From: Alphaproteobacteria bacterium
GTDB taxonomy: Bacteria; Pseudomonadota; Alphaproteobacteria; JAVJVX01
Direction of reading: 5' to 3'
Assembly: GCA_040220875.1 (NCBI GenBank)
Contig: JAVJVX010000003.1
Span: 324,969 to 388,968 of the forward strand
DNA length: 64,000 nt
Under the pieces are notes generated by a model. It did not search any database. It saw nothing but the letters and a program-made list of their open reading frames with translations, and was not told the origin of the DNA. The translations under genes and the position numbers were made by a program. This document shows positions 1 to 64,000 of this stretch, one piece after another. Every line of letters begins with the position of its first letter. Positions within the stretch are counted from its first letter, which is position 1.

Positions 1-2800
1 CGTCCTCTTCCTCACCCAGATCAAAGGTGGCCGAAAGCGGCTGCGACAACTTGGAGCCGTCGCGGTAAAGCGCGATGGCCTTGAGGCCCAGTCTCCAGGC
101 CATGTCGTACGCGTCGCGGCAATCCCCGACCGTGGCGTTGTTGGGCATGTTGATGGTCTTCGAGATGGCGCCCGAAATGAAGGGCTGGCTCGCGGCCATC
201 ATGCGGATATGGCTCTCATAGGACAGAAAGCGCTTGCCGATCCGGCCACAGGGATTGGCGCAGTCGAAAACCGGCAGGTGCTCGTCCTTCAGCCCCGGTG
301 CGCCTTCCAGCGTCATCGCGCCGCAGCAATAGGTGTTCGCCGCCTCGATCTCGGCTTTGGAAAAGCCGAGCGCCTCCAGCATGTTGAACGAGACGTCGTT
401 GAGCTGCTCGTCGGTGAAACCGAAGACCCGCTTGCACAATTCGTCCCCGAGCGTCCAGCGATTGAAGACGAACTTGATGTCGAACGCCGTCGCCAGTCCA
501 TCCTCGACTGTCTGGAGCGCTGCCTCGGTGAAGCCCAGCGCGCGGAGTTTTTCGTGGTTGACGCCGGGCGCGTCCTTCAGCGTGCCGTAGCCGACGGCGT
601 AACGGATGATCTTCTCGATTTCTTCCGGGGCGTAGCCCAGTGTTTCGAGCGCGACCGGCACGGTGCGGTTGATGATCTTGAAGTAGCCACCGCCGGCCAG
701 CTTCTTGAACTTGACCAGCGCGAAATCGGGTTCGATCCCCGTGGTGTCGCAATCCATGACAAGTCCGATGGTGCCCGTGGGCGCAATCACGCTGGCCTGG
801 GCGTTCCGGTAGCCATGGGCTTCGCCCAGACGGAGCGCCTGGTCCCAGGCCGTGCGTGCGGCCGCGATCAGTCGTTCATCGGGGCAGGCGGCCGCGTCCA
901 GCGCGACGGGAGCGTTGGCGAGGCCCTCATAGCCGGCCGCCTCGCCATAGGCGGCCTGCCGATGATTGCGCATCACCCGAAGCATGGCCTCGCGATTGGC
1001 CGCGAAACCCGGGAACGGTCCCAGCTCGCCGGCCATCTCGGCTGAGGTCGCATAGGATGCGCCCGTCATGATGGCCGAAATCGCGCCGCAGACGGCGCGG
1101 CCGGCGTCGCTGTCATATCCGAGCCCGGAGGCGAGCAAGAGTCCGCCGATATTTGCGAAGCCGAGACCCAGCGTACGGTAATCGTAGGAAAGGCGCGCGA
1201 TTTCGCGGGACGGGAACTGAGCCATGGCGACGGAAATCTCGAGCGTGATGGTCCACAGCCGGACCGCGTGTTCGAACGCTTCAGTGTCGAACCCGTCTTC
1301 GCGCGACCAGAAGGTCAACAGATTGAGGCTCGCCAGGTTGCACGCCGTGTCGTCGAGAAACATGTATTCCGAGCACGGGTTGGACGCGTTGATGGGGCCG
1401 CTCTCGGGGCAGGTATGCCAGGCGTTGATCGTGGTGTCGTACTGGATTCCGGGGTCCGCGCTCGCCCAGGCGGCGTGTGCCACCTGATCCCAGAGATCGC
1501 GCGCCCGCAAGGTTCGCGCCGTCTTGCCATCGAGCCGGCGGATCAGGTCCCATTCCCCATCCTCGCGCACGCGGGAGAAGAATTCGTCCGTCACACGGAC
1601 GGAATTGTTCGAGTTCTGGCCCGATACCGTGAGATAGGCTTCCGAATCCCAGTCGGTGTCATAGGTCTTGAACTCGATTCGGCTGTAGCCCTGGCGGGCG
1701 AACTGGATCACCCGGGCGATGTAGCTTTCCGGGATCGCAATCTTGCGCGCCCGCCGGACCGCCGCCTTCAGCGCCGGGTTCTTCTTGGGATCGAACCGCT
1801 CGTCCTCCGCCACCTCCTCGGTGCTGCAGGCGGCCATGATGGCGTTAAGCTGCTCGTTATTGATTTTGGAGCCGGTGACGAGTGCCGCGACCTTCTGTTC
1901 CTCGATGACTTTCCAGTTGATGAAGTCCTCGATATCCGGGTGATCGATGTTGACAATCACCATCTTGGCCGCGCGCCGTGTCGTGCCCCCCGACTTGATG
2001 GCGCCCGCCGCCCGGTCGCCGATCTTGAGAAAACTCATTAGCCCGGAGGATTTTCCACCGCCTGAAAGCTTCTCGCCATCTCCCCGGAGATTGGAAAAAT
2101 TTGTCCCGGTGCCTGAGCCGTATTTGAACAGGCGCGCCTCGCGTACCCAGAGATCCATGATGCCGCCGTCATTGACCAGATCGTCGTCGATCGACTGGAT
2201 GAAGCACGCATGGGGCTGGGGATGCTCGTAGGACGAGGCGGAGCGGACGAGCTCGCCCGATTGGGGGTCGACATAGTAGTGGCCCTGGCCCGGCCCATCG
2301 ATACCGTAGGCCCAGTGCAGGCCCGTGTTGAACCATTGGGGCGAGTTGGGGGCGCATTTCTGGGTCGCGACCATGTGGCGCATTTCGTCAAAAAAGGCGC
2401 GCGCATCCGCCTCGGTATCGAAATAGCCGCCTTTCCAGCCCCAGTAAGTCCAGGTCCCCGCGAGCCGGTCGAAAACCTGCGTGGCCGCACTTTCCCCAAC
2501 ATAGCGGGCTTCGGGATCGAGCGCCTCGAGTGCCGCCTCGTCCGCCACATGGCGCTGCAGCCAGGTCGGGACACCGGGCTCGGCCACGCGTTTCAGCCGG
2601 GCCGGAACGCCCGCCTTGCGGAAATATTTCTGCGCGAGAACGTCGCTCGCCACTTGCGACCAGGATTCAGGGACTTCGAGTTCACTGAGTTGAAAGACGA
2701 GCGAACCGTCCGGGTTCTTGATTTCACTCGACGTCCTGCGAAAGGCAATCGCTTCGTATGGATCCCTGCCTGCGGTCGTAAAGCGGCGTTCAATCTTCAT
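1..2800 (-). CDS. nrdJ: Adenosylcobalamin-dependent ribonucleotide reductase (class II), 3' end outside window
   Basis: Class II ribonucleotide reductase, which makes deoxyribonucleotides using adenosylcobalamin as radical source and so needs no oxygen-dependent metallocofactor. Reading the minus strand from ATG at 2800 gives an uninterrupted frame to the window edge, about 930 codons. It contains the glycyl/cysteine active-site landmarks of the family: NPCSEY followed by CNLASLNL, the GxGTGTN segment, the NNSVRV substrate-loop region and a late NMPNNATV stretch. The C-terminus, with the usual redox-active cysteines, lies beyond position 1. The N-terminus (MKIERRFTT) matches the alphaproteobacterial form. 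Upstream DnaA-like and NrdR-like boxes suggest replication-linked control. It is monocistronic as far as can be seen. Identification is secure. Confidence 0.95.
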
Positions 2801-2837
2801 GGCCAATCATCCCCCTCAACTCGTGCGCGTGGTCCGG

Positions 2838-2958
2838 TTTATCCGTGCCGTCGCGGGTGTCCCGCGGTTTTCCACAGAGTTATCCCCAAGAAGTCCCCTA
2901 TGGCTGGGCCGGAGTCGCGAGAGTACCTCCAAGATATGGTGGCTTCAACAATATCTTG
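2838..2958. promoter_or_regulatory. DnaA-like and NrdR-like boxes upstream of nrdJ
   Basis: The 387 bp between nrdJ and the NDUFA12 gene hold no gene. They contain TTTTCCACA (2868-2876) and TTATCCCCA (2880-2888), both close to the DnaA box TTWTNCACA, and a weaker TTATCCGTG (2839-2847). Further out are CAAGATATGG (2930-2939) and CAATATCTTG (2949-2958), 8/10 and 9/10 matches to the NrdR core CWATATATWG. Their 19-bp centre spacing differs from the usual 31-32 bp, so NrdR control is tentative. Confidence 0.4.
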
Positions 2959-3187
2959 CGTGATTGGCCAATTTACCCGCGAGATGTAGTGAAATTTTAA
3001 TGCTTCTGTCATTGACGGGCGGGTGAGGCGCCGGGCGCGGCCGGGCCGGTCAGCCAGGAGCGGGCTGATGGCGGCACCGTGCGCTATGGACCTGCCTTCG
3101 GGTGAATGCCATATTCCCCCCGCCCGGGCGCGGGCGCAGGGTCTCGGGCTTCATCGCGCGCATGGATTGGAACGGAATCGGACGGGT

Positions 3188-3544
3188 ATGAGCTGGGGAA
3201 CACATCTTTTCACGTGGATTTACGGCCGCCAGGTCGGGACCGACCGTTTCGGCAACCGTTATTATGAAAGCCGCCATTTCAAGCGCTACGGCCGCGGCCG
3301 CCGGTGGGTGCTCTATCGGGGCGGCGACGAGGCCTCGAAAGTGCCGCCGGAATGGCATGCATGGCTGCACAACATCACCGACGAGCCACTGCAGGAGGCC
3401 GCGGCTGCCAAGCGTCCCTGGCAGAAGGAACACCTGCCCAATCTCACCGGATCGCCCGAGGCCTATCGGCCGGAGGGCCACGTCCTCAACAAGGGTGCGC
3501 ACGCGTCCGCCACCGGCGATTACGAGCCTTGGCGCCCGTCCTGA
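3188..3544 (+). CDS. NADH:ubiquinone oxidoreductase subunit NDUFA12 (B17.2-like)
   Basis: 118-aa accessory subunit of respiratory complex I, the bacterial homologue of mitochondrial NDUFA12/B17.2. It sits at the cytoplasmic face of the inner membrane. The start MSWGTH at 3188 is preferred over the longer frame from 3023 because homology to the family begins there (TWIYGRQVGTD, then RRWVLYRG, then PPEWHAWLH). The C-terminal region with W-Q-K-E-H-x-P-N is also typical. This subunit is restricted to alphaproteobacteria and mitochondria, which supports the taxonomic guess. It is followed at 67 bp by mlaD, a frequent neighbour in alphaproteobacteria. Confidence 0.92.
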   Translation: MSWGTHLFTWIYGRQVGTDRFGNRYYESRHFKRYGRGRRWVLYRGGDEASKVPPEWHAWLHNITDEPLQEAAAAKRPWQKEHLPNLTGSPEAYRPEGHVLNKGAHASATGDYEPWRPS

Positions 3545-3611
3545 GCGGGGCGCCCCGACTTGGCGGAAGCGGCGACACACCAACCCGTGCCTTGAATAGA
3601 ACAGGTAAGCT

Positions 3612-4085
3612 ATGCGTAGAAATGTGATCGAAACCGTCATCGGCGCGCTGGTCCTGGCGATCGCCGTCCTGTTCGGCGTCTTCGCCTACACGTCGGCCGA
3701 CGTGCGCGATATCGATGGCTACCGGGTCACCGCCCGGTTCGACCGGGTCGATGGAATTCAGGTCGGCAGCGATGTCAGGATCGGCGGAATCAAGATCGGC
3801 ACGGTCTCAAACATGGCGCTCGATCCGGAGTTCTATCAGGCTGTGACCGAGCTCATCATCGATCCGTCGGTCAGGCTGCCGAGCGACACGGTGGCCAAAG
3901 TGACGAGCGACGGGCTCCTGGGATCGAAATACATGGCGCTCGATCCCGGCGGGGCGGAAGACATGATCCAGCCGGGCGGCGAGATTCGGTTTACCCAGTC
4001 CTCGCTCTCGCTTGAGGATCTCGTGGGGCAGTTCATCTTTTCCAATTCCGCCGACGACAAAGAGGGTGATAGCGTCCCCGAATGA
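3612..4085 (+). CDS. mlaD: MlaD-like MCE-domain lipid transport protein
   Basis: 157-aa inner-membrane-anchored substrate-binding subunit of the Mla system, which returns phospholipids from the outer to the inner membrane. A single N-terminal membrane segment (about residues 7-25) is followed by one MCE domain (VDGIQVGSDVRIGGIKIGTV) covering most of the periplasmic part. Length is close to the usual 150-180 aa. The other Mla genes (ABC transporter E/F, C, B) are not in this window, so this is the detached mlaD arrangement seen in alphaproteobacteria. The stop overlaps the next gene's ATG by 4 bp, suggesting translational coupling. Confidence 0.9.
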   Translation: MRRNVIETVIGALVLAIAVLFGVFAYTSADVRDIDGYRVTARFDRVDGIQVGSDVRIGGIKIGTVSNMALDPEFYQAVTELIIDPSVRLPSDTVAKVTSDGLLGSKYMALDPGGAEDMIQPGGEIRFTQSSLSLEDLVGQFIFSNSADDKEGDSVPE

Positions 4086-4846
4086 CCGGGCAATCCTGGA
4101 ATCCGGGAAAATACGAACGCGACGCCGGATTCGTCAGCGCGCTGGGGCGCGATGTGGTGGGACTGCTGGCGCCCCGGCCGGGCGAGCGCATTCTCGATCT
4201 CGGCTGCGGCGACGGCCGGCTGACGATGGATCTGGCGGCGGCGGGGTGCAAGGTGGTGGGCGTCGATTCGAGCCCCGAATTTGTCGACGCCGCCCGGGCG
4301 CGCGGCCTGGACGTCCGCCAAATGGACGCCCAGGACCTTGATTTCGAGGGGGAATTCGACGCCGTCTTCTCCAATGCCGCGCTTCACTGGATGAAGGATG
4401 CGGCTGGCGTCGTCCGCGGCGTGCGCCGGGCGCTGGTTCCGGGCGGGCGGTTTGTCGCTGAATGCGGTGGTGCGGGAAATGTCGGACGGGTTCATCAGGC
4501 GCTTTACGCCGCGCTGAAGGCCCGGGGAATTGACGCGGCCACCGTCGACCCCTGGTATTTCCCCGACGCCGAGGCGTACCGTCGGCAGCTCGAGGCAGCC
4601 GGGTTTCGCGTCACGGACTGCGTCCTGTTCGAACGGCCGACCGATCTGCCAGGCACGCTTGCGGACTGGCTCGAAATCTTCGCGGGCGCGTTTCTGGCGA
4701 CCCTGCCCGAGGCGGACCGGCCGGTGGTTGTCAAGGAGGTGAGCGATGGTCTGGCCCCGGCGCTCTGCCGCCGCGGGGGCGCGGACGGGGCCGATCTCTG
4801 GTGGGTCGATTATGTGCGCCTGCGCTTCGCGGCCGTCTGTCCCTGA
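4082..4846 (+). CDS. Class I SAM-dependent methyltransferase
   Basis: 254-aa cytoplasmic methyltransferase with a Rossmann-fold SAM-binding domain. Motif I is ILDLGCGDGRLT (about residues 37-48), the acidic residue ending strand 2 is in VVGVDSS, and FDAVFSNAALHWM matches motif IV of the trans-aconitate methyltransferase/BioC-like group. The substrate cannot be predicted. It overlaps mlaD by ATGA and therefore probably shares its transcript. Some relatives are annotated as malonyl-ACP or trans-aconitate methyltransferases, but nothing nearby (no biotin or aconitate genes) supports either name. Confidence 0.85.
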   Translation: MTGQSWNPGKYERDAGFVSALGRDVVGLLAPRPGERILDLGCGDGRLTMDLAAAGCKVVGVDSSPEFVDAARARGLDVRQMDAQDLDFEGEFDAVFSNAALHWMKDAAGVVRGVRRALVPGGRFVAECGGAGNVGRVHQALYAALKARGIDAATVDPWYFPDAEAYRRQLEAAGFRVTDCVLFERPTDLPGTLADWLEIFAGAFLATLPEADRPVVVKEVSDGLAPALCRRGGADGADLWWVDYVRLRFAAVCP

Positions 4847-4949
4847 CGCGCGAGCGCCGCAAAACCTCTTTTTCGCCACATTGGGTATGCCTATTGTGAG
4901 GTGAGGCCGCGGGCAATCGCGCGCCGGCCAGGAACGCTGGAATCGCCGG

Positions 4950-5210
4950 ATGAACAAGCCACCTACCGACCGGACGCGGCGCTATGAACCGAAGACCGCC
5001 TTCTGGCGCACGCCGGCTGGCGACCCGCTCTCGTGCGTGGAAAAGCTCAAGGTGCTCGACGAGAATATCGAGGAGATCCGCCAACTGGCGCAGGACGCGC
5101 TGGAGGACGCCCTGCTGATGGGCTGCGACGAGGCGCAGGTCCGCGCCGTTCTGGCCGAGTTGATCAGCGAACTGCACAATCCCTACCGGACCGGGGCTGG
5201 GAAGAAATGA
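4950..5210 (+). CDS. Small conserved protein of unknown function
   Basis: 86-aa soluble protein without signal or membrane segment. The N-terminal third is polar and basic (TDRTRRYEPKTAFWRTP). The rest is strongly helical and acidic with heptad-like leucines (LDENIEEIRQLAQDALEDAL), followed by one Cys-Asp-Glu and a short helix. I do not recognise a named family. Coding status is supported by the exact ATGA overlap with the DUF2155 gene downstream and by helix-like composition. Linkage suggests a function tied to the DUF2155 protein or to the aat/acc cluster, but that is inference only. Confidence 0.7.
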   Translation: MNKPPTDRTRRYEPKTAFWRTPAGDPLSCVEKLKVLDENIEEIRQLAQDALEDALLMGCDEAQVRAVLAELISELHNPYRTGAGKK

Positions 5211-5683
5211 ACCGGCTGACCTGGTCCCGGGGGATGCGCTCTGCGCTTGCGGCGCTGCCCGCGATTGCCATTGCGGTGCTGGCACCGGCCGCGCCCGAGG
5301 CGGCCAACGAATTCGATACCGAGATCGCGCTGCTCGGCGGGCTCGACAAGGTGACGGCCCGGGTTTCGGAATTCGAGGCGCCGATCGGCGAGGACACCCG
5401 TTTCGGCAGCCTCAGGCTGAGGGTGGAACGGTGCCTGAAACGTCCGCCCGAGGAGCCGCCCGAAAGCGCTGCCTTTCTCGTGATCGAGGATGTGCGGCCG
5501 GGCGAGCCCGCGGTCAGGCTGTTCGAGGGGTGGATGTTCGCCTCGAGCCCCGCCCTCTCTGCGCTCGAGCATCCCGTCTACGATGTCTGGGTCATCGAGT
5601 GCAGAAAACCGGCCTCGAAACCCTGGGGCAGCTCGGCCGGGAAGGCGGCCGCGCGTGCCAGCGCCCTGCCCAAGAGCTGGTGA
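5207..5683 (+). CDS. DUF2155 domain periplasmic protein
   Basis: 158-aa predicted secreted protein. The start is ATG at 5207, overlapping the upstream stop. A signal peptide (about residues 10-35) ends near APEAANEF. The mature part carries the DUF2155 pattern: [15 protein letters not shown], then [11 protein letters not shown], and [10 protein letters not shown] near the end. Two cysteines about 100 residues apart could form a disulfide. The function of DUF2155 is unknown. The family is alphaproteobacterial and is often found beside aat and accBC, as here. The 3' end overlaps the convergent aat gene by 106 bp. Confidence 0.85.
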
Positions 5684-6225
5684 TACGCGTCGCGGCCAAT
5701 ATCGATGGCGCCAAACTGGCGCAGATGAGGCGTCACGAACTGGGTGTCGAGTAGCTCGAAGCCGCCGTATCTGAGCCGCATGACGAGATGAACGAGAGCC
5801 ACCTTGCTGGCATCGCGCTCGCGCGAGAACATGCTTTCACCAAAAAACGCCGCCCCCAGGGAAACGCCGTAAAGCCCGCCCACGAGCCGCCCGTCGCGCC
5901 AGCATTCGACGCTGTGCGCGTGCCCGATGTCGTGGAGACGCGAATAAAGATCGACGATGTCGCGGTTGATCCACGTTCCCGGCCGCAAGGCGGTCGCTTC
6001 GGCGCAGGCCTCGATCACGTCGCGAAAGGCATGGTCGATGCGCACCGTGAACCGGCCCTGCCGGCAGGTCTTGGCCAGGCGGCGCGGCAGGTGAAAATCA
6101 TCGAGCGGCAGGATGCCCCGGAGGTTTGGGTCGATCCAGTGGAGATCCTCGTCCTCGCGGCTTTCCGCCATGGGAAAGACGCCGAGCGCGTAGGCTTTCA
6201 GCACGATTTCAGGCGTAATTATCAT
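5578..6225 (-). CDS. aat: Leucyl/phenylalanyl-tRNA--protein transferase
   Basis: 215-aa enzyme of the N-end-rule pathway that adds Leu or Phe from aminoacyl-tRNA to proteins with N-terminal Arg or Lys, marking them for ClpAP. Family hallmarks are [19 protein letters not shown] at the N-terminus, W-I-D-P-x-x-[17 protein letters not shown] and the conserved FGESMFSR core. Length is normal. It is the last gene of the minus-strand aroQ-accB-accC-aat group, 39 bp after accC. Its 3' end overlaps the DUF2155 gene convergently. Confidence 0.95.
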
Positions 6226-6264
6226 GGCCGCCAGTCCCCGGAAGACACGCGATGGCCAGAACGC

Positions 6265-7611
6265 TTACGGGCTGCCTTCCTTCATCAGCTTTTCGAGCCA
6301 GTGGATTGTATAGTCGCCGTTAATGAAGTCGGGTTCGGCAATCAGGCGCTCATGCAGCGGGATGGTGGTCTTAATGCCGCCAATCACGCATTCGCCGAGG
6401 GCGCGTTTCAGTCGTAGCAGGCATTCGTTGCGTGTGGCCCCGTGAACGACAAGCTTGCCGATCAGGCTGTCGTAATAAGGCGGGATCGTCGCGCCGGCAT
6501 AGAGGGCCGAATCCATGCGCACCCCCAGCCCTCCCGGCGGATGGTAGTCCGTGACCGTGCCCGGTGCGGGCGTGAAGGTCTCGGGGTCTTCGGCGTTGAT
6601 GCGGCACTCGATCGCGTGGCCGTTAATAGTAATCTCGTCCTGCGAAAAACTGATCGGGTTGCCGGCCGCGACACGAATCTGCTCGCGCACAAGGTCGACG
6701 CCCGTGACCATTTCCGTGATCGGGTGCTCCACCTGCAGGCGCGTGTTCATCTCGATGAAATAAAACCGGCCATCCTCGAACAGAAATTCGACCGTGCCGG
6801 CGCTGAGATACTTGAACTTCGAGAGCGCCTGGACGACGACGTCGCCAATTTCGCGCCGGACGGCATCATTGAGTGCGGGCGAGGGAGCTTCCTCGAGCAC
6901 CTTCTGATGTCGGCGCTGGAGTGAACAGTCCCGCTCGCCGAGATGGACGACATGGCCCTGGCCATCACCGATGACCTGCACCTCGATATGGCGGGGTGCG
7001 GCCAGGTATTTTTCAAGATAGACCGTGTCGTCTCCGAAGGCCGCTTTGGACTCGTTCTTGGCTGTGGACAGGCCGGCGGCCAGTTCCTCGGGCGTGTTAG
7101 CCACCTTCATGCCACGCCCGCCGCCTCCGGCTGCGGCCTTGATCAGCACCGGGTAGCCGATTTCGCTCGCGAATTTCTTGGCTTCGGCAAGATCTCGAAT
7201 AGCGCCGTCAGAGCCCGGCACGACCGGCAGGCCGAGTTCGACGGCCTTGGTCTTGGCTGCGATCTTGTCGCCCATGACGGCGATCTGTTCCGGCGTCGGG
7301 CCGATGAAGGTCAGCCCGTGGTCCTCCGTGATCTGGGCGAAGCTTGCATTTTCCGAGAGAAAGCCCACGCCCGGATGAATGGCGTCGGCATCGGTAATCG
7401 TGGCGGCCGAGACGATGGCGGGAATATTCAGATAGCTTTCCGCCGGCGCGGGGGGGCCGATGCAGACCGATTCGTCCGCCAGTCGCACATGCATCGCCTC
7501 GCTGTCGGCAGTGGAGTGGACCGCGACGGTGCTGATCCCCATTTCCTTGCACGCACGGTGAATCCGGAGGGCAATTTCGCCGCGGTTCGCGATAAGAATC
7601 TTTTCGAACAT
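6265..7611 (-). CDS. accC: Acetyl-CoA carboxylase, biotin carboxylase subunit
   Basis: 448-aa ATP-grasp enzyme that carboxylates the biotin on AccB, the first half-reaction of malonyl-CoA synthesis for fatty acids. The N-terminal domain begins MFEKILIANRGEIALR. The glycine-rich ATP loop KAAAGGGGRGMK and the catalytic stretch EMNTRLQVEHPITEM are intact. Length equals the usual 445-450 aa. It lies 9 bp downstream of accB, so the two are co-transcribed as in most bacteria. The carboxyltransferase subunits are elsewhere. Confidence 0.97.
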   Translation of the reverse strand: MFEKILIANRGEIALRIHRACKEMGISTVAVHSTADSEAMHVRLADESVCIGPPAPAESYLNIPAIVSAATITDADAIHPGVGFLSENASFAQITEDHGLTFIGPTPEQIAVMGDKIAAKTKAVELGLPVVPGSDGAIRDLAEAKKFASEIGYPVLIKAAAGGGGRGMKVANTPEELAAGLSTAKNESKAAFGDDTVYLEKYLAAPRHIEVQVIGDGQGHVVHLGERDCSLQRRHQKVLEEAPSPALNDAVRREIGDVVVQALSKFKYLSAGTVEFLFEDGRFYFIEMNTRLQVEHPITEMVTGVDLVREQIRVAAGNPISFSQDEITINGHAIECRINAEDPETFTPAPGTVTDYHPPGGLGVRMDSALYAGATIPPYYDSLIGKLVVHGATRNECLLRLKRALGECVIGGIKTTIPLHERLIAEPDFINGDYTIHWLEKLMKEGSP

Positions 7612-7620
7612 CGCTGTCCG

Positions 7621-8079
7621 CTACTCGAGGATCATCAGGACGTCGCCGAACTCGACCGGCTGCCCATTGGCGACGGGAATCTTGGTCACCTTGCCTGCGC
7701 GCGGTGCAATGACCGGGTTCATCGTTTTCATGGCCTCGATGATCAGGAGCGTCTGGCCTTCCTCCACGTCGTCTCCGACCTTGACGAAGGCGGGCGCTCC
7801 CGGTTCGGGCTGCATGTAGATGGTACCGACCATGGGCGAGGGGACGGCGCCCGGATGGGCGGCGTCGGCCGCCTCGCTGCCAATGTCGTCGTTTCCGGGC
7901 GCAGCCCCGGGGGGGGTGCTGGCGGGCGCCGGCGCGGTGGCCACGACGGTCGCGCCTCCGCCCCGTGCAACACGGACCCGGCGGCCGGATATCTCTATTT
8001 CTATCTCGCTGAGGCCTGTCTCTTCCAACAGGTCCGCCATCTCGCGGATCAGTGTTTTATCAAGCTCGAATCGCGCCAT
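7621..8079 (-). CDS. accB: Acetyl-CoA carboxylase biotin carboxyl carrier protein
   Basis: 152-aa carrier of the covalently bound biotin of acetyl-CoA carboxylase. The C-terminal biotinyl domain contains IIEAMKTMNPV with the biotinylated lysine in E-A-M-K-T-M, followed by G-K-V and a final valine-rich hairpin. The middle is an Ala/Pro-rich flexible linker typical of BCCP. The N-terminal helix (LIREMADLLEETGLSEIEI) matches the family. It sits between aroQ (4-bp gap) and accC. Confidence 0.96.
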   Translation of the reverse strand: MARFELDKTLIREMADLLEETGLSEIEIEISGRRVRVARGGGATVVATAPAPASTPPGAAPGNDDIGSEAADAAHPGAVPSPMVGTIYMQPEPGAPAFVKVGDDVEEGQTLLIIEAMKTMNPVIAPRAGKVTKIPVANGQPVEFGDVLMILE

Positions 8080-8082
8080 TTG

Positions 8083-8541
8083 CTATTTGTCCGTCTGTTC
8101 GTTTTGGGTCAATAGCGCCACCAGTGCCTCGACGCCCATGATGTAACCCTGCCCGCGAAACCCGCAAATCACACCCGTCGCCACCTGGGACACATAGCTT
8201 CGATGACGGAATTCCTCGCGCCGGAAGATGTTGGACAGGTGTACCTCGACGATGGGGCCATCGAAGGACTGGAGGGCGTCGAGTATGGCGAGGGACGTGT
8301 GAGTGAACGCGCCGGCATTGACCACCAGCCCGTCGAAGCGGTTGCGGCTGTCCTGAATCCAGCCGATAAGCTCCGCCTCGTCATTGCTCTGGCGGAAAGT
8401 GACTTCGGCCCCCAACTCGGCCGCCCGGCGCCCGGTGCGGCGGGCAATGTCATCCAGGGTTTCCGCGCCATAATGCTCGGGTTCGCGCTGGCCGAGAAGA
8501 TTGAGGTTCGGGCCGTTGAGGACGAGAAGGTCGAAAGACAT
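8083..8541 (-). CDS. aroQ: 3-dehydroquinate dehydratase, type II
   Basis: 152-aa dodecameric-type dehydroquinase of the shikimate pathway (3-dehydroquinate to 3-dehydroshikimate). It shows VLNGPNLNLLGQREPEHYG at the N-terminus with the catalytic Tyr, NAGAFTHTS (substrate loop), EVHLSNIFRREEFRH and the C-terminal GVICGFRGQGY. Length is the usual 145-155 aa. It is the first gene of the cluster with accB and accC, a linkage common in proteobacteria. Confidence 0.96.
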   Translation of the reverse strand: MSFDLLVLNGPNLNLLGQREPEHYGAETLDDIARRTGRRAAELGAEVTFRQSNDEAELIGWIQDSRNRFDGLVVNAGAFTHTSLAILDALQSFDGPIVEVHLSNIFRREEFRHRSYVSQVATGVICGFRGQGYIMGVEALVALLTQNEQTDK

Positions 8542-8837
8542 GAGATTCGGCCGCCCTTACTCGCTACCCGAAATGTGTGAGGAACGCTCGATCATCCGTC
8601 TTCACCCTGGCCGTCGCGCGGGCCTGGCGGCTTCCGGCACGGCCCGGATTTATAACACGGGACCTCAGATGCGCAATGGCGGAGGCGAGCGTCAATCGCC
8701 GCCGGGCTCCGAGGAAAGGCCCGGCCGGCCGGGCTTTCGGTCGATGAGGATTTTGCTTTTATCCGGGGGCAGATACGTATATACCGCGCCCCTTGATTTG
8801 AAATCGGGGCCCTGTTCGGGCATGTTGAGGCCGCCCC
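8542..8837. other. Intergenic region between divergent aroQ and decarboxylase
   Basis: 296 bp that must hold the two divergent promoters. I see no convincing sigma70 pair with standard spacing. TATATA at 8778-8783 upstream of the decarboxylase is the best -10 candidate, but TTGCTT lies 19 bp before it. No RNA gene or repeat was recognised. Confidence 0.3.
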
Positions 8838-9980
8838 ATGACTCGCAAAATCGACACATTCCTGGCGACGCGCAGGCCGGCCACGCCCTGCCTCGTGGTG
8901 GACCTTGACGTGGTTGCCCGCAACTATCGGCGGCTTACCGCACTCTTTCCGGGTGCCCATATCTTCTACGCGGTCAAGGCCAATCCGGCGCCGGAAATTC
9001 TGGTCACGCTCGCCCGGCTCGAATGCAGCTTCGACGCCGCCAGCCTGGCCGAGATCAAATATTGCCTGGCGGCGGGTGCCCCGGCCGGCTCGATCGCCTA
9101 TACCAACACGGTCAAGAAAGAAGCCGATATCGCCGGCGCCTTCGAGCGCGGCGTAGCGCTTTTCGCCTTCGATAGCGAGGCGGAGTTGCAGAAACTGGCA
9201 CGCCGGGCGCCGGGCGCCCGCGTCTTCTGCCGCATCCAGATCAACAATCCCGGCGCTGCCTGGCCGTTGGGTGACAAATTCGGCTGTTCCGTGGAGATGG
9301 CGAAGGATCTCCTGACGCAGGCGCGGGAGCTGGGGCTCGAACCATACGGTGTCGCGTTCCATGTCGGCTCGCAGCAACGCGATTCGGCTCAGTGGGATCT
9401 CGCGATCGCAAAGACGGCACTCATGTTTACCGATCTGCGCGAGCGGGGGATCGAACTCAAAATGGTCAATCTCGGCGGCGGCCTGCCGGCGGCCTATCGC
9501 GACCCCGTGCCACCGCTTGACGATTTCGCCGAGCTTATCGATCGTTCTCTGCGAACTCATTTCGGCAACCACCTCCCGGAGGTGGTCCTTGAACCAGGGC
9601 GCGCACTGGTCGCCGATGCCGGAATTCTCGAAGCGGAGGTCGTCCTCGTCTCCAGGAAGGATTATGCGAGTGACGTGCGCTGGATCTATCTCGACGTCGG
9701 CAAGTATGGCGGCCTGGCCGAGACGGAGGGCGAAGCCATCCGCTACGCGATCAGGACTCCCTACGATGACACACCCGAAGCGGATGATACCGGCCCGGTG
9801 GTTCTCGCTGGCCCCACCTGCGACGGGGCCGATGTGCTTTACCGGGAGGCCGGCTACCGCCTGCCGCGGGCGCTCAAGACGGGTGATCGTGTGCGCCTGC
9901 CGGGGACGGGAGCCTACACCACGACTTACGCGTCGGTCGGTTTCAACGGCTTCGAGCCACTGAAATCCTACTACATCTGA
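8838..9980 (+). CDS. Type III PLP-dependent decarboxylase (ornithine/lysine decarboxylase family)
   Basis: 380-aa alanine-racemase-fold decarboxylase, most like bacterial ornithine decarboxylases, which make putrescine for polyamine synthesis. The PLP lysine is in FYAVKANPAPEIL (about residue 49). The HVGSQQ motif, the glycine-rich phosphate loop LNLGGGLPA and EPGRALVADAG are present. GPTCDGADVLY contains the active-site cysteine and aspartate of eukaryotic-type ODC. Length is at the short end, typical of this bacterial group. Lysine or bifunctional activity cannot be excluded from sequence alone. Confidence 0.9.
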   Translation: MTRKIDTFLATRRPATPCLVVDLDVVARNYRRLTALFPGAHIFYAVKANPAPEILVTLARLECSFDAASLAEIKYCLAAGAPAGSIAYTNTVKKEADIAGAFERGVALFAFDSEAELQKLARRAPGARVFCRIQINNPGAAWPLGDKFGCSVEMAKDLLTQARELGLEPYGVAFHVGSQQRDSAQWDLAIAKTALMFTDLRERGIELKMVNLGGGLPAAYRDPVPPLDDFAELIDRSLRTHFGNHLPEVVLEPGRALVADAGILEAEVVLVSRKDYASDVRWIYLDVGKYGGLAETEGEAIRYAIRTPYDDTPEADDTGPVVLAGPTCDGADVLYREAGYRLPRALKTGDRVRLPGTGAYTTTYASVGFNGFEPLKSYYI

Positions 9981-9987
9981 CGGAAGC

Positions 9988-11352
9988 CTAGCGCCGCCCG
10001 CGGCCTGCCTTGAGGGCAGTCAGGATGTCTTCGGCCCGGAGCCAGGCGGGTGAGTGTTCGTCCAGATGGCGCTGGGCGCGGGTCGCAAACGAGCGGGCGT
10101 CACCCGGTTTGCCGATCAGCAAGGCGTGCTCGGCCTGGGCCAGTGCGGCGAGGCCCATATTGCCGCTCCGTCCTTCGGCGACAGCGAGGAAATACCAGGC
10201 CATGGCGTTGTCCTGCTCGAGGCGTACGGCCTCGCGCAGATTGACGACCGACTTGGCTTCCAGCGCCGGATCGTTTGTCGCCACCTGCGCCTGGCCAAGC
10301 GCTGTGCGCAGGAGCGAGTTCCGGGGGTAAAGCGCCACCGCCTGCTGGTAGGACTCGGCAGCTTCGGCTATGCGGCCGTTCTCAAAGAGGATCTGGCCGC
10401 GCAATTCATGCAGATACGGATTTTCGGGATTTTCCCGGATCAGGCCGTCGGTAATCTCGATGGACCGGTCGATCTTGGAGTCCCGGTAATAGGCGATGGC
10501 GCGGGCATATCGCCCGTTGAAGCCGCGGTCGTCCTCATAGCGCCGGATCGTCGTCTCGGGGTCTTCGATGAAGGCGCGCAGCTTGGCCCGGATTCGTTCG
10601 TGGGTTTCAACCAGCTCCGGGCGCAACGACTCGTCCCTGTAGGGGGATTTCTGCAAATGGTTGTGGATGATATCGACGCGTTCCTGCGTTACCGGATGGG
10701 TGCGCATGTACGGGTGCTGGCGCCCCGGCAGGCGAAGTTCCTGCTGGGCGAGAACTGAAATGAATTCATAGAGACCCTTGGTCGAGATGCCGGCCTGGTC
10801 GAGATATTTGAGCGCCGCCTGGTCGGCCGCCGATTCCTGGACCCGGCTATAGCTGAAAAAGGCCTGTTGCCCGAGCCCCTGTCCGCCAAGAATGAGTGCC
10901 TGCGCCGCGTCGGGCCGGCCGGCGACCGCGGCCGCGGCGCCCAGCACCAGCCCCAGCAGGGAGACGACGGTGGCGCCCTGCAAGGCGTCACCGGTTCGGG
11001 CCAGATGCCCGCCCGCGATATGCCCGGCTTCATGGGCGAGCACGCCCATCACCTGACTCGGGTCTTCCGCCTGCATGATGAGGCCCGTGGTGACGAAAAT
11101 ATTCTGCCCGCCCGTGACGAAGGCGTTGAGCCGCGGATCGTTGACGATGTAGAGGCCGACACTTTCCGGATTCAGGCCGGCGGCGGGCAGGATCGGCGCC
11201 AGATAGCTCTCGAGCGCGTTTTCGATCTCCGCATCCCGGACGAGGCCGATGCCTTCCTGGGCGTCCGCCGTTCGCGGCAGCGATGTGAGCAGGGCGCCGA
11301 CGATCGCGGCCGCCAGCAGGAGGATGGCGCAGGGTTGACGGACGTGGCTCAC
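9988..11352 (-). CDS. M48 family periplasmic metalloprotease with TPR repeats (BepA/YfgC-like)
   Basis: 454-aa protein from a GTG start at 11352. That start puts the signal peptide (ILLAAAIVGALLTSLPRTADAQ) at the N-terminus, whereas the longer frame adds unlikely sequence overlapping the divergent aminotransferase. The M48 peptidase domain has VLAHEAGHIAGGH, a HExxH zinc site, and a downstream Glu in ESAADQAAL as third ligand. The C-terminal half contains several TPRs (PYLHELRGQILFENGR, then AESYQQAVALYPRNS). This domain order matches BepA, which helps or degrades outer membrane proteins such as LptD. Adjacent genes give no further hint. Confidence 0.88.
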   Translation of the reverse strand: MSHVRQPCAILLLAAAIVGALLTSLPRTADAQEGIGLVRDAEIENALESYLAPILPAAGLNPESVGLYIVNDPRLNAFVTGGQNIFVTTGLIMQAEDPSQVMGVLAHEAGHIAGGHLARTGDALQGATVVSLLGLVLGAAAAVAGRPDAAQALILGGQGLGQQAFFSYSRVQESAADQAALKYLDQAGISTKGLYEFISVLAQQELRLPGRQHPYMRTHPVTQERVDIIHNHLQKSPYRDESLRPELVETHERIRAKLRAFIEDPETTIRRYEDDRGFNGRYARAIAYYRDSKIDRSIEITDGLIRENPENPYLHELRGQILFENGRIAEAAESYQQAVALYPRNSLLRTALGQAQVATNDPALEAKSVVNLREAVRLEQDNAMAWYFLAVAEGRSGNMGLAALAQAEHALLIGKPGDARSFATRAQRHLDEHSPAWLRAEDILTALKAGRGRR

Positions 11353-11506
11353 AATTTGGTCTCGGCCGGTTGGATGGGTCGGGTACTCCTGGGTTTGACG
11401 GGTCTCGCGCAGGGTATCCGGCAAGCGGGCCCGCAAGTTGCTGCTGGTCGAGATTGACCCTAGCCCCCTCACGTCGTATAGGCCGCAATCAAGGCGGAAC
11501 GGTGGC

Positions 11507-12661
11507 ATGACAGTAAAGATTTCTTCCCGTGGCAGGCAAGTATCTCCCTTCATTGTGATGGAGGTGCTGCGCCAGGCCAATCGGCGGGCCGTCTCGGGCA
11601 AGGATGTCCTGCATCTGGAGTTGGGCCAGCCCAGCGAGGGTCCCCCCGCGCCCGTGCTCGCCGCGGCCGCCCGGGCGCTCGAATCGGGGCGTTTCGGCTA
11701 CACCGAAGAAGCGGGCTACCCAGAGCTGCGCCAGCGGATCGCGCGCCATTATGGCGAATTCTACGACCTCGATCTTTCGCCCGATCGCGTCATTGTGACC
11801 ACTGGCTCGTCAGGAGCCCTGATGCTCGCCTTCCTGGCTGCCTTCGACCCGGGTGACCGGGTTGCGCTGGTCACGCCGAATTATCCGGGGGCCCGGAATG
11901 CCCTGATCACGCTTGGCCTAGAACCGGTGCTGCTCGAGGCGGGGCCGGCAGAAAACTTTCAGCCGACTGTCGCTCTCCTGGAGGCGGTGGGCGAGCCGAT
12001 CCAGGGTCTGATGGTGACCAGCCCCGGCAATCCGTCGGGCACCGTGATCGCGCCCCACGAGATGGCGGCGTTGGCCGCGTATTGCCGCGACAAGGGCATC
12101 CGGCTCATCTCGGACGAGATCTATCACGGGATCACTTATGAGGCCGCGGCCGCAACCGCCGCCGCACTCAGTGACGAAGCCATCGTGATCAACAGCTTTT
12201 CAAAATATTTCACGATGACCGGCTGGCGGCTTGGCTGGATGGTTGTGCCCGAGGACCTCGTGGCGCCGATCTGTCGGCTGATCCAGAATTTCTATATCTC
12301 GCCGCCGACACTGTCCCAGGATGCGGCGCTGGCGGTCTTCGACTGCCGGGCAGAACTGGACGGGATCGTGGCCGGTTACCGGGAACGGCGCGACCTGCTG
12401 CTGCGCGAATTGCCGAAGGCGGGCTTCAACAAGTTTGCTGCCCCGCAGGGGGCCTTTTACCTGTATGCCGACGTGTCGAATCTGACAAACGACAGCGTCG
12501 CGTTCTGCGAGCGGATCCTCAATGAGACCGGCGTGGCAATCGTCCCCGGAGTCGATTTCGATCGGGAGCGCGGACAGGCTTATGTCCGTTTTTCCTTCTC
12601 GACCTCCCTCGAGGTGGTCGCGGGCGCCGTTCGCCGCCTGATTGACTGGCAGAAACCCTAG
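11507..12661 (+). CDS. Class I/II pyridoxal-phosphate aminotransferase
   Basis: 384-aa fold-type I aminotransferase. The start MTVKISSRG at 11507 is chosen because upstream codons overlap the divergent protease promoter. Visible landmarks are GQPSEG at the N-terminus, GSSGALMLAF (phosphate-binding region), TSPGNPSGTV, SDEIYHGI, the Schiff-base lysine in INSFSKYFTMTGWRLGW, and a C-terminal RFSF with the carboxylate-binding Arg. It resembles aspartate/aromatic aminotransferases, but the substrate is undetermined. It is transcribed alone and convergent with rne. Confidence 0.88.
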   Translation: MTVKISSRGRQVSPFIVMEVLRQANRRAVSGKDVLHLELGQPSEGPPAPVLAAAARALESGRFGYTEEAGYPELRQRIARHYGEFYDLDLSPDRVIVTTGSSGALMLAFLAAFDPGDRVALVTPNYPGARNALITLGLEPVLLEAGPAENFQPTVALLEAVGEPIQGLMVTSPGNPSGTVIAPHEMAALAAYCRDKGIRLISDEIYHGITYEAAAATAAALSDEAIVINSFSKYFTMTGWRLGWMVVPEDLVAPICRLIQNFYISPPTLSQDAALAVFDCRAELDGIVAGYRERRDLLLRELPKAGFNKFAAPQGAFYLYADVSNLTNDSVAFCERILNETGVAIVPGVDFDRERGQAYVRFSFSTSLEVVAGAVRRLIDWQKP

Positions 12662-12673
12662 CCGGTCGGCGGC

Positions 12674-15220
12674 CTAGGTTCCGCGGTTCCACCAGCCCGA
12701 TTTTTTAGGCCCCCGGTCCTCGGTTGTCGGCAAGGGCTCGTCGTTTTTGACCACGACGGGCTCGGACGACCCGTTATCCGCCGGGGTCGAGATATCCCGG
12801 TCCCGGCCATTGCCGGATCCCGTTTCGGCCGGCTTGTCGGGAGCTGCGGGCCCGGATTCTGCCGTCCCCGGTTTGGCCTCCGCATCCGCATCCTTTCCGG
12901 CACTCTTCGTGCGCCGCTTCCGTGCCGGCCGCTTGGCAGTCCGGGCCGCCGGGGCAGCCGGCGCCGCCGGGGCTTTTTTCGCCGATTTCCGGCTGCGGCG
13001 CTTGGGCTTCGCCTCTTCCGCCGTCGCCTCTGTCTCCGGCCCGGGCTCAGGCCCGGGCTCAGGCTCGGGACCAGACTCAAGCTCGGGCTCGGCTTTTACC
13101 ACCGGGGCCGCCTCGGCCGACCTGGCAGTCGTCGTGGCGGTTTCGTCATGTGCGGGCGCGCTGACCGAGGTGTCCGGTGCGTCGTCCTGGCTGCTCTCCG
13201 GTTCGGTCGTCCGTTCGTCCGTCGTGGCCGCCGCCAAGCCCTCCTCGGCCGGGCGCCGCCGCGACCGCCGCCGGCCGCCTCTCTTGCCGCGCCGCCGCCG
13301 CCGCGATGCCTGATCGGCATCCTCGCTCCCGGATTTTTCCGATGCTGCCTCGGTCGCCTTTGCGGGTTGGTTTTCCTTTGCCTCGCTGGGCTGAGCGCCG
13401 CGCTCCCGGCGCTTGTCTCTGGGCGCACGCGCGCTGTCCGGCTCTGCCTTCACCCGATCGAACCGGAAGGCCGGCGGGATTAGTTCGGGATCGGTTTCCA
13501 CATGCACCTTGAAATCGTAACGCTGTTCGATGGTGAGCAGGTCGTGGCGTTTCTCGTTCAGCAGGTAGAGGGCAACCCGTCCGGGAAGAAAGACCGTGAG
13601 TTCGCGGCTCCGGCGCTGCACGCCCTCGCGCTCGATCTCGCGCAAAATCTGCAGGGCGGACCATTCGGTTGACCGCACGATGCCTGTGCCGCCGCAATGG
13701 GGGCAGGTGGAGCCGCTGCTTTCATAAACGCTGGGCCTGAGCCGCTGGCGGGACAGCTCAAGCAGGCCGAACGGGCTGATCCGGCCGACCTGGATCCGGG
13801 CCCGGTCCGCTTTCATCGCGTCTTTGACGCGACGCTCGACCGCATGCTTGTTGCGGTTCTGCTCCATGTCGATGAAATCGATGACAACGAGTCCGGCCAG
13901 GTCCCTCAGCCTTAGCTGCCGGGCGATTTCGTCCGCCGCCTCGAGATTGGTCTTGAGCGCGGTTTCCTCGATATTGCGTTCCCGCGTCGACCGACCCGAA
14001 TTGACGTCGATCGAAACCAGCGCCTCGGTCGGATTGAACACCACCGAGCCGCCCGATTTCAGGTTGACGACCGGGCTGTGGATTGCGTCGAGTTGATCCT
14101 CGATCTGGTGGCGGTGGAAAAGGGGGACGGTCTCGTCCTTGTACTGCTGGACCCGCTTGGCGTGGCTCGGGGTCATCATTTTCATGAAGTCCTTTGCCGT
14201 CCGGTAACCCTCTTCGCCCTCGACAATGACCTCGTCGATGTCGCGTGTGTAGAGGTCCCGGATTGCCCGCTTGATGAGCGTGCCTTCTTCATAGATCAGG
14301 GATGGGGCCGTCGATTCGAGCGTCTTCTCACGAATTTGGTCCCAGGTACGCAAAAGGTAATCGAAATCGCGCTTCAACTCTGCCTTGGAGCGGTTGAGGC
14401 CAGCCGTGCGCAGGATCACCGACATGCCTTCCGGCACGTCGAGTTGCTCGAGCAGGCTTTTCAGCCGCCGCCGGTCGCGCTGGCTGGTGATCTTGCGAGA
14501 CACGCCGCCGCCGCGCGGCGAATTGGGCATCAGCACGCAGTAACGCCCTGCCAGCGAGATGTAGGTGGTCAGCGCGGCGCCCTTGGTCCCACGCTCCTCC
14601 TTGACGACCTGCACAAGGAGAATCTGGTTGCGCTTGATGACTTCCTGGATCTTGTAGCGCCGGACCTGGCGGGGCTTGCTGCTTTGGGATTCGTCGATGG
14701 CGTCGTCGCCGCCCACGATTTCGAGGGCGGCTTCGCCCCCGTTGCTCTCCTCGTCCGGTTCTTCGCTTTTTTCGTCACCGCCATCCTCGGCGGTATCTTC
14801 GCGCGCTTCTCCGCTATCCGCCTCGGCGGGTCCGCCGGCCTCGTCGTCCCCGTCCTCTTCCCCGGAGGGTGAGGAGCCCGACTCGCTCGGCTCGGCCACG
14901 CCAGCCTCGGCCATCTCGTCGTCCTCGGCGTGCAACCGGCGCTGCTCGGCCATGAGCGCCTCCCGGTCGGCGACCGGTATCCGGTAGTAGTCGGGATCGA
15001 TTTCGCTGAAGGCGAGGAAGCCGTGGCGGTTGCCACCGTAGGATACGAAGGCCGCCTGGAGCGACGGCTCCACCCGGGTCACTTTGGCGAGATAGATATT
15101 GCCCTTGATTTGCTTCTTTGTTGACGCCTCGAGGTCGAATTCCTCGAGCCGGTTTCCGTCCGCTACGACAACCCTGGTTTCTTCAGGGTGCGCGGCGTCG
15201 ATCAGCATCCGCTTAGCCAT
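12674..15220 (-). CDS. rne: Ribonuclease E/G
   Basis: 848-aa endoribonuclease, the scaffold of the RNA degradosome in mRNA decay and rRNA/tRNA processing. The S1 RNA-binding domain begins near residue 36 and is split by an acidic, low-complexity insert (about residues 97-178, mostly E/D/G/S). The catalytic DNase I-like domain carries D405 (SIDVNSGR) and D448 (VVIDFID), 43 residues apart as in E. coli (303 and 346). CPHCGGTG (C506/C509) is the zinc-link. The C-terminal third is disordered with Arg- and Lys-rich blocks and Pro/Glu repeats, as expected for the RNA- and partner-binding tail. Confidence 0.96.
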   Translation of the reverse strand: MAKRMLIDAAHPEETRVVVADGNRLEEFDLEASTKKQIKGNIYLAKVTRVEPSLQAAFVSYGGNRHGFLAFSEIDPDYYRIPVADREALMAEQRRLHAEDDEMAEAGVAEPSESGSSPSGEEDGDDEAGGPAEADSGEAREDTAEDGGDEKSEEPDEESNGGEAALEIVGGDDAIDESQSSKPRQVRRYKIQEVIKRNQILLVQVVKEERGTKGAALTTYISLAGRYCVLMPNSPRGGGVSRKITSQRDRRRLKSLLEQLDVPEGMSVILRTAGLNRSKAELKRDFDYLLRTWDQIREKTLESTAPSLIYEEGTLIKRAIRDLYTRDIDEVIVEGEEGYRTAKDFMKMMTPSHAKRVQQYKDETVPLFHRHQIEDQLDAIHSPVVNLKSGGSVVFNPTEALVSIDVNSGRSTRERNIEETALKTNLEAADEIARQLRLRDLAGLVVIDFIDMEQNRNKHAVERRVKDAMKADRARIQVGRISPFGLLELSRQRLRPSVYESSGSTCPHCGGTGIVRSTEWSALQILREIEREGVQRRSRELTVFLPGRVALYLLNEKRHDLLTIEQRYDFKVHVETDPELIPPAFRFDRVKAEPDSARAPRDKRRERGAQPSEAKENQPAKATEAASEKSGSEDADQASRRRRRGKRGGRRRSRRRPAEEGLAAATTDERTTEPESSQDDAPDTSVSAPAHDETATTTARSAEAAPVVKAEPELESGPEPEPGPEPGPETEATAEEAKPKRRSRKSAKKAPAAPAAPAARTAKRPARKRRTKSAGKDADAEAKPGTAESGPAAPDKPAETGSGNGRDRDISTPADNGSSEPVVVKNDEPLPTTEDRGPKKSGWWNRGT

Positions 15221-15727
15221 CAGGCTTATGTCTCCTGGGCGCCGGCCCCCGAGCTGCGGAAGCTCGAAGGGGCGCCGGGTTTATGTGGGGGTCTTTGCTC
15301 CGGGGGCCGCCGGCGGCGGGGGAATTCCCGACGCGGCGCCCGGTGCCTAAAGATGGGCAAATACCCCAATTTCTTCGCTGCGGAATCGCCTCTGGCGCCC
15401 GGTTCCGATCACCCCGGTTTTGGTCTGTCGATAGTGGCGGAGCCAAATATCAAAGAGAATCAAAGGGGTGAGCCGCTGTCCCGGGCCGCCGCCGGCCCCA
15501 GGTTGGGGGCCTGCCGGGCGGTTCCGCGTCCGCGCCGTTACCATAGCCCGTTCCTGGCTTATTCCACAATCAGTTATTTCATCCGCGGCCGGCTGGGGAT
15601 AAGCTGAGCAAGGGATTGACTCTTAGGGGTTTTTCGGGCGGCCACGGCGGATCGAGTGTTGCTTCCCCGACCAGCGACGGAGTATATCTGGGCTGCATCT
15701 AGTGGGTCAGTGGGGGCAGATACCCAA
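15221..15727. other. Long intergenic region between divergent rne and amidase genes
   Basis: 507 bp with no credible gene. It must contain the rne leader, which in other proteobacteria is long and used in autoregulation, and the amidase promoter. TTGACT occurs at about 15616, but no matching -10 stands at the right distance. I see no strong terminator, tRNA or repeat; several short GC-rich palindromes lie near 15300-15345. Confidence 0.3.
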
Positions 15728-16987
15728 ATGTTCGGTGTTCTAAGGCGCTTGGCAATCCTGATGACCGCGGCGGTGCTTGGCCTGGCGGTGCCGGTCGACG
15801 GCGGGGCCGAGCCGATCCCGCCCGGCGCGCCCGAGGTCACGAGCCTGCGCATCGGGGATCACGGCACCCGGACACGGATCGTCCTCGATGTCAGCCAGGA
15901 GATATCGCACAAGATCTTCACCCTGGCGGAGCCATACCGCGTGGTCCTCGATTTCAACGAGCTGGCCTGGAATCTGTCGGACAAGACCGGGGAAGCGGCG
16001 GGTGGCATGGTCTCGGGCCTGCGCTTCGGCCTCTTCACGCCCGGGACATCGCGACTGGTTCTCGATCTTGAGAAGCCGGTTCGCGTAGACCGGGTGTTCA
16101 CGCTGAAGCCCAATGGCGGCTACCCGTACCGCTTCGTCGTCGATCTCGAGCAGATCAGCCAGGCCGCTTTCATGCGCGAGGCGGGCTCGACAATCCTGGG
16201 CGGAAGCGATCCGCCAGCGGTGGCGACGAGCACGCCGGTCCCGCCGCGGCCGCTCGGGATCCGGCCCGGCGACAAGGCCAGGGCCGAGAATGCCCGGCCC
16301 GTGATCGTGATCGACGCCGGCCATGGCGGGGTCGATCCGGGGGCACTGGGCAAGGGCGGCACCAAGGAAAAATACGTGACGCTGGCCATGGCCAAGGAGC
16401 TGGCCCGCCAGCTCGACGCCACCGGGCGCTACGAAGTGGTGCTGACGCGCGACGCGGACGTCTTTCTGCGCCTGCGCGAGCGGGTCGCCCGGGCCCGTCG
16501 GGCCAATGCCGATCTTTTCGTCTCGCTTCATGCCGACAGCCACCCGAAATCCTCCACACGCGGTCTGTCGGTCTACACGCTGTCGGAGAAATCGTCGGAC
16601 CGGGAGGCGGCCCGGCTGGCGGCGCGGGAGAACAAGGCCGACCTCATCGCGGGCGTGGACCTCTCGCGCGAGACGGATGACGTGACCGGGATCCTGATCG
16701 ACCTGGCGCAACGCGAGACCATGAATAATTCGGCCCGGTTCGCCGGGTTCGCGGTCAAGGAACTGTCCAAATCCGTGCGCTTGCTCAACCGGACCCACAG
16801 ATTCGCCGGCTTCGCGGTGCTCAAGGCGCCGGACGTGCCCTCCATCCTCGTGGAAATGGGCTACCTGTCCAACCCGAGCGAGGAAAAGAACCTCGGCAGC
16901 GCCCGGTATCGCGCCGGTATCGCCGAGGGCCTCGTGCGCGGCATCGACAGCTATTTCAGTTGGAAAACCGCGCTCAACCGGTCATAA
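15728..16987 (+). CDS. amiC: N-acetylmuramoyl-L-alanine amidase (AMIN + amidase_3)
   Basis: 419-aa periplasmic amidase that cleaves the amide bond between MurNAc and the stem peptide during cell separation. The start ATG at 15728 places a signal peptide (AILMTAAVLGLAVPVDGGAEP) at the N-terminus. The AMIN domain (about residues 40-145) precedes a Pro-rich linker. The zinc amidase domain has VIVIDAGHGGVDPGA, a Glu in the KEKYVTL region, DLFVSLHADSHP and the catalytic LVEMGYLSN. It lies 79 bp upstream of mrcA, a pairing widespread in alphaproteobacteria that links wall hydrolysis with synthesis. Confidence 0.93.
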   Translation: MFGVLRRLAILMTAAVLGLAVPVDGGAEPIPPGAPEVTSLRIGDHGTRTRIVLDVSQEISHKIFTLAEPYRVVLDFNELAWNLSDKTGEAAGGMVSGLRFGLFTPGTSRLVLDLEKPVRVDRVFTLKPNGGYPYRFVVDLEQISQAAFMREAGSTILGGSDPPAVATSTPVPPRPLGIRPGDKARAENARPVIVIDAGHGGVDPGALGKGGTKEKYVTLAMAKELARQLDATGRYEVVLTRDADVFLRLRERVARARRANADLFVSLHADSHPKSSTRGLSVYTLSEKSSDREAARLAARENKADLIAGVDLSRETDDVTGILIDLAQRETMNNSARFAGFAVKELSKSVRLLNRTHRFAGFAVLKAPDVPSILVEMGYLSNPSEEKNLGSARYRAGIAEGLVRGIDSYFSWKTALNRS

Positions 16988-17066
16988 ACCGGCCATAATG
17001 AGATTTTAAGGCAGGGGGCAGAGGCTCTGCCCAGCCTGGCCTCGCTCGGCGTCTCCGGGGAGCGCG

Positions 17067-19541
17067 ATGCGCGTTCTGAAAAACACTTTTCTCGTCTTCA
17101 TCCTGCTCGCCCTTCTCGGGGCGGGCGGCGCCCTGTACGTGCTGTATTCCTTTGGGCGCGATCTCCCCGACTACGCCCAGCTCGCCCATTACGAGCCGCC
17201 GACGGTGAGCCGGATTCACGCCGCTGATGGCCGGCTCGTCACCGAATACGCACGCCAGCGGCGCAGCTTTGTGCCGATCGAGGCCATGCCCAAGCGGATC
17301 ATCAAGGCCTTTCTCGCGGCCGAGGACAAGAATTTCTATTCTCATCCCGGGGTCGATTTTCTCGGCATCGTGCGTGCCCTCGTCACGAACACGATGAACT
17401 CGTTTCGCGGCACGCGGCCTGTGGGCGCGTCCACCATCACACAGCAGGTCGCCAAGAATTTTCTCTTGAGCAACGAGGTCTCGGTCGAGCGGAAGATCAA
17501 GGAGGCAATTCTTGCTTTTCGGATCGAGCGCGCCTTTACCAAGGATCGGATCCTTGAGCTCTATCTGAACGAGATCTACCTGGGATACGGCTCCTATGGG
17601 GTTGCTGCGGCGGCGCTCAACTATTTCAACAAATCCCTCGACCAGTTGACCGTCGCCGAGGCGGCCTATCTGGCGGCGCTGCCCAAGGCGCCCAATAACT
17701 ATCACCCCGTCCGCGCGCGCCTGGCCGCCGTGGCGCGGCGAAACTGGGTGATCGGACGCATGGTGGAGGAGGGGTTCATCGAGGAAACGGCGGGCGAACT
17801 GGCCCGGCGCGTACCGATCGAGGCGGTGGACCGGGAAGAAACCGAAGTCGTGCCGGCGGCGTATTTTGTGGAACAGGTGCGCCGGGAAATCTCAGAGCGG
17901 TTCGGTCATTCCGCCCTTTACGAGGGCGGGTTGTCGGTCCGCACTTCGCTGCACCCAAAGCTGCAGGCATACGCCGATTCCGCTCTTATGGCGGGACTGC
18001 GGGACTATGATCGCCGCCATGGCTGGCGCGGACCCGTGACCAATGTCGGCGATCAACTGGCGACGACGGGCTGGCGCGCCGCGCTCGCGGCCGCCGAGCC
18101 TCCGCCGGGGCGCGGGGCCTGGCGCATGGCCGTCGCTATCGGAATCGGCGAGACGGCGGTCGATATCGGGCTCGGGGACGGCTCGCGCGGACAGGTTCCC
18201 CTGGCCGAACTCAGCTGGGCGAGGGAATGGCGGCCGGAACAGGCGCTTGGCCCGCGTGTGCGCCGGCCCGCCGATGTGCTCGAAGCCGGTGATGTCATCC
18301 TCGTCGAGCCCGTCACGGAGGACGGCGACGGCGCGCCTTACCCGGAAGGGACGTACGGGCTTCGCCAGATCCCCGCCGTAGAAGGGGCGATCGTGGCGCT
18401 CGATCCCCATACCGGCCGGGTACTCGCGCTGCGCGGGGGCTACAGCTATGAAGCCAGCGAATTCAACCGCGCCACCCAGGCCCGGCGGCAACCGGGCTCG
18501 GCCTTCAAGCCCTTCGTCTACCTTGCCGCGCTCGAAGCGGGGCTGACGCCCTCAACCCTCATCCTTGACGCGCCCTTTGTGATCGATCAGGGGCCGGGGC
18601 TGGGAAAGTGGAAGCCGGACAACTATTCCAAGACTTTCTACGGTCCGAGTCCGATGCGCCTGGGCATCGAGAAATCACGCAACCTCATGACCGTGCGCCT
18701 GGCTCAGAAGATCGGCATGGAACGGGTATCGGAAACGGCCACCCGGATCGGCGTGGTCGATCATCTGCCGCCTGTCCTCTCCATGGCGCTTGGGGCGGGC
18801 GAAACGACCCTTCTCGATCTGACCGCGTCCTATGCGATTTTCGTCAATGGCGGCAAGCGGGTGACGCCAAGTCTGGTGGACCGGATCCAGGATCGGCACG
18901 GCCAGACCATTTATCGCCAAGACCTGCGGGCCTGCCCCGGGTGCCAGACGGAGCCGGTCGCGAACGCGGAAAGCGCGGTGGATGACGGCGCGGCGGTGCC
19001 CCGGGCCGCAAACCCGGCGTCCCTGCCCGATATCATCGACCTGCGCGAGCAGGTGGCCGACCCGGTGGCCGCCTATCAGGTCAACGCCATGCTGCAAGGC
19101 GTCGTTGAACGGGGCACCGGTCGGCGCATCCGCTCGCTCGACAAGCCGCTTGCGGGCAAGACCGGGACCACGAACGACAGTATGGATACCTGGTTCATCG
19201 GCTTTTCGCCCGATCTGGTGGTCGGGGTTTTCGTCGGCTTCGACACGCCGCGCAGCCTTGGCGAGCGTGAGACCGGCTCGAACGTGGCCGCGCCCGTCTT
19301 CAAGTCGTTCATGGCCAAGGCGCTTGCCGACAAGCCGTCGATCCCGTTCCGGATACCGCCGGGCGTGCGGCTGGTGCGCGTGGACGCCAAGACAGGGCTC
19401 CCGGCGGATGGCGATTCCGGCGATGTCATCACCGAAGCCTTCCGCGCCGGGACCGAGCCCGAGCGCCAGCAGACCGTGATCGGCAGCGGCGGACCATCGC
19501 CCGATTCTGCCTCGCCCGTTGGCGTGGGCGGGCTGTACTGA
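17067..19541 (+). CDS. mrcA: Penicillin-binding protein 1A (bifunctional transglycosylase/transpeptidase)
   Basis: 824-aa class A PBP that polymerises and cross-links peptidoglycan. One N-terminal membrane helix (residues 8-28) is followed by the GT51 domain with the catalytic Glu in AAEDKNFYSHPG (E86) and TITQQVAKN. An OB-like insert comes before the transpeptidase. Transpeptidase motifs are S478-A-F-K481 (SxxK), KSRNLM (SxN) and K698-T-G. Length is normal for the PBP1A (PonA/MrcA) group. It probably shares a transcript with the upstream amidase. Confidence 0.96.
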   Translation: MRVLKNTFLVFILLALLGAGGALYVLYSFGRDLPDYAQLAHYEPPTVSRIHAADGRLVTEYARQRRSFVPIEAMPKRIIKAFLAAEDKNFYSHPGVDFLGIVRALVTNTMNSFRGTRPVGASTITQQVAKNFLLSNEVSVERKIKEAILAFRIERAFTKDRILELYLNEIYLGYGSYGVAAAALNYFNKSLDQLTVAEAAYLAALPKAPNNYHPVRARLAAVARRNWVIGRMVEEGFIEETAGELARRVPIEAVDREETEVVPAAYFVEQVRREISERFGHSALYEGGLSVRTSLHPKLQAYADSALMAGLRDYDRRHGWRGPVTNVGDQLATTGWRAALAAAEPPPGRGAWRMAVAIGIGETAVDIGLGDGSRGQVPLAELSWAREWRPEQALGPRVRRPADVLEAGDVILVEPVTEDGDGAPYPEGTYGLRQIPAVEGAIVALDPHTGRVLALRGGYSYEASEFNRATQARRQPGSAFKPFVYLAALEAGLTPSTLILDAPFVIDQGPGLGKWKPDNYSKTFYGPSPMRLGIEKSRNLMTVRLAQKIGMERVSETATRIGVVDHLPPVLSMALGAGETTLLDLTASYAIFVNGGKRVTPSLVDRIQDRHGQTIYRQDLRACPGCQTEPVANAESAVDDGAAVPRAANPASLPDIIDLREQVADPVAAYQVNAMLQGVVERGTGRRIRSLDKPLAGKTGTTNDSMDTWFIGFSPDLVVGVFVGFDTPRSLGERETGSNVAAPVFKSFMAKALADKPSIPFRIPPGVRLVRVDAKTGLPADGDSGDVITEAFRAGTEPERQQTVIGSGGPSPDSASPVGVGGLY

Positions 19542-19695
19542 GCGCATCTGATCGCATATGTTGCGGTTCCCTGCCGCAGGGTCGACGGCGATGCGCGGAC
19601 GGGCGGTGCACGTCTCTGGCTCCCGAACGTTTCGCACGAGGACCCAGGCCGGATGCCAGGTCAGAACAGTCACAAAATTCAAACCGGGTTCAAAC

Positions 19696-20818
19696 ATGCG
19701 CGCCGAACATCAGGCCCTGATCGATGAAATCCGCCAGTCCCTCGCGCTGATCCGGAGGCATCTTTGACTGGGAGGCGGCGAACAGACGGCTTGGCGAACT
19801 GAACGCGCTGGCCGAGGATCCGTCCCTCTGGGATGACGCGGACCGGGCGCAGAAAGTGATGCGCGAGCGCACGCACCTGCAGGATAGCCTCGACGCATTT
19901 TCAAACCTTGAAACCGAATTCGGGGATGCCCAGGCTCTCCTCGATCTGGCTGAAGAGGCCGATGACGACGCCACACGGGAAGAGGCGGCCGAAGCCCTTC
20001 TTCGCCTGCACGAGCGCGCCGCTCGACGCCAGTTGGAAAGCCTGCTGTCCGGCGAGGCGGATGGCAATGACTGCTATCTCGACGTGCATGCCGGGGCCGG
20101 CGGTACCGAGGCGCAGGACTGGGCCGAGATGTTGCTGCGTATGTATCTGCGCTGGGCCGAGGCGAAGGGCTATGACGTCGAGTGGCTGGAGGAAAGCGGA
20201 GGCGAGGAAGCTGGCATCAAGTCGGCGACCATTCGGGTCAAGGGTCACAATGCCTATGGCTGGCTGAAGACCGAATCGGGTGTCCATCGGCTGGTCCGCA
20301 TTTCACCATTCGATTCAGCCGCGCGGCGTCATACGAGCTTCGCATCCGTCGGCGTATATCCGGTGATCGACGAGACCATCAATGTCGAGATTCTTGACAA
20401 GGATCTGCGCGTGGACACGTATCGCGCTTCGGGCGCAGGCGGCCAGCACGTCAATAAGACCGACAGCGCTGTGCGGATTACCCACATCCCCACGGGCATT
20501 GTCGTGCAATGTCAGACCGATCGCTCGCAGCATCGCAACCGCGCGGCCGCCATGGATATGCTGCGGGCGCGGCTCTACGAGGCGGAATTGCAGCGCCGCG
20601 AAGAAGAGGCTCAGTCGGAAAGGGATGCCAAGACAGATATCGGCTGGGGGCACCAGATCCGCTCTTACGTGCTTCACCCTTATCAGATGGTGAAAGATTT
20701 GCGAACCGAGGTTGAAACCGGCAACACCCAGGCGGTGCTCGATGGGCGCATCGATGCCTTCCTCGAAGCGGCGCTATCCGCCAGGGTGTCCGGCAAGACG
20801 GCGGCGTCTTCCGAATAG
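19696..20818 (+). CDS. prfB: Peptide chain release factor 2, with programmed +1 frameshift
   Basis: RF2 recognises UGA and UAA and releases the nascent chain. The gene is in two frames: codons from ATG at 19696 to CTT at 19762-19764, then an in-frame TGA at 19765-19767. A +1 shift continues in the frame GAC TGG GAG from 19766 to the stop at 20818, giving 373 aa. The site CTT-TGA-C, preceded by GGAGG 3 nt upstream, matches the known autoregulatory slippage site. Downstream the protein has the SPF stop-recognition motif ([12 protein letters not shown]) and [15 protein letters not shown] with the catalytic GGQ. Callers that ignore the shift will truncate the N-terminus. Confidence 0.96.
19754..19768 (+). 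promoter_or_regulatory. RF2 programmed +1 frameshift site
   Basis: The sequence reads GGAGG-CAT-CTT-TGA-C. The internal Shine-Dalgarno-like GGAGG sits immediately upstream of the slippery CTT, and the in-frame TGA is followed by C, the weak termination context known from E. coli prfB. Low RF2 favours slippage and so RF2 synthesis. Confidence 0.93.
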
Positions 20819-20833
20819 ACATGCGGCAGGTTT

Positions 20834-21298
20834 TTAAAGGGACTTGATCGCCGCTTTAACTTCTTCAACGTGGCCGGGGACCTTGACCTTGCGCCAGACC
20901 CGCCGGATCGTGCCTTTCTCATCGATCAGGAACGTAGCGCGCTCGATTCCCATGTACTTGCGTCCGTACATGCTTTTTTCGACCCACACGCCGTATTTGT
21001 CGCACACCTTGACCTCCTCGTCCGAGGCCAGGGGAAAATTCAGCTTGTGCTTCTTCTTGAACTTGTCGTGCGAAGCGACCGAGTCCTTTGATACGCCAAT
21101 AACCACCGCGCCGGAGGCCTTGATCGATCGCATCGCATCGCGAAAGCCGATGGCTTCCTTGGTGCAGCCCGATGTGTCGTCCTTGGGATAGAAGTACAGC
21201 ACCACTTTTTTGCCGGTGAAGTCGGAAAGCCGGATGGTCTCTCCGCCATCTGCCGGCAGGGTGAAAGCGGGCGCCTTTTTTCCTTCTTCAGCGGCCAT
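20834..21298 (-). CDS. bcp: Thioredoxin-dependent peroxiredoxin (Bcp/PrxQ)
   Basis: 154-aa thiol peroxidase that reduces hydrogen peroxide and organic hydroperoxides in the cytoplasm. The peroxidatic cysteine is in YPKDDTSGCTKEA, the P-x(3)-T-x(2)-C pattern of the family. The resolving cysteine found five residues later in E. coli Bcp is absent (Ile/Gly in its place). The only other Cys is in VKVCDKYG, which may serve instead. Length is normal. It is convergent with prfB (15-bp gap) and divergent in context from glnE. Confidence 0.93.
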   Translation of the reverse strand: MAAEEGKKAPAFTLPADGGETIRLSDFTGKKVVLYFYPKDDTSGCTKEAIGFRDAMRSIKASGAVVIGVSKDSVASHDKFKKKHKLNFPLASDEEVKVCDKYGVWVEKSMYGRKYMGIERATFLIDEKGTIRRVWRKVKVPGHVEEVKAAIKSL

Positions 21299-21343
21299 GT
21301 CCGATCTCCAGGTTATGTGTCACTACCAAAGATGCGCTTCGAT

Positions 21344-24301
21344 TTAGACGGTTTTCTCGGGTATTCCAACGATGTCCTCGAAGCAGCGACGGGTTTTTTC
21401 GGCAAGCGCCGTAATGTCGGCCCTGAGTGCCCCGAAATCGGTTCGCCCGGTCACGCGGGCAAGGGTACGGCGCAGGCCATCGGGCGCCTTGCCTTCCTCG
21501 AACCGCCCCTCCACACAGAGGCGCAGCAACCCCTGAACCTCCAGCCATGTCTGAAAGGCCTCCGACAGACAGGCATGGGCGGCATCGTCGAGACAGCCGG
21601 CGTCGTGAAGGTTCTCAAGCACCGTCGCCGTCCCCGGGGCCAGGATCGCCGGTCGGTCGTGCCCGTGACGAAGCTGGAGGTACTGGCAGAGAAACTCGAT
21701 ATCGATGAGGCCGCCCGGCATATACTTGATGTCCCAGGCGTCGTGTCCCGGGTGTTCTTTTGCAATCCGCGCGCGCATGTCCAGCACGTCACCCGTCAGC
21801 TTGTCCGGCGCGCGCTGACGGGTGAGAATATCGACAATCGTCTTCTGCAGGCGTTGGTTCAGTTCGCGGCTGCCGGCGATCGGCCGGGCCTTGGTCAGCG
21901 CCATCTCCTCCCACGTCCAGGCCGATTCGGCATAGTAGCGCTCGAAAGCTTCCCATCGCGTCGCGATGGGTCCGGCGTTCCCGGACGGGCGCAGGCGCAT
22001 ATCCACCTCGAAGAGCCCCCCTTCGCCGGTCAGCGCGGTCAATGCGTTGATCAGCCGCTGCGCCAGCCGGGCGAAATAGGTGCCCGCCGCCAGCGGCCGC
22101 GGGCCATCGGATTCGGTCTCGGGGTCCTCGACGTCATAGACGAAAACCAGATCCAGATCGGAGCCAAGCGTCAGTTCGCGACCACCGAGCTTGCCGAAGC
22201 CGATGACCGCGATGCTGCCCCCCGGCACGTGCCCGTGATTTGTGGCAAAGTCGTCCAGGACCCGGGGCAGAAGCGTGCCGATCACGACTTCGGCGATATC
22301 GGAAAGGAGCGATGTCGCCTGCCTGATTCCGATCTGCTGGCGCAGGATCCCGGTTCCGATCAGGAAGTGGCGGTCGTTCGTCCAGCGCCGTGTCAGATTG
22401 AGGATGTCCTCGAGCGCGGCCGCCGGCCCCAGCGCCTCTTCCAGGCTTGCTTGGAGTGCTTCCTTGTCGAGCGGGTTTTCGAGCAGATCCTCGTCGAGCA
22501 CGGCATCGAGCAAAATTGGATAACGGCTCAGCCGGCTCGCCAGCCGCGGCGCGGTACCCATGATCTCGGCCACCAGCGTGAGAAGCTGCGGATTGGAATG
22601 GAACAGCGAGAAAAGCTGTACTCCGGCCGGCAGCGCGTTCAGAAATTCGGCAAAGCGGACGAAGGCGGTATCAGGGTTGGCGGTTCTGGAAAGCGCCGTC
22701 AGGAGTTCAGGCATCAGTTCGGTCAGGAGCTGGCGCGCCCGATCCGAGCGCGTGGCCCGCATGCCGCCATGGTGCCAGCCACGGACAATCTCCCACACCT
22801 TGGCGGGCTCGGCGAACCCCATGTCGTGCAGGGTCTCGACCGTATCTGGATCGGGATCGCCGCCGGTAAAGACAAGATTGCCGGTTCCACCGAGGGACGG
22901 GGATTCCGCGAACAGATCGTCATAGTGTCTGGCGACGGTTTCCAGGGTCCCGCTGACGGCCTTCGCGAAGTCGGTCTCGGTTTGGTAATTCAGAAACACG
23001 CCCAGGGCCGCGAGTTTTTCCCCGTTTTCCGGCAGGGTCTGGGTCTGTTGGTCGTCGATCATCTGCAGTCGATGCTCGATGCGGCGCAGCAATGTGTAGG
23101 CATCGGCGAGTTCGCCGCTCACCTGTGCCTCCACATGTCCTGTCTGGCTGAGGGCAGCCAGGGCACCGATCGTGTCAGCGACGCGCAAATCCGGGTCGCG
23201 CCCGCCCCAGATGAGCTGCTGCGTTTGGGCGAAGAACTCTATTTCCCGGATGCCTCCCCGGCCGAGCTTGATGTTGTGGCCGGCGAAAGCGATTGCCGTA
23301 TTGCCCCTGTGTTTGGCGATCTGGCGCTTGATCGAATGGATGTCCTGAATGGCCGCGAAATCGAGGTATTTGCGCCATATGAAGGGGCGGAGCATGGACA
23401 GAAAACTCTGGCCCAATGACCGGTCGCCGGCAACGGGGCGCGCCTTGATCATGGCCGCGCGCTCCCAGTTCTGGCCCATGCTTTCGTAATAGGTCTGCGC
23501 GGCGTCGATATTCAATGCCACCGGCGTGGAGCGCGGATCGGGGCGCAGGCGCAGGTCCATGCGAAAGACATACCCGTCGCGGGTGCGCTCCTCCATCATG
23601 CGCACGAGGTCGCGGCTCAGGCGCTGGGCGAACTCGGAGACTGTCTTCGAGCCCCGGTAGGGCAGGAGTTCCGGATCGAACAGAATGATGAGATCGATAT
23701 CGCTTGAGTAGTTCAACTCCCGCGAACCGAGCTTCCCCATGCCCAGGACCGTGTAGCCGCAATTCCGGAGCGGATCGGCCGGGTCGGCCAGTTCAATCTG
23801 GCCCTGGTCATGGGCCTGGCGCAGGAGGTGCACGAGCGCCCGGTCGAGCGCCGCTTCGGCGAGCTCGCTGAGCGCCCCGGTGACGCGGTCGAGCGGCCAT
23901 ATCTCCGCAAGATCGGCCACGGCGACGGTGAGTGCCGCTCTGGACTTCGTCCTGCGCAGCTCGGCCATGATTTCGGCTTCGCCCCCGCTTTCGGCTTCCG
24001 GGCTGCGCAGCGCCTCGAGCACCCTGTCCCAGGCGGCATCCGGACCGTTCGTGAACAGCTCGAGCGCAAAGCCCGGGTCGCGCAGGATGGTCGCGGTCAG
24101 ATAGGGGCTGTTGCCGAAAATCGCGGCGAGAATCCGCTGCCCATCGCTATCGGCCGCGAAATCGGCCATCTTTGAGGAGATTTCGGTGCAATCGTCGCGC
24201 TGGGCCGCCTCGCGCCAGTGGGCGAGGCCGGTCTCCGCAGCGCGGTCATCGGCAGGCAGGGGCAGTTTTTGGGACTCGACGGCGAGTTTCGGGTGGTGCA
24301 T
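21344..24301 (-). CDS. glnE: Bifunctional glutamine synthetase adenylyltransferase/deadenylase
   Basis: 985-aa regulator that adenylylates glutamine synthetase when nitrogen is plentiful and removes AMP when it is scarce, under PII control. Two nucleotidyltransferase domains are visible: the N-terminal one with YSSDIDLIILFDPE and the C-terminal one with LGSDLDLVFVYDVE, each followed by a helical domain. The start MHHPKLAV at 24301 is preferred; the longer frame would run into the divergent gene. Only 20 bp separate the two start codons. Length matches the family (about 950-1000). Confidence 0.95.
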   Translation of the reverse strand: MHHPKLAVESQKLPLPADDRAAETGLAHWREAAQRDDCTEISSKMADFAADSDGQRILAAIFGNSPYLTATILRDPGFALELFTNGPDAAWDRVLEALRSPEAESGGEAEIMAELRRTKSRAALTVAVADLAEIWPLDRVTGALSELAEAALDRALVHLLRQAHDQGQIELADPADPLRNCGYTVLGMGKLGSRELNYSSDIDLIILFDPELLPYRGSKTVSEFAQRLSRDLVRMMEERTRDGYVFRMDLRLRPDPRSTPVALNIDAAQTYYESMGQNWERAAMIKARPVAGDRSLGQSFLSMLRPFIWRKYLDFAAIQDIHSIKRQIAKHRGNTAIAFAGHNIKLGRGGIREIEFFAQTQQLIWGGRDPDLRVADTIGALAALSQTGHVEAQVSGELADAYTLLRRIEHRLQMIDDQQTQTLPENGEKLAALGVFLNYQTETDFAKAVSGTLETVARHYDDLFAESPSLGGTGNLVFTGGDPDPDTVETLHDMGFAEPAKVWEIVRGWHHGGMRATRSDRARQLLTELMPELLTALSRTANPDTAFVRFAEFLNALPAGVQLFSLFHSNPQLLTLVAEIMGTAPRLASRLSRYPILLDAVLDEDLLENPLDKEALQASLEEALGPAAALEDILNLTRRWTNDRHFLIGTGILRQQIGIRQATSLLSDIAEVVIGTLLPRVLDDFATNHGHVPGGSIAVIGFGKLGGRELTLGSDLDLVFVYDVEDPETESDGPRPLAAGTYFARLAQRLINALTALTGEGGLFEVDMRLRPSGNAGPIATRWEAFERYYAESAWTWEEMALTKARPIAGSRELNQRLQKTIVDILTRQRAPDKLTGDVLDMRARIAKEHPGHDAWDIKYMPGGLIDIEFLCQYLQLRHGHDRPAILAPGTATVLENLHDAGCLDDAAHACLSEAFQTWLEVQGLLRLCVEGRFEEGKAPDGLRRTLARVTGRTDFGALRADITALAEKTRRCFEDIVGIPEKTV

Positions 24302-24330
24302 CAGCTTCAGCCAAAATATAGGTGAAGCTG
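24302..24330. promoter_or_regulatory. Inverted repeat between divergent glnE and YhdP-like gene
   Basis: CAGCTTCA (24302-24309) and TGAAGCTG (24323-24330) form a perfect 8-bp inverted repeat around an AT-rich centre containing TATATT on the minus strand. It occupies the whole space between the two start codons. It could be an operator or coincidental; the true starts may lie further inside. Confidence 0.3.
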
Positions 24331-27300
24331 GACGCAACAGGCAGGAAAGGTCAAGTGCAAGTGATCCGGCGCGGCACCAGGATACTCTTGGAGATACTCG
24401 CCGGCGTGGGGGCCGCGCTGGTGGTGGTGACCGCCATAGCCGGACTCCGCCTCTCCCAGGGACCCATCGGACTCCCGTTTCTTGAGCCCTATCTGGAAGA
24501 GGCACTGAGCGCGGCCGACGGATCATTCGCAACCTCGATCGGAGGCGCCGGACTGGTCTGGTCCGGCTGGTCGCGCGGGCTCGACACGCAGATCACGGAC
24601 CTGCGCATCACCGACGGCACCGGACGCGACGTTGGCGCCGTTCCCGTGCTCGCGGTTGAATTCAGCCTTCGCGCACTCCTCAGGGCGGAAATCGCGATCA
24701 AGGCAGTTCAGATGAGGGGGGCTGAACTGCGTATCGTGCGCGGCGGCGATGGCCAGTTTCGCCTGGCCGGTATCAGTGCCGCCAACGGCGTGCGACTCCC
24801 CTTTACGATGACCGAAATCCTGGCCGTCATTCTGGCGCCGCCTGACCGCGCGAGCCCGATCGGCTATCTGACCGAGCTTCAGGTCTTCGATGCGCGTGTG
24901 GATGTCGAGGACGTGCAGACCGGTCTGAGCTGGCTGGTCGAGGGCGAGGCGCTGAAGCTGGAGCGCGACGGGGCAGGGGTGACGGGAGATTTCGCCCTCG
25001 ATCTGTCATACGGCGAGGGGGTGGCCAGCTTGCGGGGTGATTTCAGCTATGCCCGGGCCGGTGAGCAGGCGACGTTTCAGGCCGAAATGACCGACCTGGT
25101 GCCGGCCGGGCTATTGGCGGGGGCGACGGACGATCATCCTCTCGCCGGGATTGATCTCCCGATGCGTGGCCAGGCGGAGGGCCGGATCGACGGAAGGACC
25201 GGCCAGATCGCCCTGTCCTTCGAGTTGTCGGCCAGCCCCGGCAGGGTCGACCTGCCGGATGTCTTTGTGGAACCCCTGCCGGTGGAAGCGCTGGCATTGC
25301 GCGGTAACTATGATTCTGAGGCGGGTATTCTCCGTCTCGGTGACGGTTTTCTCGATCTGTCCGGTCCGACGGCAACCTTTTCCGGCAGCACGAAATTCCG
25401 TGACGACGGGATGCTCCTGGCCCTCAATGCCACGATCAGCGATGTGCCGGTGGCGGATTTGTCGCGCCTCTGGCCGCGTCATGCCCCCGGCCGGGATTGG
25501 GTGACGCACAATGTCTCGGACGGGTGGCTCAAGGGCCTCTCGGCGACGGCCGAAGTGCTGGTCGCGCAAGAGGCCTTCACAGACTCTGACGCGGACCAGG
25601 ATGCGGCGGACCGCCTGCAGGTTCTGGGCCTGTCGGGAAGTTTCGATTACGACGGACTCGTCATCCGTTTCATGGAAACGATGCCACCGGTCCGCGATAT
25701 TTCGGGTCAGGGGAGACTGGGGGTGGACCGCATCGATTTCGAGATCGATTCGGGCCGACTGGAGAGTATCCAGCTCACCCAAAGCACGGTGGCGCTGACA
25801 GGGCTGGACGACACTCCCGGGCTTCTGGTGCTCGATTCCTTTCTCAGCGGAGATGTTCCGGCCGTGCTGGCGGTGCTCGATAACGCGCCTATCCACATTG
25901 GCGGGACCCTTGGGGCCCTGCCGGCCGAAACGTCGGGCGATTTCACCGGCTCCCTGTCGGCCTCCATGCCGCTCAAAAAATCGTTGTCCTTCGAGGAAGT
26001 CTCGATCAACGCGAGCCTGGAAACGGACGGGCTGGTCTTGCCACGCACGCTCAACGAGGTGCCGCTGACGGAGGGCACGCTCAATATCGGTCTCGATAAC
26101 GAGAAGGTTACCTATAGCGGGTCCGCGACTTTCGCTGACCGGGTGCTCGAGCTGACGGGTCAGCGCTATCTCGGCGACGCGCGCGCATATCGGGGGCAGC
26201 GCACGCTGTCCGGCCGGTTCAGCGAGGCCATCTGGTCCGCCCTGAATGTCGACGTGGCGCCGGTTCTGGACGGCCCGGCCGAGATCCGGCTGACGGAAAC
26301 CGTCTTTGACGATGGTGCCAGCGAAATCGAGCTCTCGGCCGATTTGGAAGCGGCGACGCTGAAAGTGCCAGGCGTCGAATGGTCCAAGTCCGCCGGGGTG
26401 CCCGGTACGGCCCAGGCGTCCCTTCGGATTGCCCCGGACGGTCAGGTCGCGATCAGGGGTTTTACCCTTGAGGGCGACGATTTTCACATAGAGGGATCGG
26501 CCGGACTTAACCGGAAGCACGAGCTTGCGTATTTCGAGGGGCCGCAGCTTCGCTTCGGTCGGACAAACATGATGGCCTCGGTCCGCCGGAATACCGATGG
26601 TGGATATCGTGTCATTCTTTCGGGCGATTCGATTGACGTATCGGAGCTCATCAACTCGATCGACGACGAGGGAGCCTACAGCCTGCCGCCGCTCAACATC
26701 GCCGCTCGCCTCGACAAGCTCTTCGTCGGGCCGGGCGAGGCGCTCGACGACGGTCAGGGACGGTTGCATTACGATGGCACGACATGGGATGACATCGAGA
26801 TCGGCGCCAAGACGCCGGGGCAGGGGCTGGTAAGCTATACCATCCGTCCATCGCCGGATGGCCGCACCATGTCGCTTCGGGCCGATAACGCGGGCGCGCT
26901 CATCCGTTCGCTGGGCATCTGGGACAGAATTTCGGGCGGGCGGCTCGAAGTCTCCGGGCAATTCGGTTCGGGCGCGGGGGCGGGCGAATTCAAGGGCAAG
27001 GTCCTCCTCAACGACTACCTTCTGACCGATGCGCCGCGGGTCGCACAGATTCTGCAGGCCGCCTCGCTTTACGGCATCCTGAACATGCTTGGAGAAAGGG
27101 GGATAAGGTTTACCCGCCTCTCGGCCGATCTTTCGAGCAAGGACGGACTGATGACCGTGGAGAACGGCCAGACGGCTGGCCCCGATCTTGGGCTTACCTT
27201 CGGGGGGTTCGTCGATCCCGAGACCGACCGCATCGATCTGCGCGGAGTGATCGTTCCCGCCTACGCGATCAACAGCCTCCTCGGCAATATTCCTATTGTG

Positions 27301-27642
27301 GGTGATGTTCTGATGGGGGGCGAGGGGGGCGGCATATTCGCCGCCAACTATCAGCTATCAGGGTCGCTGGAAGAGCCGAAGACCAGCGTCAATCCGCTCT
27401 CCGCCCTGGCGCCGGGATTTCTCCGTGGCCTGTTCAACATCATGGAGCCGAAGCAGGACGCCTCGAGGCCGGCTGCAAACGGCGCGCCCCCGTCGCCCGG
27501 GATAGAAACGCTCCCGACGGGACCGCCGCCCGAAATCCCGGAACCGGTGCGTCCCTTTCCCGAAATCCCGGAGTCCGGCCTGCCGGCTTCCGGCAATGAC
27601 GGGACTCCGGAGACGGCTCCCGCGCCTAGCCCCGGCGGATGA
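24322..27642 (+). CDS. YhdP/AsmA-like protein (DUF3971 + AsmA C-terminal domain)
   Basis: 1106-aa protein with one N-terminal membrane helix (about residues 18-40) and a very long periplasmic part rich in beta-strand repeats. It belongs to the AsmA-like/TamB/YhdP superfamily thought to form bridges for phospholipid transport to the outer membrane. The C-terminal AsmA-like domain ends in [15 protein letters not shown] and [24 protein letters not shown], a conserved closing motif. A Pro-rich tail (about the last 75 residues) follows. The start is uncertain: GTG at 24322 as given, with another GTG at 24354. The divergent link with glnE is common in alphaproteobacteria. Confidence 0.85.
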
Positions 27643-28891
27643 GCACGTGACGTTTCTTGCCGCGAGACAATTTGAAAGGCGTGCCGTCCTCGCCCCAGTA
27701 CGGCAAGACGGATACTTCAGCCTCGATCACGGTCTCGTCGTTGATCCGGCATCCGCCTTGCTCGACCGTGCGCCGGGCGTCGCTCCGGCTGGTCGCAAGC
27801 CCGGCTGAGACGAGCGCGTCCACGACCGTGGGATTGCCGCTGAAATCGGCGGGCGAGATGTCGATGCGCGGCAGGCTGTCGCCGACCTGACCTTCCTCGA
27901 AGGTCCGGCGCGCTGTCTCCGCCGCCTCGCCGGCGGCGTCCCGGCCATGGCACAGCCTCGTCGCCTCGAAGGCGAGGATCTTCTTGGCCTCGTTCAGCGC
28001 CGCCCCGTCCAGGGATTCGAGGCGCGCGATCTCGTCCAGCGGCAGTTCCGTGAAAAGACGGAGAAAGCGACCGACGTCGGGGTCATCCGTGTTGCGCCAG
28101 TATTGATAGTAGTCATAGGGAGACAGGCGGTCGGCGTTGAGCCAGATGGCGCCCTGCGCCGTCTTGCCCATCTTGGCGCCCGAGGCCGTGGTGATCAGCG
28201 GCGCCGTCAGGCCGAAAACCGTGCGGTCATCGGTCCGGCGGGTCAGATCGACGCCATTGATGATATTGCCCCACTGATCAGAGCCGCCCATCTGAAGCGT
28301 GCAATTCCACCGGCGGGCAAGCTCGAGAAAATCGTAGGCTTGCAGGATCATGTAATTGAATTCGAGAAAAGTAAGATTTTGCTCGCGCTCGAGCCTGAGA
28401 CGTACACTGTCGAAAGTCAGCATGCGGTTGACGGAAAAATGCCGGCCGATATCGCGCAGGAACGGCACGTAGCGGAGCTCGGCCAGCCAGTCGTCATTGT
28501 CGACCATGATCGCCTTGCCCGGCCCGTCGCCGAACTCCAGGAATTTGTCGAAAACGGACCGGATGCCCGCCATGTTGCGCGCAATTTCCTCATCATCGAG
28601 GACGCGTCGGCTTTCATCCTTGCCCGAAGGGTCGCCGACTTTCGTGGTGCCGCCGCCCATGAGGACAATGGGGGTGTGGCCGTGGCGCTGGAACAGACGG
28701 AGCAACATGATCTGGACGAGGCTGCCGACATGAAGGCTGTCGGCCGTGCAGTCGAAGCCGATATATCCGGTGACGGGACCGGCCGCGAGGGCGGTGTCGA
28801 GCGCCGCCATGTCCGTGCATTGATGAACAAAGCCCCGGGCCAGGACTTCGCGCATGAAGTCCGACGTCGCCTGATCTGTCGTCTGGGTCAT
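27626..28891 (-). CDS. tyrS: Tyrosyl-tRNA synthetase
   Basis: 421-aa class Ic aminoacyl-tRNA synthetase. The start [12 protein letters not shown] at 28891 is preferred to the longer frame. It has the HIGH equivalent in [10 protein letters not shown], the tyrosine-binding GGSDQWGNI and the KMSKS equivalent [10 protein letters not shown]-terminal S4-like RNA-binding domain contains GGCRINDE. The 3' end overlaps the convergent YhdP-like gene by 17 bp. Confidence 0.96.
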
Positions 28892-29051
28892 TCGAGCCCT
28901 TGGGTTGACGGCCTTCCGGACCACCGACGCCTCCCGGCCGGATTTGAAATGGCCAGACCCGAAATGGCGCGGCGGCATAAGCTTTGTTGCGGCAGGGCGG
29001 CTGATTTAGCACAATCGCCCCCGCCTCACAACTTGGGCCGGACGCCGCCAA

Positions 29052-30170
29052 TTGTCTCATTTTGAAAAGCATGCCGCCATCGGGCTGATGAGCGGCACCT
29101 CGCTCGACGGGATCGATGCCGCGCTCGCCGAGACCGACGGCGACGCCCATTTCCGGCTGATTGCCTTCGAAAGCCGGGCCTACGACCCGGCGCTCCGGAC
29201 CCGGCTGCGCGATGCGGCCCTGCGCCGCCCCGAAGGCTCGTCCACCTCGCTGGGACCACTCGTGCGCGATCTGACGGATTGCCATGCCGATTTGGTCGCG
29301 GGGCTTCTGGCATCAACCGGGTGGACGGCGGATGGCGTGCGGGTGATCGGATTTCACGGCCATACGCTCTGGCACGCGCCCGAGGCAGGGTTCACGCTTC
29401 AGATTGGCGACGGGGGGCGTCTGGCCGCGCGGACCGGGATCGATGTCATTTATGATTTGCGCACGGCCGATATCGAGGCGGGCGGGCAAGGAGCGCCGCT
29501 GGTGCCAGTGTTCCACCGGGCTCTCTCGGCCGGGCATGAAAAGCCCGTGGCCGTGGCTAATATCGGTGGCGTCGCCAATGTGACCTATGTCGGTGCGGGC
29601 CAATCCGGCGGGGACGATCTCATCGCCTTTGACACGGGCCCCGGTGTCGCGGCGATCGATGATTTCATCCGCGAGCGAACCGGCGATCCGTTCGACGCCT
29701 CGGGCCGACTTGGCCTTGCGGGGCGTATCGACTGGCGGTTCGTCGATGATTTTCTGGCCGACCCGTATTTCTCACGGCCGCCGCCGAAATCGCTCGACCG
29801 GGATCATTTCGCGCAACTCCGGGTCGCGCGGCTGGATGGATTCTCGACCGAGGACGGGGCCGCGACCCTGGCGGCGTGTACCGCCGGGGCACTCGCCCGG
29901 GCGGCGGATTTCTTCCCCGCCCCGCCTCTTCAATGGTTGCTGACGGGCGGCGGGCGGCGGAACGAGGCCGTGGTGGCGGCGCTGCGCGGGTGCACGCAGG
30001 TGCCAATCGTGCAGGGGGATACCGTGGGTTGGACGGGCGACGCGATCGAGGCCGCGGCCTTTGCCTATCTTGCGGTGCGCCGCCTGGCGGGCCTGCCGGC
30101 AACCTATCCGGGGACGACCGGGGCCAGGCTGCCGACGCGCTGTGGCCGGCTTGCGAAAAAACCGGCCTGA
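29052..30170 (+). CDS. anmK: Anhydro-N-acetylmuramic acid kinase
   Basis: 372-aa sugar kinase of peptidoglycan recycling that converts 1,6-anhydroMurNAc to MurNAc-6-phosphate. The N-terminal phosphate loop IGLMSGTSLDGIDAAL is diagnostic. FDTGPGVAAIDDFI and WLLTGGGRRNEAVVAAL are also family-typical. The only start that keeps the N-terminal strand is TTG at 29052 (MSHFEKHAAIGLMSG), so translation may be weak. It is divergent from tyrS with about 160 bp between starts, an arrangement conserved in alphaproteobacteria. Confidence 0.94.
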   Translation: MSHFEKHAAIGLMSGTSLDGIDAALAETDGDAHFRLIAFESRAYDPALRTRLRDAALRRPEGSSTSLGPLVRDLTDCHADLVAGLLASTGWTADGVRVIGFHGHTLWHAPEAGFTLQIGDGGRLAARTGIDVIYDLRTADIEAGGQGAPLVPVFHRALSAGHEKPVAVANIGGVANVTYVGAGQSGGDDLIAFDTGPGVAAIDDFIRERTGDPFDASGRLGLAGRIDWRFVDDFLADPYFSRPPPKSLDRDHFAQLRVARLDGFSTEDGAATLAACTAGALARAADFFPAPPLQWLLTGGGRRNEAVVAALRGCTQVPIVQGDTVGWTGDAIEAAAFAYLAVRRLAGLPATYPGTTGARLPTRCGRLAKKPA

Positions 30171-30193
30171 TTGGCCGGCCCGAGGCCCCGCGC

Positions 30194-30859
30194 CTATTCC
30201 TCCGTGGCGGGCCCGGCCGCGTCGGCGATCGCGGGTGTGATATAGGCGTCGACGATGCCGGCCATCTCCTCGATCTTGTCGCTGAAGAAATGATCGGCGC
30301 CAGCCACTTCCGTATAGGTGACGACCACGCCGCGCTGGTTGGTCAGTTTCTTCGCCAGCGCCTGAGTCGCTTCCGGCTGGACGATCTGGTCAGCATTCCC
30401 TTGCACCATCAGGCCCGATGCGGGGCAGGGGGCAAGAAAATTGAAATCATAGAGATTGGCCGGCGGCGCGATGCAGACGAAGCCGTTGATCTCGGGCCGG
30501 CGCATGAGGAGCTGCATCGCGATCCAGGCCCCGAAGGAAAATCCGGCGATCCAGCAGCTTTCCGCATTGGGGTTATAGGCCTGCAGCCAATCGAGCGCCG
30601 CCGCCGCGTCGCTCAACTCTCCCTCGCCCCGGTCATAAACGCCCTGCGAGCGGCCGACCCCCCGGAAATTGAACCGCAAGACCGAACAGCCTTGGCGCTG
30701 AAAGCTCTGGTACAGGCTGTAGACCACCTTGTTGTTCATCGTCCCCTCATGCTGGGGATGAGGGTGGAGAATCAGTGCAATCGGGCCGTTGGGCTTCTTG
30801 GTGTGCTGATAACGCCCCTCGAGGCGCCCCTCGGGGCCGTTCAGGATGACTTCGGGCAT
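30194..30859 (-). CDS. Alpha/beta hydrolase (serine hydrolase)
   Basis: 221-aa cytoplasmic alpha/beta hydrolase. The nucleophile elbow is in IAGFSFGAWIA (G-x-S-x-G), the acid is probably Asp in GNADQIVQPE, and the histidine lies in GADHFFSDK. It opens with MPEVILNGPEGRLEGRYQ and LHPHPQHEGTMNNKVV, matching a small bacterial family often labelled dienelactone-hydrolase-like. The substrate is unknown. It is convergent with anmK (23-bp gap) and divergent from cysE. Confidence 0.85.
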   Translation of the reverse strand: MPEVILNGPEGRLEGRYQHTKKPNGPIALILHPHPQHEGTMNNKVVYSLYQSFQRQGCSVLRFNFRGVGRSQGVYDRGEGELSDAAAALDWLQAYNPNAESCWIAGFSFGAWIAMQLLMRRPEINGFVCIAPPANLYDFNFLAPCPASGLMVQGNADQIVQPEATQALAKKLTNQRGVVVTYTEVAGADHFFSDKIEEMAGIVDAYITPAIADAAGPATEE

Positions 30860-30976
30860 TTTAGGTTCCTTCCGGGCCGTCGCGGTGCGTTCACCAGCGC
30901 CGGAATTCCGCCGGAGCCCCCGGAGTGCGTTGAATCGGTGCGCCCGGGCGGGGCAGCGGCTTGAATCACGGCGCTA

Positions 30977-31009
30977 ATACTTGACTAATTTACTTGGTTT
31001 ACCTATAAC
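30977..31009 (+). promoter_or_regulatory. Sigma70-like promoter with type-1 IscR-like site for the cysE-iscR operon
   Basis: TTGACT (30981-30986) and TATAAC (31004-31009) are 17 bp apart, each 5/6 to consensus. The 25 bp from 30977 to 31001 match the E. coli type-1 IscR consensus (as I recall it) at 20 of 25 positions, overlapping the -35 element. This suggests Fe-S-loaded IscR represses the operon that includes its own gene. Confidence 0.7.
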
Positions 31010-31093
31010 CCAGGTCTCGGGCCTTGGGAGAGGGTTCCGGACACCGGTGCGTGCCGGGTAAAAACTGGAATGACCTTATAGATAAGGCCGACC

Positions 31094-31846
31094 ATGCTTT
31101 TCAAGACTTTGCGCGACGAGATCAAGACAATTCGTGCCCGGGACCCGGCGGCTCGATCAGCCTGGGAGATCATCCTCTGCTACCCGGGGTTTCACGCCGT
31201 CCGCTTCCACCGCCTTGCTCACTGGCTCTGGAAGAAAGGGCTGCACACGCCGAGCCGGTTCGTCTCCCATGTCGGGCGATGGCTGACCGGGATCGAAATC
31301 CACCCGGGCGCGGTGCTCGGTCGCAACGTCTTTATCGATCACGGCATGGGTGTCGTGATCGGTGAAACGGCGGAACTGGGCGACAACGTGACCCTTTACC
31401 AGGGAGTCACGCTGGGCGGGACGAGCCGGGAAAAGGGCAAGCGGCACCCGACTCTGGCCGATGGCGTCATCGTCGGCGCCGGCGCCCAGGTGCTGGGGCC
31501 GTTGAAAGTGGGCAAGGATGCCCGTGTCGGCGCGAATGCCGTCGTCGTCAAGGACGTGCCCGAAGGTGTCACGGTGACCGGCATCCCGGCCCGTGTCGTC
31601 GCCCCGCGCGAGCGGGAGACGCAGGCGACCGATTCCCGGTTCGCCGCCTATGGCGTCGTTGCGGCGGATCTGCCTGATCCGGTGGCCCGCGCCGTGGAAG
31701 GACTTCTGGATCGTGTGAGCGCCCTTGGCCAGCGGGTCAACGCGCTGGAAGAGGAACTCCAGCGGCTGACCCCGGATCTGCCGGCGAGCCGGATGAGCGG
31801 CGGGACGGCCGAGGACGATGAGGAACTGGACGACCGCGACGTTTGA
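31094..31846 (+). CDS. cysE: Serine O-acetyltransferase
   Basis: 250-aa hexapeptide-repeat acetyltransferase that makes O-acetylserine, the cysteine precursor. It is the short form lacking the extended N-terminal helical domain. [29 protein letters not shown] carries the active-site His/Asp and left-handed beta-helix repeats. The end of the fold is [10 protein letters not shown]-terminal coiled coil ([20 protein letters not shown]) and an acidic tail follow. It is the first gene of the operon with iscR and two desulfurases, linking cysteine supply to sulfur mobilisation. Confidence 0.94.
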
Positions 31847-31896
31847 GTCCGGCGCCTTGAACGGGAAGCTCGGACACAGAAGGGAAGGAGCAGGCA

Positions 31897-32394
31897 ATGA
31901 GACTTAGCACGAAGGGTCGGTATGCGGTGATGGCCATGGTCGACCTCGCTCGCCGCGAGGCGACGAATCCGGTCGCCCTGGCCGATATCGCGGAGAGCCA
32001 GGAAATTTCCCTCTCCTATCTCGAACAACTTTTCGCGAAACTGCGGAAGGGAAATCTGGTCTCCAGCGTCCGGGGCCCCGGCGGCGGCTACAAGCTGGCG
32101 CGACCAGCCGACAAGATGGCGATTGCTGATATCATCCTCGCCGTCGATGAGCCGATTCGCGCCACGCGGTGTTCGCCCGGTTCGCCCGAAGGCTGCCGCG
32201 CCAACAAGATGCGATGCAGCACACATGACCTCTGGGAAGAGCTCGGCAATCAGATTCATCTCTTCCTGAATTCGGTCAGCCTGTCCGACGTGGTGGAAAG
32301 CAAGGTCAGGGTCACGACACCCTTCCCCGATGACGGGGAGGAGAGCGCCCCGGCCCCCGACGGCGGGCCCGATACGTCGGTCGCGGCCGAATAG
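31897..32394 (+). CDS. iscR: Rrf2 family Fe-S cluster regulator IscR
   Basis: 165-aa winged-helix transcription factor that senses cellular Fe-S status. It begins MRLSTKGRYAVMAM with the family's helix-turn-helix (SYLEQLFAKLRKGNLVSSVRGPGGGY). The three [2Fe-2S]-ligand cysteines are in CSPGSPEGCRANKMRC, followed by the HDLWEEL ligand region. A short acidic tail ends it. It lies 50 bp after cysE and 33 bp before the first desulfurase. The IscR-like box upstream of cysE points to autoregulation. Confidence 0.95.
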   Translation: MRLSTKGRYAVMAMVDLARREATNPVALADIAESQEISLSYLEQLFAKLRKGNLVSSVRGPGGGYKLARPADKMAIADIILAVDEPIRATRCSPGSPEGCRANKMRCSTHDLWEELGNQIHLFLNSVSLSDVVESKVRVTTPFPDDGEESAPAPDGGPDTSVAAE

Positions 32395-32427
32395 CTCGCA
32401 CGCCCTTGTCATCCGGCGCCTTCCGAC

Positions 32428-33570
32428 ATGGCTCAGCCTGAACCCTCCATCTATCTGGATTACAATGCCAGTGCCCCGCTCCGTCCCGAGGCCCGGGCAG
32501 CCATGGAGGCCGCCCTTGGCCTCGCCGGCAACCCGTCCTCGGTGCATGGTTTCGGTCGCGCGGCCCGCGAATGCCTGGAAGCGGCCCGCGAAAAGGTGGC
32601 GGCGCTGGTCAACGCCCGGCCTGAAAACGTGATTTTCACGAGCGGCGGGACGGAGGCAAACAATCTCGCCCTCGCCAGTGTAGCGGGGCGGCCGGTCATC
32701 GCCTCGGCGATCGAGCACGATTCGGTGCTTCAGTCGGCCCCGCCCGACCGCCGCCTGTCGGTGACGCGGGCGGGCATCGTGGATCTCGCGGCACTTGAAC
32801 GCCGCCTCGACGGGCTTGCGCCTGGCACGCTCGTTTCCGTGATGTGGGTGAATAACGAGACCGGCGCCATCCAGCCGGTCGAGGACATCGCCCGGCTGCT
32901 GGAAGGGCGCGGGATCGGATTCCACAGCGATGCGGTCCAGGCGGCCGGGCGGATCGCGCTCGATATGGCGCCTCCCGGCCCCGACATGATCAGTCTGTCC
33001 GCCCACAAGATCGGCGGTCCGACGGGCGTCGGCGCGCTGGTGCTTGGGGACAGTGTGGCTGGCGGGACCGAACTTGCGCCGCTCTTGCGTGGGGGCGGGC
33101 AGGAGCGGGGCCGCCGGGCCGGGACGGAAAACATCGTCGGCATTGCGGGCTTCGGGGCGGCGGCGGCGGCCGCGCGGCGCGATCTCGCAACATATGGCGC
33201 TCTTGCGGATCTGCGCGATTCGATCGAGGCTGCCTTGCGGGCGACCTGCCCGGAGATCGAGTTGCCGGGTCAGACCGCGCCGCGCGTCGCAAACACGCTG
33301 AACGTGATGATGGCGGGTGTGCGCGCCGAAACCCAACTCATGGCCCTTGATCTCAAGGGCATCGCGGTAAGCGCGGGGGCAGCCTGCTCGTCGGGCAAGG
33401 TGCAGCCCTCCCATGTGTTGCGCGCCATGGGCTACGGCGAGAACGAGGCGGCAACGGCGCTCCGTGTCAGCCTCGGCCCTGAGACGCGCGCGGCCGAGGT
33501 GGATCTGTTCGTCGAGGCCTGGCGCGGACTTTTCCGCCGCCTCGCCCAAACCAACCCGGCCGCGGCCTGA
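32428..33570 (+). CDS. Cysteine desulfurase (NifS/IscS-type aminotransferase class V)
   Basis: 380-aa PLP enzyme that takes sulfur from cysteine as an enzyme-bound persulfide. It has IYLDYNASAPLRPEA at the N-terminus, TSGGTEANNLAL and the PLP lysine in SLSAHKIGGPTGVG. The catalytic loop is SAGAACSSGKVQPSHVL, with the reactive Cys in the group I (IscS/NifS) context. It is more diverged than the second desulfurase immediately downstream. Two desulfurases in tandem behind iscR are known from alphaproteobacteria, where the first partner's separate role is unclear. Confidence 0.92.
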   Translation: MAQPEPSIYLDYNASAPLRPEARAAMEAALGLAGNPSSVHGFGRAARECLEAAREKVAALVNARPENVIFTSGGTEANNLALASVAGRPVIASAIEHDSVLQSAPPDRRLSVTRAGIVDLAALERRLDGLAPGTLVSVMWVNNETGAIQPVEDIARLLEGRGIGFHSDAVQAAGRIALDMAPPGPDMISLSAHKIGGPTGVGALVLGDSVAGGTELAPLLRGGGQERGRRAGTENIVGIAGFGAAAAAARRDLATYGALADLRDSIEAALRATCPEIELPGQTAPRVANTLNVMMAGVRAETQLMALDLKGIAVSAGAACSSGKVQPSHVLRAMGYGENEAATALRVSLGPETRAAEVDLFVEAWRGLFRRLAQTNPAAA

Positions 33571-33587
33571 GATTACGGAAGAGTGCT

Positions 33588-34775
33588 GTGAGTCTGAGCA
33601 AGCGCATCTATCTCGATTACCAGGCGACCACGCCCATGGACCCACGGGCGCTTGACAGGATGCTGCCCTATTTTTTGGAGCGCTTCGGCAACCCGCATTC
33701 CGTCACTCATGCCCATGGCTGGGAGGCGGAGGAGGCGGTGGAAATCGCCCGCGAGCAGATCGCCCATGTCATCGGCGCCGATCCGAAAGAGATCGTCTTC
33801 ACCTCCGGCGCGACCGAGGCCAATAACCTCGCGATCAAGGGGGCGGCCCGGTTTTACCGGCGCGAGCGACCCCATATTGTGACCTGCGTGGCGGAGCACA
33901 AATGCGTGCTCGAATCCTGCCGCGCCATGGAAGCCGAGGGGTTTGAGCTGACCTGTGTGCCGACCCTGAACAACGGTATCGTCGACCTGGCGGCGCTCAG
34001 AGACGCTGTCTCGGCGCGCACATGCCTTGTCAGCATCATGGCGGTGAATAATGAAATCGGCGTCATTCAACCGCTCGCGGAAATCGGCGAAATCTGCCAG
34101 AGCGCCGGCGCGCTGTTCCATACCGATGCGGCGCAGGGTTTCGGCAAGATTCCGCTCGACGTGCGCGCGATGAACATCGCGCTCATGAGTATCTCGGCGC
34201 ACAAAGCCTATGGGCCGAAGGGCGTCGGCGCGCTTTACGTCCGCCGCCGGCCGCGCGTGCGCCTCATCCCGCTGATGAGCGGCGGCGGGCAGGAACGGGG
34301 TCTCAGATCGGGCACGGTGCCGGCGCCGCTTTGCGTAGGCTTCGGGTGGGCGGCCGAGATAGCGGAAAAGGAGATGGCGGATGAGGCCCTGCGCCTCACG
34401 GCGCTTCGCGACCGGTTCCTCGCGCGCCTTCGGGCGCGTGTGCCCGACATGGTGTTGAATGGCGACCGGGAGCGGCGCATCCCGGGCAATCTGAGCCTCG
34501 GCTTTCCGGGGGTGAATGGCGACCGGCTGATCGCCGGTCTGAAAGGGATTTCGGTTTCCTCAGGTTCGGCCTGTTCGTCGGCCTCGATCGAACCGTCCTA
34601 CGTTCTGGCCGCGCTCGGGGTTCCGGCGGACCTGGCACAGTCGGCGCTTCGCATCGGACTGGGCCGGTTCACCACGGCGGAGGAAGTCGACCGGGCCGCG
34701 GACGAGATTGCCGCGGTGGTGGAAGAACTGCGGGCCGACGCCACCCCTGAGGCACCGGCGGAAACGGGCGCATGA
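33588..34775 (+). CDS. iscS: Cysteine desulfurase IscS
   Basis: 395-aa group I desulfurase supplying sulfur for Fe-S clusters and thiolated tRNA. The start is GTG at 33588 (MSLSKRIYLDYQATTP). It shows TSGATEANNLAIKG, the PLP lysine in SISAHKAYGPKGVGALY and the catalytic loop SSGSACSSASIEPSYVL, close to IscS proper. The C-terminal tail (VEELRADATPEAP) is in the position used to contact partners. It overlaps fdx by 4 bp. Downstream mnmA suggests delivery to tRNA 2-thiouridine as well as clusters. Confidence 0.94.
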   Translation: MSLSKRIYLDYQATTPMDPRALDRMLPYFLERFGNPHSVTHAHGWEAEEAVEIAREQIAHVIGADPKEIVFTSGATEANNLAIKGAARFYRRERPHIVTCVAEHKCVLESCRAMEAEGFELTCVPTLNNGIVDLAALRDAVSARTCLVSIMAVNNEIGVIQPLAEIGEICQSAGALFHTDAAQGFGKIPLDVRAMNIALMSISAHKAYGPKGVGALYVRRRPRVRLIPLMSGGGQERGLRSGTVPAPLCVGFGWAAEIAEKEMADEALRLTALRDRFLARLRARVPDMVLNGDRERRIPGNLSLGFPGVNGDRLIAGLKGISVSSGSACSSASIEPSYVLAALGVPADLAQSALRIGLGRFTTAEEVDRAADEIAAVVEELRADATPEAPAETGA

Positions 34776-35101
34776 AAATACGTTTCGTGACGGCAGGCGG
34801 CGAAACCCGCGAGGTGCCGGCCCGCCCGGGCGAGACGCTGCTGGCACGCGCGCAGGAGGCCGGTTTCGATCTCGAAGGGGCGTGCGGCGGCCAGATGGCC
34901 TGCTCGACCTGTCACGTCATCGTGGCGCGTGAGGATTTTCATCGCCTCGCACGCGCCAGCGCCGAGGAGCGCGAGCTTCTCTCCATCGCGCCGGGCGCGA
35001 CACCGTTTTCGCGCCTCGCCTGCCAGGTGATCCTGCGCGAGGCTGATGACGGGATCACCGTGCAGGTTCCGCACGAGCACGAAAACCTTTGGGGTAAATG
35101 A
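34772..35101 (+). CDS. fdx: [2Fe-2S] ferredoxin (adrenodoxin type)
   Basis: 109-aa electron carrier. The cluster ligands are visible as [10 protein letters not shown] and a later Cys in RLACQVIL, the C-x(5)-C-x(2)-C-x(n)-C pattern of vertebrate-type ferredoxins. It overlaps iscS by ATGA, which argues that it serves as electron donor in Fe-S assembly. The usual partners iscU, iscA and hscAB are missing here. Confidence 0.94.
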
Positions 35102-35111
35102 AAGCGAACGC

Positions 35112-36290
35112 ATGACTGTGACCCAAATGCCTGATTCTCAGGGAGCGACCGGCGCGGCAAGCACGGCGATGCCCTATGACATGCACGGCCTTGCCCCGGG
35201 CGCGCTTGTGGTGGTGGCGATGTCGGGCGGCGTCGACAGTTCCGTCACGGCGGCGGTGCTCAAGGAAGAGGGGTTTGACGTGGTCGGCGTCACGCTCCAG
35301 CTTTATGACCATGGGGCCGCCGTGGGGCGCAAGGGGGCATGCTGTGCCGGCCAGGATATCCACGACGCGAAGCGCGTCGCGGCGCGGCTGGAGATTCCCC
35401 ATTACGTGCTGGATTTTGAAAGCCGGTTCCGGGACGACGTCATCGAGGATTTCGCCGACAGCTACGTTGCGGGAGAGACGCCGGTCCCCTGCATCCAGTG
35501 CAATCGCACGGTAAAGTTCCGCGACCTTTTCGCCGTCGCCCGCGATCTCGGCGCGGCGGCGCTGGCCACCGGCCATTACGTGCGCCGCCTGCCCGCGCCC
35601 GATGGGCCAGCGTTGTTTCGCGCCGTCGACAGCGCGCGCGACCAGAGTTATTTCCTCTTCGGGACAACGCGCGCCCAGCTCGACTTCCTGCGTTTTCCGC
35701 TCGGCGGGCTGACCAAGCCGGAGACCCGCAGGCTGGCGGAACGCTTCGAGCTTCCCGTCGCGGCCAAGCCCGACAGCCAGGACATCTGCTTCGTGCCCGA
35801 CGGGAACTACGCCGATCTCGTGGCAAAGCTCCGTCCCGGTGCGATCGAGCCGGGCGAGATCGTCCATCAGGATGGCCGGGTCCTTGGCCAACACGACGGC
35901 ATCATCCATTTCACGATCGGCCAGCGGCGCGGGCTGGGCGTGGGCGGGCAGGACGGGGATGCCAGCCGGCCGCTCTATGTGCTGCGCCTCGAACCCGAGA
36001 CGCGGCGTGTCATCGTCGGGCCGAAATCGGCGCTCGGCCGGATGCGCCTGCTCGCGACCGGCCTCAACTGGCTGGGAGAGGGGGCATCGCCGCCGCCGGG
36101 CATGCCCGCTTCGGTCCGGATCCGCTCCGCCGCCGAACCGGCGCCGGCGCGGCTTTTTCCGGCCGGGGAGGGTGCCGTTGAAGCCCGGTTCGAGACGCCC
36201 CGGTTCGGCGTCGCGCCCGGGCAGGCGGCGGTTTTCTACGATGGGTCGCGGGTCCTGGGGGGTGGTTGGATCGCCGCCGGCGACGGCTGA
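35112..36290 (+). CDS. mnmA: tRNA 2-thiouridylase MnmA
   Basis: 392-aa enzyme that thiolates U34 of tRNA-Glu, -Gln and -Lys, using sulfur relayed from IscS. The PP-loop is [16 protein letters not shown]. The catalytic cysteines lie in [13 protein letters not shown] and in DICFVPDG, and the central motif TGHYVRR and C-terminal beta-barrel are present. The N-terminus from ATG 35112 is about 30 residues longer than in E. coli; an internal M in YDMHGLAPG is an alternative. It is the last sulfur gene of the operon. Confidence 0.95.
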
Positions 36291-36372
36291 GCCGGTCATC
36301 CGGTCCGGCGCTATTTACAGCGCCCCGCCAAGGCGTGAGACTGGCGTTTCTGATCTGGAACGGGAGGTTAAA

Positions 36373-36798
36373 ATGACCGATGAACGCCGGCTCGAAATCA
36401 GCCTGGCCATCATGCGCCTGACCATGGCGGCTTTCTTCCTGGTATGGACGCTCGAAAAATTCGTGGCGCCCGAATCGACCCAGGGCATCTTCTCGCATTT
36501 CTACATGACGGAAATTTCCGTCAGCACGGTCTATATCGCCGGCGCGGTGCAACTGCTTCTGGTTCTCGGCTTTCTGCTCGGCATCTGGAAGCTCGCGACC
36601 TACGGCGCCATCCTGGTGATGCACGGCGTCTCGACCCTCTCGACGGTGGGCATCCTGGTGGACCCCTGGGCGAGCGGCACGCCCAATCATCTGTTCTGGG
36701 CGGGCGTGCCGGTGCTCGGCATGGCGGTGGCGCTTTTCCTGCTGCGCGACCGCGACCGCTGGCTCACCCTGGGTGACGGAGTATCGCACCCGGCCTGA
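36373..36798 (+). CDS. DoxX-like small integral membrane protein
   Basis: 141-aa membrane protein with four predicted helices (about residues 10-28, 47-67, 72-92, 101-120). The start ATG at 36373 follows a good ribosome site (GGGAGG). The first helix with MRLTMAAFFLVWTLEKF, the arrangement of helices and the length fit the DoxX superfamily. Function is unknown; relatives are linked to redox and sulfur stress. It lies 82 bp behind mnmA and is the last core gene before the island. Confidence 0.7.
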   Translation: MTDERRLEISLAIMRLTMAAFFLVWTLEKFVAPESTQGIFSHFYMTEISVSTVYIAGAVQLLLVLGFLLGIWKLATYGAILVMHGVSTLSTVGILVDPWASGTPNHLFWAGVPVLGMAVALFLLRDRDRWLTLGDGVSHPA

Positions 36799-36860
36799 GG
36801 GGCGGATTTCTCCCGCGCCCTCCGCCCCCGCCGGCCCGGTGGCGGAGCCCGGGTGCGATA

Positions 36861-36889
36861 TTGACAGCGGCGGGGGGCGGGCCTATCAC
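36861..36889 (+). promoter_or_regulatory. Sigma70-like promoter for tRNA-Met
   Basis: A perfect TTGACA (36861-36866) and TATCAC (36884-36889) are separated by 17 bp of G-rich spacer. The -10 ends about 65 bp before the partial tRNA copy and about 140 bp before the complete tRNA-Met. Confidence 0.65.
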
Positions 36890-36956
36890 CACCTCCCGGC
36901 CGCGGCCGGGCGATGAAGCCGGCAGGCAGCCCCGCGCGCCCGCCGGGGCGATTTGG

Positions 36957-36998
36957 GGCGGAGTAGCTCAGCTGGTTAGAGCAGCGGAATCATAATCC
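36957..36998 (+). pseudogene. Truncated 5' copy of tRNA-Met
   Basis: 42 nt match the 5' part of the complete tRNA 70 bp downstream, with one difference (GCGGA against GTGGA in the anticodon stem). The copy includes acceptor 5' strand, D-arm and anticodon loop with CAT. It breaks off in the 3' side of the anticodon stem, after which unrelated sequence follows. It is probably the original gene's 5' half, cut by integration. Confidence 0.75.
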
Positions 36999-37027
36999 TG
37001 AGCTCAGGGAGATGGAAAATACAACTT

Positions 37028-37104
37028 GGCGGAGTAGCTCAGCTGGTTAGAGCAGTGGAATCATAATCCACGTGTCGGGGGTTCGAGTCCCTCCTCCGCT
37101 ACCA
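37028..37104 (+). tRNA. tRNA-Met (CAT), elongator type
   Basis: A complete 77-nt cloverleaf including encoded CCA. Acceptor GGCGGAG pairs with CTCCGCT (G-T at the end), the anticodon stem is GTGGA/TCCAC around loop ATCATAA, and the T-arm is CGGGGGTTCGAGTCCCTC-like. Sequence context fits the alphaproteobacterial elongator tRNA-Met rather than initiator or Ile2. The altered anticodon stem pair (T-A replacing C-G) is compensatory. The integrase gene begins downstream, so this is the probable attachment-site tRNA. Confidence 0.9.
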
Positions 37105-37145
37105 AATTCAATGACTTAGCGAGTGTCGCTTTGTCAACTTTGCGC

Positions 37146-37178
37146 AAAACCTCCGGTTGTCGTGCCGGAGGTTTTGTT
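37146..37178 (+). terminator. Rho-independent terminator after tRNA-Met
   Basis: AAAACCTCCGG (37146-37156) and CCGGAGGTTTT (37165-37175) form a perfect 11-bp stem with an 8-nt loop and a T-rich 3' end. The stem is usable on both strands, so it could also stop the leftward integrase transcript. Confidence 0.8.
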
Positions 37179-37368
37179 GTGTTGGGTAAATGAAATCGAG
37201 CTTCCGCCCACTATCACGAAAAACCCTTATTTTTCAACGCTTCGCAAATTTTCCGGATTCTCCGTTTGACATGGATTTGACATGCAAACGGCCGTTTGTG
37301 CCCGGTTTGTTCGAGCGCTCGGGTCCGGCTTGCGTGTCAAATTCGAAGGTGAAACAGGACAGGGTGAA

Positions 37369-38529
37369 TCAGGACAGAAGGATTTGCTCGGCGGCACGGG
37401 CGGCCGACTGCTCGTCCTGGAACTCGCGCCAGAGGTGACCGTATATATCCCATGTCGTCTGGATGCTGGCATGGCCCGCCCAAGTCTGCACCTGCTTGGG
37501 CATTGCGCCATTCTTGATCCACAGCGAGATTCCGGCGTGCCGTAAACTGTGCATGCCGAAGGGAGGCGTTTCGCCCTCCTTGATAATACCGGCTGCGACC
37601 AGAAGCGGGAGCCAGAGGCGATTGTAGTAATTCGCGTAGCTCTCGGCTTTCCCGGCGCCGTTCGCGAAGAGAAGATCGTCATCGCTCGGCGGACAGGCCA
37701 GCATCCAACGGCGCAGCGCCTTCACGGTGTGCGGACCAAGCGGAACATTCCGCACACTGCTCTTGGTCTTGACCCGTTGAAGCTGGTTCCACCGATCGGC
37801 CTTGCGCCGTATTAGAAGTTCCGGCGATGGTCCCTTAAGAATGACATGCTGCTTGCCGAGTGCCCTGAGCTCGCTGCTCCGGAGCGCCTGGAACAACAGC
37901 ACACTGACAAACGCTTCGGCGCGGCCGGTTTGGTCGTAGGTCCGCGCGGCCTTCAGAACCGCCTTCAAATCATCGAGGGGAGGGATATCCAAAGGCTCTT
38001 TATCCGCCTCCCAATCGGGCGCCGTGCGCACACCGACGGCGCGCGCCGGGTTGCTGCCGATCCAGCCTTGGCCCCAGGCGTAGTCGATCACCATACGGAA
38101 CGTCGAGAACACCCGCCGCGCCTGGTCGTCACTACGTTGGCTTTCCAGTTCCCGCGCATAAGCGACGCAGTCAGGACCGCTGAGCCTCGAAATCTTGAGG
38201 CCCGCGATATCGAATGGCAGCAGGTGTAGTCTGAGTAGCGACTCATAACCTTTCAGCGTGATGCGGCCGCGCTTGCCTGCCTTCACCAATTCTTCGAAAT
38301 CGCTCAGAAAGGCGCCAACCGCATCCGCGATCGTGATGCTGCGCTTGTCGGGAACATGCACGCCGATTGCGATTTCGCCTTCGATCCGGATGCGCTCATC
38401 GTCTGCGGCGCGACGGGTCGAAAACTGCTTTTGCTGCAGATTGCCGGCGCGATCGACATAGTTGAGCTGCCAGGCGGTCCGCCGCTCGCCCGTTTTTGTG
38501 GTCCATGTCCGCTTTCTGATCTTGGCCAT
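37369..38529 (-). CDS. Tyrosine-type site-specific integrase
   Basis: 386-aa phage-type recombinase that integrates and excises DNA at an att site. An N-terminal SAM-like core-binding domain (about residues 65-165) precedes the catalytic domain with R217 (ALRSSELRAL), H327-S-L-R330, H353 (AGHASI) and the nucleophile Y363 (DIYGHLW), all intact. Its 3' end is 265 bp from tRNA-Met, the usual layout for an integrase using a tRNA 3' end as target. It is probably the recombinase of the island or of one of several nested elements. Confidence 0.92.
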   Translation of the reverse strand: MAKIRKRTWTTKTGERRTAWQLNYVDRAGNLQQKQFSTRRAADDERIRIEGEIAIGVHVPDKRSITIADAVGAFLSDFEELVKAGKRGRITLKGYESLLRLHLLPFDIAGLKISRLSGPDCVAYARELESQRSDDQARRVFSTFRMVIDYAWGQGWIGSNPARAVGVRTAPDWEADKEPLDIPPLDDLKAVLKAARTYDQTGRAEAFVSVLLFQALRSSELRALGKQHVILKGPSPELLIRRKADRWNQLQRVKTKSSVRNVPLGPHTVKALRRWMLACPPSDDDLLFANGAGKAESYANYYNRLWLPLLVAAGIIKEGETPPFGMHSLRHAGISLWIKNGAMPKQVQTWAGHASIQTTWDIYGHLWREFQDEQSAARAAEQILLS

Positions 38530-38544
38530 GATCGGAGTCTGAAT

Positions 38545-38766
38545 CTAATCTTGATCAAGAACAAGGGTCTGGTGTTCGCGCTTCCTAAAGTAGGCTTCGA
38601 GCGAAGACTTCCGAGCGACAAGGCCGATACCCGGCTCGTTCCAGATCGGCATCAGACCGCGTTCGGCAAGGTGATAAACCCGCCGCGGCTTACAGCCGAG
38701 CGCATCAGCAATCGCTTTCGCGCCGCAAAGAAGGTCGCTGTGAAGCCCCATTTTTGGCTCTCCCAT
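38545..38766 (-). CDS. AlpA/excisionase-like small DNA-binding protein
   Basis: 73-aa protein with a helix-turn-helix like MerR/AlpA excisionases: GAKAIADALGCKPRRVYHLAERGLMP followed by a wing (GIGLVARKSSLEAYF). The start MGEPKM at 38766 is chosen since the longer frame adds no recognisable sequence. It lies 15 bp upstream of the integrase on the same strand, so it probably acts as recombination directionality factor or integrase regulator. Confidence 0.72.
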   Translation of the reverse strand: MGEPKMGLHSDLLCGAKAIADALGCKPRRVYHLAERGLMPIWNEPGIGLVARKSSLEAYFRKREHQTLVLDQD

Positions 38767-38950
38767 CCTATCCCTCCAATCGTCTCCAAATTCGTGAGAA
38801 AAACGGAATTGGGGTGAGGGAGCAGTATTTCGTGTGGAAATGGGCGACTCAATGATGGAGAAGGAAGCAATATCCAATAAGATTCTCTAAGCGTTGGCCA
38901 TGGTTTCTTTGCGATGGACGGTTATTCTTTTTAATTCCAGCCTCAGGAAA

Positions 38951-38991
38951 ACATAATCTGAAGGTCGCAGGTTCAAATCCTACCCCCGCAA
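38951..38991 (+). pseudogene. Decayed 3' half of a tRNA (possible att remnant)
   Basis: The segment CATAATCTGAAGGTCGCAGG continues into a T-arm (GCAGG-TTCAAAT-CCTAC) and acceptor 3' strand CCCCGCAA. It resembles the 3' half of a CAT-anticodon initiator-type tRNA. The T-stem carries a C-A mismatch and CCA is replaced by TAA, so it is not functional. A terminator follows directly, as for a real tRNA gene. Confidence 0.6.
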
Positions 38992-39005
38992 TAAACTCAA
39001 TTACT

Positions 39006-39038
39006 AAAAACGCCCGCCGATCTCAGGCGGGCGTTTTT
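39006..39038. terminator. Strong rho-independent terminator
   Basis: AAAAACGCCCGCC (39006-39018) pairs perfectly with GGCGGGCGTTTTT (39026-39038) around a 7-nt loop. It works in either direction and lies just behind the tRNA remnant. Confidence 0.85.
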
Positions 39039-39097
39039 GCATCCAGGTACCTCATAGGTACCACTCGAAATCAAGGTTCAGCCAAAATGCAAGCGAT

Positions 39098-39566
39098 GAA
39101 CATCCTGATCCTGTGGCATCACGTGGCGCGCGTGGGCATTGCAGCCCAAACATGGCCGACCTCCGCCAAGCCCAGGAGATGGGCAGGCACGTCATGAAGG
39201 GCGAGCACGGCGAGACGGCCTGCCACGCCGACACCTTCATCCCCAAGGCCAAGCGCGAACGCGCCGCGCGGGACGGGGATGACCCCAAGCGCGTGCCCTT
39301 CCTCAAGCGTATAGCGCTTCACCTTGTTCAACGTCGAGCAGTGCGAGGGTCTGCCGGACGAGGCTTACGGGGGCACGTCGCCGCTTTCGGAAGCCGAGAT
39401 CATTCCGCATGCCGAGCGTCTGATCGAGGGGACCGGCGCAGACTTCCGTGTCGGTGGCACCGAGGCGTTCTATGTGCGGACCAAAACTTCATCCGCGTGC
39501 CTCCGCAGCCGGCTTTCTTCGAGCAGATCAACTACTACCGCACGTGCTTTCACGAACTCGGTCATT
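39098..39566 (+). pseudogene. Remnant of an ardC-like antirestriction gene
   Basis: This stretch closely parallels part of the intact gene at 53259-54242, beginning at CATCCTGATCCTGTGGCATCACG. It lacks the first third of the gene and ends inside the zinc motif, where HELGHWTGH becomes HELGHYADS. A frameshift near 39330 splits the frame. The 3' boundary coincides with one arm of the ATTATGCCGA inverted repeat (39564-39573), suggesting truncation by a mobile element. Confidence 0.8.
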
Positions 39567-39612
39567 ATGCCGACTCCAGGATTATGCAGCGCCGGTTGCT
39601 TACTCTGTTGGT

Positions 39613-39652
39613 GAGCAAGACTTTCCAGCACAGCATATCGGCATAATCAGAG
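39613..39652. repeat. 40-bp direct repeat, left copy
   Basis: Begins GAGCAAGACTTTCC and ends TAATCAGAG; 35 of 40 positions equal the right copy at 42315-42354. All five differences are A here and G there. It contains TCGGCATAAT (39638-39647), the perfect inverted partner of ATTATGCCGA at 39564-39573. Confidence 0.8.
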
Positions 39653-39717
39653 GAATTCGACCAAGGTTGACGCTCGTAGCGCAACTGCCACTGGGGAAAG
39701 GGTCAACCGTTTCCGGT

Positions 39718-40974
39718 TCAGCGCTGTTGACGGGTGAGAAGCAGCAAAAGCATGCCGAGAAGACCGATAGCGGTGAAGGCGGCTCCGCCAACGAATGTGG
39801 CTGAGGGACCAATCGCCTCCCATAAAATTCCGGCGATTAGGCTTGCCAGAAGCATCGCAATTCCGGTGATCATATGGAAGACACCGAATGCCGTGCCACG
39901 GAACGCAGAAGCAGTCGCTTCCGCGACCAGCGCGGCAAGCAGTCCCTGCGTCATTCCCATATGCAGGCCCCACAGGCCAACACCCAGCATGACTATCCCA
40001 AGATTCGGCGCTGCCGCGAGTATGATGTCTGCGGCAATGAGGACAAGGAACCCAGCAGCAAGAATGACATGGCGGTTGATGCGGTCGGACAGGATGCCCA
40101 TCGGGTAAGCCGATGCGGCATAGACGATATTCATTACGACCAGGACGAGCGGAACGAAGGCGAGGGAGAGTCCCGCATTCTCCGCCCTCAATATAAGAAA
40201 TGCTTCGCTAAAACGGGCAAGCGTCAGCACGGTGCCAACCGCGACCACGCCCCAGAACAGCCCGCCGAGTAGGTGGAGTTCAATCCAGCGGATCGGCGTA
40301 CGCTCCGGGGAAGCATCGACATGGCGTTGCGGTTCACGGACGCCTAAGATCAGGATCGCTACGGCGACTAGGCCGGGCACGACCGCAAGCCAGAAGACAA
40401 GCCGGAAATCATCGGCAAAAAGCGCCATCAGCGCCATCGCGAGCAGCGGACCGGCAAACGCGCCGACCGTGTCGAGGGACTGGCGCAGGCCGTATGCCGC
40501 ACCCGTCAGTCCGGGCGGCGCAAGGTCGCCGACCAATGCATCGCGCGGCGCCCCCCGAATGCCCTTGCCCACGCGATCGGAAAACCGGGCGAAGAGTACC
40601 CACGATGCCGTCGGGGCCACTGCAAAAAGAGGCTTGGAAAGAGCACCAAGGCCATAGCCGATGATGGTAAGCAGCTTGCGCTTGCCAAGCCGGTCGCTCA
40701 GCCATCCCGAGAATAATTTGGAGATCGATGCGGTCGCTTCGCCCACGCCCTCAATGATTCCGACCGTGACCGTGCTCGCCCCCAAGACAGTGACGAGAAA
40801 CACTGGCAGCAGCGCATGGATCATCTCGGACGAGATATCCATGAACATGCTGACGAAGCCGAGTGCCCAGATGCTGCCAGGCAGCCGGGCGGACGGCGCC
40901 GTCAGACGGTTAGTATCGGAAGGCCTATGGCGGTCCTCCCGCGCGGACACTCCTTCACGCTGCCTGTCGCGCAT
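39718..40974 (-). CDS. MFS transporter in the dmeRF cassette
   Basis: 418-aa major facilitator protein with about 12 membrane segments. The start MRDRQREG at 40974 is preferred because the upstream frame lies inside dmeF. The loop 2-3 signature region reads GWLSDRLGKRK, and a repeated half-motif SDRINRH occurs in the second half. It overlaps dmeF by 20 bp, so dmeR-dmeF-MFS is one unit. Such MFS genes accompany nickel/cobalt efflux loci (NreB-like), so export of the same metals is plausible but not shown by sequence. Confidence 0.82.
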   Translation of the reverse strand: MRDRQREGVSAREDRHRPSDTNRLTAPSARLPGSIWALGFVSMFMDISSEMIHALLPVFLVTVLGASTVTVGIIEGVGEATASISKLFSGWLSDRLGKRKLLTIIGYGLGALSKPLFAVAPTASWVLFARFSDRVGKGIRGAPRDALVGDLAPPGLTGAAYGLRQSLDTVGAFAGPLLAMALMALFADDFRLVFWLAVVPGLVAVAILILGVREPQRHVDASPERTPIRWIELHLLGGLFWGVVAVGTVLTLARFSEAFLILRAENAGLSLAFVPLVLVVMNIVYAASAYPMGILSDRINRHVILAAGFLVLIAADIILAAAPNLGIVMLGVGLWGLHMGMTQGLLAALVAEATASAFRGTAFGVFHMITGIAMLLASLIAGILWEAIGPSATFVGGAAFTAIGLLGMLLLLLTRQQR

Positions 40975-41941
40975 GCTGACACGGATGGACTTCGATCGTG
41001 ATATGGGAGAGTTGCGGCAGCCTGGAAAGCTTTGCCTTATAGTGATCAGGCGCACGCGGCCGGTCAGACACGAGCGCAACAATGACCGCCATATGGCCCG
41101 GCCCGACCCGCCACAAATGCAGGTCGGAAACCCGGTCGCCGCCGTGCTCAAGAGCTTGGCAAACCCGGTCTGACAGGTGCTTGTCCGGAATCGTATCGAG
41201 CAATACGGCTCCTGCGCCGCGCAGCAGGCCCCATGACCAGCGCGCGATGACAATACCGCCAACGATGCCCATGACAGGGTCCATCCACAACCAGCCATAA
41301 AAACGCCCGGTAAGCAGCGCGACGATTGCGAGAACCGAGGTCAGCGCATCCGTGAGGACATGGAAGTAGGCCGAGCGCAGATTATGGTCGTGATGGTGGT
41401 GGTGGTGGCTTGCCGCCAGTTCGCCATGCGCATGAGCGTGATGGCCGTGATCATCATTGTGCGCGTGACCTTCACCGGCATGGAGAATCCAGGCGCTGAC
41501 GAGATTGACGATCAGCCCCACCACGGCCACCACAATCGCCTCATTAAAGCGAATTGCGATCGGGTTGGTCAGGCGCAGTACCGACTCGATACCAATCACC
41601 AACGCAATAATCGCCAGGATCAGGGCGCTCGAATACCCTGCAAGCTCCCCCAGCTTTCCGGTGCCGAAGGTAAAGCGCTCGTCATGCGCATGGCGGCGCG
41701 CATACCAGTATGCAAAACCGGCTATCGACAGCGCCCCCGCATGGGTGGCCATATGGAAGCCGTCGGCCAGGAGCGCCATCGAGCCGAAGGCCAGACCGGC
41801 TATGATCTCGCCGACCATCGTCACGGCTGTGAGTGCGACGACGATCCATGTCCGCCATTCGTTGCGGGCATGATCCGCTCCCAGGAATACGTGATGGTGG
41901 CGCCAGTTCTCGATGGTCTCTGTATGCATTCGGCCTCTCAT
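40955..41941 (-). CDS. dmeF: Cation diffusion facilitator, Co/Ni efflux (DmeF-type)
   Basis: 328-aa inner-membrane metal/proton antiporter. Six membrane segments are seen, with ALLADGFHMATHAGAL (HxxxD-type transport site in helix 2) and VLTDALTSVLAI (helix 5). A very His-rich loop (about residues 150-182, including six consecutive His) lies between helices 4 and 5. The N-terminal HHHVFLG is the hallmark of the DmeF subgroup that exports cobalt and nickel. The ATG at 41941 overlaps the dmeR stop by 4 bp. Confidence 0.92.
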   Translation of the reverse strand: MRGRMHTETIENWRHHHVFLGADHARNEWRTWIVVALTAVTMVGEIIAGLAFGSMALLADGFHMATHAGALSIAGFAYWYARRHAHDERFTFGTGKLGELAGYSSALILAIIALVIGIESVLRLTNPIAIRFNEAIVVAVVGLIVNLVSAWILHAGEGHAHNDDHGHHAHAHGELAASHHHHHHDHNLRSAYFHVLTDALTSVLAIVALLTGRFYGWLWMDPVMGIVGGIVIARWSWGLLRGAGAVLLDTIPDKHLSDRVCQALEHGGDRVSDLHLWRVGPGHMAVIVALVSDRPRAPDHYKAKLSRLPQLSHITIEVHPCQHARQAA

Positions 41942-42210
41942 AGGTATTTTGTTATTTCACGGAAGCCGGCGAGCTTCTCCTTCAAGTCAGGCGTCAGCGG
42001 CCCCGCGATCTCGCCGAGATGGTGATCGATGTGATCGTGAATGATCGCCTGCTTGGATTTCTCCAGCGCGCGGATCACGGCCTGCAACTGCTGTGCAATC
42101 ACCAGGCCGTCGCGCCCTTCCACGACCATACGCAGGACAGCCGCAAGGTGCCCTTCGGCACGCCGTAGCCGTGACATGATTTCCGGATCGTTCGCGTGGC
42201 TCATCAACAT
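41938..42210 (-). CDS. dmeR: CsoR/RcnR-family metal-sensing repressor (DmeR-like), cysteine-free
   Basis: 90-aa all-helical repressor. RLRRAEGHLAAVLRMV is the DNA-binding helix region and IAQQLQAVIRALEKSKQAIIHDHIDHHL the metal-site helix of the RcnR/DmeR branch. The family's conserved Cys at about position 35 is Gly here, and the later Cys of the DH(L/I)DHC motif is His; the protein has no Cys at all. Histidines 5, 58, 60, 63 and 64 could bind metal. It heads the operon with dmeF. A palindrome 3 bp upstream is the likely operator. ATG at 42204 is an alternative start. Confidence 0.88.
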   Translation of the reverse strand: MLMSHANDPEIMSRLRRAEGHLAAVLRMVVEGRDGLVIAQQLQAVIRALEKSKQAIIHDHIDHHLGEIAGPLTPDLKEKLAGFREITKYL

Positions 42211-42212
42211 AA

Positions 42213-42235
42213 CCTATCCCCCTAGAGGGGATAGG
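42213..42235. promoter_or_regulatory. Palindromic operator upstream of dmeR
   Basis: CCTATCCCC (42213-42221) and GGGGATAGG (42227-42235) form a perfect 9-bp inverted repeat around CTAGA. A G/C tract flanked by A/T-rich arms is the form of CsoR/RcnR-family operators. It overlaps the ribosome binding region of dmeR, giving direct autorepression. Confidence 0.65.
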
Positions 42236-42314
42236 GCAACAAGGGAACGAGTCTGCCTGAGCCGTATCAGACAGATTCTATTCCATGCCGGCGTGTCCAA
42301 AGAGACCCTTTGGA

Positions 42315-42354
42315 GAGCAAGACTTTCCGGCGCGGCATGTCGGCGTAATCAGAG
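42315..42354. repeat. 40-bp direct repeat, right copy
   Basis: Same orientation as the copy at 39613-39652; the two flank the dmeRF-MFS cassette. On the minus strand its first bases include the stop codon of the recombinase remnant (42349-42351), so the repeat is the 3' end of that recombinase element. Confidence 0.8.
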
Positions 42355-42729
42355 CGCTTCAAGGAAGGCGAGCAACTTGTCGTCGGGGCGGTAACACCCC
42401 AGGTTGGCTGCCGAAACCTTCACCCGTGCGAACGCCTTTTCCTTGAGGAGCAGATCGGCGAGTACATAGACCTGTGCCGTCTCGACAGATTCATACCCGA
42501 GCCAGAGCGCGATGACGGTCTGGTCAACGGCGTGATGCAAGAGGTCCATCCCCGCGCTGTGCCTGAGAACGTGCGGGCTCACCCGCTTTCCGGCCAGCGA
42601 AGGACACGACCTCGCGGTCGCGAGGGCCACACGCACGGGCGTGGTAGGTCGAGGCCGACTGGACACGATAGCGTGACTTGATCGGCGCCCATTCGGCCGC
42701 CTTCCTTCCGCCATCAGTGGTATCTGCAA
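42349..42729 (-). pseudogene. C-terminal remnant of a transposon tyrosine recombinase
   Basis: About the last 80 residues are recognisable: KRVSPHVLRHSAGMDLL (the HxxR box), VIALWLGYESVETAQVYV, and YRPDDKLLAFLEAL at the end. This resembles the third recombinase of recombinase-in-trio (RIT) elements. The conserved GH before the nucleophile Tyr is GY here, and the N-terminal half with the first catalytic Arg is missing, so it is inactive. Upstream sequence in other frames shows no continuation. Confidence 0.75.
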
Positions 42730-42732
42730 TCA

Positions 42733-43290
42733 CTATTCGATGCTTCCCTTCCACTCCAAAATCAATTGACGTGTGCTGATCGGAACAGTGCCCATCTGCG
42801 TCATCCGCGCCATTGCGGTGTTATGGATATCCAATGAAGTCCCTCTCGTCGCGTCCACTACAAGGTATACGTCGAAACCTTCCTCCAAAGCGCTGAGTGC
42901 GGCAAAGGTGACTGAATCATCTGACCACATGCCGCAAAGGATTAAGCGGTTGCGTTGACAAGATCGAATATGGTCCCGAAATGAGTCATTCGCCCACGGA
43001 TTTATTGTTTCGCGCCAAATTGCATTTCCCCACGAGCTATGGCTGTCTGATGGGTTTATAAGTTTAGCATTCCGCGCACGATTTGATCGTGCGGTGACGA
43101 TTGTCGGGATTTTGAGCCCTTCCGCTGTTTTCAGAAGCAGACCAACCACTTCAGTCAAATGCTGCGCTTCTTCGGTCGGCAGGCGAGCGAAAAAGTCGAC
43201 AAGGTAATCGATGAGAACAACGACACAGTGTTCCGAGTTCAACAGTAAACCAAATGATTTCGAATTGGACGACTGCGTTGACCGGCTCAT
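42733..43290 (-). CDS. Isochorismatase-like (YcaC-type) hydrolase without catalytic Cys
   Basis: 185-aa protein of the isochorismatase-like cysteine hydrolase fold. The start MSRSTQSS at 43290 is used. It has the first acid in VVLIDYLVDFF, PTIVTARS, the cis-peptide region LILCGMWSDDSV and FAALSALEEGFDVYLVVDA, closely following the YcaC pattern. The nucleophilic Cys normally before Val in that motif (CV) is Ser (codon TCA), so normal hydrolase activity is doubtful. Codon use is less GC-rich than its neighbours, suggesting separate origin. Function is unknown. Confidence 0.75.
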   Translation of the reverse strand: MSRSTQSSNSKSFGLLLNSEHCVVVLIDYLVDFFARLPTEEAQHLTEVVGLLLKTAEGLKIPTIVTARSNRARNAKLINPSDSHSSWGNAIWRETINPWANDSFRDHIRSCQRNRLILCGMWSDDSVTFAALSALEEGFDVYLVVDATRGTSLDIHNTAMARMTQMGTVPISTRQLILEWKGSIE

Positions 43291-43291
43291 T

Positions 43292-45493
43292 TCATGAATT
43301 CTCCGGACTTTTACGCAGGCGCAATAGCCGCAGCGCGTTGGCGACCACCAACAAGGAAGCGCCCGTATCCGCAGCGATAGCGCCCCAGAGCGTTGCGTAG
43401 CCGGCGAAGGTGAGCACGACGAAAACCGCTTTGACGCCAAGTGAAAAAACGATGTTTTGCTGAATGACAGCGAGCGTTCGTTTGGCGTGATGGATGAGCC
43501 AAGGAAGCTTCGAGATGTCATCGGTCATGAGCGCGACATCGGCGGTCTCAATCGCTGCATCGGACCCAATCGCGCCCATGGCGATGCCGAGGTTGGCGCG
43601 CGCCAGCGCCGGCGCATCGTTGACACCGTCACCGACCATGGCGACCGTGCCGTAGCGTGCGACAAGCTCTTCGATTTTCTCGACCTTGTCATCCGGCAGC
43701 AGCTCGGCATGCACCTCGTCGATGCCGAGATCGCGGGCGATGGCACTGGCCGTGACCCGGTTGTCGCCGGTCAGCATGACCACATGCCCAATGCCGGCGG
43801 CATGCAGTTGTTGCACGATTTCCCGCGCCTCCGGCCGGACCGTATCCGCGACCGCTATGAGGCCGCAGACATGCTGCGGGTTGCCGACGGCGATGACCGT
43901 TTTGCCGTCCGCCTCCAATGCTTCCGCCTGTTTGGCGATCTCGGGGGTGTCCTGACCGCGCTCGACGACATAGCGGTGGGAGCCGAGCCAGAACCGTTCG
44001 CCGTCGAAGGTTCCGGCCAGTCCCTTTCCCTTGAGGACTTGTACGTCGTCCGCTGGCGCAGGTGCGATTCCCCGCTGATCCGCATAGTCCAGAATTGCCT
44101 GCGCAAGAGGATGCGTGGAGCGCGCCTCAAGCGCTGCGGCGCGCGCCACGAGCTCGGCCTCGGTGTGGTTTCCGAGCGGGATGACCTGCGCCACGACGGG
44201 CTCGGCCCGCGTGATCGTGCCGGTCTTGTCCATGGCGATCGCCTTCAGGCGCGCGGGAAGCTCGATATAGGCGCCGCCCTTGACCAGAACGCCGGCGCGG
44301 GCCGATGACGCGAGTGCAGCGACGATGGAAACGGGTGTCGAAATCACCAGCGCACATGGGCAGGCGATTACGAGCAGAACAAGGGCACGATAGAACCAGT
44401 CGTCCCACGCTCCACCGAGCGCCAGCGGCGGTACCAAGAAAACGAAGAATGCAAGAGCCATGACCACCGGCGTATAGACACGCGCAAATCGTTCCACCCA
44501 TTGCTCCGAAGGAGCGCGCCGCGCATGAGCTTCCTCGACCATGCGGATGATGCGCGACAGCATGGTGTCCCCGGCCGCCTTGGTGGCTTCAACTGTGAGC
44601 GTTCCGTCGCCGTTGATCGTGCCGGCGAAGACCTCCGCGCCGATCGCCTTTTCAACCGGCACACTTTCGCCGGTGATGGGTGCTTGATTTACGGCGCTGG
44701 CACCGGCAACGACCCGCCCGTCCAAACCGATGCGCTCGCCCGCCGGAACGATGAAGCGGTTGCCCGGATTGACCTCGGCCACTGGCACGTCCGTTTCCGA
44801 TCCATCTGTGCGGAGGAGCAGCACCATGGGTGGAGCAAGATCGACAAGAGCGGCAATGGCACGGCGCGCCCGTCCGACGCTCCAGCTCTCCAGCGTCAAC
44901 GACAGTGCGAACAGGAATGCAACCGTCGCCGCCTCGAACCATTCGCCGATGACGATGGCGCCCGCAATGGCGACCGTCATCAAGAGGTTCATGTCAGGCC
45001 GTAGCCCGCGCGCTGCGTACCAGGCCTTAACGATAACGAAGTGGATGCCGAAGACGATCGCGAGGCCGTAGGCGATCATCTCGGGCAGAGGTACGGACTT
45101 CCCGTTATGGCCCGCGAGAAGCTGAATAGCCTCAGCCAATCCGCCCGCGAGCCAAATGTGAACGGCGAAACCCGCCACGACGAAGAGGCCACTCAAGCTC
45201 ATGAACCAGACTTGCTGCCGGCGACGGTCGCCCTTATCCCGCGCGCCTTTCTCCTCGGGACGCCATTCGACTGCCGCCATACCCGTTTGGCGAACGGCCC
45301 GACGGATCTGATCGACGGAGACCGGTGGAGCTTCGGCGAGCACTGTCATGCGGCCGTTCAAAACGTCGAATGCGAGATTGTCCGCACCGCCGACAAGCGG
45401 GCCAAGCTCGCGCCGGAGCACCGCCACTTCCTCGGCGCAATTGAGCCCTCGCACCTTGAAGGTCAGGCGGGACGCTTCAGGTGCGGGCGCCAT
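43292..45493 (-). CDS. P1B-type heavy-metal ATPase (Zn/Cd/Pb efflux)
   Basis: 733-aa ATP-driven exporter of divalent soft metals across the inner membrane. A degenerate N-terminal metal-binding domain carries one Cys in GLNCAEEV (C19) rather than CxxC. Core motifs are C378-P-C380 in helix 6, the phosphorylated D422-K-T-G-T, TGDN and GDGVNDAPAL. The last helices contain a Lys (GVKAVFV) and DTGASLLVVANALRLL, the set that defines the P1B-2 Zn/Cd/Pb subgroup. Its ATG shares one base with the stop of the PII-like gene, so it belongs to the czc operon. Confidence 0.92.
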   Translation of the reverse strand: MAPAPEASRLTFKVRGLNCAEEVAVLRRELGPLVGGADNLAFDVLNGRMTVLAEAPPVSVDQIRRAVRQTGMAAVEWRPEEKGARDKGDRRRQQVWFMSLSGLFVVAGFAVHIWLAGGLAEAIQLLAGHNGKSVPLPEMIAYGLAIVFGIHFVIVKAWYAARGLRPDMNLLMTVAIAGAIVIGEWFEAATVAFLFALSLTLESWSVGRARRAIAALVDLAPPMVLLLRTDGSETDVPVAEVNPGNRFIVPAGERIGLDGRVVAGASAVNQAPITGESVPVEKAIGAEVFAGTINGDGTLTVEATKAAGDTMLSRIIRMVEEAHARRAPSEQWVERFARVYTPVVMALAFFVFLVPPLALGGAWDDWFYRALVLLVIACPCALVISTPVSIVAALASSARAGVLVKGGAYIELPARLKAIAMDKTGTITRAEPVVAQVIPLGNHTEAELVARAAALEARSTHPLAQAILDYADQRGIAPAPADDVQVLKGKGLAGTFDGERFWLGSHRYVVERGQDTPEIAKQAEALEADGKTVIAVGNPQHVCGLIAVADTVRPEAREIVQQLHAAGIGHVVMLTGDNRVTASAIARDLGIDEVHAELLPDDKVEKIEELVARYGTVAMVGDGVNDAPALARANLGIAMGAIGSDAAIETADVALMTDDISKLPWLIHHAKRTLAVIQQNIVFSLGVKAVFVVLTFAGYATLWGAIAADTGASLLVVANALRLLRLRKSPENS

Positions 45494-45819
45494 CAGGACG
45501 CGTTTCCGTCGTCGATCGGATAGGCGCTTTCGATCTCGCTGACATAAACCCAGCCGGCGCTTGGTTGTCCGGTGCGCCCATTGTCGCGAATCAACGCCAA
45601 GGCCTGGTCGACCTTGTCCGCCTCGCAGACGAGTTCCACCTTCACCTCCGTGATGACTTTTTCACCGATCTCAATGGAATATTGCTGTTCCTGAGAATCG
45701 AGGGCTTTCAGCATACCCTTAACGTCGATCACGGAAATGTTCCGGAACCCTGCTGTCTTAAGGGCATGGACAACGTCAGCGATCCGGTTGCGGTGAATAA
45801 ACGCTTTAACTTCTTTCAT
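45493..45819 (-). CDS. PII-like signalling protein associated with heavy-metal efflux (PII-NG type)
   Basis: 108-aa ferredoxin-like fold protein resembling GlnB/GlnK: MKEVKAFIHRNRIADVVHALKTAGF opens it and DKVDQALALIRDN lies near the end. The T-loop is short and lacks the uridylylated Tyr context (RGxEY), and GRTGQPSAGWVYV replaces the usual GKIGDGKIFV. PII-like genes next to CusA/CzcA transporters are known as the PII-NG group; their ligand is not established. It lies 1 bp downstream of czcA and touches the ATPase gene, implying coordination of the two pumps. Confidence 0.85.
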   Translation of the reverse strand: MKEVKAFIHRNRIADVVHALKTAGFRNISVIDVKGMLKALDSQEQQYSIEIGEKVITEVKVELVCEADKVDQALALIRDNGRTGQPSAGWVYVSEIESAYPIDDGNAS

Positions 45820-45820
45820 A

Positions 45821-48800
45821 TTAGACCTCCTGCGATTCGAGCTGTCGGGCAGTTTCCACGGGTCGTGCCACGCGCGTCTCCATCCACTCATAGATGACGG
45901 GGAGAAGGACAAGGGTCAGCAGCGTCGAAGTGATCAGCCCGCCGACGACGACGGTGGCAAGCGGCCGCTGGGTTTCGGCACCGACACCTGACGACAGCAG
46001 CATGGGGATCAGGCCGAGGATTGCCACGCTTGCCGTCATCAGCACCGGGCGGAGCCTGAGTTCCGTTCCCCGTCGTACGGCTTCCCCAACGCTCAGTCCC
46101 TTTTCGCGCAATCCATTTATGAATTCGACGAGGACAATGCCGTTGAGCATGGCGACACCGAAGACCGCGATAAAGCCGATCGCCGACGGCACCGACAGAT
46201 ATTGCCCGGTGATGGCGAGCGAAATCAGTCCGCCGATGGTGGCGAACGGCACATTGGCGATGATCAGCGTTGCGTGGCGGATCGAGTTGAACGCGGTGTA
46301 CAGAAGGACGAAGATGAAAAAGATCGTCAGCGGTACGATGATCGAAAGGCGCGTGAGCGCGCGCTGCTGGTTCTCGAAAGCACCGCCCCATTCAATCCAA
46401 TAGCCGGGCGGCAATTCCACATTTTGCTTAATCGCCCGGTTTGCATCCTGAACAAAGCCGTCAATGTCGCGTCCGCGGACATCCATCTGGATTACCGCAT
46501 AACGCTGCAATTGCTCGCGCCGAACGAAGGAATAGCCCTCCGCCACCGACACGTCCGCGACACGGCTCAACGGAATAATCGCCCCATCGGCCGTACGCAG
46601 TGGGATCGCCTCGATCGCCTCGACGGAGGTTTTCGAGGAGTCCTGAAGCCGGGCCGTGATGTCGAATCGTTTGACACCATCGATAAGTGTCGAGACCGGC
46701 TCGTTGCCGATTCCGGTGCGGACGATAGTCAGAACATCATCAGCGTTAAGGCCATAGCGGGCGAGTTGCTCCCGGTCTACCTGAATCCGCACCTGCGGCT
46801 TGCCGAGATTGGCTTCGAGCGATAGATCGGCCACACCGGGGACCGAGGCGATCGCGTTCTTGATCTCTTGGCTCAGGCGATCGAGCTCGCCTAAATCCTC
46901 GCCGTAGAGTTTCGCCGCCAAGGTGGCGCGCACTCCTGAGATCAGTTCTTCCACCCGCATCTGGATCGGCTGGGTGAAAGCGATGACGGCGGTGGGAACG
47001 ACCTCTTCCAGTTTTTCGCGCATGGCGTCCGCCAGTTCCTCAATCGAGCGGCCCGACTTCCATTCCCCCTCGGGTTTCAAGGCGGTGTAGATCTCCATGT
47101 AGTTGACGTCGGCTGTCTCGCCCTTCTCGGCCCGGCCGATCATGGCGAGTGTGGTGTCAACTTCCGGGAATTCCGACAATGCCGCCGAGATGTCGTTCGA
47201 GACCTTGATCGACTGGTCGAGCGAGGTCGACGGAATCGACGTTACCCGCCACATGATTGAGCCTTCCTGTAGCTGCGGCATGAACTCTTTCCCAAGAAAG
47301 GGAAAAAGCGCGAGGCTGCCGATCAGCAGGATGCCAGCCGTCGCAACGACCTTTCGCTTGTTGGCAAGCGACCAGGCGAGCAGGGGCAGATACCCGCGCT
47401 TGATCCAGCGCACGAGCATGGTATCGCGCTCTTCCTTGGGCTTGAGGATGAGCGCCGCCAGGACCGGGATGATGGTCAAAGTGAGAAGCAATGATCCCGC
47501 CATGGCGAAGCTGATGTTGAAGGCCATGGGCTTGAAGAGCTTGCCTTCCAGACCCTGAAGACTGAAAAGCGGCAGGAAGACGACGATGATGATGAGGATG
47601 GCGAAGGCGATCGGACCCGCCACTTCGCGCGCGGCCGCCAGGACCGCCGCCGTCCGGTTCACCTCCTCGCCCTTGGCGCGCCATTCGGCCATGATGCGGA
47701 AGGAGTTCTCCACCATCACCACGGCGCCGTCGACCATCATGCCGATGCCGATGGCGAGCCCCGCCAGCGACATCAGATTGGCCGAGAGGCCTGCCTGCTC
47801 CATGAAGATAAAGGCGATCAGCATGGCAAGCGGAAGGGCGGCGATGACCACAAAGGCCGAGCGTAATTCGCCGAGGAACAGGAACAGGACGATGGCGACC
47901 AGGATCGAGCCTTCGATCAGCGCCCGTTCCGCCGTCGAGACGGCCTTCTCGACAAGTTCCGTGCGGTCATAGATCGGCTTCAGCGTGACGCCGTCAGGCA
48001 AGGCCTGTTCGGCGACCGAAAGCTTCTCCTTGACCGCATCGACCACGTTTTTTGCGTTCTCGCCGATGCGCGACAGCGCCATGCCAAGAACAACTTCCTT
48101 GCCGTCGCGCGTCACCGCGCCGAAGCGCAGCGATGGCGCCTGTACGACCGTCGCCACGTCCCGCAAATAGACCGGCGTGCCGTCCTCGACCTTGAGGACA
48201 ATGCTGCCGATATCGCGCTCACCATCGACGAGACCGAGGCCCCGGACCAAAAACTGCTCTGGTCCCTGATCGATATATTGCCCCCCGACCTGACGGTTGT
48301 TGGCCTCGATCGCCTCCATCACATCGCGGTAGCCGAGCTTGTATTTAATGAGCTTCAGGGGGTCGATCTGCACCTGATACTGGCGTTCCTGGCCACCCCA
48401 GGACATCACGTCATCGACCCCCGGCGCGGTCCGCAAGATGAGGCGGATCGACCAGTCCTGCAGCGTGCGCAGGTCCATGTCGGTGATGTCGCCGGCCAGC
48501 TTTTCATCGGCGCGTTCGAGCGTGTACCAGAACACCTGACCGAGGCCGGAGGTGTTGGGGCCCATCGCCGGCGTGCCATAGCCCTCGGGGATGCGGTCGC
48601 GGACTTCCGCCAGCCGCTCCATGATGAGGCGGCGGGCGAAATAGATGTCCACATCGTCCTCGAAATAGACCGAAACGTAGGAGAGGCCGAACAGGCTGAC
48701 GGAGCGGATCTGCTCGACATCCGGAAGACCCGCCATGGCGGATTCCACTTGGAAGGTCAGCAATTGTTCCACGTCTTCGGCCGCCAGCCCCGGCGATTCC

Positions 48801-48952
48801 GTATAGATATTGACCTGCACCGGCGTCACGTCGGGAAAGGCATCGATGGGCACGTTCGTGACCGCGCGCCAGCCGAGAAAACCGATCACCAGAAAGACAA
48901 TGATCACAAGAAATTTGTATTGAAGCGAAAGTTCGACGAGCTTGTTCAACAT
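45821..48952 (-). CDS. czcA: Heavy-metal RND efflux pump, inner-membrane component (CzcA/CusA family)
   Basis: 1043-aa proton-driven trimeric pump. Twelve membrane segments flank two large periplasmic loops. Typical points are the N-terminus LQYKFLVIIVFLVIGFLGWRA, the PIDAFPDVTPVQV stretch, and the HME-family helix 4 region MMVDGAVVMVENSF. The helix 4 sequence AIGIGMMVDGA lacks the DFG of classical Co/Zn/Cd pumps, so metal choice is uncertain. Length is normal (about 1040). With the adaptor and outer-membrane genes upstream it forms a complete tripartite efflux system. Confidence 0.93.
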   Translation of the reverse strand: MLNKLVELSLQYKFLVIIVFLVIGFLGWRAVTNVPIDAFPDVTPVQVNIYTESPGLAAEDVEQLLTFQVESAMAGLPDVEQIRSVSLFGLSYVSVYFEDDVDIYFARRLIMERLAEVRDRIPEGYGTPAMGPNTSGLGQVFWYTLERADEKLAGDITDMDLRTLQDWSIRLILRTAPGVDDVMSWGGQERQYQVQIDPLKLIKYKLGYRDVMEAIEANNRQVGGQYIDQGPEQFLVRGLGLVDGERDIGSIVLKVEDGTPVYLRDVATVVQAPSLRFGAVTRDGKEVVLGMALSRIGENAKNVVDAVKEKLSVAEQALPDGVTLKPIYDRTELVEKAVSTAERALIEGSILVAIVLFLFLGELRSAFVVIAALPLAMLIAFIFMEQAGLSANLMSLAGLAIGIGMMVDGAVVMVENSFRIMAEWRAKGEEVNRTAAVLAAAREVAGPIAFAILIIIVVFLPLFSLQGLEGKLFKPMAFNISFAMAGSLLLTLTIIPVLAALILKPKEERDTMLVRWIKRGYLPLLAWSLANKRKVVATAGILLIGSLALFPFLGKEFMPQLQEGSIMWRVTSIPSTSLDQSIKVSNDISAALSEFPEVDTTLAMIGRAEKGETADVNYMEIYTALKPEGEWKSGRSIEELADAMREKLEEVVPTAVIAFTQPIQMRVEELISGVRATLAAKLYGEDLGELDRLSQEIKNAIASVPGVADLSLEANLGKPQVRIQVDREQLARYGLNADDVLTIVRTGIGNEPVSTLIDGVKRFDITARLQDSSKTSVEAIEAIPLRTADGAIIPLSRVADVSVAEGYSFVRREQLQRYAVIQMDVRGRDIDGFVQDANRAIKQNVELPPGYWIEWGGAFENQQRALTRLSIIVPLTIFFIFVLLYTAFNSIRHATLIIANVPFATIGGLISLAITGQYLSVPSAIGFIAVFGVAMLNGIVLVEFINGLREKGLSVGEAVRRGTELRLRPVLMTASVAILGLIPMLLSSGVGAETQRPLATVVVGGLITSTLLTLVLLPVIYEWMETRVARPVETARQLESQEV

Positions 48953-48963
48953 GATCTATCTCC

Positions 48964-50139
48964 TTAGTGCCCGTGGCCTTCGCCCATCTGGGATTTCTGG
49001 ATGAGCGACTTGAGGAGAAAGACCTCAGTCGTCGCGATTTCATCGTCCGTGCTCAGACCGGCCGCGACCTCAACCCAGCCGCCGCGCGTCACACCGGTCT
49101 TAATCGCCGTCGGGTGAAGTTCGTCGCCTTCGACTTTGAAGACGGTCGGATTTCCGTCCATGAGCGTGACGGCCGCCTCCGGTACGGCGAGCGCTTGTTT
49201 GCCATCACCGACTCCAACCGCAACGCTGACATATTGGCCGGGATGTAGCTCGTCGCCCGCATTGTCGACCTCGACACGGATCGGCAAGGTGCGCGTCGTC
49301 TCGTCAAGCGTGTGGTGGACCTGAACGATCCGGCCGCCGACCGCGTGGTCCTTGTCAATCAGAATACGGACAGACGAGCCGACCTCGGCATGAGCAGCCT
49401 GATCGGGCGTAAGCTGGGCTTGCACCCACACCCGGCTTTCATCCGTGATCTGAAACAGCACGCGCCCCGCATCCACGACTTCGCCGACAACGAAATCGTC
49501 CTTGACAACCGTACCGTCCTGCGGAGCCAAAAGATCGAATGTCCCAGTCGCTTTAGAAGCGTCACCGTTTTTGACCAGTCCCCCTATCTGCTCCGGTGTC
49601 ATGCCGAAAGCTAAGAGCTTGGCGCGTGCCTGCTCAGCAGCCACCTGCGCTTCCACATAACGCCGCTCGGAAACGACCTCACGTCCCAGCTCGCGCACGC
49701 GGCTCCATTCGCGCGTGGCAACGATCAGGTTTCCTTGCGCATCCGCCATCTCGACGCTGGATAAGGTGACAAGCGCTTGTCCGGCCTTCACATGGTCCCC
49801 AAGCCTTGCCTGCCGGGCGACAATTTGAGCGGATATTCTCGGTGCAATCTGCGCCGATCGGTATAGATCGAGCGTTACCTCACCCGGTACAACGGCTTCG
49901 TCGGTGAGGACCCGCAAGTCCACGGGCGCCGTGGTGACGCCCTTTGCCTTGCGATCGGCGGCGGTCATTTCGACGACACCGCCTTCTTCATGCTCCTCGC
50001 CGTGCTCAGTCTCTTGCGAGGCTGGAGCAGCGACTTCATTCTTTGCATTCGGCGATTGATTGATCAGCGCGAAAGCGGCGCTGGCGATGATGATCGCGAT
50101 GGCTGCACCGCCTAAGGACAATTTCATTTTCCTGGTCAT
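48964..50139 (-). CDS. czcB: Heavy-metal efflux RND periplasmic adaptor (CzcB-like)
   Basis: 391-aa membrane fusion protein linking the RND pump to the outer-membrane channel. The start MTRKMKLSLG at 50139 overlaps the czcC stop by 4 bp. An N-terminal membrane anchor (residues 9-28) is followed by an acidic/His patch (EHGEEHEEGG), then lipoyl, hairpin and beta-barrel domains (PRISAQIVARQARLGDHVKAGQ, FDLLAPQDGTVVKDDF). The C-terminus GEGHGH is His-rich. These His patches suggest metal capture in the periplasm. Confidence 0.92.
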   Translation of the reverse strand: MTRKMKLSLGGAAIAIIIASAAFALINQSPNAKNEVAAPASQETEHGEEHEEGGVVEMTAADRKAKGVTTAPVDLRVLTDEAVVPGEVTLDLYRSAQIAPRISAQIVARQARLGDHVKAGQALVTLSSVEMADAQGNLIVATREWSRVRELGREVVSERRYVEAQVAAEQARAKLLAFGMTPEQIGGLVKNGDASKATGTFDLLAPQDGTVVKDDFVVGEVVDAGRVLFQITDESRVWVQAQLTPDQAAHAEVGSSVRILIDKDHAVGGRIVQVHHTLDETTRTLPIRVEVDNAGDELHPGQYVSVAVGVGDGKQALAVPEAAVTLMDGNPTVFKVEGDELHPTAIKTGVTRGGWVEVAAGLSTDDEIATTEVFLLKSLIQKSQMGEGHGH

Positions 50140-51398
50140 TGGATATTCTCCACCCATTCGCTGATCGCGGCGGAAGCTTCCAGCCAGTCGAACCATGTGG
50201 TCCAGAGACGGCCCTTGAGCTCAACACCGGCGCTCTCCGTTGCGAAGGTTTGATTGAGTTGAATGATGTAATCGACGGCGTCGATTTCGCCGGCTTCCCA
50301 CAGCCGCTGCAGGAGCGCGCGTTGTTCTTCTAGCGGCGCAGCCCCTTGGGCGGTCCAGGCTTGCCAAGCGCTGAGCGTCGTCTCGTAGCGCCGAAGGCTT
50401 GCGGTAAGCCGTGCTTCAACCCTGCGTCTCAAGTCACGGTAGCTTTGCTCTCTCGCGATCGAACCAGCCCTGGCGGCGTCGACTTCGGCGCTGTACGTGT
50501 TGCGAATGGGCAGGGGAATGGACAGCCTTACCCCGAATAGTGTCGAAGACTCTCTTTGCCCAAATGGATCGAGTGCGCTTCGCTCTTCACCAACTTTGAC
50601 GCCTAAGGTCGGGTCAGGTATGCGATTCCGCTTCGCCACGCTGATGAAAGAGCGCGCCGCTTCTGTATCGGCCTGCGCCGATTGAAGTTCCGGCAGCGCC
50701 TCGACATTCACTACATCGATTGAGGGGCGCTTTTGCGGAGGTGAACCGGTAAGCGGCGGCGGTGGAGGCATCACGCCGCCAACGACGGCGATCAGGCGTT
50801 CCTCCGCTTGCGAGAACTCGATGCTTGCCGTGCTCGCCGCAGCTCGTGCTTCAGCCAGAGTCAATCGGGCCGTCAGCAGGTCCGATTGCGGCAGGTCGCC
50901 CGCGCGATTGCGCCGTTCGGCAAGCGCAAGGAACTCTTCGTCTAGCCTGACACGTTGCTCGGCTATGCGAACTGCGTCTCGGCGCGCCTGATAGTCCGAT
51001 AACGCAATAAGGAGATTAGCGAGGATCGTTTTGCGCGTGATTGCGAACCGCGCTTCCGCGGCGACCACCTCGGCCGTGGCGACATTGGCACGCGCGCGCC
51101 GTTTGCCGCTGAGATCGAGCGTCTGCGATAGGCCGACCGACTTTGAATTGTCGAGCGCTTCCTCGTATTCAAGCTCTATCTCGGGATTGTAGAGCGGCTG
51201 CGCTTGGCCGCGTGCCTGGGCGCGCGCGGCATCCAATTCGGCCTGGGCTTGACGCAGGGCCGGATGATCGCTCAGGACGCTGAGGGCAAATTCCCTGAGC
51301 GCTATGTCCGGTGCAGCGCTCTCCTGCGCTAAGCCGGGCTCAGCAAGCCAAAGGCTCGCGATGACAGCGCCGAAAAGCGCCAGTTTTTGGCATTTCAT
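50136..51398 (-). CDS. czcC: Heavy-metal efflux outer-membrane channel (CzcC/TolC family)
   Basis: 420-aa outer-membrane efflux protein. A signal peptide (residues 1-24, ending GLAQE) precedes two repeated helical TolC domains: ALRQAQAELDAARAQARGQ, later QSYRDLRRRVEARLTASLRRYE. Length fits CzcC/CusC. It couples translationally to czcB and forms the outer-membrane exit of the pump. Confidence 0.9.
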   Translation of the reverse strand: MKCQKLALFGAVIASLWLAEPGLAQESAAPDIALREFALSVLSDHPALRQAQAELDAARAQARGQAQPLYNPEIELEYEEALDNSKSVGLSQTLDLSGKRRARANVATAEVVAAEARFAITRKTILANLLIALSDYQARRDAVRIAEQRVRLDEEFLALAERRNRAGDLPQSDLLTARLTLAEARAAASTASIEFSQAEERLIAVVGGVMPPPPPLTGSPPQKRPSIDVVNVEALPELQSAQADTEAARSFISVAKRNRIPDPTLGVKVGEERSALDPFGQRESSTLFGVRLSIPLPIRNTYSAEVDAARAGSIAREQSYRDLRRRVEARLTASLRRYETTLSAWQAWTAQGAAPLEEQRALLQRLWEAGEIDAVDYIIQLNQTFATESAGVELKGRLWTTWFDWLEASAAISEWVENIQ

Positions 51399-51481
51399 TC
51401 ATTGAACTCTCTGTCTCGGTTAGCAGGGTGCACGCGCCACGACGATGCCGTGTTCGCGCACAGACTCAGGGCATAGAGAGT

Positions 51482-51790
51482 TCAGGCGTTGGGAGGGGGG
51501 ACCGGCGGACCTTGGCCGGCGGAATTCTTCCCAGCGTTGTCACGCGGGAATTCTTGATCGGTCGGCGCTGCATAGATGTTTCCACCGGCGAGTACGGCGG
51601 CCGTCATATGGTGCAGGCTGTGGCAACCACAATGGATTTCGCAGCCGTCAAAGGCTTGCTTGTCCTGATCGTGATCTGACTGCGTATGGAATTCGAGGCT
51701 GTCAACCGGCGCGGCGTCAAGGATCGCGATGTCGGCGAGTTGAATCGCGACAAAGACAACCATCCCAAGCAGTAACAAGACCTTCTTCAT
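51482..51790 (-). CDS. Small secreted Cys/His protein heading the czc operon
   Basis: 102-aa protein from ATG 51790. Residues 1-27 form a signal peptide or membrane anchor (KKVLLLLGMVVFVAIQLADIA). The mature part has His/Asp-rich HTQSDHDQDKQ, then a dense metal-ligand cluster CEIHCGCHSLHH, and a disordered Pro/Gly tail. I do not recognise a named family; position and size recall CzcI of the classical czc locus, without clear sequence identity. It is the first gene after the MerR-type promoter, so it is probably metal-induced and works in periplasmic metal binding. Confidence 0.72.
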   Translation of the reverse strand: MKKVLLLLGMVVFVAIQLADIAILDAAPVDSLEFHTQSDHDQDKQAFDGCEIHCGCHSLHHMTAAVLAGGNIYAAPTDQEFPRDNAGKNSAGQGPPVPPPNA

Positions 51791-51892
51791 CCTGCGCGAT
51801 ACTAACCGTATGTAGTTAATAATCCTCAAAGTCCACCCTTCGGCAACCATCGGTCCCGAATGGGAAACCATCGTTGCGCCCCGCATGCATAA

Positions 51893-51923
51893 TATATAAT
51901 ATCTACAGTAGCTGTAGAAGCAA
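51893..51923 (-). promoter_or_regulatory. MerR-type metal-responsive promoter for the czc operon
   Basis: On the minus strand TTGCTT (-35, 51918-51923) and TATATA (-10, 51893-51898) are 19 bp apart. The spacer holds the perfect dyad CTACAG-TAG-CTGTAG (51903-51917 on the plus strand). Overlong spacing with the dyad between the hexamers is the MerR-family activation design; the regulator gene starts 44 bp away in the opposite direction. Confidence 0.8.
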
Positions 51924-51961
51924 GCCCAAATTTCGATTAGGTTAGGGGACCGAAGAAGACC

Positions 51962-52399
51962 ATGTACACGATCGGCCATGTGGCGCGCGCGGCCTCCTGC
52001 AAAGTGCAGACCATCCGATACTATGAACAGATTGGCCTCTTGCCCGTGGCCCCACGCTCCGAGGGCAACCATCGGCTCTACGCCCAGGCGGATATTGACC
52101 GTCTAATGTTCATCCGCCATGCCCGTGAACTTGGCTTCTCCTTGGACGCGATCCGAGATCTCTTGAGCCTGTCCGACGATCCGAACCAGCCTTGCGTCGC
52201 GGCCGACGCGATCGCCCGTCGGCAGCTTGACGAGGTCGAGCGTCGGATCGCACGTCTGGGGTCGCTGAAGACCGAACTCGTGCGCATGATTGACCAATGC
52301 CGCGGGGGCAGAATCTCCGATTGCCGCGTCATCGAGGTCCTGAGCAACCATGCTCACTGTATGGCCGATGACCATCGGCCGACGGAGGCCAAGCCGTGA
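51962..52399 (+). CDS. MerR-family heavy-metal regulator (ZntR/CadR/PbrR-like)
   Basis: 145-aa activator/repressor. The N-terminal winged helix [28 protein letters not shown] and the effector domain with [25 protein letters not shown] and a final HAHC give cysteines at the positions used by the Zn/Cd/Pb sensors. It is divergent from the efflux operon and probably untwists the 19-bp-spacer promoter when metal-bound. The downstream ynfA start overlaps its stop. Confidence 0.92.
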
Positions 52400-52749
52400 G
52401 CATAGCCACCCCTTTCGCGCCCATAGCCGCCCTGGCCATCTATGTCGGCGCTGCCGTAGCCGAGATCGCTGGTTGTTTCAGCTTTTGGGCGTGGTTGCGG
52501 CTCGGAAAATCTCCGCTCTGGCTAGCGCCGGGCATGGCAAGTCTGGCGCTGTTCGCTTTTCTTCTGACCCGGATCGACAGCGATTTCGCCGGTCGGGCGT
52601 ATGCCGCCTATGGGGGAATTTACATCGCGTCCTCACTGGCTTGGCTTTGGCTGGTGGAAGCTCAGCGCCCGGATCGTTGGGACGTCATAGGCGCTTCGAT
52701 CTGTCTCTTTGGCGCGGCTATCATTCTTTTTGGTCCGCGCTCGGTTTGA
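52396..52749 (+). CDS. ynfA: YnfA/UPF0060 family small membrane protein
   Basis: 117-aa protein with four membrane helices, GTG start overlapping the merR stop (GTGA). Family marks are [14 protein letters not shown] and [20 protein letters not shown]. YnfA is an SMR-like transporter; some members give multidrug resistance. Here, coupling to a metal regulator suggests a role in metal or cation export, which is inference. Confidence 0.9.
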
Positions 52750-53258
52750 CGAGGAAGGCGCAATGATCGAGCCCTTGCGCGAGCGAACTTACGCCGGGCT
52801 GTTCGCCGACCCAAGCAACGACCCTTCTGGGTGCTGGACGCACGGCCGTAGCGTTGGCGTTTGCGCCCGCCCGGCCTTGCGGCCGGGCGCCGGGCTCTAT
52901 TCCGCTAAGGCCGCTGGCGCGGCCTAAGCTCCACGGAGCCCGCGCGTGCCGCGCGGTCTCCGCCCATTCGGGTCACGATCCCTCGCGCGGGGCCGGACCT
53001 TTGGTCCGGCATACGGACGCCGCCCTTTCGGGCGGCGACTTTCTTGTGGCCTTTCCCGGTGCGGGGGGCGGGCGGACACTCCCTTGTAGCCCCGCCGGGG
53101 CGGCCCGCAACCGCCTTGGCTTTATGTCCGTCCACGTCGGTTTTCTCGTCCTACCAAGACAGTTGCGTCCCGCCTGACCCGGCGGGGCTCCCGGTCGCTT
53201 ACCGCCCGCCCCCCTTCCGGGGAAATGCGCGCGCGGAGGACCAGAGGGAGCCGCAACG
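52750..53258. other. Hairpin-rich non-coding leader upstream of ardC
   Basis: 509 bp without a credible gene. Five GC-rich hairpins with 3-4-nt loops lie in about 170 bp: 52869-52888, 52904-52929 (one mismatch), 52940-52956, 52992-53010 and 53018-53037. Their stems are 7-11 bp with different sequences, so this is an array of structures rather than a sequence repeat. It precedes the antirestriction gene directly and may act on single-stranded DNA or on the ardC transcript. Confidence 0.6.
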
Positions 53259-54242
53259 ATGATGCCAGAAACTGCAAACGCAGCGACACGCGGAAAACAC
53301 GGGAGAAAGAGACGCGAACGGGCGGGCGGCGCAGCCAAGCCCTCCCTCTATGACGAGGTGACGAGCCACATCATCGCCGAGCTTGAGGCGGGCCGCGCGC
53401 CTTGGGTGCAGCCTTGGGGCGCGCCGGGCGCGAAGAAGGCGGGGCTCGGCCTGCCCAAGAACGCGCTCACGGGCCGCACCTATTCGGGCGTTAACATTCT
53501 GATCCTGTGGCATCACGTCGTGCGTGCGAGCTTCGCGACGCAAACATGGCTGACCTACGCCCAAGCCCAGGAAATGGGCGGCCACGTCATGAAGGGCGAG
53601 CGCGGCGTCACCGCGTGCCACGCCGATACCTTCATTCCCAAGGCCGAGCGCGAGCGGGCCGAGCAGGACGGCGACGAGCCGGGGCGCGTGCCGTTCCTGA
53701 AACGCTTCACCCTGTTCAACGTGGAGCAATGCGAAGGCCTGCCGGAAGACGCTTACGCAGGTGCGGCCCCGTTGCCAGAAGCCGAGATCATTCCGCACGC
53801 CGAACGCCTCATCGCAGCGACGGGAGCGGACTTCCGCATTGGCGGAACGAAGGCTTTCTATGTGCCGAGCCAAGACTTCATCCGCGTACCGCCACAACCC
53901 GCCTTCTTCGAGCAGGTGAACTACTACCGCACCTGCTTTCACGAGCTTGGCCACTGGACCGGCCACGAGACGAGACTCGCCCGCGACCTGTCCCATTCCT
54001 TCGGATCGAGACCCTATGCCCGCGAGGAACTGGTCGCGGAGATGGCGAGTGCCTTTGTCTGCGCTTCGCTCAGCATCGCACCCACCGTTCGGCACACGGA
54101 CTATATCGGCTCATGGCTTGAAGTCTTGAGAGAAGAAAATCGCGCGATCTTCCGCGCGGCGAGCCAAGCCTCCAAAGCCGCCGATTTCATCCTCGCCTTT
54201 CGCGACGCCGAAAAGGCCGTGACGGCGGAGGCGACAGCATGA
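53259..54242 (+). CDS. ardC: ArdC-like antirestriction protein (DUF1738 + zincin domain)
   Basis: 327-aa element-encoded protein. The N-terminal ArdC-type ssDNA-binding domain (about residues 28-150: SLYDEVTSHIIAELEAG, PWVQPWG, NALTGRTYSGVN) is followed by a metallopeptidase-like domain with H228-E-L-G-H232-WTGH. ArdC proteins protect incoming plasmid DNA from restriction. A broken second copy lies at 39.1 kb. It overlaps the next small gene by 4 bp (ATGA). Confidence 0.88.
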   Translation: MMPETANAATRGKHGRKRRERAGGAAKPSLYDEVTSHIIAELEAGRAPWVQPWGAPGAKKAGLGLPKNALTGRTYSGVNILILWHHVVRASFATQTWLTYAQAQEMGGHVMKGERGVTACHADTFIPKAERERAEQDGDEPGRVPFLKRFTLFNVEQCEGLPEDAYAGAAPLPEAEIIPHAERLIAATGADFRIGGTKAFYVPSQDFIRVPPQPAFFEQVNYYRTCFHELGHWTGHETRLARDLSHSFGSRPYAREELVAEMASAFVCASLSIAPTVRHTDYIGSWLEVLREENRAIFRAASQASKAADFILAFRDAEKAVTAEATA

Positions 54243-54472
54243 CCGGCGCCCCCGAACTCCCCACCGAGACGACGCCCGAGGGCGAGCAGACCGTCGCGCC
54301 GGGCGTCAAGCCGATCACGCTCCGCGACCGGCGGGACTGGTGCGCCCGCCAGCCCATGGCCCCGAAGCGCAACCCGAACGCGCTGCAGAAGCCCTGCGAC
54401 CTCGGCCTGTTCGACATCGAGGGACGCCGCCAGATCGACTGGATCGACGAAGCGCGGAAGGGCAAGCCATGA
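54239..54472 (+). CDS. Small protein of unknown function between ardC and PP-loop gene
   Basis: 77-aa polar protein. The N-terminal 25 residues look disordered (Pro/Glu/Thr). The conserved-looking part is DRRDWCARQPMAPKRNPNALQ followed by FDIEGRRQIDWIDEARKG. Two cysteines, no membrane segment. It overlaps both neighbours by 4 bp, so the three genes are translated together. I cannot name a family. Confidence 0.65.
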   Translation: MTGAPELPTETTPEGEQTVAPGVKPITLRDRRDWCARQPMAPKRNPNALQKPCDLGLFDIEGRRQIDWIDEARKGKP

Positions 54473-55341
54473 CCCGCGATTCCTACCGCATCGCCGGCCC
54501 CGCCGTGATCTCGTTTTCGGGCGGGCGCACATCCGGCTATATGCTCAAGCACATTCTTGACGCCCATGGTGGCACACTGCCGGGCGATGTGCGCGTCGTC
54601 TTCGCCAATACCGGCAAGGAGCGGCCCGAGACGCTCGATTTTGTGGCCGAATGCGGCGCGCGCTGGGGCGTTCACATCACATGGGTCGAATATGATTGGG
54701 ACGAGCCGCACCGCACGCGGATTGTCTCGCACAACAGCGCGTCCCGGAACGGCGAGCCGTTCGAGGCGCTGATCGACCGCAAGGGTTTCGTGCCGAACCC
54801 GCGCATGCGGTTCTGCACGTCCTTCCTGAAACGCGACCGCATCGACTCCTACGCCCGCCACTGGCTCGGCTGGGCAAGCTGGTCGAGCGTGCTGGGCTTG
54901 CGCGCGGACGAGCCGAAGCGCGTCTATCGCCAGCGCGCCTGCGGCGCGCGCAAGCGCACCGGCGCGACCGTCCAGCTACCCTTGGCCGACGCGCGCGTCA
55001 CAGAAGCGGACGTGCTCCGTTGGTGGGCGGCGCAGCCCTTCGACTTGGCGCTCCGGTCCCATGAAGGCAATTGCGACCTCTGTTTCCTCAAAGCCCGCTG
55101 GAAGATCGAGGCGATCATGCGCGACCGGCCCGACCTCGCGGACTGGTGGATCGCGCAGGAAGCCAAGCCCGGCAAATCGAGCGCCAAAGGCCATTGCCCG
55201 GATATGCGCCTCTTCCGCATCGACCGCGAACCCTATGCGCGCCTGTTCGATCAGGTGCAGCGGCAAGGCGTGCTTGATTTGCCCGATCCCGCCGCGCCCG
55301 AGATCGATTGGGAGCGCGAGGATTGCGTCTGCACGGACTGA
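54469..55341 (+). CDS. PP-loop ATPase of the PAPS reductase (CysH/DndC-like) family
   Basis: 290-aa protein with a PP-loop SFSGGRTSGYM (S17-G-G-x-x-S22) and VVFANTGKERPETLDFV, as in PAPS reductases and thiolation enzymes. Cysteines occur in MRFCTSFLKRDR, in CDLCFLKARWK (CxxC) and in the C-terminal DCVCTD; the set could bind a metal or Fe-S cluster. Mobile-element relatives are of unknown function; adenylation or sulfur transfer onto nucleic acid is one possibility, by analogy with DndC. It sits between ardC and a ParB-like gene. Confidence 0.8.
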   Translation: MTRDSYRIAGPAVISFSGGRTSGYMLKHILDAHGGTLPGDVRVVFANTGKERPETLDFVAECGARWGVHITWVEYDWDEPHRTRIVSHNSASRNGEPFEALIDRKGFVPNPRMRFCTSFLKRDRIDSYARHWLGWASWSSVLGLRADEPKRVYRQRACGARKRTGATVQLPLADARVTEADVLRWWAAQPFDLALRSHEGNCDLCFLKARWKIEAIMRDRPDLADWWIAQEAKPGKSSAKGHCPDMRLFRIDREPYARLFDQVQRQGVLDLPDPAAPEIDWEREDCVCTD

Positions 55342-55408
55342 CTTTCGCGCTCGGCTCGGGCGCATCACCGCTCCGGGGAACCGGAGCCTCAGCAAAGGAG
55401 AAGACCCA

Positions 55409-57118
55409 ATGGAACTTCAACATATCCCTCTTAATCAACTGAAAGTCTCCGCACTCAACATGCGCCATGCGCGCAAAGCGCCGGACGTGTCGGATATCCT
55501 GCCCTCGATCCGGGCGCGCGGCGTGCAGCAGCCCTTGCTCGTTCGTAAGAACGGCAAGGGCTATGAGATCGTCGCCGGGCGGCGGCGTTTCTTCTCGCTT
55601 AAGGCCATCGCGAAGGAAGGCGGCGATATCGATCCCGTTCCCTGTGCCGTCATGGCCGAAGGCGACGACGCGGCGGCGCTTGAAGCCTCGCTCATCGAGA
55701 ACGTGGCCCGGCTCGACCCCGACGAAGTCTCCCGCTGGGAGACCTTCGCCCGGCTCGTAAAAGAGGGCCGAACGGTCGAGGACATCGCCGCCACCTTCGG
55801 CGTCACCGAAATCATGGTCAGGCGCGCGCTCGCCCTCGGTGAGCTTCTCCCCGACATTCGCGAAGCCTACCGCAACGAGGACATCGACGCCCAGACCGTC
55901 CGTCAACTGACCTTGGCGAGTGAGGCGCAGCAGGCCGAATGGCTGAAATTGTTTCAGGACCCAGAGCAACACGCGCCGCGCGGTTGGCAGTTGAAGCAAT
56001 GGCTGTTCGGCGGCGAGATTTCGACCGGGGCGGCGCTGTTCTCGCTCGACACTTATAAGGGCCGGATCGTGACGGACTTGTTCGGCGAGACAGGGTATTT
56101 CGGCGACCTTGAGCAGTTCTGGCGCTTGCAAAACGAGGCCGTCGCCGCCAAGCGCGACGCGCTTCTCGCCAAGGGATGGCCCGAGGTTGCCGTGCTCGAC
56201 GTAGGCGAGCGGTTCCACAAATGGGACCATGTAGCGACGCCCAAAAGCGAAGGCGGGCGCATCTATATCGAGGTGCGCGAGAACGGCGAAGTCACCATTC
56301 ACGAGGGCTTCGTCACCTCGAAGGAGCATCAGCGCCGCTTGCGGAAAGCGGCGAGCGAAGACGAGAAAAACACCGCCGCCGCCGACCGGCCCGAGCTTAC
56401 CAATCCGGCGCAGAACTATCTTGAATTGCACCGACACGCCGCCGTGCGCCATGCGTTTCTAGGGTCTCCGGGCGTCGCTCTTCGGCTCATGGTCGCCCAT
56501 ACCATCGGCGGCTCGGCGCTGTGGCAGACCCGGCCCGATCCGCAGACGACGCGGAAGGAGGAAACCGCCGAGAGCGTCGCGAAATCGAAGGCTGAGACGG
56601 CGCTGGCCGAAGAACGCAAGGCCGTTCTCAAACTTCTCGGATTGTCCGCCCACGGTCATTCCGTCGTCCGCTCGAACGGTGACGACTATCGGGTGGCCGA
56701 GTTATTCGCCGCGCTCTTGAAACTCACCGACGACGAGGTGATGCGGGTGCTCGCCATCGTCATGGCCGAAACCTTGGAGGCCGGAACTGCCGTCGTCGAG
56801 GCGCTGGGAACCCACCTCAAGGTCAATATGCGCGACTATTGGCAGGCAGACGATGCGTTCTTCGACCTTCTCCGCAATAAGGCCGCCGTCAACGCCATGC
56901 TTCGCCACATCGGCGGCAAAGCGGTTGCCGATGCCAATGTGACGGCCACGACCAAGGTTCAAAAGAAGATCGTCCGCGACTTCATCACCGGGGACGGCCG
57001 GAAGAAGGCCGAAGGCTGGCTGCCGCGCTATATGGAGTTTCCCTTCAAGGCCTACACGAAAGCGGGCGGCGGGCGGCTCACTGACAACACGGCCCGCATC
57101 AAATCGTTCGTTTCCTGA
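55409..57118 (+). CDS. Large ParB/RepB-like DNA-binding protein
   Basis: 569-aa protein. The N-terminal ParB domain (about residues 1-95) has IPLNQLKVSALNMR, SIRARGVQQPLLVR, VAGRRRFFSLKAI and ENVARLDPDE, followed by a KorB-like helix-turn-helix (TVEDIAATFGVTEIMVRRALAL). The remaining about 400 residues, with a helical Lys/Glu segment, end in a small basic domain. Such proteins are standard in alphaproteobacterial conjugative elements. No parA is nearby, so regulation or nucleolytic function is as likely as partition. ATG 55409 follows an AAAGGAG ribosome site. Confidence 0.85.
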   Translation: MELQHIPLNQLKVSALNMRHARKAPDVSDILPSIRARGVQQPLLVRKNGKGYEIVAGRRRFFSLKAIAKEGGDIDPVPCAVMAEGDDAAALEASLIENVARLDPDEVSRWETFARLVKEGRTVEDIAATFGVTEIMVRRALALGELLPDIREAYRNEDIDAQTVRQLTLASEAQQAEWLKLFQDPEQHAPRGWQLKQWLFGGEISTGAALFSLDTYKGRIVTDLFGETGYFGDLEQFWRLQNEAVAAKRDALLAKGWPEVAVLDVGERFHKWDHVATPKSEGGRIYIEVRENGEVTIHEGFVTSKEHQRRLRKAASEDEKNTAAADRPELTNPAQNYLELHRHAAVRHAFLGSPGVALRLMVAHTIGGSALWQTRPDPQTTRKEETAESVAKSKAETALAEERKAVLKLLGLSAHGHSVVRSNGDDYRVAELFAALLKLTDDEVMRVLAIVMAETLEAGTAVVEALGTHLKVNMRDYWQADDAFFDLLRNKAAVNAMLRHIGGKAVADANVTATTKVQKKIVRDFITGDGRKKAEGWLPRYMEFPFKAYTKAGGGRLTDNTARIKSFVS

Positions 57119-57823
57119 AACCGGCGGTGGCAGGCGGGAGCGGCCCTCTTGTCCAGATAGGAGGGCCGCGAGCGCCTGCCGCCGCTCAATCTTGGCCAAC
57201 GAAATGGCCCCCGCGCCGGATGGCGCCGGGGCCGTGTCGTGCGTTGCTAGGCGCGGACAGGCGGATCGCCAGCCGGGAAGGTCCGGGTCCCGCAGCGCTT
57301 CGGATGCGGCGATTCTGTTCGCGCGGCCAGCTTCGGGAGCAAAGGTCATCGGTGCTGAGGCGCTACGCTGGCGCTCGCCGACGGGTTCGGGCCTTCCGAT
57401 TCCGCGCTTCCTCTGTGGACCGATCATCTCGTCAGACGCTCGTTTCTTCTCCTCTATGGTCAGGCATGGATGCGGCTGCGCTGATGCACCCATACCGTCG
57501 AGCGCGTGCCTTCGTATCCACCGGTCATCTTGCGTCACGAACATCCGCGCGGCCTGCACCACCACATCTCCTGATCGATGGCTGGCGTGACACCCGTTCG
57601 CCTGCTTTTGCTCAATGGACCTATGGCGAACGGCGGCCGCATGAAACCGGCGTTCCGCACTTTTTTCCCCGGCCTTCGGCCTTCCTCGCGAGACAAAAAA
57701 GTGCGTCCCGCCGGTCCTCCGCTCCGCTTCGGCCTCGCGGTTCATGCGGCCCCCGCCCGCCATGGGCGGTCCCGCGTCAGCAGGGCGATGGGCGCCCCGC
57801 GACAGCCAATAGGAGACAGAAAG
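57119..57823. other. Non-coding region with large inverted repeats
   Basis: 705 bp. Three structures stand out: a 25-bp imperfect inverted repeat (57124-57148 with 57161-57185) directly after the ParB-like gene; a GC palindrome at 57206-57233 of the same type as the hairpin at 58171; and a 20-bp imperfect inverted repeat (57647-57666 with 57695-57714) whose inner arms are GCACTTTTTT/AAAAAAGTGC. Open frames here overlap on both strands and look spurious. Confidence 0.55.
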
Positions 57824-58153
57824 ATGGCACAGGCACTTGGATATGTGACGCAGAACGAGACCGGTGGATACGAAGGCACGCTCGCGACGATGAGCCTCAA
57901 GAAGCGCATCCGCATCCTGCCCAACGCGCGGAAGGAAACGGACGCCCAGCCGGACTTCCGGGTCTACACCGAGGACCGCGTGGAGATCGGCGGCGGTTGG
58001 AACCGGGTCGGCAAGAACAGCGGCAACCCATACGTGTCGCTGACCTTCTCCGCTCCCGAATTCGGCCCGGCGAAAATCTACGCCAATCTCGGGCGCGCCG
58101 CCGGGCAGGATGATCCGGCCGTCATGGCGATCCTCTGGAACCCGCGCAGCTAA
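57824..58153 (+). CDS. DUF736 family protein
   Basis: 109-aa protein from ATG 57824 behind AGGAGAC. It matches DUF736: IGYV-like start (LGYVTQNETGGYEGTLATMSLKK), VEIGGGWNRVG, NPYVSLTFSAPEFGPAKIYANLG and a final W-N-P. Function is unknown. It is an abundant small protein gene of alphaproteobacterial plasmids and ICEs, usually alone in its transcript, as here. Confidence 0.9.
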   Translation: MAQALGYVTQNETGGYEGTLATMSLKKRIRILPNARKETDAQPDFRVYTEDRVEIGGGWNRVGKNSGNPYVSLTFSAPEFGPAKIYANLGRAAGQDDPAVMAILWNPRS

Positions 58154-58170
58154 ATCGCGGTGACACTCGG

Positions 58171-58205
58171 CCCCCGCGCCATCCGGCGCGGGGGTTATTC
58201 GCTTT
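58171..58205 (+). terminator. Hairpin terminator after DUF736 gene
   Basis: CCCCCGCGCC and GGCGCGGGGG pair perfectly (10 bp, loop ATCC) 17 bp after the stop and are followed by TTATTCGCTTT. Confidence 0.65.
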
Positions 58206-58436
58206 CACCGGATTATGTACATTGTATGTAATTTCTTGCAAAATGTTCATAATTCTTAACCGTTCGTTGATTTTCGCGCGCCATAGTTGAGCGATGAGAC
58301 GAGTCTGTATTGCGGGTCGATGGTGCGGCGTCTTGGGCGCTTGGTGACGGGCGTAAGCGCAAAGAAAGAGGAGCTTGTTTGAGTCTGCGACGCTGGGTGC
58401 GTCGACCGCCATCGTGCCGTGTGAATGGAAAGGACG

Positions 58437-59259
58437 ATGGCGGACTATCACAACTCCTTGATATCCTGTGGTCTGCGCCTAGGTGACTACGACTATGTAC
58501 GGCTACTGACCCGGTCGCGAGTTGCCTGGGAGTATTTGCGGCGTAATCGCGACTATCACCGCGATTGGCGCCTATCGAAATCAGGCCAGCCAATACCCGT
58601 CCGTTTACGGAATGACACCACTTTGCTCCGGGCGCGGCGCCGCTTCGTGCGGGCCGAAGCCTGGGGCCTTTGCACCTTTCGCCGATCCTGATCAAAATGG
58701 CCTCGAAGCGGAGGTGTTTTGGCGGGCCGAGGATTATCAAAGGGTGGTGTCAGCCTATGTACGCAATGGCCGAGAGCCCGGCCTCGGCGCCATCGTATCC
58801 TTGAATGAGGTCCGGTGCCGAAAAACGCTTTTGAAGAGCGTGGACGGCGAGCAGCATCTCCTTCTCCGAGATCAACGGCGCATCGTCCAAGTGCGATGCA
58901 TTGGCGAAGACATCCGCATCGACCCCTTCGCGCTCGAACTCGTGGTCGATCAGTTTCCCGATGTCGAAAGCCGACAGCGCCTAATCAGGCGGCTCGCGGA
59001 CCTTTATCGGGGTCGGTGTCTTGGCGGTTCGCGTGGCGGTTGGACGGTCGAGGCGATGCGTCACCGGGATGCCTTGGCGGCGCTCGATCTTCGAACGGAG
59101 GGCTATTCGTATCGTCAGATTGCGGTGTTTCTCTACGGCGAGAAAGCTGTCAAGGACGACTGGACCAGCCCCGATCAGACCATGAAGAACCGCGTCATTC
59201 GTAGCGTCAAACGCGGGCAACGGATGATGAACGGCGGCTACCGAACCCTGCTCGCCTGA
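58437..59259 (+). pseudogene. DUF6499/DUF2285 regulator-like gene split by a 1-nt frameshift
   Basis: The first frame from ATG 58437 encodes a DUF6499-like N-terminus (SRVAWEYLRRNRDYHRDW, RAEAWG). At 58663-58670 the reading continues in another frame with FAPFADPDQ, and later the DUF2285 part GGWTVEAMRHRDALAALDLR and YSYRQIAVFLYGEKAV. Removing one C from the GGGGCC run would restore a 273-aa protein of ordinary length. Intact homologues are common next to AlpA-like genes in these elements and are thought to be transcription regulators. A sequencing error is possible. Confidence 0.75.
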
Positions 59260-59371
59260 TCCACGCGAGGGGTATCGTTCGCGCGCTTCGCCGCCAACGA
59301 TACTGCCGCCCGATTTCACGCTCCCTCATCCTTGATCGGCATAGAGCAATTTCGCTGACGCCGGAGGAAGC

Positions 59372-59590
59372 ATGACCGAGCACGATGCACAAACGGTCGC
59401 TGACGGACCGTTCCTGACAACGAGGGAAGCGGCGCGCTTTCTCAAACTCAAGCCCAACACGTTGGAGAAAATGCGCGTCTATGGCGGAGGCCCGCAATAC
59501 CGCAAACACGGCCGCCACGTTCGCTATCACATTGACGAACTGACCGCTTGGTCGGACATGCGGAAGAAGGATTCGACTTCCGATGTCTGA
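59372..59590 (+). CDS. AlpA/excisionase-type helix-turn-helix protein
   Basis: 72-aa DNA-binding protein. FLTTREAARFLKLKPNTLEKMRVYG and RYHIDELTAWSD form the typical MerR-like helix-turn-helix of the excisionase family. Position between the DUF2285 and DUF2840 genes is conserved in alphaproteobacterial ICEs. It overlaps the following gene by 8 bp. Confidence 0.85.
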   Translation: MTEHDAQTVADGPFLTTREAARFLKLKPNTLEKMRVYGGGPQYRKHGRHVRYHIDELTAWSDMRKKDSTSDV

Positions 59591-60050
59591 GCATTTTACA
59601 CGCGTCGAGATCGCCTTCTATCCGGAGCATCTGAACCACTGGCTGCGGTTCGGCGCGCCCGACGGGCAGCAGGACTTGGACCGCAGACGGTCGCTTGCGC
59701 TTTTCAAACCGGGGCAGGTGTTCGGATATGTCCGCTGGCGCGCGAACGAGTACGGCACGCAGGAATGGCGCTTCACCATCGCTCGCGCAGCGGAGCCGTC
59801 GCTGCTTTTGAGCCGAATTCCGGGCGTTTGCCCCGGAGGCGAAGTGCTCTTGCTCGTGACCGGCAACACGAAGGTCAAGCGTGCGCTGTTGCAGATCGAC
59901 GTGCTCGAAGCGGACGGCTTCGATCCGGCTGACGTGTCGCCCGCCTATTATCGTCATGTCCACAATCGGATCGACGCCAGGCAGCCGATCCGCGCCTATT
60001 CACGAGAACAGCACGCGGCCTATTCGGCATCAAAAACGGTGTCGGCGTGA
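59583..60050 (+). CDS. DUF2840 domain protein
   Basis: 155-aa soluble protein. It carries the DUF2840 pattern: FYPEHLNHWLRFG, VFGYVRWRANEYGTQEWR and ILLLVTGN-like strand LLLVTGNTKVKRALLQID. The function is unknown; it is always near the TraF peptidase and relaxase in mobile elements. The stop overlaps the next start (GTGA). Confidence 0.85.
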   Translation: MSEHFTRVEIAFYPEHLNHWLRFGAPDGQQDLDRRRSLALFKPGQVFGYVRWRANEYGTQEWRFTIARAAEPSLLLSRIPGVCPGGEVLLLVTGNTKVKRALLQIDVLEADGFDPADVSPAYYRHVHNRIDARQPIRAYSREQHAAYSASKTVSA

Positions 60051-60562
60051 AGCGCGGGCCGCTCGTTTGCACGGCGATCCCGGTGCTTGCTTTGGCCGTC
60101 GTATCGACCATCAGCCTGCCGAAAAAGCTGATCTATAACGCCTCGGCGAGCGCGCCAATCGGCTTCTATTGGCTCGACCATCAGCCAATCAGACGCGGCG
60201 ATTACGTTCTCGTTCGCGCGCCCGAGCGCGTCCGAGAACTTGTCGAAGAGCGTGGCTATCTGCCCGCCAATGTGCCCTTCATCAAGCGCGTCGTCGGTGT
60301 CGATGGAGACGTAATTTGTCGTCGGCGGGAGACGGTTTCGATCAACGGAAATCCGGCTGCTAGGGCTGAAAAGGCGGACGGTTTGGGCAGGCCGCTGCCC
60401 GATTGGCAGGGCTGCCACATCCTCACCGAGCAGACGGTCTTCCTGTTGCAAGACCATCCGCAGTCCTTCGATGGGCGCTATTTCGGGCCGGTGGATCGGC
60501 GCCTCATAGTCGGTCGGGCGACGAAGCTACGGTTTCTCTGGCGGAAGCACGAGAAAAGCTGA
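60047..60562 (+). CDS. traF: TraF-type S26 signal peptidase
   Basis: 171-aa membrane-bound serine protease, GTG start. An N-terminal helix (residues 6-24) is followed by NASASAPIGFY with the catalytic Ser (S35) and VPFIKRVVG with the general-base Lys (K80). TraF of RP4 processes the conjugative pilin into its cyclic form; this protein probably does the same for the element's transfer system. Confidence 0.88.
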   Translation: MKRGPLVCTAIPVLALAVVSTISLPKKLIYNASASAPIGFYWLDHQPIRRGDYVLVRAPERVRELVEERGYLPANVPFIKRVVGVDGDVICRRRETVSINGNPAARAEKADGLGRPLPDWQGCHILTEQTVFLLQDHPQSFDGRYFGPVDRRLIVGRATKLRFLWRKHEKS

Positions 60563-60652
60563 TCCAGCGTCATGAAGGAATTGGAGCGTGGAAGGCGTCT
60601 GAGGCAGCGGAGGGCAAGATAAAAGGTGATGGGGCAAAGCCCGCATAACCCA

Positions 60653-60710
60653 TTGTCTGCACATCCGATTTGGTTGCACACGGTGCTTTCACGCGTGTGC
60701 AGATGATTGG
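60653..60710. other. Candidate oriT-like inverted repeat
   Basis: Between the traF-like gene and the relaxase (240 bp, no gene) lies TGCACACG (60675-60682) with CGTGTGCA (60694-60701), a perfect inverted repeat around 11 bp. TCTGCACA (60656-60663) and TGTGCAGA (60696-60703) form a second, nested pair. Position next to the relaxase fits an oriT or relaxase promoter; no nic consensus was recognised. Confidence 0.4.
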
Positions 60711-60802
60711 ACCTAAGGCCCTGACTTGATTGGCGAATAGGTGGTGCAAGGATGAAGCGGTTGTTTGACGCCCACGCTCGCGCCCCATGTTTATGACCGA
60801 CC

Positions 60803-62794
60803 ATGGCCGATGATACCGACGACATTTTCAAGCCGAAGCTCGGGCGCATTCGCAGCCTGGGCGGCGCGCGCACGAAGAGCTACTTGGGTCGCGTGCTCCG
60901 GCAGGTCTCGAAGGCAGGCAAGTCCGGTTTCGGAACCGGAGCCGCGTCACGGCGCTATTCCGGCTACCGGATCGGGCGCGGCAATGACGTACTTCGGCGT
61001 GGTCGCGCCGGACACCGCTTCGGACCGACCTATCGGCGCGTCGTCATCAAGACGCGGATCGTCAAACTCAGAGGCGGCGGCATTGATGCCGCCCGAGCGC
61101 ACCTTCGCTATATCCAACGCGATGGAGTCTCCAGGGAGCACGAGCCGGGCCGGCTCTATGACGCCGCCCAAGACGAGGCGGACGGCAAGGCGTTCCTCGA
61201 GCGCAGCGACGGCGACCGGCATCAGTTCCGTTTTATCGTCTCGCCGGAAGATGCGACCGCGCTTGCCGACCTCAAGCCATTCGTCCGCGATCTGATGAGC
61301 ACGATGGAGAAAGACCTCGACACGCGGCTTGACTGGGTGGCGGTCGATCACTTCAACACCGAGCATCCGCATACCCATATCGTGCTCCGGGGCAAGGACG
61401 AGCTCGGCAAGGACCTTGTTATCGCCCGTGACTACATCGCCCACGGCATGCGGGCGCGGGCGAGCGAACTATTGACGCTGGAACTCGGGCCGCAGACCGA
61501 GCAGGAACTCCGGCAGAAACTGGAACACCAGGTTGAGCAGGACCGTTTCACCGATCTTGACCGGGCGCTGGTCCGCGACGCCGTGGACGGCATCGTGGAT
61601 GCGCGTGCCGAACCGCAGCGTCCCGACGCACGGTTCCGCCATGCTATGAAGATCGGCCGGCTGCACGTGCTCGCGCGGCGAGGCCTCGCCGAGGAGATGG
61701 AGCCGGGTCGATGGCGGCTCTCGCCGAAACTGGAGGAGACCCTCCGGCGCGCGGGCGAGCGTGGCGACATTATCAAGACTATGCACCGGGGACTGCGGCA
61801 GGCCGGACTCGATGCCGGCGCTACGGAGTATTCGATCTACGATCCCGCCGACCTGCGCGCGCCAACTATCACCGGTCGGATCATCGACCGCGGGCTCCAC
61901 GACGAGCTGAGCGACGGCCACTACGTCATGATCGACGCCGCCGATGGGCGGGTTCACTACGTCGCACTCGATCCACGGCAGGAGATGGAGGACTTGCCGC
62001 TCGGCGCCGTCGTCGAGGTTGGACCGGCGGCAGCCGGAATAAAGCCGTCCGACCGGACCATCGCCGAGATCGCCCGACGGAACGACGGCCTCTACACGAC
62101 GGACGCCCATCACGCATTTGATCCGCGTGCATCGGAGGAGTTCGTTCAGGCGCACGTCCGCAGGCTCGAAGCGCTGCGCCGCGCCAACGTCGTTCGGCGC
62201 TTTCCGGATGGGTCATGGGAAGTCCCCGAGGACCTCGAAGACCGGGTTGAGGCGCTCGCCAAAAAGCAGGCGCGATATCCGGGCCGCATCACGACCCTGT
62301 CGTTTCTGTCCCTTGAGGCTCAAGTCAATGCCGACGGCGCGACTTGGCTGGACCGGCAGCTTCTCGCCAAAGAACCGGCGACGCTACGCGGCGAGCGCTT
62401 CGGGGCCGAATCTGCCCAAGCCCTGCACCGGCGCCAAGAGCATCTCATGGAGCAAGGGCTGGCGGAGCGTGACGGAAAGACAATCCGCTACCAACGCAAT
62501 CTCCTTCGCGCGCTGCGGCAACGGGAGTTGGCGGCCGCCGGCGAGAAACTCGCCAAGGAGACGGGATTTGCCTTCGTGGAAACACGGGACGGGGATCGGA
62601 TCGATGGCGTCTACAAAAGGCCTATCCATCTCGCCAGCGGCAAGTTCGCCATCATTGAGAAATCAAAGGAGTTCACGCTCGTTCCCTGGCGGCCGGTCCT
62701 CGAACGCCAACGCGGAAAGCTGGTCGGCGGCGTCATGCGCGGGTCGTCGATGTCGTTCGATTTTACGAAGAAACGCGGGATTGGAATCGGGTGA
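60803..62794 (+). CDS. VirD2-like relaxase, DUF3363 family
   Basis: 663-aa DNA-nicking transfer protein. The catalytic region contains Y103 (LRYIQRDG), H140 (DRHQFRFIVSPED) and the metal triad in VDHFNTEHPHTHIVL (H183-H192). The C-terminal two thirds are the DUF3363 domain (DRGLHDELSDGHYVMIDAADG; final WRPVLERQRGKLVGG). It defines the element as mobilisable or conjugative. Mating-pore genes are not in the window and may lie to the right. Confidence 0.9.
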   Translation: MADDTDDIFKPKLGRIRSLGGARTKSYLGRVLRQVSKAGKSGFGTGAASRRYSGYRIGRGNDVLRRGRAGHRFGPTYRRVVIKTRIVKLRGGGIDAARAHLRYIQRDGVSREHEPGRLYDAAQDEADGKAFLERSDGDRHQFRFIVSPEDATALADLKPFVRDLMSTMEKDLDTRLDWVAVDHFNTEHPHTHIVLRGKDELGKDLVIARDYIAHGMRARASELLTLELGPQTEQELRQKLEHQVEQDRFTDLDRALVRDAVDGIVDARAEPQRPDARFRHAMKIGRLHVLARRGLAEEMEPGRWRLSPKLEETLRRAGERGDIIKTMHRGLRQAGLDAGATEYSIYDPADLRAPTITGRIIDRGLHDELSDGHYVMIDAADGRVHYVALDPRQEMEDLPLGAVVEVGPAAAGIKPSDRTIAEIARRNDGLYTTDAHHAFDPRASEEFVQAHVRRLEALRRANVVRRFPDGSWEVPEDLEDRVEALAKKQARYPGRITTLSFLSLEAQVNADGATWLDRQLLAKEPATLRGERFGAESAQALHRRQEHLMEQGLAERDGKTIRYQRNLLRALRQRELAAAGEKLAKETGFAFVETRDGDRIDGVYKRPIHLASGKFAIIEKSKEFTLVPWRPVLERQRGKLVGGVMRGSSMSFDFTKKRGIGIG

Positions 62795-62895
62795 TATCGT
62801 CACTGGTCATAGTCAGCGAAAACATCTGTTGTGATTAAAGCCGCTTTTGGGGTCCGCGAGGCCCTCCCTATCCGGCTATGGGATTCTGCTCCTCG

Positions 62896-64000
62896 TTACG
62901 GCAACACCCCAGGGTACTCAGCTCTGATCGCGCTTTCATAATCGTCAAGATCAGACCGGAGCACATGGTCGGCCATGGACCAGAACGTCGCCAAGCGCTG
63001 ACCGTATTGAGCGTCGGCGCCGCGCTGGCCACCATGGACGATCGATTGGATCAGAAATTGTCGCATCTGGCCTTGCTCCCCGTTGTGCGGAAGACTTCTC
63101 ATGTCACGCATGATGCATTCGTGCATGTACCCGGCGAACCTGTCACCCAGCTTATTCGAGTTAGCAATCGTCTCCATGCACGATCCGAGCGCGACAGCAG
63201 CGGATACAGGGATATTTCCGTTGTCATTGCCGAATTTTTTGAACTGCGAAATATTTAGATGAGGCGAATTTTCAGGCAGCCTTTCCACCAAGCTGACCCA
63301 CCTGCCAAGTACATCGATGACCTCGTAGATCAGTCTGGCCGAGCGCGTGGGAAATTCAGCGTTCGGGTTCACGTGAGGGTTTGATGTATCGTAAAACTTC
63401 TCCAATCGGTCGACGAAATAGGGAAAATAATAGAGCCACATGTGCCACTGAATGCCCTGACAGGCAGCGGCCGTGACCATTACATCGAAGAAAAAGATGC
63501 TGACGAATGTAGGGTCCTGCCAGCGTTCATCGTTGAAGTCCTCGGCACTTCCGTTCAGCCAAGCGACGTAATCTGCAGGACCGTCTGTGCGAAGCATCTT
63601 CATGACATGCTCGCCTATCGGCTTCCACACCGCGAGTTGTTTAGCCGTATGGGCGTCGACGAAAAGAAAATGGAGCAAGCGGTTGCTTGCGGGGAGCGCA
63701 TAGCCGCAAGATACCGTATTCTGATTTTGCTGGAGTTCCTGGTAAAGCACACTGCCAGTGTCGGAAATCAGATCACCAAAAAAGGCATCCGATAAGTCAT
63801 GTTTTCCGTATAGGTCCAGCCGCAACAGGTGGATGGCAAAATATGGCCGCATCCGCGCTATGAAGCGCCTGAGGTCCGCTGACCGAAAAAGAACCCGTGC
63901 AATGTCTTCCGCCTCAGTTTCGGCCCGGCTTTGCGCTGGAACGATGGCGACAAGCTTGCTGGCCCAATGGCGCAGCTTGTTGAAAATTGGTTGACGACGA
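62896..64000 (-). CDS. Unknown protein, 5' end beyond window
   Basis: The frame is open from the right edge to the stop at 62896, at least 368 codons; an internal Met lies at 63852. The visible protein is helical and rich in aromatic residues (WHMWLYYFPYFVDRLEKFY), with no membrane anchor, nucleotide motif or catalytic signature I can name. GC content is lower than in the transfer genes. It is transcribed toward the relaxase. It may be cargo of the element, possibly a defence or host-interaction gene, but that is a guess from position alone. Confidence 0.6.
   Translation of the reverse strand, partial: RRQPIFNKLRHWASKLVAIVPAQSRAETEAEDIARVLFRSADLRRFIARMRPYFAIHLLRLDLYGKHDLSDAFFGDLISDTGSVLYQELQQNQNTVSCGYALPASNRLLHFLFVDAHTAKQLAVWKPIGEHVMKMLRTDGPADYVAWLNGSAEDFNDERWQDPTFVSIFFFDVMVTAAACQGIQWHMWLYYFPYFVDRLEKFYDTSNPHVNPNAEFPTRSARLIYEVIDVLGRWVSLVERLPENSPHLNISQFKKFGNDNGNIPVSAAVALGSCMETIANSNKLGDRFAGYMHECIMRDMRSLPHNGEQGQMRQFLIQSIVHGGQRGADAQYGQRLATFWSMADHVLRSDLDDYESAIRAEYPGVLP

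Follow-up and report, generated by a model that had tools for sequence, protein, structure and literature searches.

A 56.7-kb integrative and conjugative element that very probably splits and replaces a host tRNA-Met gene in an alphaproteobacterium

Tandem tRNA-Met locus and displaced host 3′ half

The window, which is the whole 64,000-nt stretch of DNA analysed here (G000:C3:324969-388968), is part of a 99% complete alphaproteobacterial genome of 2.5 Mb in 9 contigs. At positions 36957-37104 it contains, in this order, a 42-nt copy of the 5′ part of a tRNA-Met gene, a 29-nt spacer (36999-37027) and a complete tRNA-Met(CAT) gene. The two copies of the 42-nt repeat (36957-36998 and 37028-37069) are 41/42 identical and start 71 bp apart. 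One complete tRNA-Met(CAT) is called, at 37028-37104 by ARAGORN and at 37028-37101 by Rfam. Neither program calls a tRNA in the 5′ copy (36957-36998), and the copy together with the spacer yields no tRNA call. Within the tRNA, the 5′ copy extends to position 42, which belongs to the 3′ strand of the anticodon stem. Its single difference from the 5′ part of the complete gene is at position 29, which pairs with position 43 and is C in the short copy and T in the complete gene. A first-pass annotation of this DNA had described a 42-nt 5′ copy ending in the anticodon stem with a whole gene 29 bp further on, and the repeat, ARAGORN and Rfam all agree with that description. The features of the locus, numbered from the first base of the window, are:

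36861..36889, + strand, candidate host tRNA-Met promoter, TTGACA-17-TATCAC (10/12 consensus), ending 67 nt upstream of the 5′ half
36957..36998, + strand, 5′ half of the split host tRNA-Met, positions 1-42, attL side (pairs with G000:C3:418630-418673)
36990..36998, + strand, putative attL common core TCATAATCC, crossover region in the anticodon loop/stem, common to attL, attR and the rebuilt host tRNA
36999..37027, + strand, 29-nt element spacer from the core to the carried tRNA (22/29 identical to the spacer of locus L017, equal length)
37028..37104, + strand, complete element-carried tRNA-Met(CAT) (ARAGORN; Rfam RF00005, 65.1 bits; 21/21 cloverleaf pairs)
37061..37069, + strand, second core copy in the carried tRNA, apparently unused, 71 bp from the used core and 204 bp from the P′ arm
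37145..37176, no strand, 12-bp perfect inverted repeat CAAAACCTCCGG/CCGGAGGTTTTG after the carried tRNA, possible terminator

When the 77-nt tRNA was compared with the whole genome, seven matches were obtained, and the gene in the window is the only one of full length. The 42-nt copy is another, and a 3′ part of 44 nt lies at G000:C3:418630-418673; the remaining four, which are weaker, comprise three other tRNAs (Thr, Asn and Lys) and a 32-nt 3′ fragment of tRNA-Thr type. The 44-nt part lies outside the window; it begins with TCATAATCC, continues with GCGTGTCGGGGG and runs up to the CCA end. The TCCGC strand of its stem is complementary to GCGGA in the 5′ copy and mismatched to the complete gene, which has GTGGA/TCCAC. 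These three sequences bear out the compensatory stem change that had been proposed for the complete gene. Joined at the shared 9-bp TCATAATCC, the two halves form a complete tRNA-Met. A hybrid of the host 5′ part and the carried 3′ part has one broken stem pair, yet ARAGORN calls it tRNA-Met.

The two cores are separated by 56,672 bp. As the halves join at the shared core, the crossover is placed in the anticodon loop/stem, and the element is the DNA between the cores. The attB overlaps the host tRNA gene, both host halves being found at the element ends, and the 9-bp core is too short to rebuild a tRNA. An ordinary restoring attP is not matched here, in that the used attL core is followed by 29 nt of unrelated spacer and not by a 3′ tDNA fragment. 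Judged from the sequence of the two ends, the event is an anticodon-loop crossover with an attP that lacks the usual restoring 3′ half at its used core. The first-pass annotation had suggested that the host tRNA was split and replaced by an element-borne gene, and this holds: the stem of the displaced half matches the 5′ copy, and the adjoining arm repeats are shared with the right ends of four relatives. It had also set the locus against integrations that duplicate the 3′ end. Of that contrast the split and replacement stand, and an integration that duplicates the 5′ end does not, since the 3′ half is displaced as well.

A second tRNA in the same contig shows a similar configuration. A complete tRNA-Thr(TGT) gene at L012:5890-5964 (− strand) is accompanied by a displaced 3′ fragment of the same tRNA at L012:4039 to about 4084 (− strand), about 1.85 kb away. 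The pair corresponds to G000:C3 about 460038-461964, and their anticodon stems again differ by one base (AACCAG and AACCGG). The tRNA-Thr(TGT) gene and its fragment are probably a remnant of another anticodon-loop island.

Genes of the element

Genes for an integrase, a relaxase, a coupling protein and type IV secretion all lie between the two att sites. The main features inside the left end and in the body of the element are:

37265..37285, + strand, putative P′ arm-type direct repeats TTTGACATGGATTTGACATGC; the doublet is found in 6/7 integrase-family loci including the window
37369..38529, − strand, tyrosine integrase, 386 aa (PF00589, 2.2e-14)
38545..38877, − strand, small helix-turn-helix protein, candidate excision factor by inferred role (HTH_17 20.5 bits, below the cut-off of 27)
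43292..51398, − strand, heavy-metal efflux cargo: P-type ATPase, CusA/CzcA RND pump, membrane-fusion and outer-membrane proteins
60803..62794, + strand, RlxS-type relaxase (DUF3363) (PF11843, 7.7e-134; RlxS 829 bits, just below the cut-off of 850)

Also inside the element are genes for ArdC, ParB and TraG, and the secretion proteins match T2SSE, TrbC, TrbE/VirB4, TrbL, VirB8 and CagX (TrbB/C/E/L/F/G-type). A full ArdC-like gene is present at 53259-54242, and a partial second one at 39113-39646 predicts 177 aa with pieces of both ArdC domains. The right end, outside the window at L009:395-11162, contains DruA, DruD and DruE of Druantia type I, and a gene for an AbiEi-like protein (L008:15556-16383) lies before the Druantia type I genes in the right-end cargo. 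The 954-aa protein predicted between DruA and DruD has no match.

Thirty-five of 50 chosen island ORFs were given to Pfam, and no phage structural family is among the matches of these 35. On its gene content, we read the inserted DNA as an integrative and conjugative element (ICE). With conjugation genes and without a phage structural family, it is not a case of 'lysogeny' in the strict sense.

Integrase relatives, attachment sites and origin of the arrangement

A search of genome contigs with the integrase found 7 loci in 5 genomes. In a sample of the class, 2/385 genomes had the integrase at E 1e-60, namely the window's own genome and that of L017 (G100). A sample of one order gave 1/61 at E 1e-70 (L014), and a sample of another order gave 2/297 (L013 and a new locus, L102, in genome G882). 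Relatives of the integrase are present in seven genomes including that of the window, and the tRNA-Met junction is readable in six of them. More distant matches are one plasmid record with 35% identity and four phage records with 25-30%. Among viral contigs there were 37 matches to the integrase pattern, none confirmed by tblastn, and the spacer pattern is absent from the viral contigs.

Two genomes, those of the window and L017, have the replacing form. The L017 locus consists of a 42-nt host half (GGCGGGG...TCATAATCC), a 29-nt spacer that shares 22/29 positions with that of the window, and then a complete tRNA-Met; its displaced 3′ half, L059, is on another contig of the same genome. The tRNA carried at L017 is 11 positions off the rebuilt host tRNA, and 6/6 of the stem pairs touched are still paired. 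The same geometry with a different tRNA sequence shows that the arrangement was inherited with the element and that the tRNA was kept foldable. The existence of a homologous tandem with identical 29/42-nt geometry in a second genome also places the tandem beyond chance.

In the ordinary form, found in three genomes, the tRNA directly at the junction is complete and the displaced 3′ half is at another place:

L013, with displaced half L054 (another contig)
L014, with displaced half L055 (another contig)
G882, with displaced half L105

At L015, the complete tRNA is 100% identical to the one carried in the window and the integrase piece is 95% identical. There is neither a 5′ copy nor a displaced half with the core at L015, only a 31-nt 3′ fragment (L061), and the right end breaks off after the arm repeats. 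At L016 the contig ends at the junction. The integrase frame is broken in L016 and L017, and the L014 integrase is without an internal stretch; on their sequences some of the relatives, including the second replacing element, L017, may be immobile or dead copies.

Several further observations were made at these loci. The bases downstream of the 31-nt 3′ tRNA fragment L061 are as in L015, and MAG PL25a_bin.107, which contains L015, has two more integrase C-terminal ends at contig borders (L018 and L019), which suggests that it holds several copies or remnants of the element family. In G882, tandem displaced 3′ halves (L105 and L106, G882:C1:3044106-3044153 and 3051942-3051985) downstream of one complete tRNA-Met represent two stacked islands. 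In G041 and G001, partial 3′ matches follow complete genes on the downstream side, like ordinary displaced halves, and such matches are present also in G091, G060 and G027. Partial 5′ matches in G050 and G069 were rejected as split halves; one is a complete but divergent tRNA, the other a tRNA located at the end of a contig. The inverted repeat at 37145-37176 received no call in a terminator scan. Inspection by eye showed a similar hairpin-like sequence at the corresponding place in L014, L015 and L017; in L015 and L017 the stretch that matches 37145-37176 differs in sequence and is, by eye, still self-complementary. It is possibly a terminator shared by the tRNA and the integrase.

The arm-type repeats of the integrase family include the motif TTTGACATGNATTTGACATGC, and L016 has a single left repeat instead of the doublet. 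With at most 1 mismatch allowed, the left doublet was found in 0/288 other sampled genomes of the class and in the window genome only (1/289). On the right side, two TTGACAT repeats are located at −59 and −48 from the core in 5/5 right ends read, with one of the repeats in L055 being TTGATAT. The left repeat TTTGACATGNATTTGACATG of both replacing elements lies at a distance of 275 bp from the used core; the core in the carried tRNA is nearer to it, at 204 bp. Elsewhere the left repeat is 203 bp (L014), 203 bp (L015), 194 bp (G882) and 148 bp (L013) from the tRNA core. Because the distance from the P′ arm to the carried core is near that in the canonical relatives L014 and G882, the replacing attP looks like an ordinary attP, judged by its layout, with the addition of a 71-bp unit made up of the 29-nt spacer and the 5′ tRNA half.

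Taken together, a 56,672-bp ICE has very probably split the host elongator tRNA-Met gene at the anticodon loop, and the complete gene that it carries replaces the lost one. The tyrosine integrase would insert the ICE in the anticodon loop of the host gene, for which one full-length copy was found in the genome. The attL would retain the host 5′ half and the attR, 56.7 kb away, the host 3′ half, and the ICE would bring a complete tRNA-Met 29 bp inside its left end and in the same direction.

The replacing attP may have arisen from an ordinary attP with a 3′ half by gain of the 71-bp unit (a 29-nt leader and the 5′ half), possibly when an aberrant excision took up an entire tRNA gene together with its leader. 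A comparison of the spacer with 35 tRNA-Met leaders revealed no source: the best match is 14/29, and the best matches of 200 shuffles average 12.8 and reach at most 18. In the opposite direction, the replacing form would be ancestral and the ordinary form would arise by core-by-core deletion of the 71-bp unit; L015, the tRNA and integrase piece of which are so close to those of the window, could then be a deletion product of homologous recombination between the 42-nt copies, and its right end is broken after the arm repeats. We consider this direction possible and the less probable one. The distances from the P′ arm to the tRNA core in L014 and G882 are near the 204 bp of the carried core, with L013 at 148 bp, and these distances in ordinary forms are explained without any deletion. 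An integrase tree of 6 sequences, with L014 left out, does not fix the direction. On the attachment-site sequences we favour gain of the 71-bp unit; the direction is not proven.

Accretion in two steps is very improbable. In this scenario an older element, since deleted, left the 5′ half and 29 bp, and ordinary restoration of the tRNA came with the present island. Islands do stack at the same tRNA: in G001 and in G882, one complete gene is followed downstream by several displaced 3′ halves. However, the L017 spacer has an equal length of 29 nt and 22/29 identity, which points to inherited element DNA and not to a chance deletion scar. An ordinary attP also carries no 5′ half, leaving the second 5′ half unexplained, and the displaced half and the 5′ copy match each other.

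The high identity of the two copies (41/42) would fit a native tRNA gene that was duplicated locally or misassembled, with no connection to the island, an explanation that is hardly credible given a 3′ half with the matching stem at the opposite island end, a compensated stem difference, and the same tandem in an independent genome with a different tRNA sequence. Written as a pattern, the tandem was recovered in both known cases (2/7 genomes with a relative of the integrase) and in 0/384 genomes sampled from class Alphaproteobacteria. Island-free relatives with the same tandem, which would have counted against the earlier proposal, appeared neither in that sample nor among 29 fetched relative tRNA-Met loci, none of which has a second tRNA start within 300 nt upstream (L032, with 22 nt upstream, is unjudgeable). 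Chance, local duplication, misassembly and the remnant of an older element are accordingly rejected on the displaced half, the L017 spacer and the compensated stem.

Expression, anticodon stem and known systems

The promoter candidate at 36861-36889 has a score that 0/1000 base shuffles reach. The best promoter matches upstream of all 16 chosen tRNA-Met loci are 8-11/12. A stricter promoter scan did not include this candidate; its single hit in 36800-37200 is on the minus strand. In the 71 nt of half and spacer, the best plus-strand promoter match is 7/12, reached by 748/1000 shuffles, and no plus-strand promoter-like site was recognised in the spacer (36999-37027). As the host promoter is the sole good plus-strand candidate in the integrated state, we infer read-through and processing. 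The host promoter upstream of the 5′ half would read through into the carried tRNA, RNase P would free the tRNA from the read-through RNA, and integration without the carried tRNA would be expected to be lethal, with which the single full-length match in the genome agrees indirectly.

Folding of the read-through RNA predicts, for both genomes, that the 3′ acceptor strand of the carried tRNA is taken by the orphan 5′ half. The correct acceptor stem has a mean pair probability of 0.00 and 0.01 in the read-through RNA, compared with 0.97 and 0.98 in the tRNA alone, and the D arm of the carried tRNA is likewise lost in the predicted fold. The prediction counts against simple read-through, in which the RNA could misfold; kinetics or the order of processing would have to prevent this. 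In the circular form, the arm repeats give promoter-like matches of 9 and 10/12 upstream of the carried gene, which are reached by 188 and 39 of 1000 shuffles, respectively, so that the carried gene may be expressed before integration too.

The carried anticodon stems are GTGGA/TCCAC in the window and CCGGA/TCCGG in L017, compared with GCGGA/TCCGC in the host. The stem was surveyed in 35 tRNA-Met loci, 32 of them other than the window, L017 and L015; they are mostly best matches to the tRNA of the window and not a random set. GCGGA/TCCGC is found in 24/32 of these best-matching loci (in L046 it is printed one base out of register) and another stem in 8/32. One of the eight, L040, has GTGGA/TCCAC, which refutes the notion that the GTGGA stem is peculiar to elements. 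The idea that the stem change prevents an RNA misfold was also rejected, as the folds of half, spacer and tRNA are nearly equal with the carried and the host tRNA.

The altered stem might be an adaptation that stops the integrase at the second core, 71 bp away, where recombination would mean loss of the unit and a mismatched hybrid. Both carried tRNAs depart from the host in the stem that flanks the core, the hybrid of host 5′ and carried 3′ parts loses one stem pair in each of the two cases, and the stem departed from is the commonest in the survey. Nevertheless, we regard this protective role as doubtful. There are two cases only, a quarter of the other loci have a different stem, one of them the same as in the window, and at L015 the integrase lies beside a GTGGA tRNA, so the stem may be usable. 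ARAGORN calls both hybrids tRNA-Met, the change does not reduce the predicted misfolding on read-through, and foreign origin alone may account for the difference.

A broader and more speculative proposal, which we think rather unlikely as a whole, is a promoter-trapping swap. The spare tRNA would be without a usable promoter until correct integration places it behind the host promoter, providing a built-in check on survivable insertion; the stem would be altered so that the integrase ignores the second core; and one integrase family would use both modes, with a 71-bp step between them.

Ordinary and replacing forms use one tRNA target and arm sites that resemble each other, and what sets them apart is a 71-bp unit, which makes the transition testable. 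The principle is seen here in a conjugative element that bears metal efflux and anti-phage genes, and the locus illustrates how foreign genes can take the place of essential tRNA genes of a host. Programs that look for islands by a restored tRNA and one fragment could misread such loci. In the Islander collection, a 3′ fragment is recorded in 3760/3919 islands and a 5′ fragment in 159 (PMC4383910). The element resembles ordinary anticodon-loop islands in its loop crossover, tyrosine integrase and displaced 3′ fragment at the far end. Unlike the islands described there, its used core is followed by 29 bp and a whole gene, and the 5′ half is orphaned (PMC4383910).

Among ICEs, those of the ICEPmu1/ICEMh1 type in Pasteurellaceae use the anticodon loop and are described with a tRNA-Leu disrupted at both ends and an intact copy at the ICE end (PMC6028734). 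In ICEMh1-PM22, a disrupted tRNA-Leu copy lies upstream of a full-length one, and the intact copy is also explained by completion at attL (PMC6861422). ICEApl1, of another Pasteurellaceae subfamily, is reported to restore its tRNA from a 66-bp repeat (PMC4908127). Judged by their descriptions, ICEPmu1 and ICEMh1 may be ordinary restorers. Their target is tRNA-Leu, in another bacterial class, whereas the target here is tRNA-Met. In Sinorhizobium meliloti, the central part of tRNA-Leu(UAG) is disrupted by prophages in 2 cases, and the prophage tRNA of the same isotype resembles genes of other species more (PMC11476347), while phiLM21-like prophages restore the tRNA (PMC12429752). That case is alphaproteobacterial like the present one; however, it concerns prophages and tRNA-Leu, and the available text describes no tandem of a half and a whole gene (PMC11476347).

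The closest parallel is tRNA-dependent lysogeny in actinobacteriophages (Guerrero-Bustamante and Hatfull 2024, PMC10865867), in which a core of about 10 bp cannot rebuild the tRNA and the phage tRNA is of the same isotype. The Boilgate integrase, related to that of Fionnbharth, restores the tRNA normally, and the evolutionary relation of tRNA-dependent lysogeny to ordinary restoration is called not clear (PMC10865867). The two systems have in common a tyrosine integrase, a tRNA attB, a short core, an element tRNA of the same isotype and putative arm-type sites (PMC10865867). Unlike the actinobacteriophages, the element here is an ICE, not a phage, in an alphaproteobacterium (PMC10865867). Its spare tRNA is 29 bp from the core and in line with the host promoter, whereas the Fionnbharth tRNA is described as overlapping with an oppositely oriented protein gene and having its own strong promoter (PMC10865867).

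An ICE version of tRNA replacement is at least partly in print already. In the open-licence literature, to the extent that its texts were available, no account was found of an element that places its spare tRNA directly after the crossover and under the host promoter; phages aside, none was found of a single integrase family with both states. Against that partial body of text, what appears to be new here is that the spare gene sits behind the host promoter, 29 bp past the crossover and with no promoter recognised in the interval, and that one integrase family has both states.
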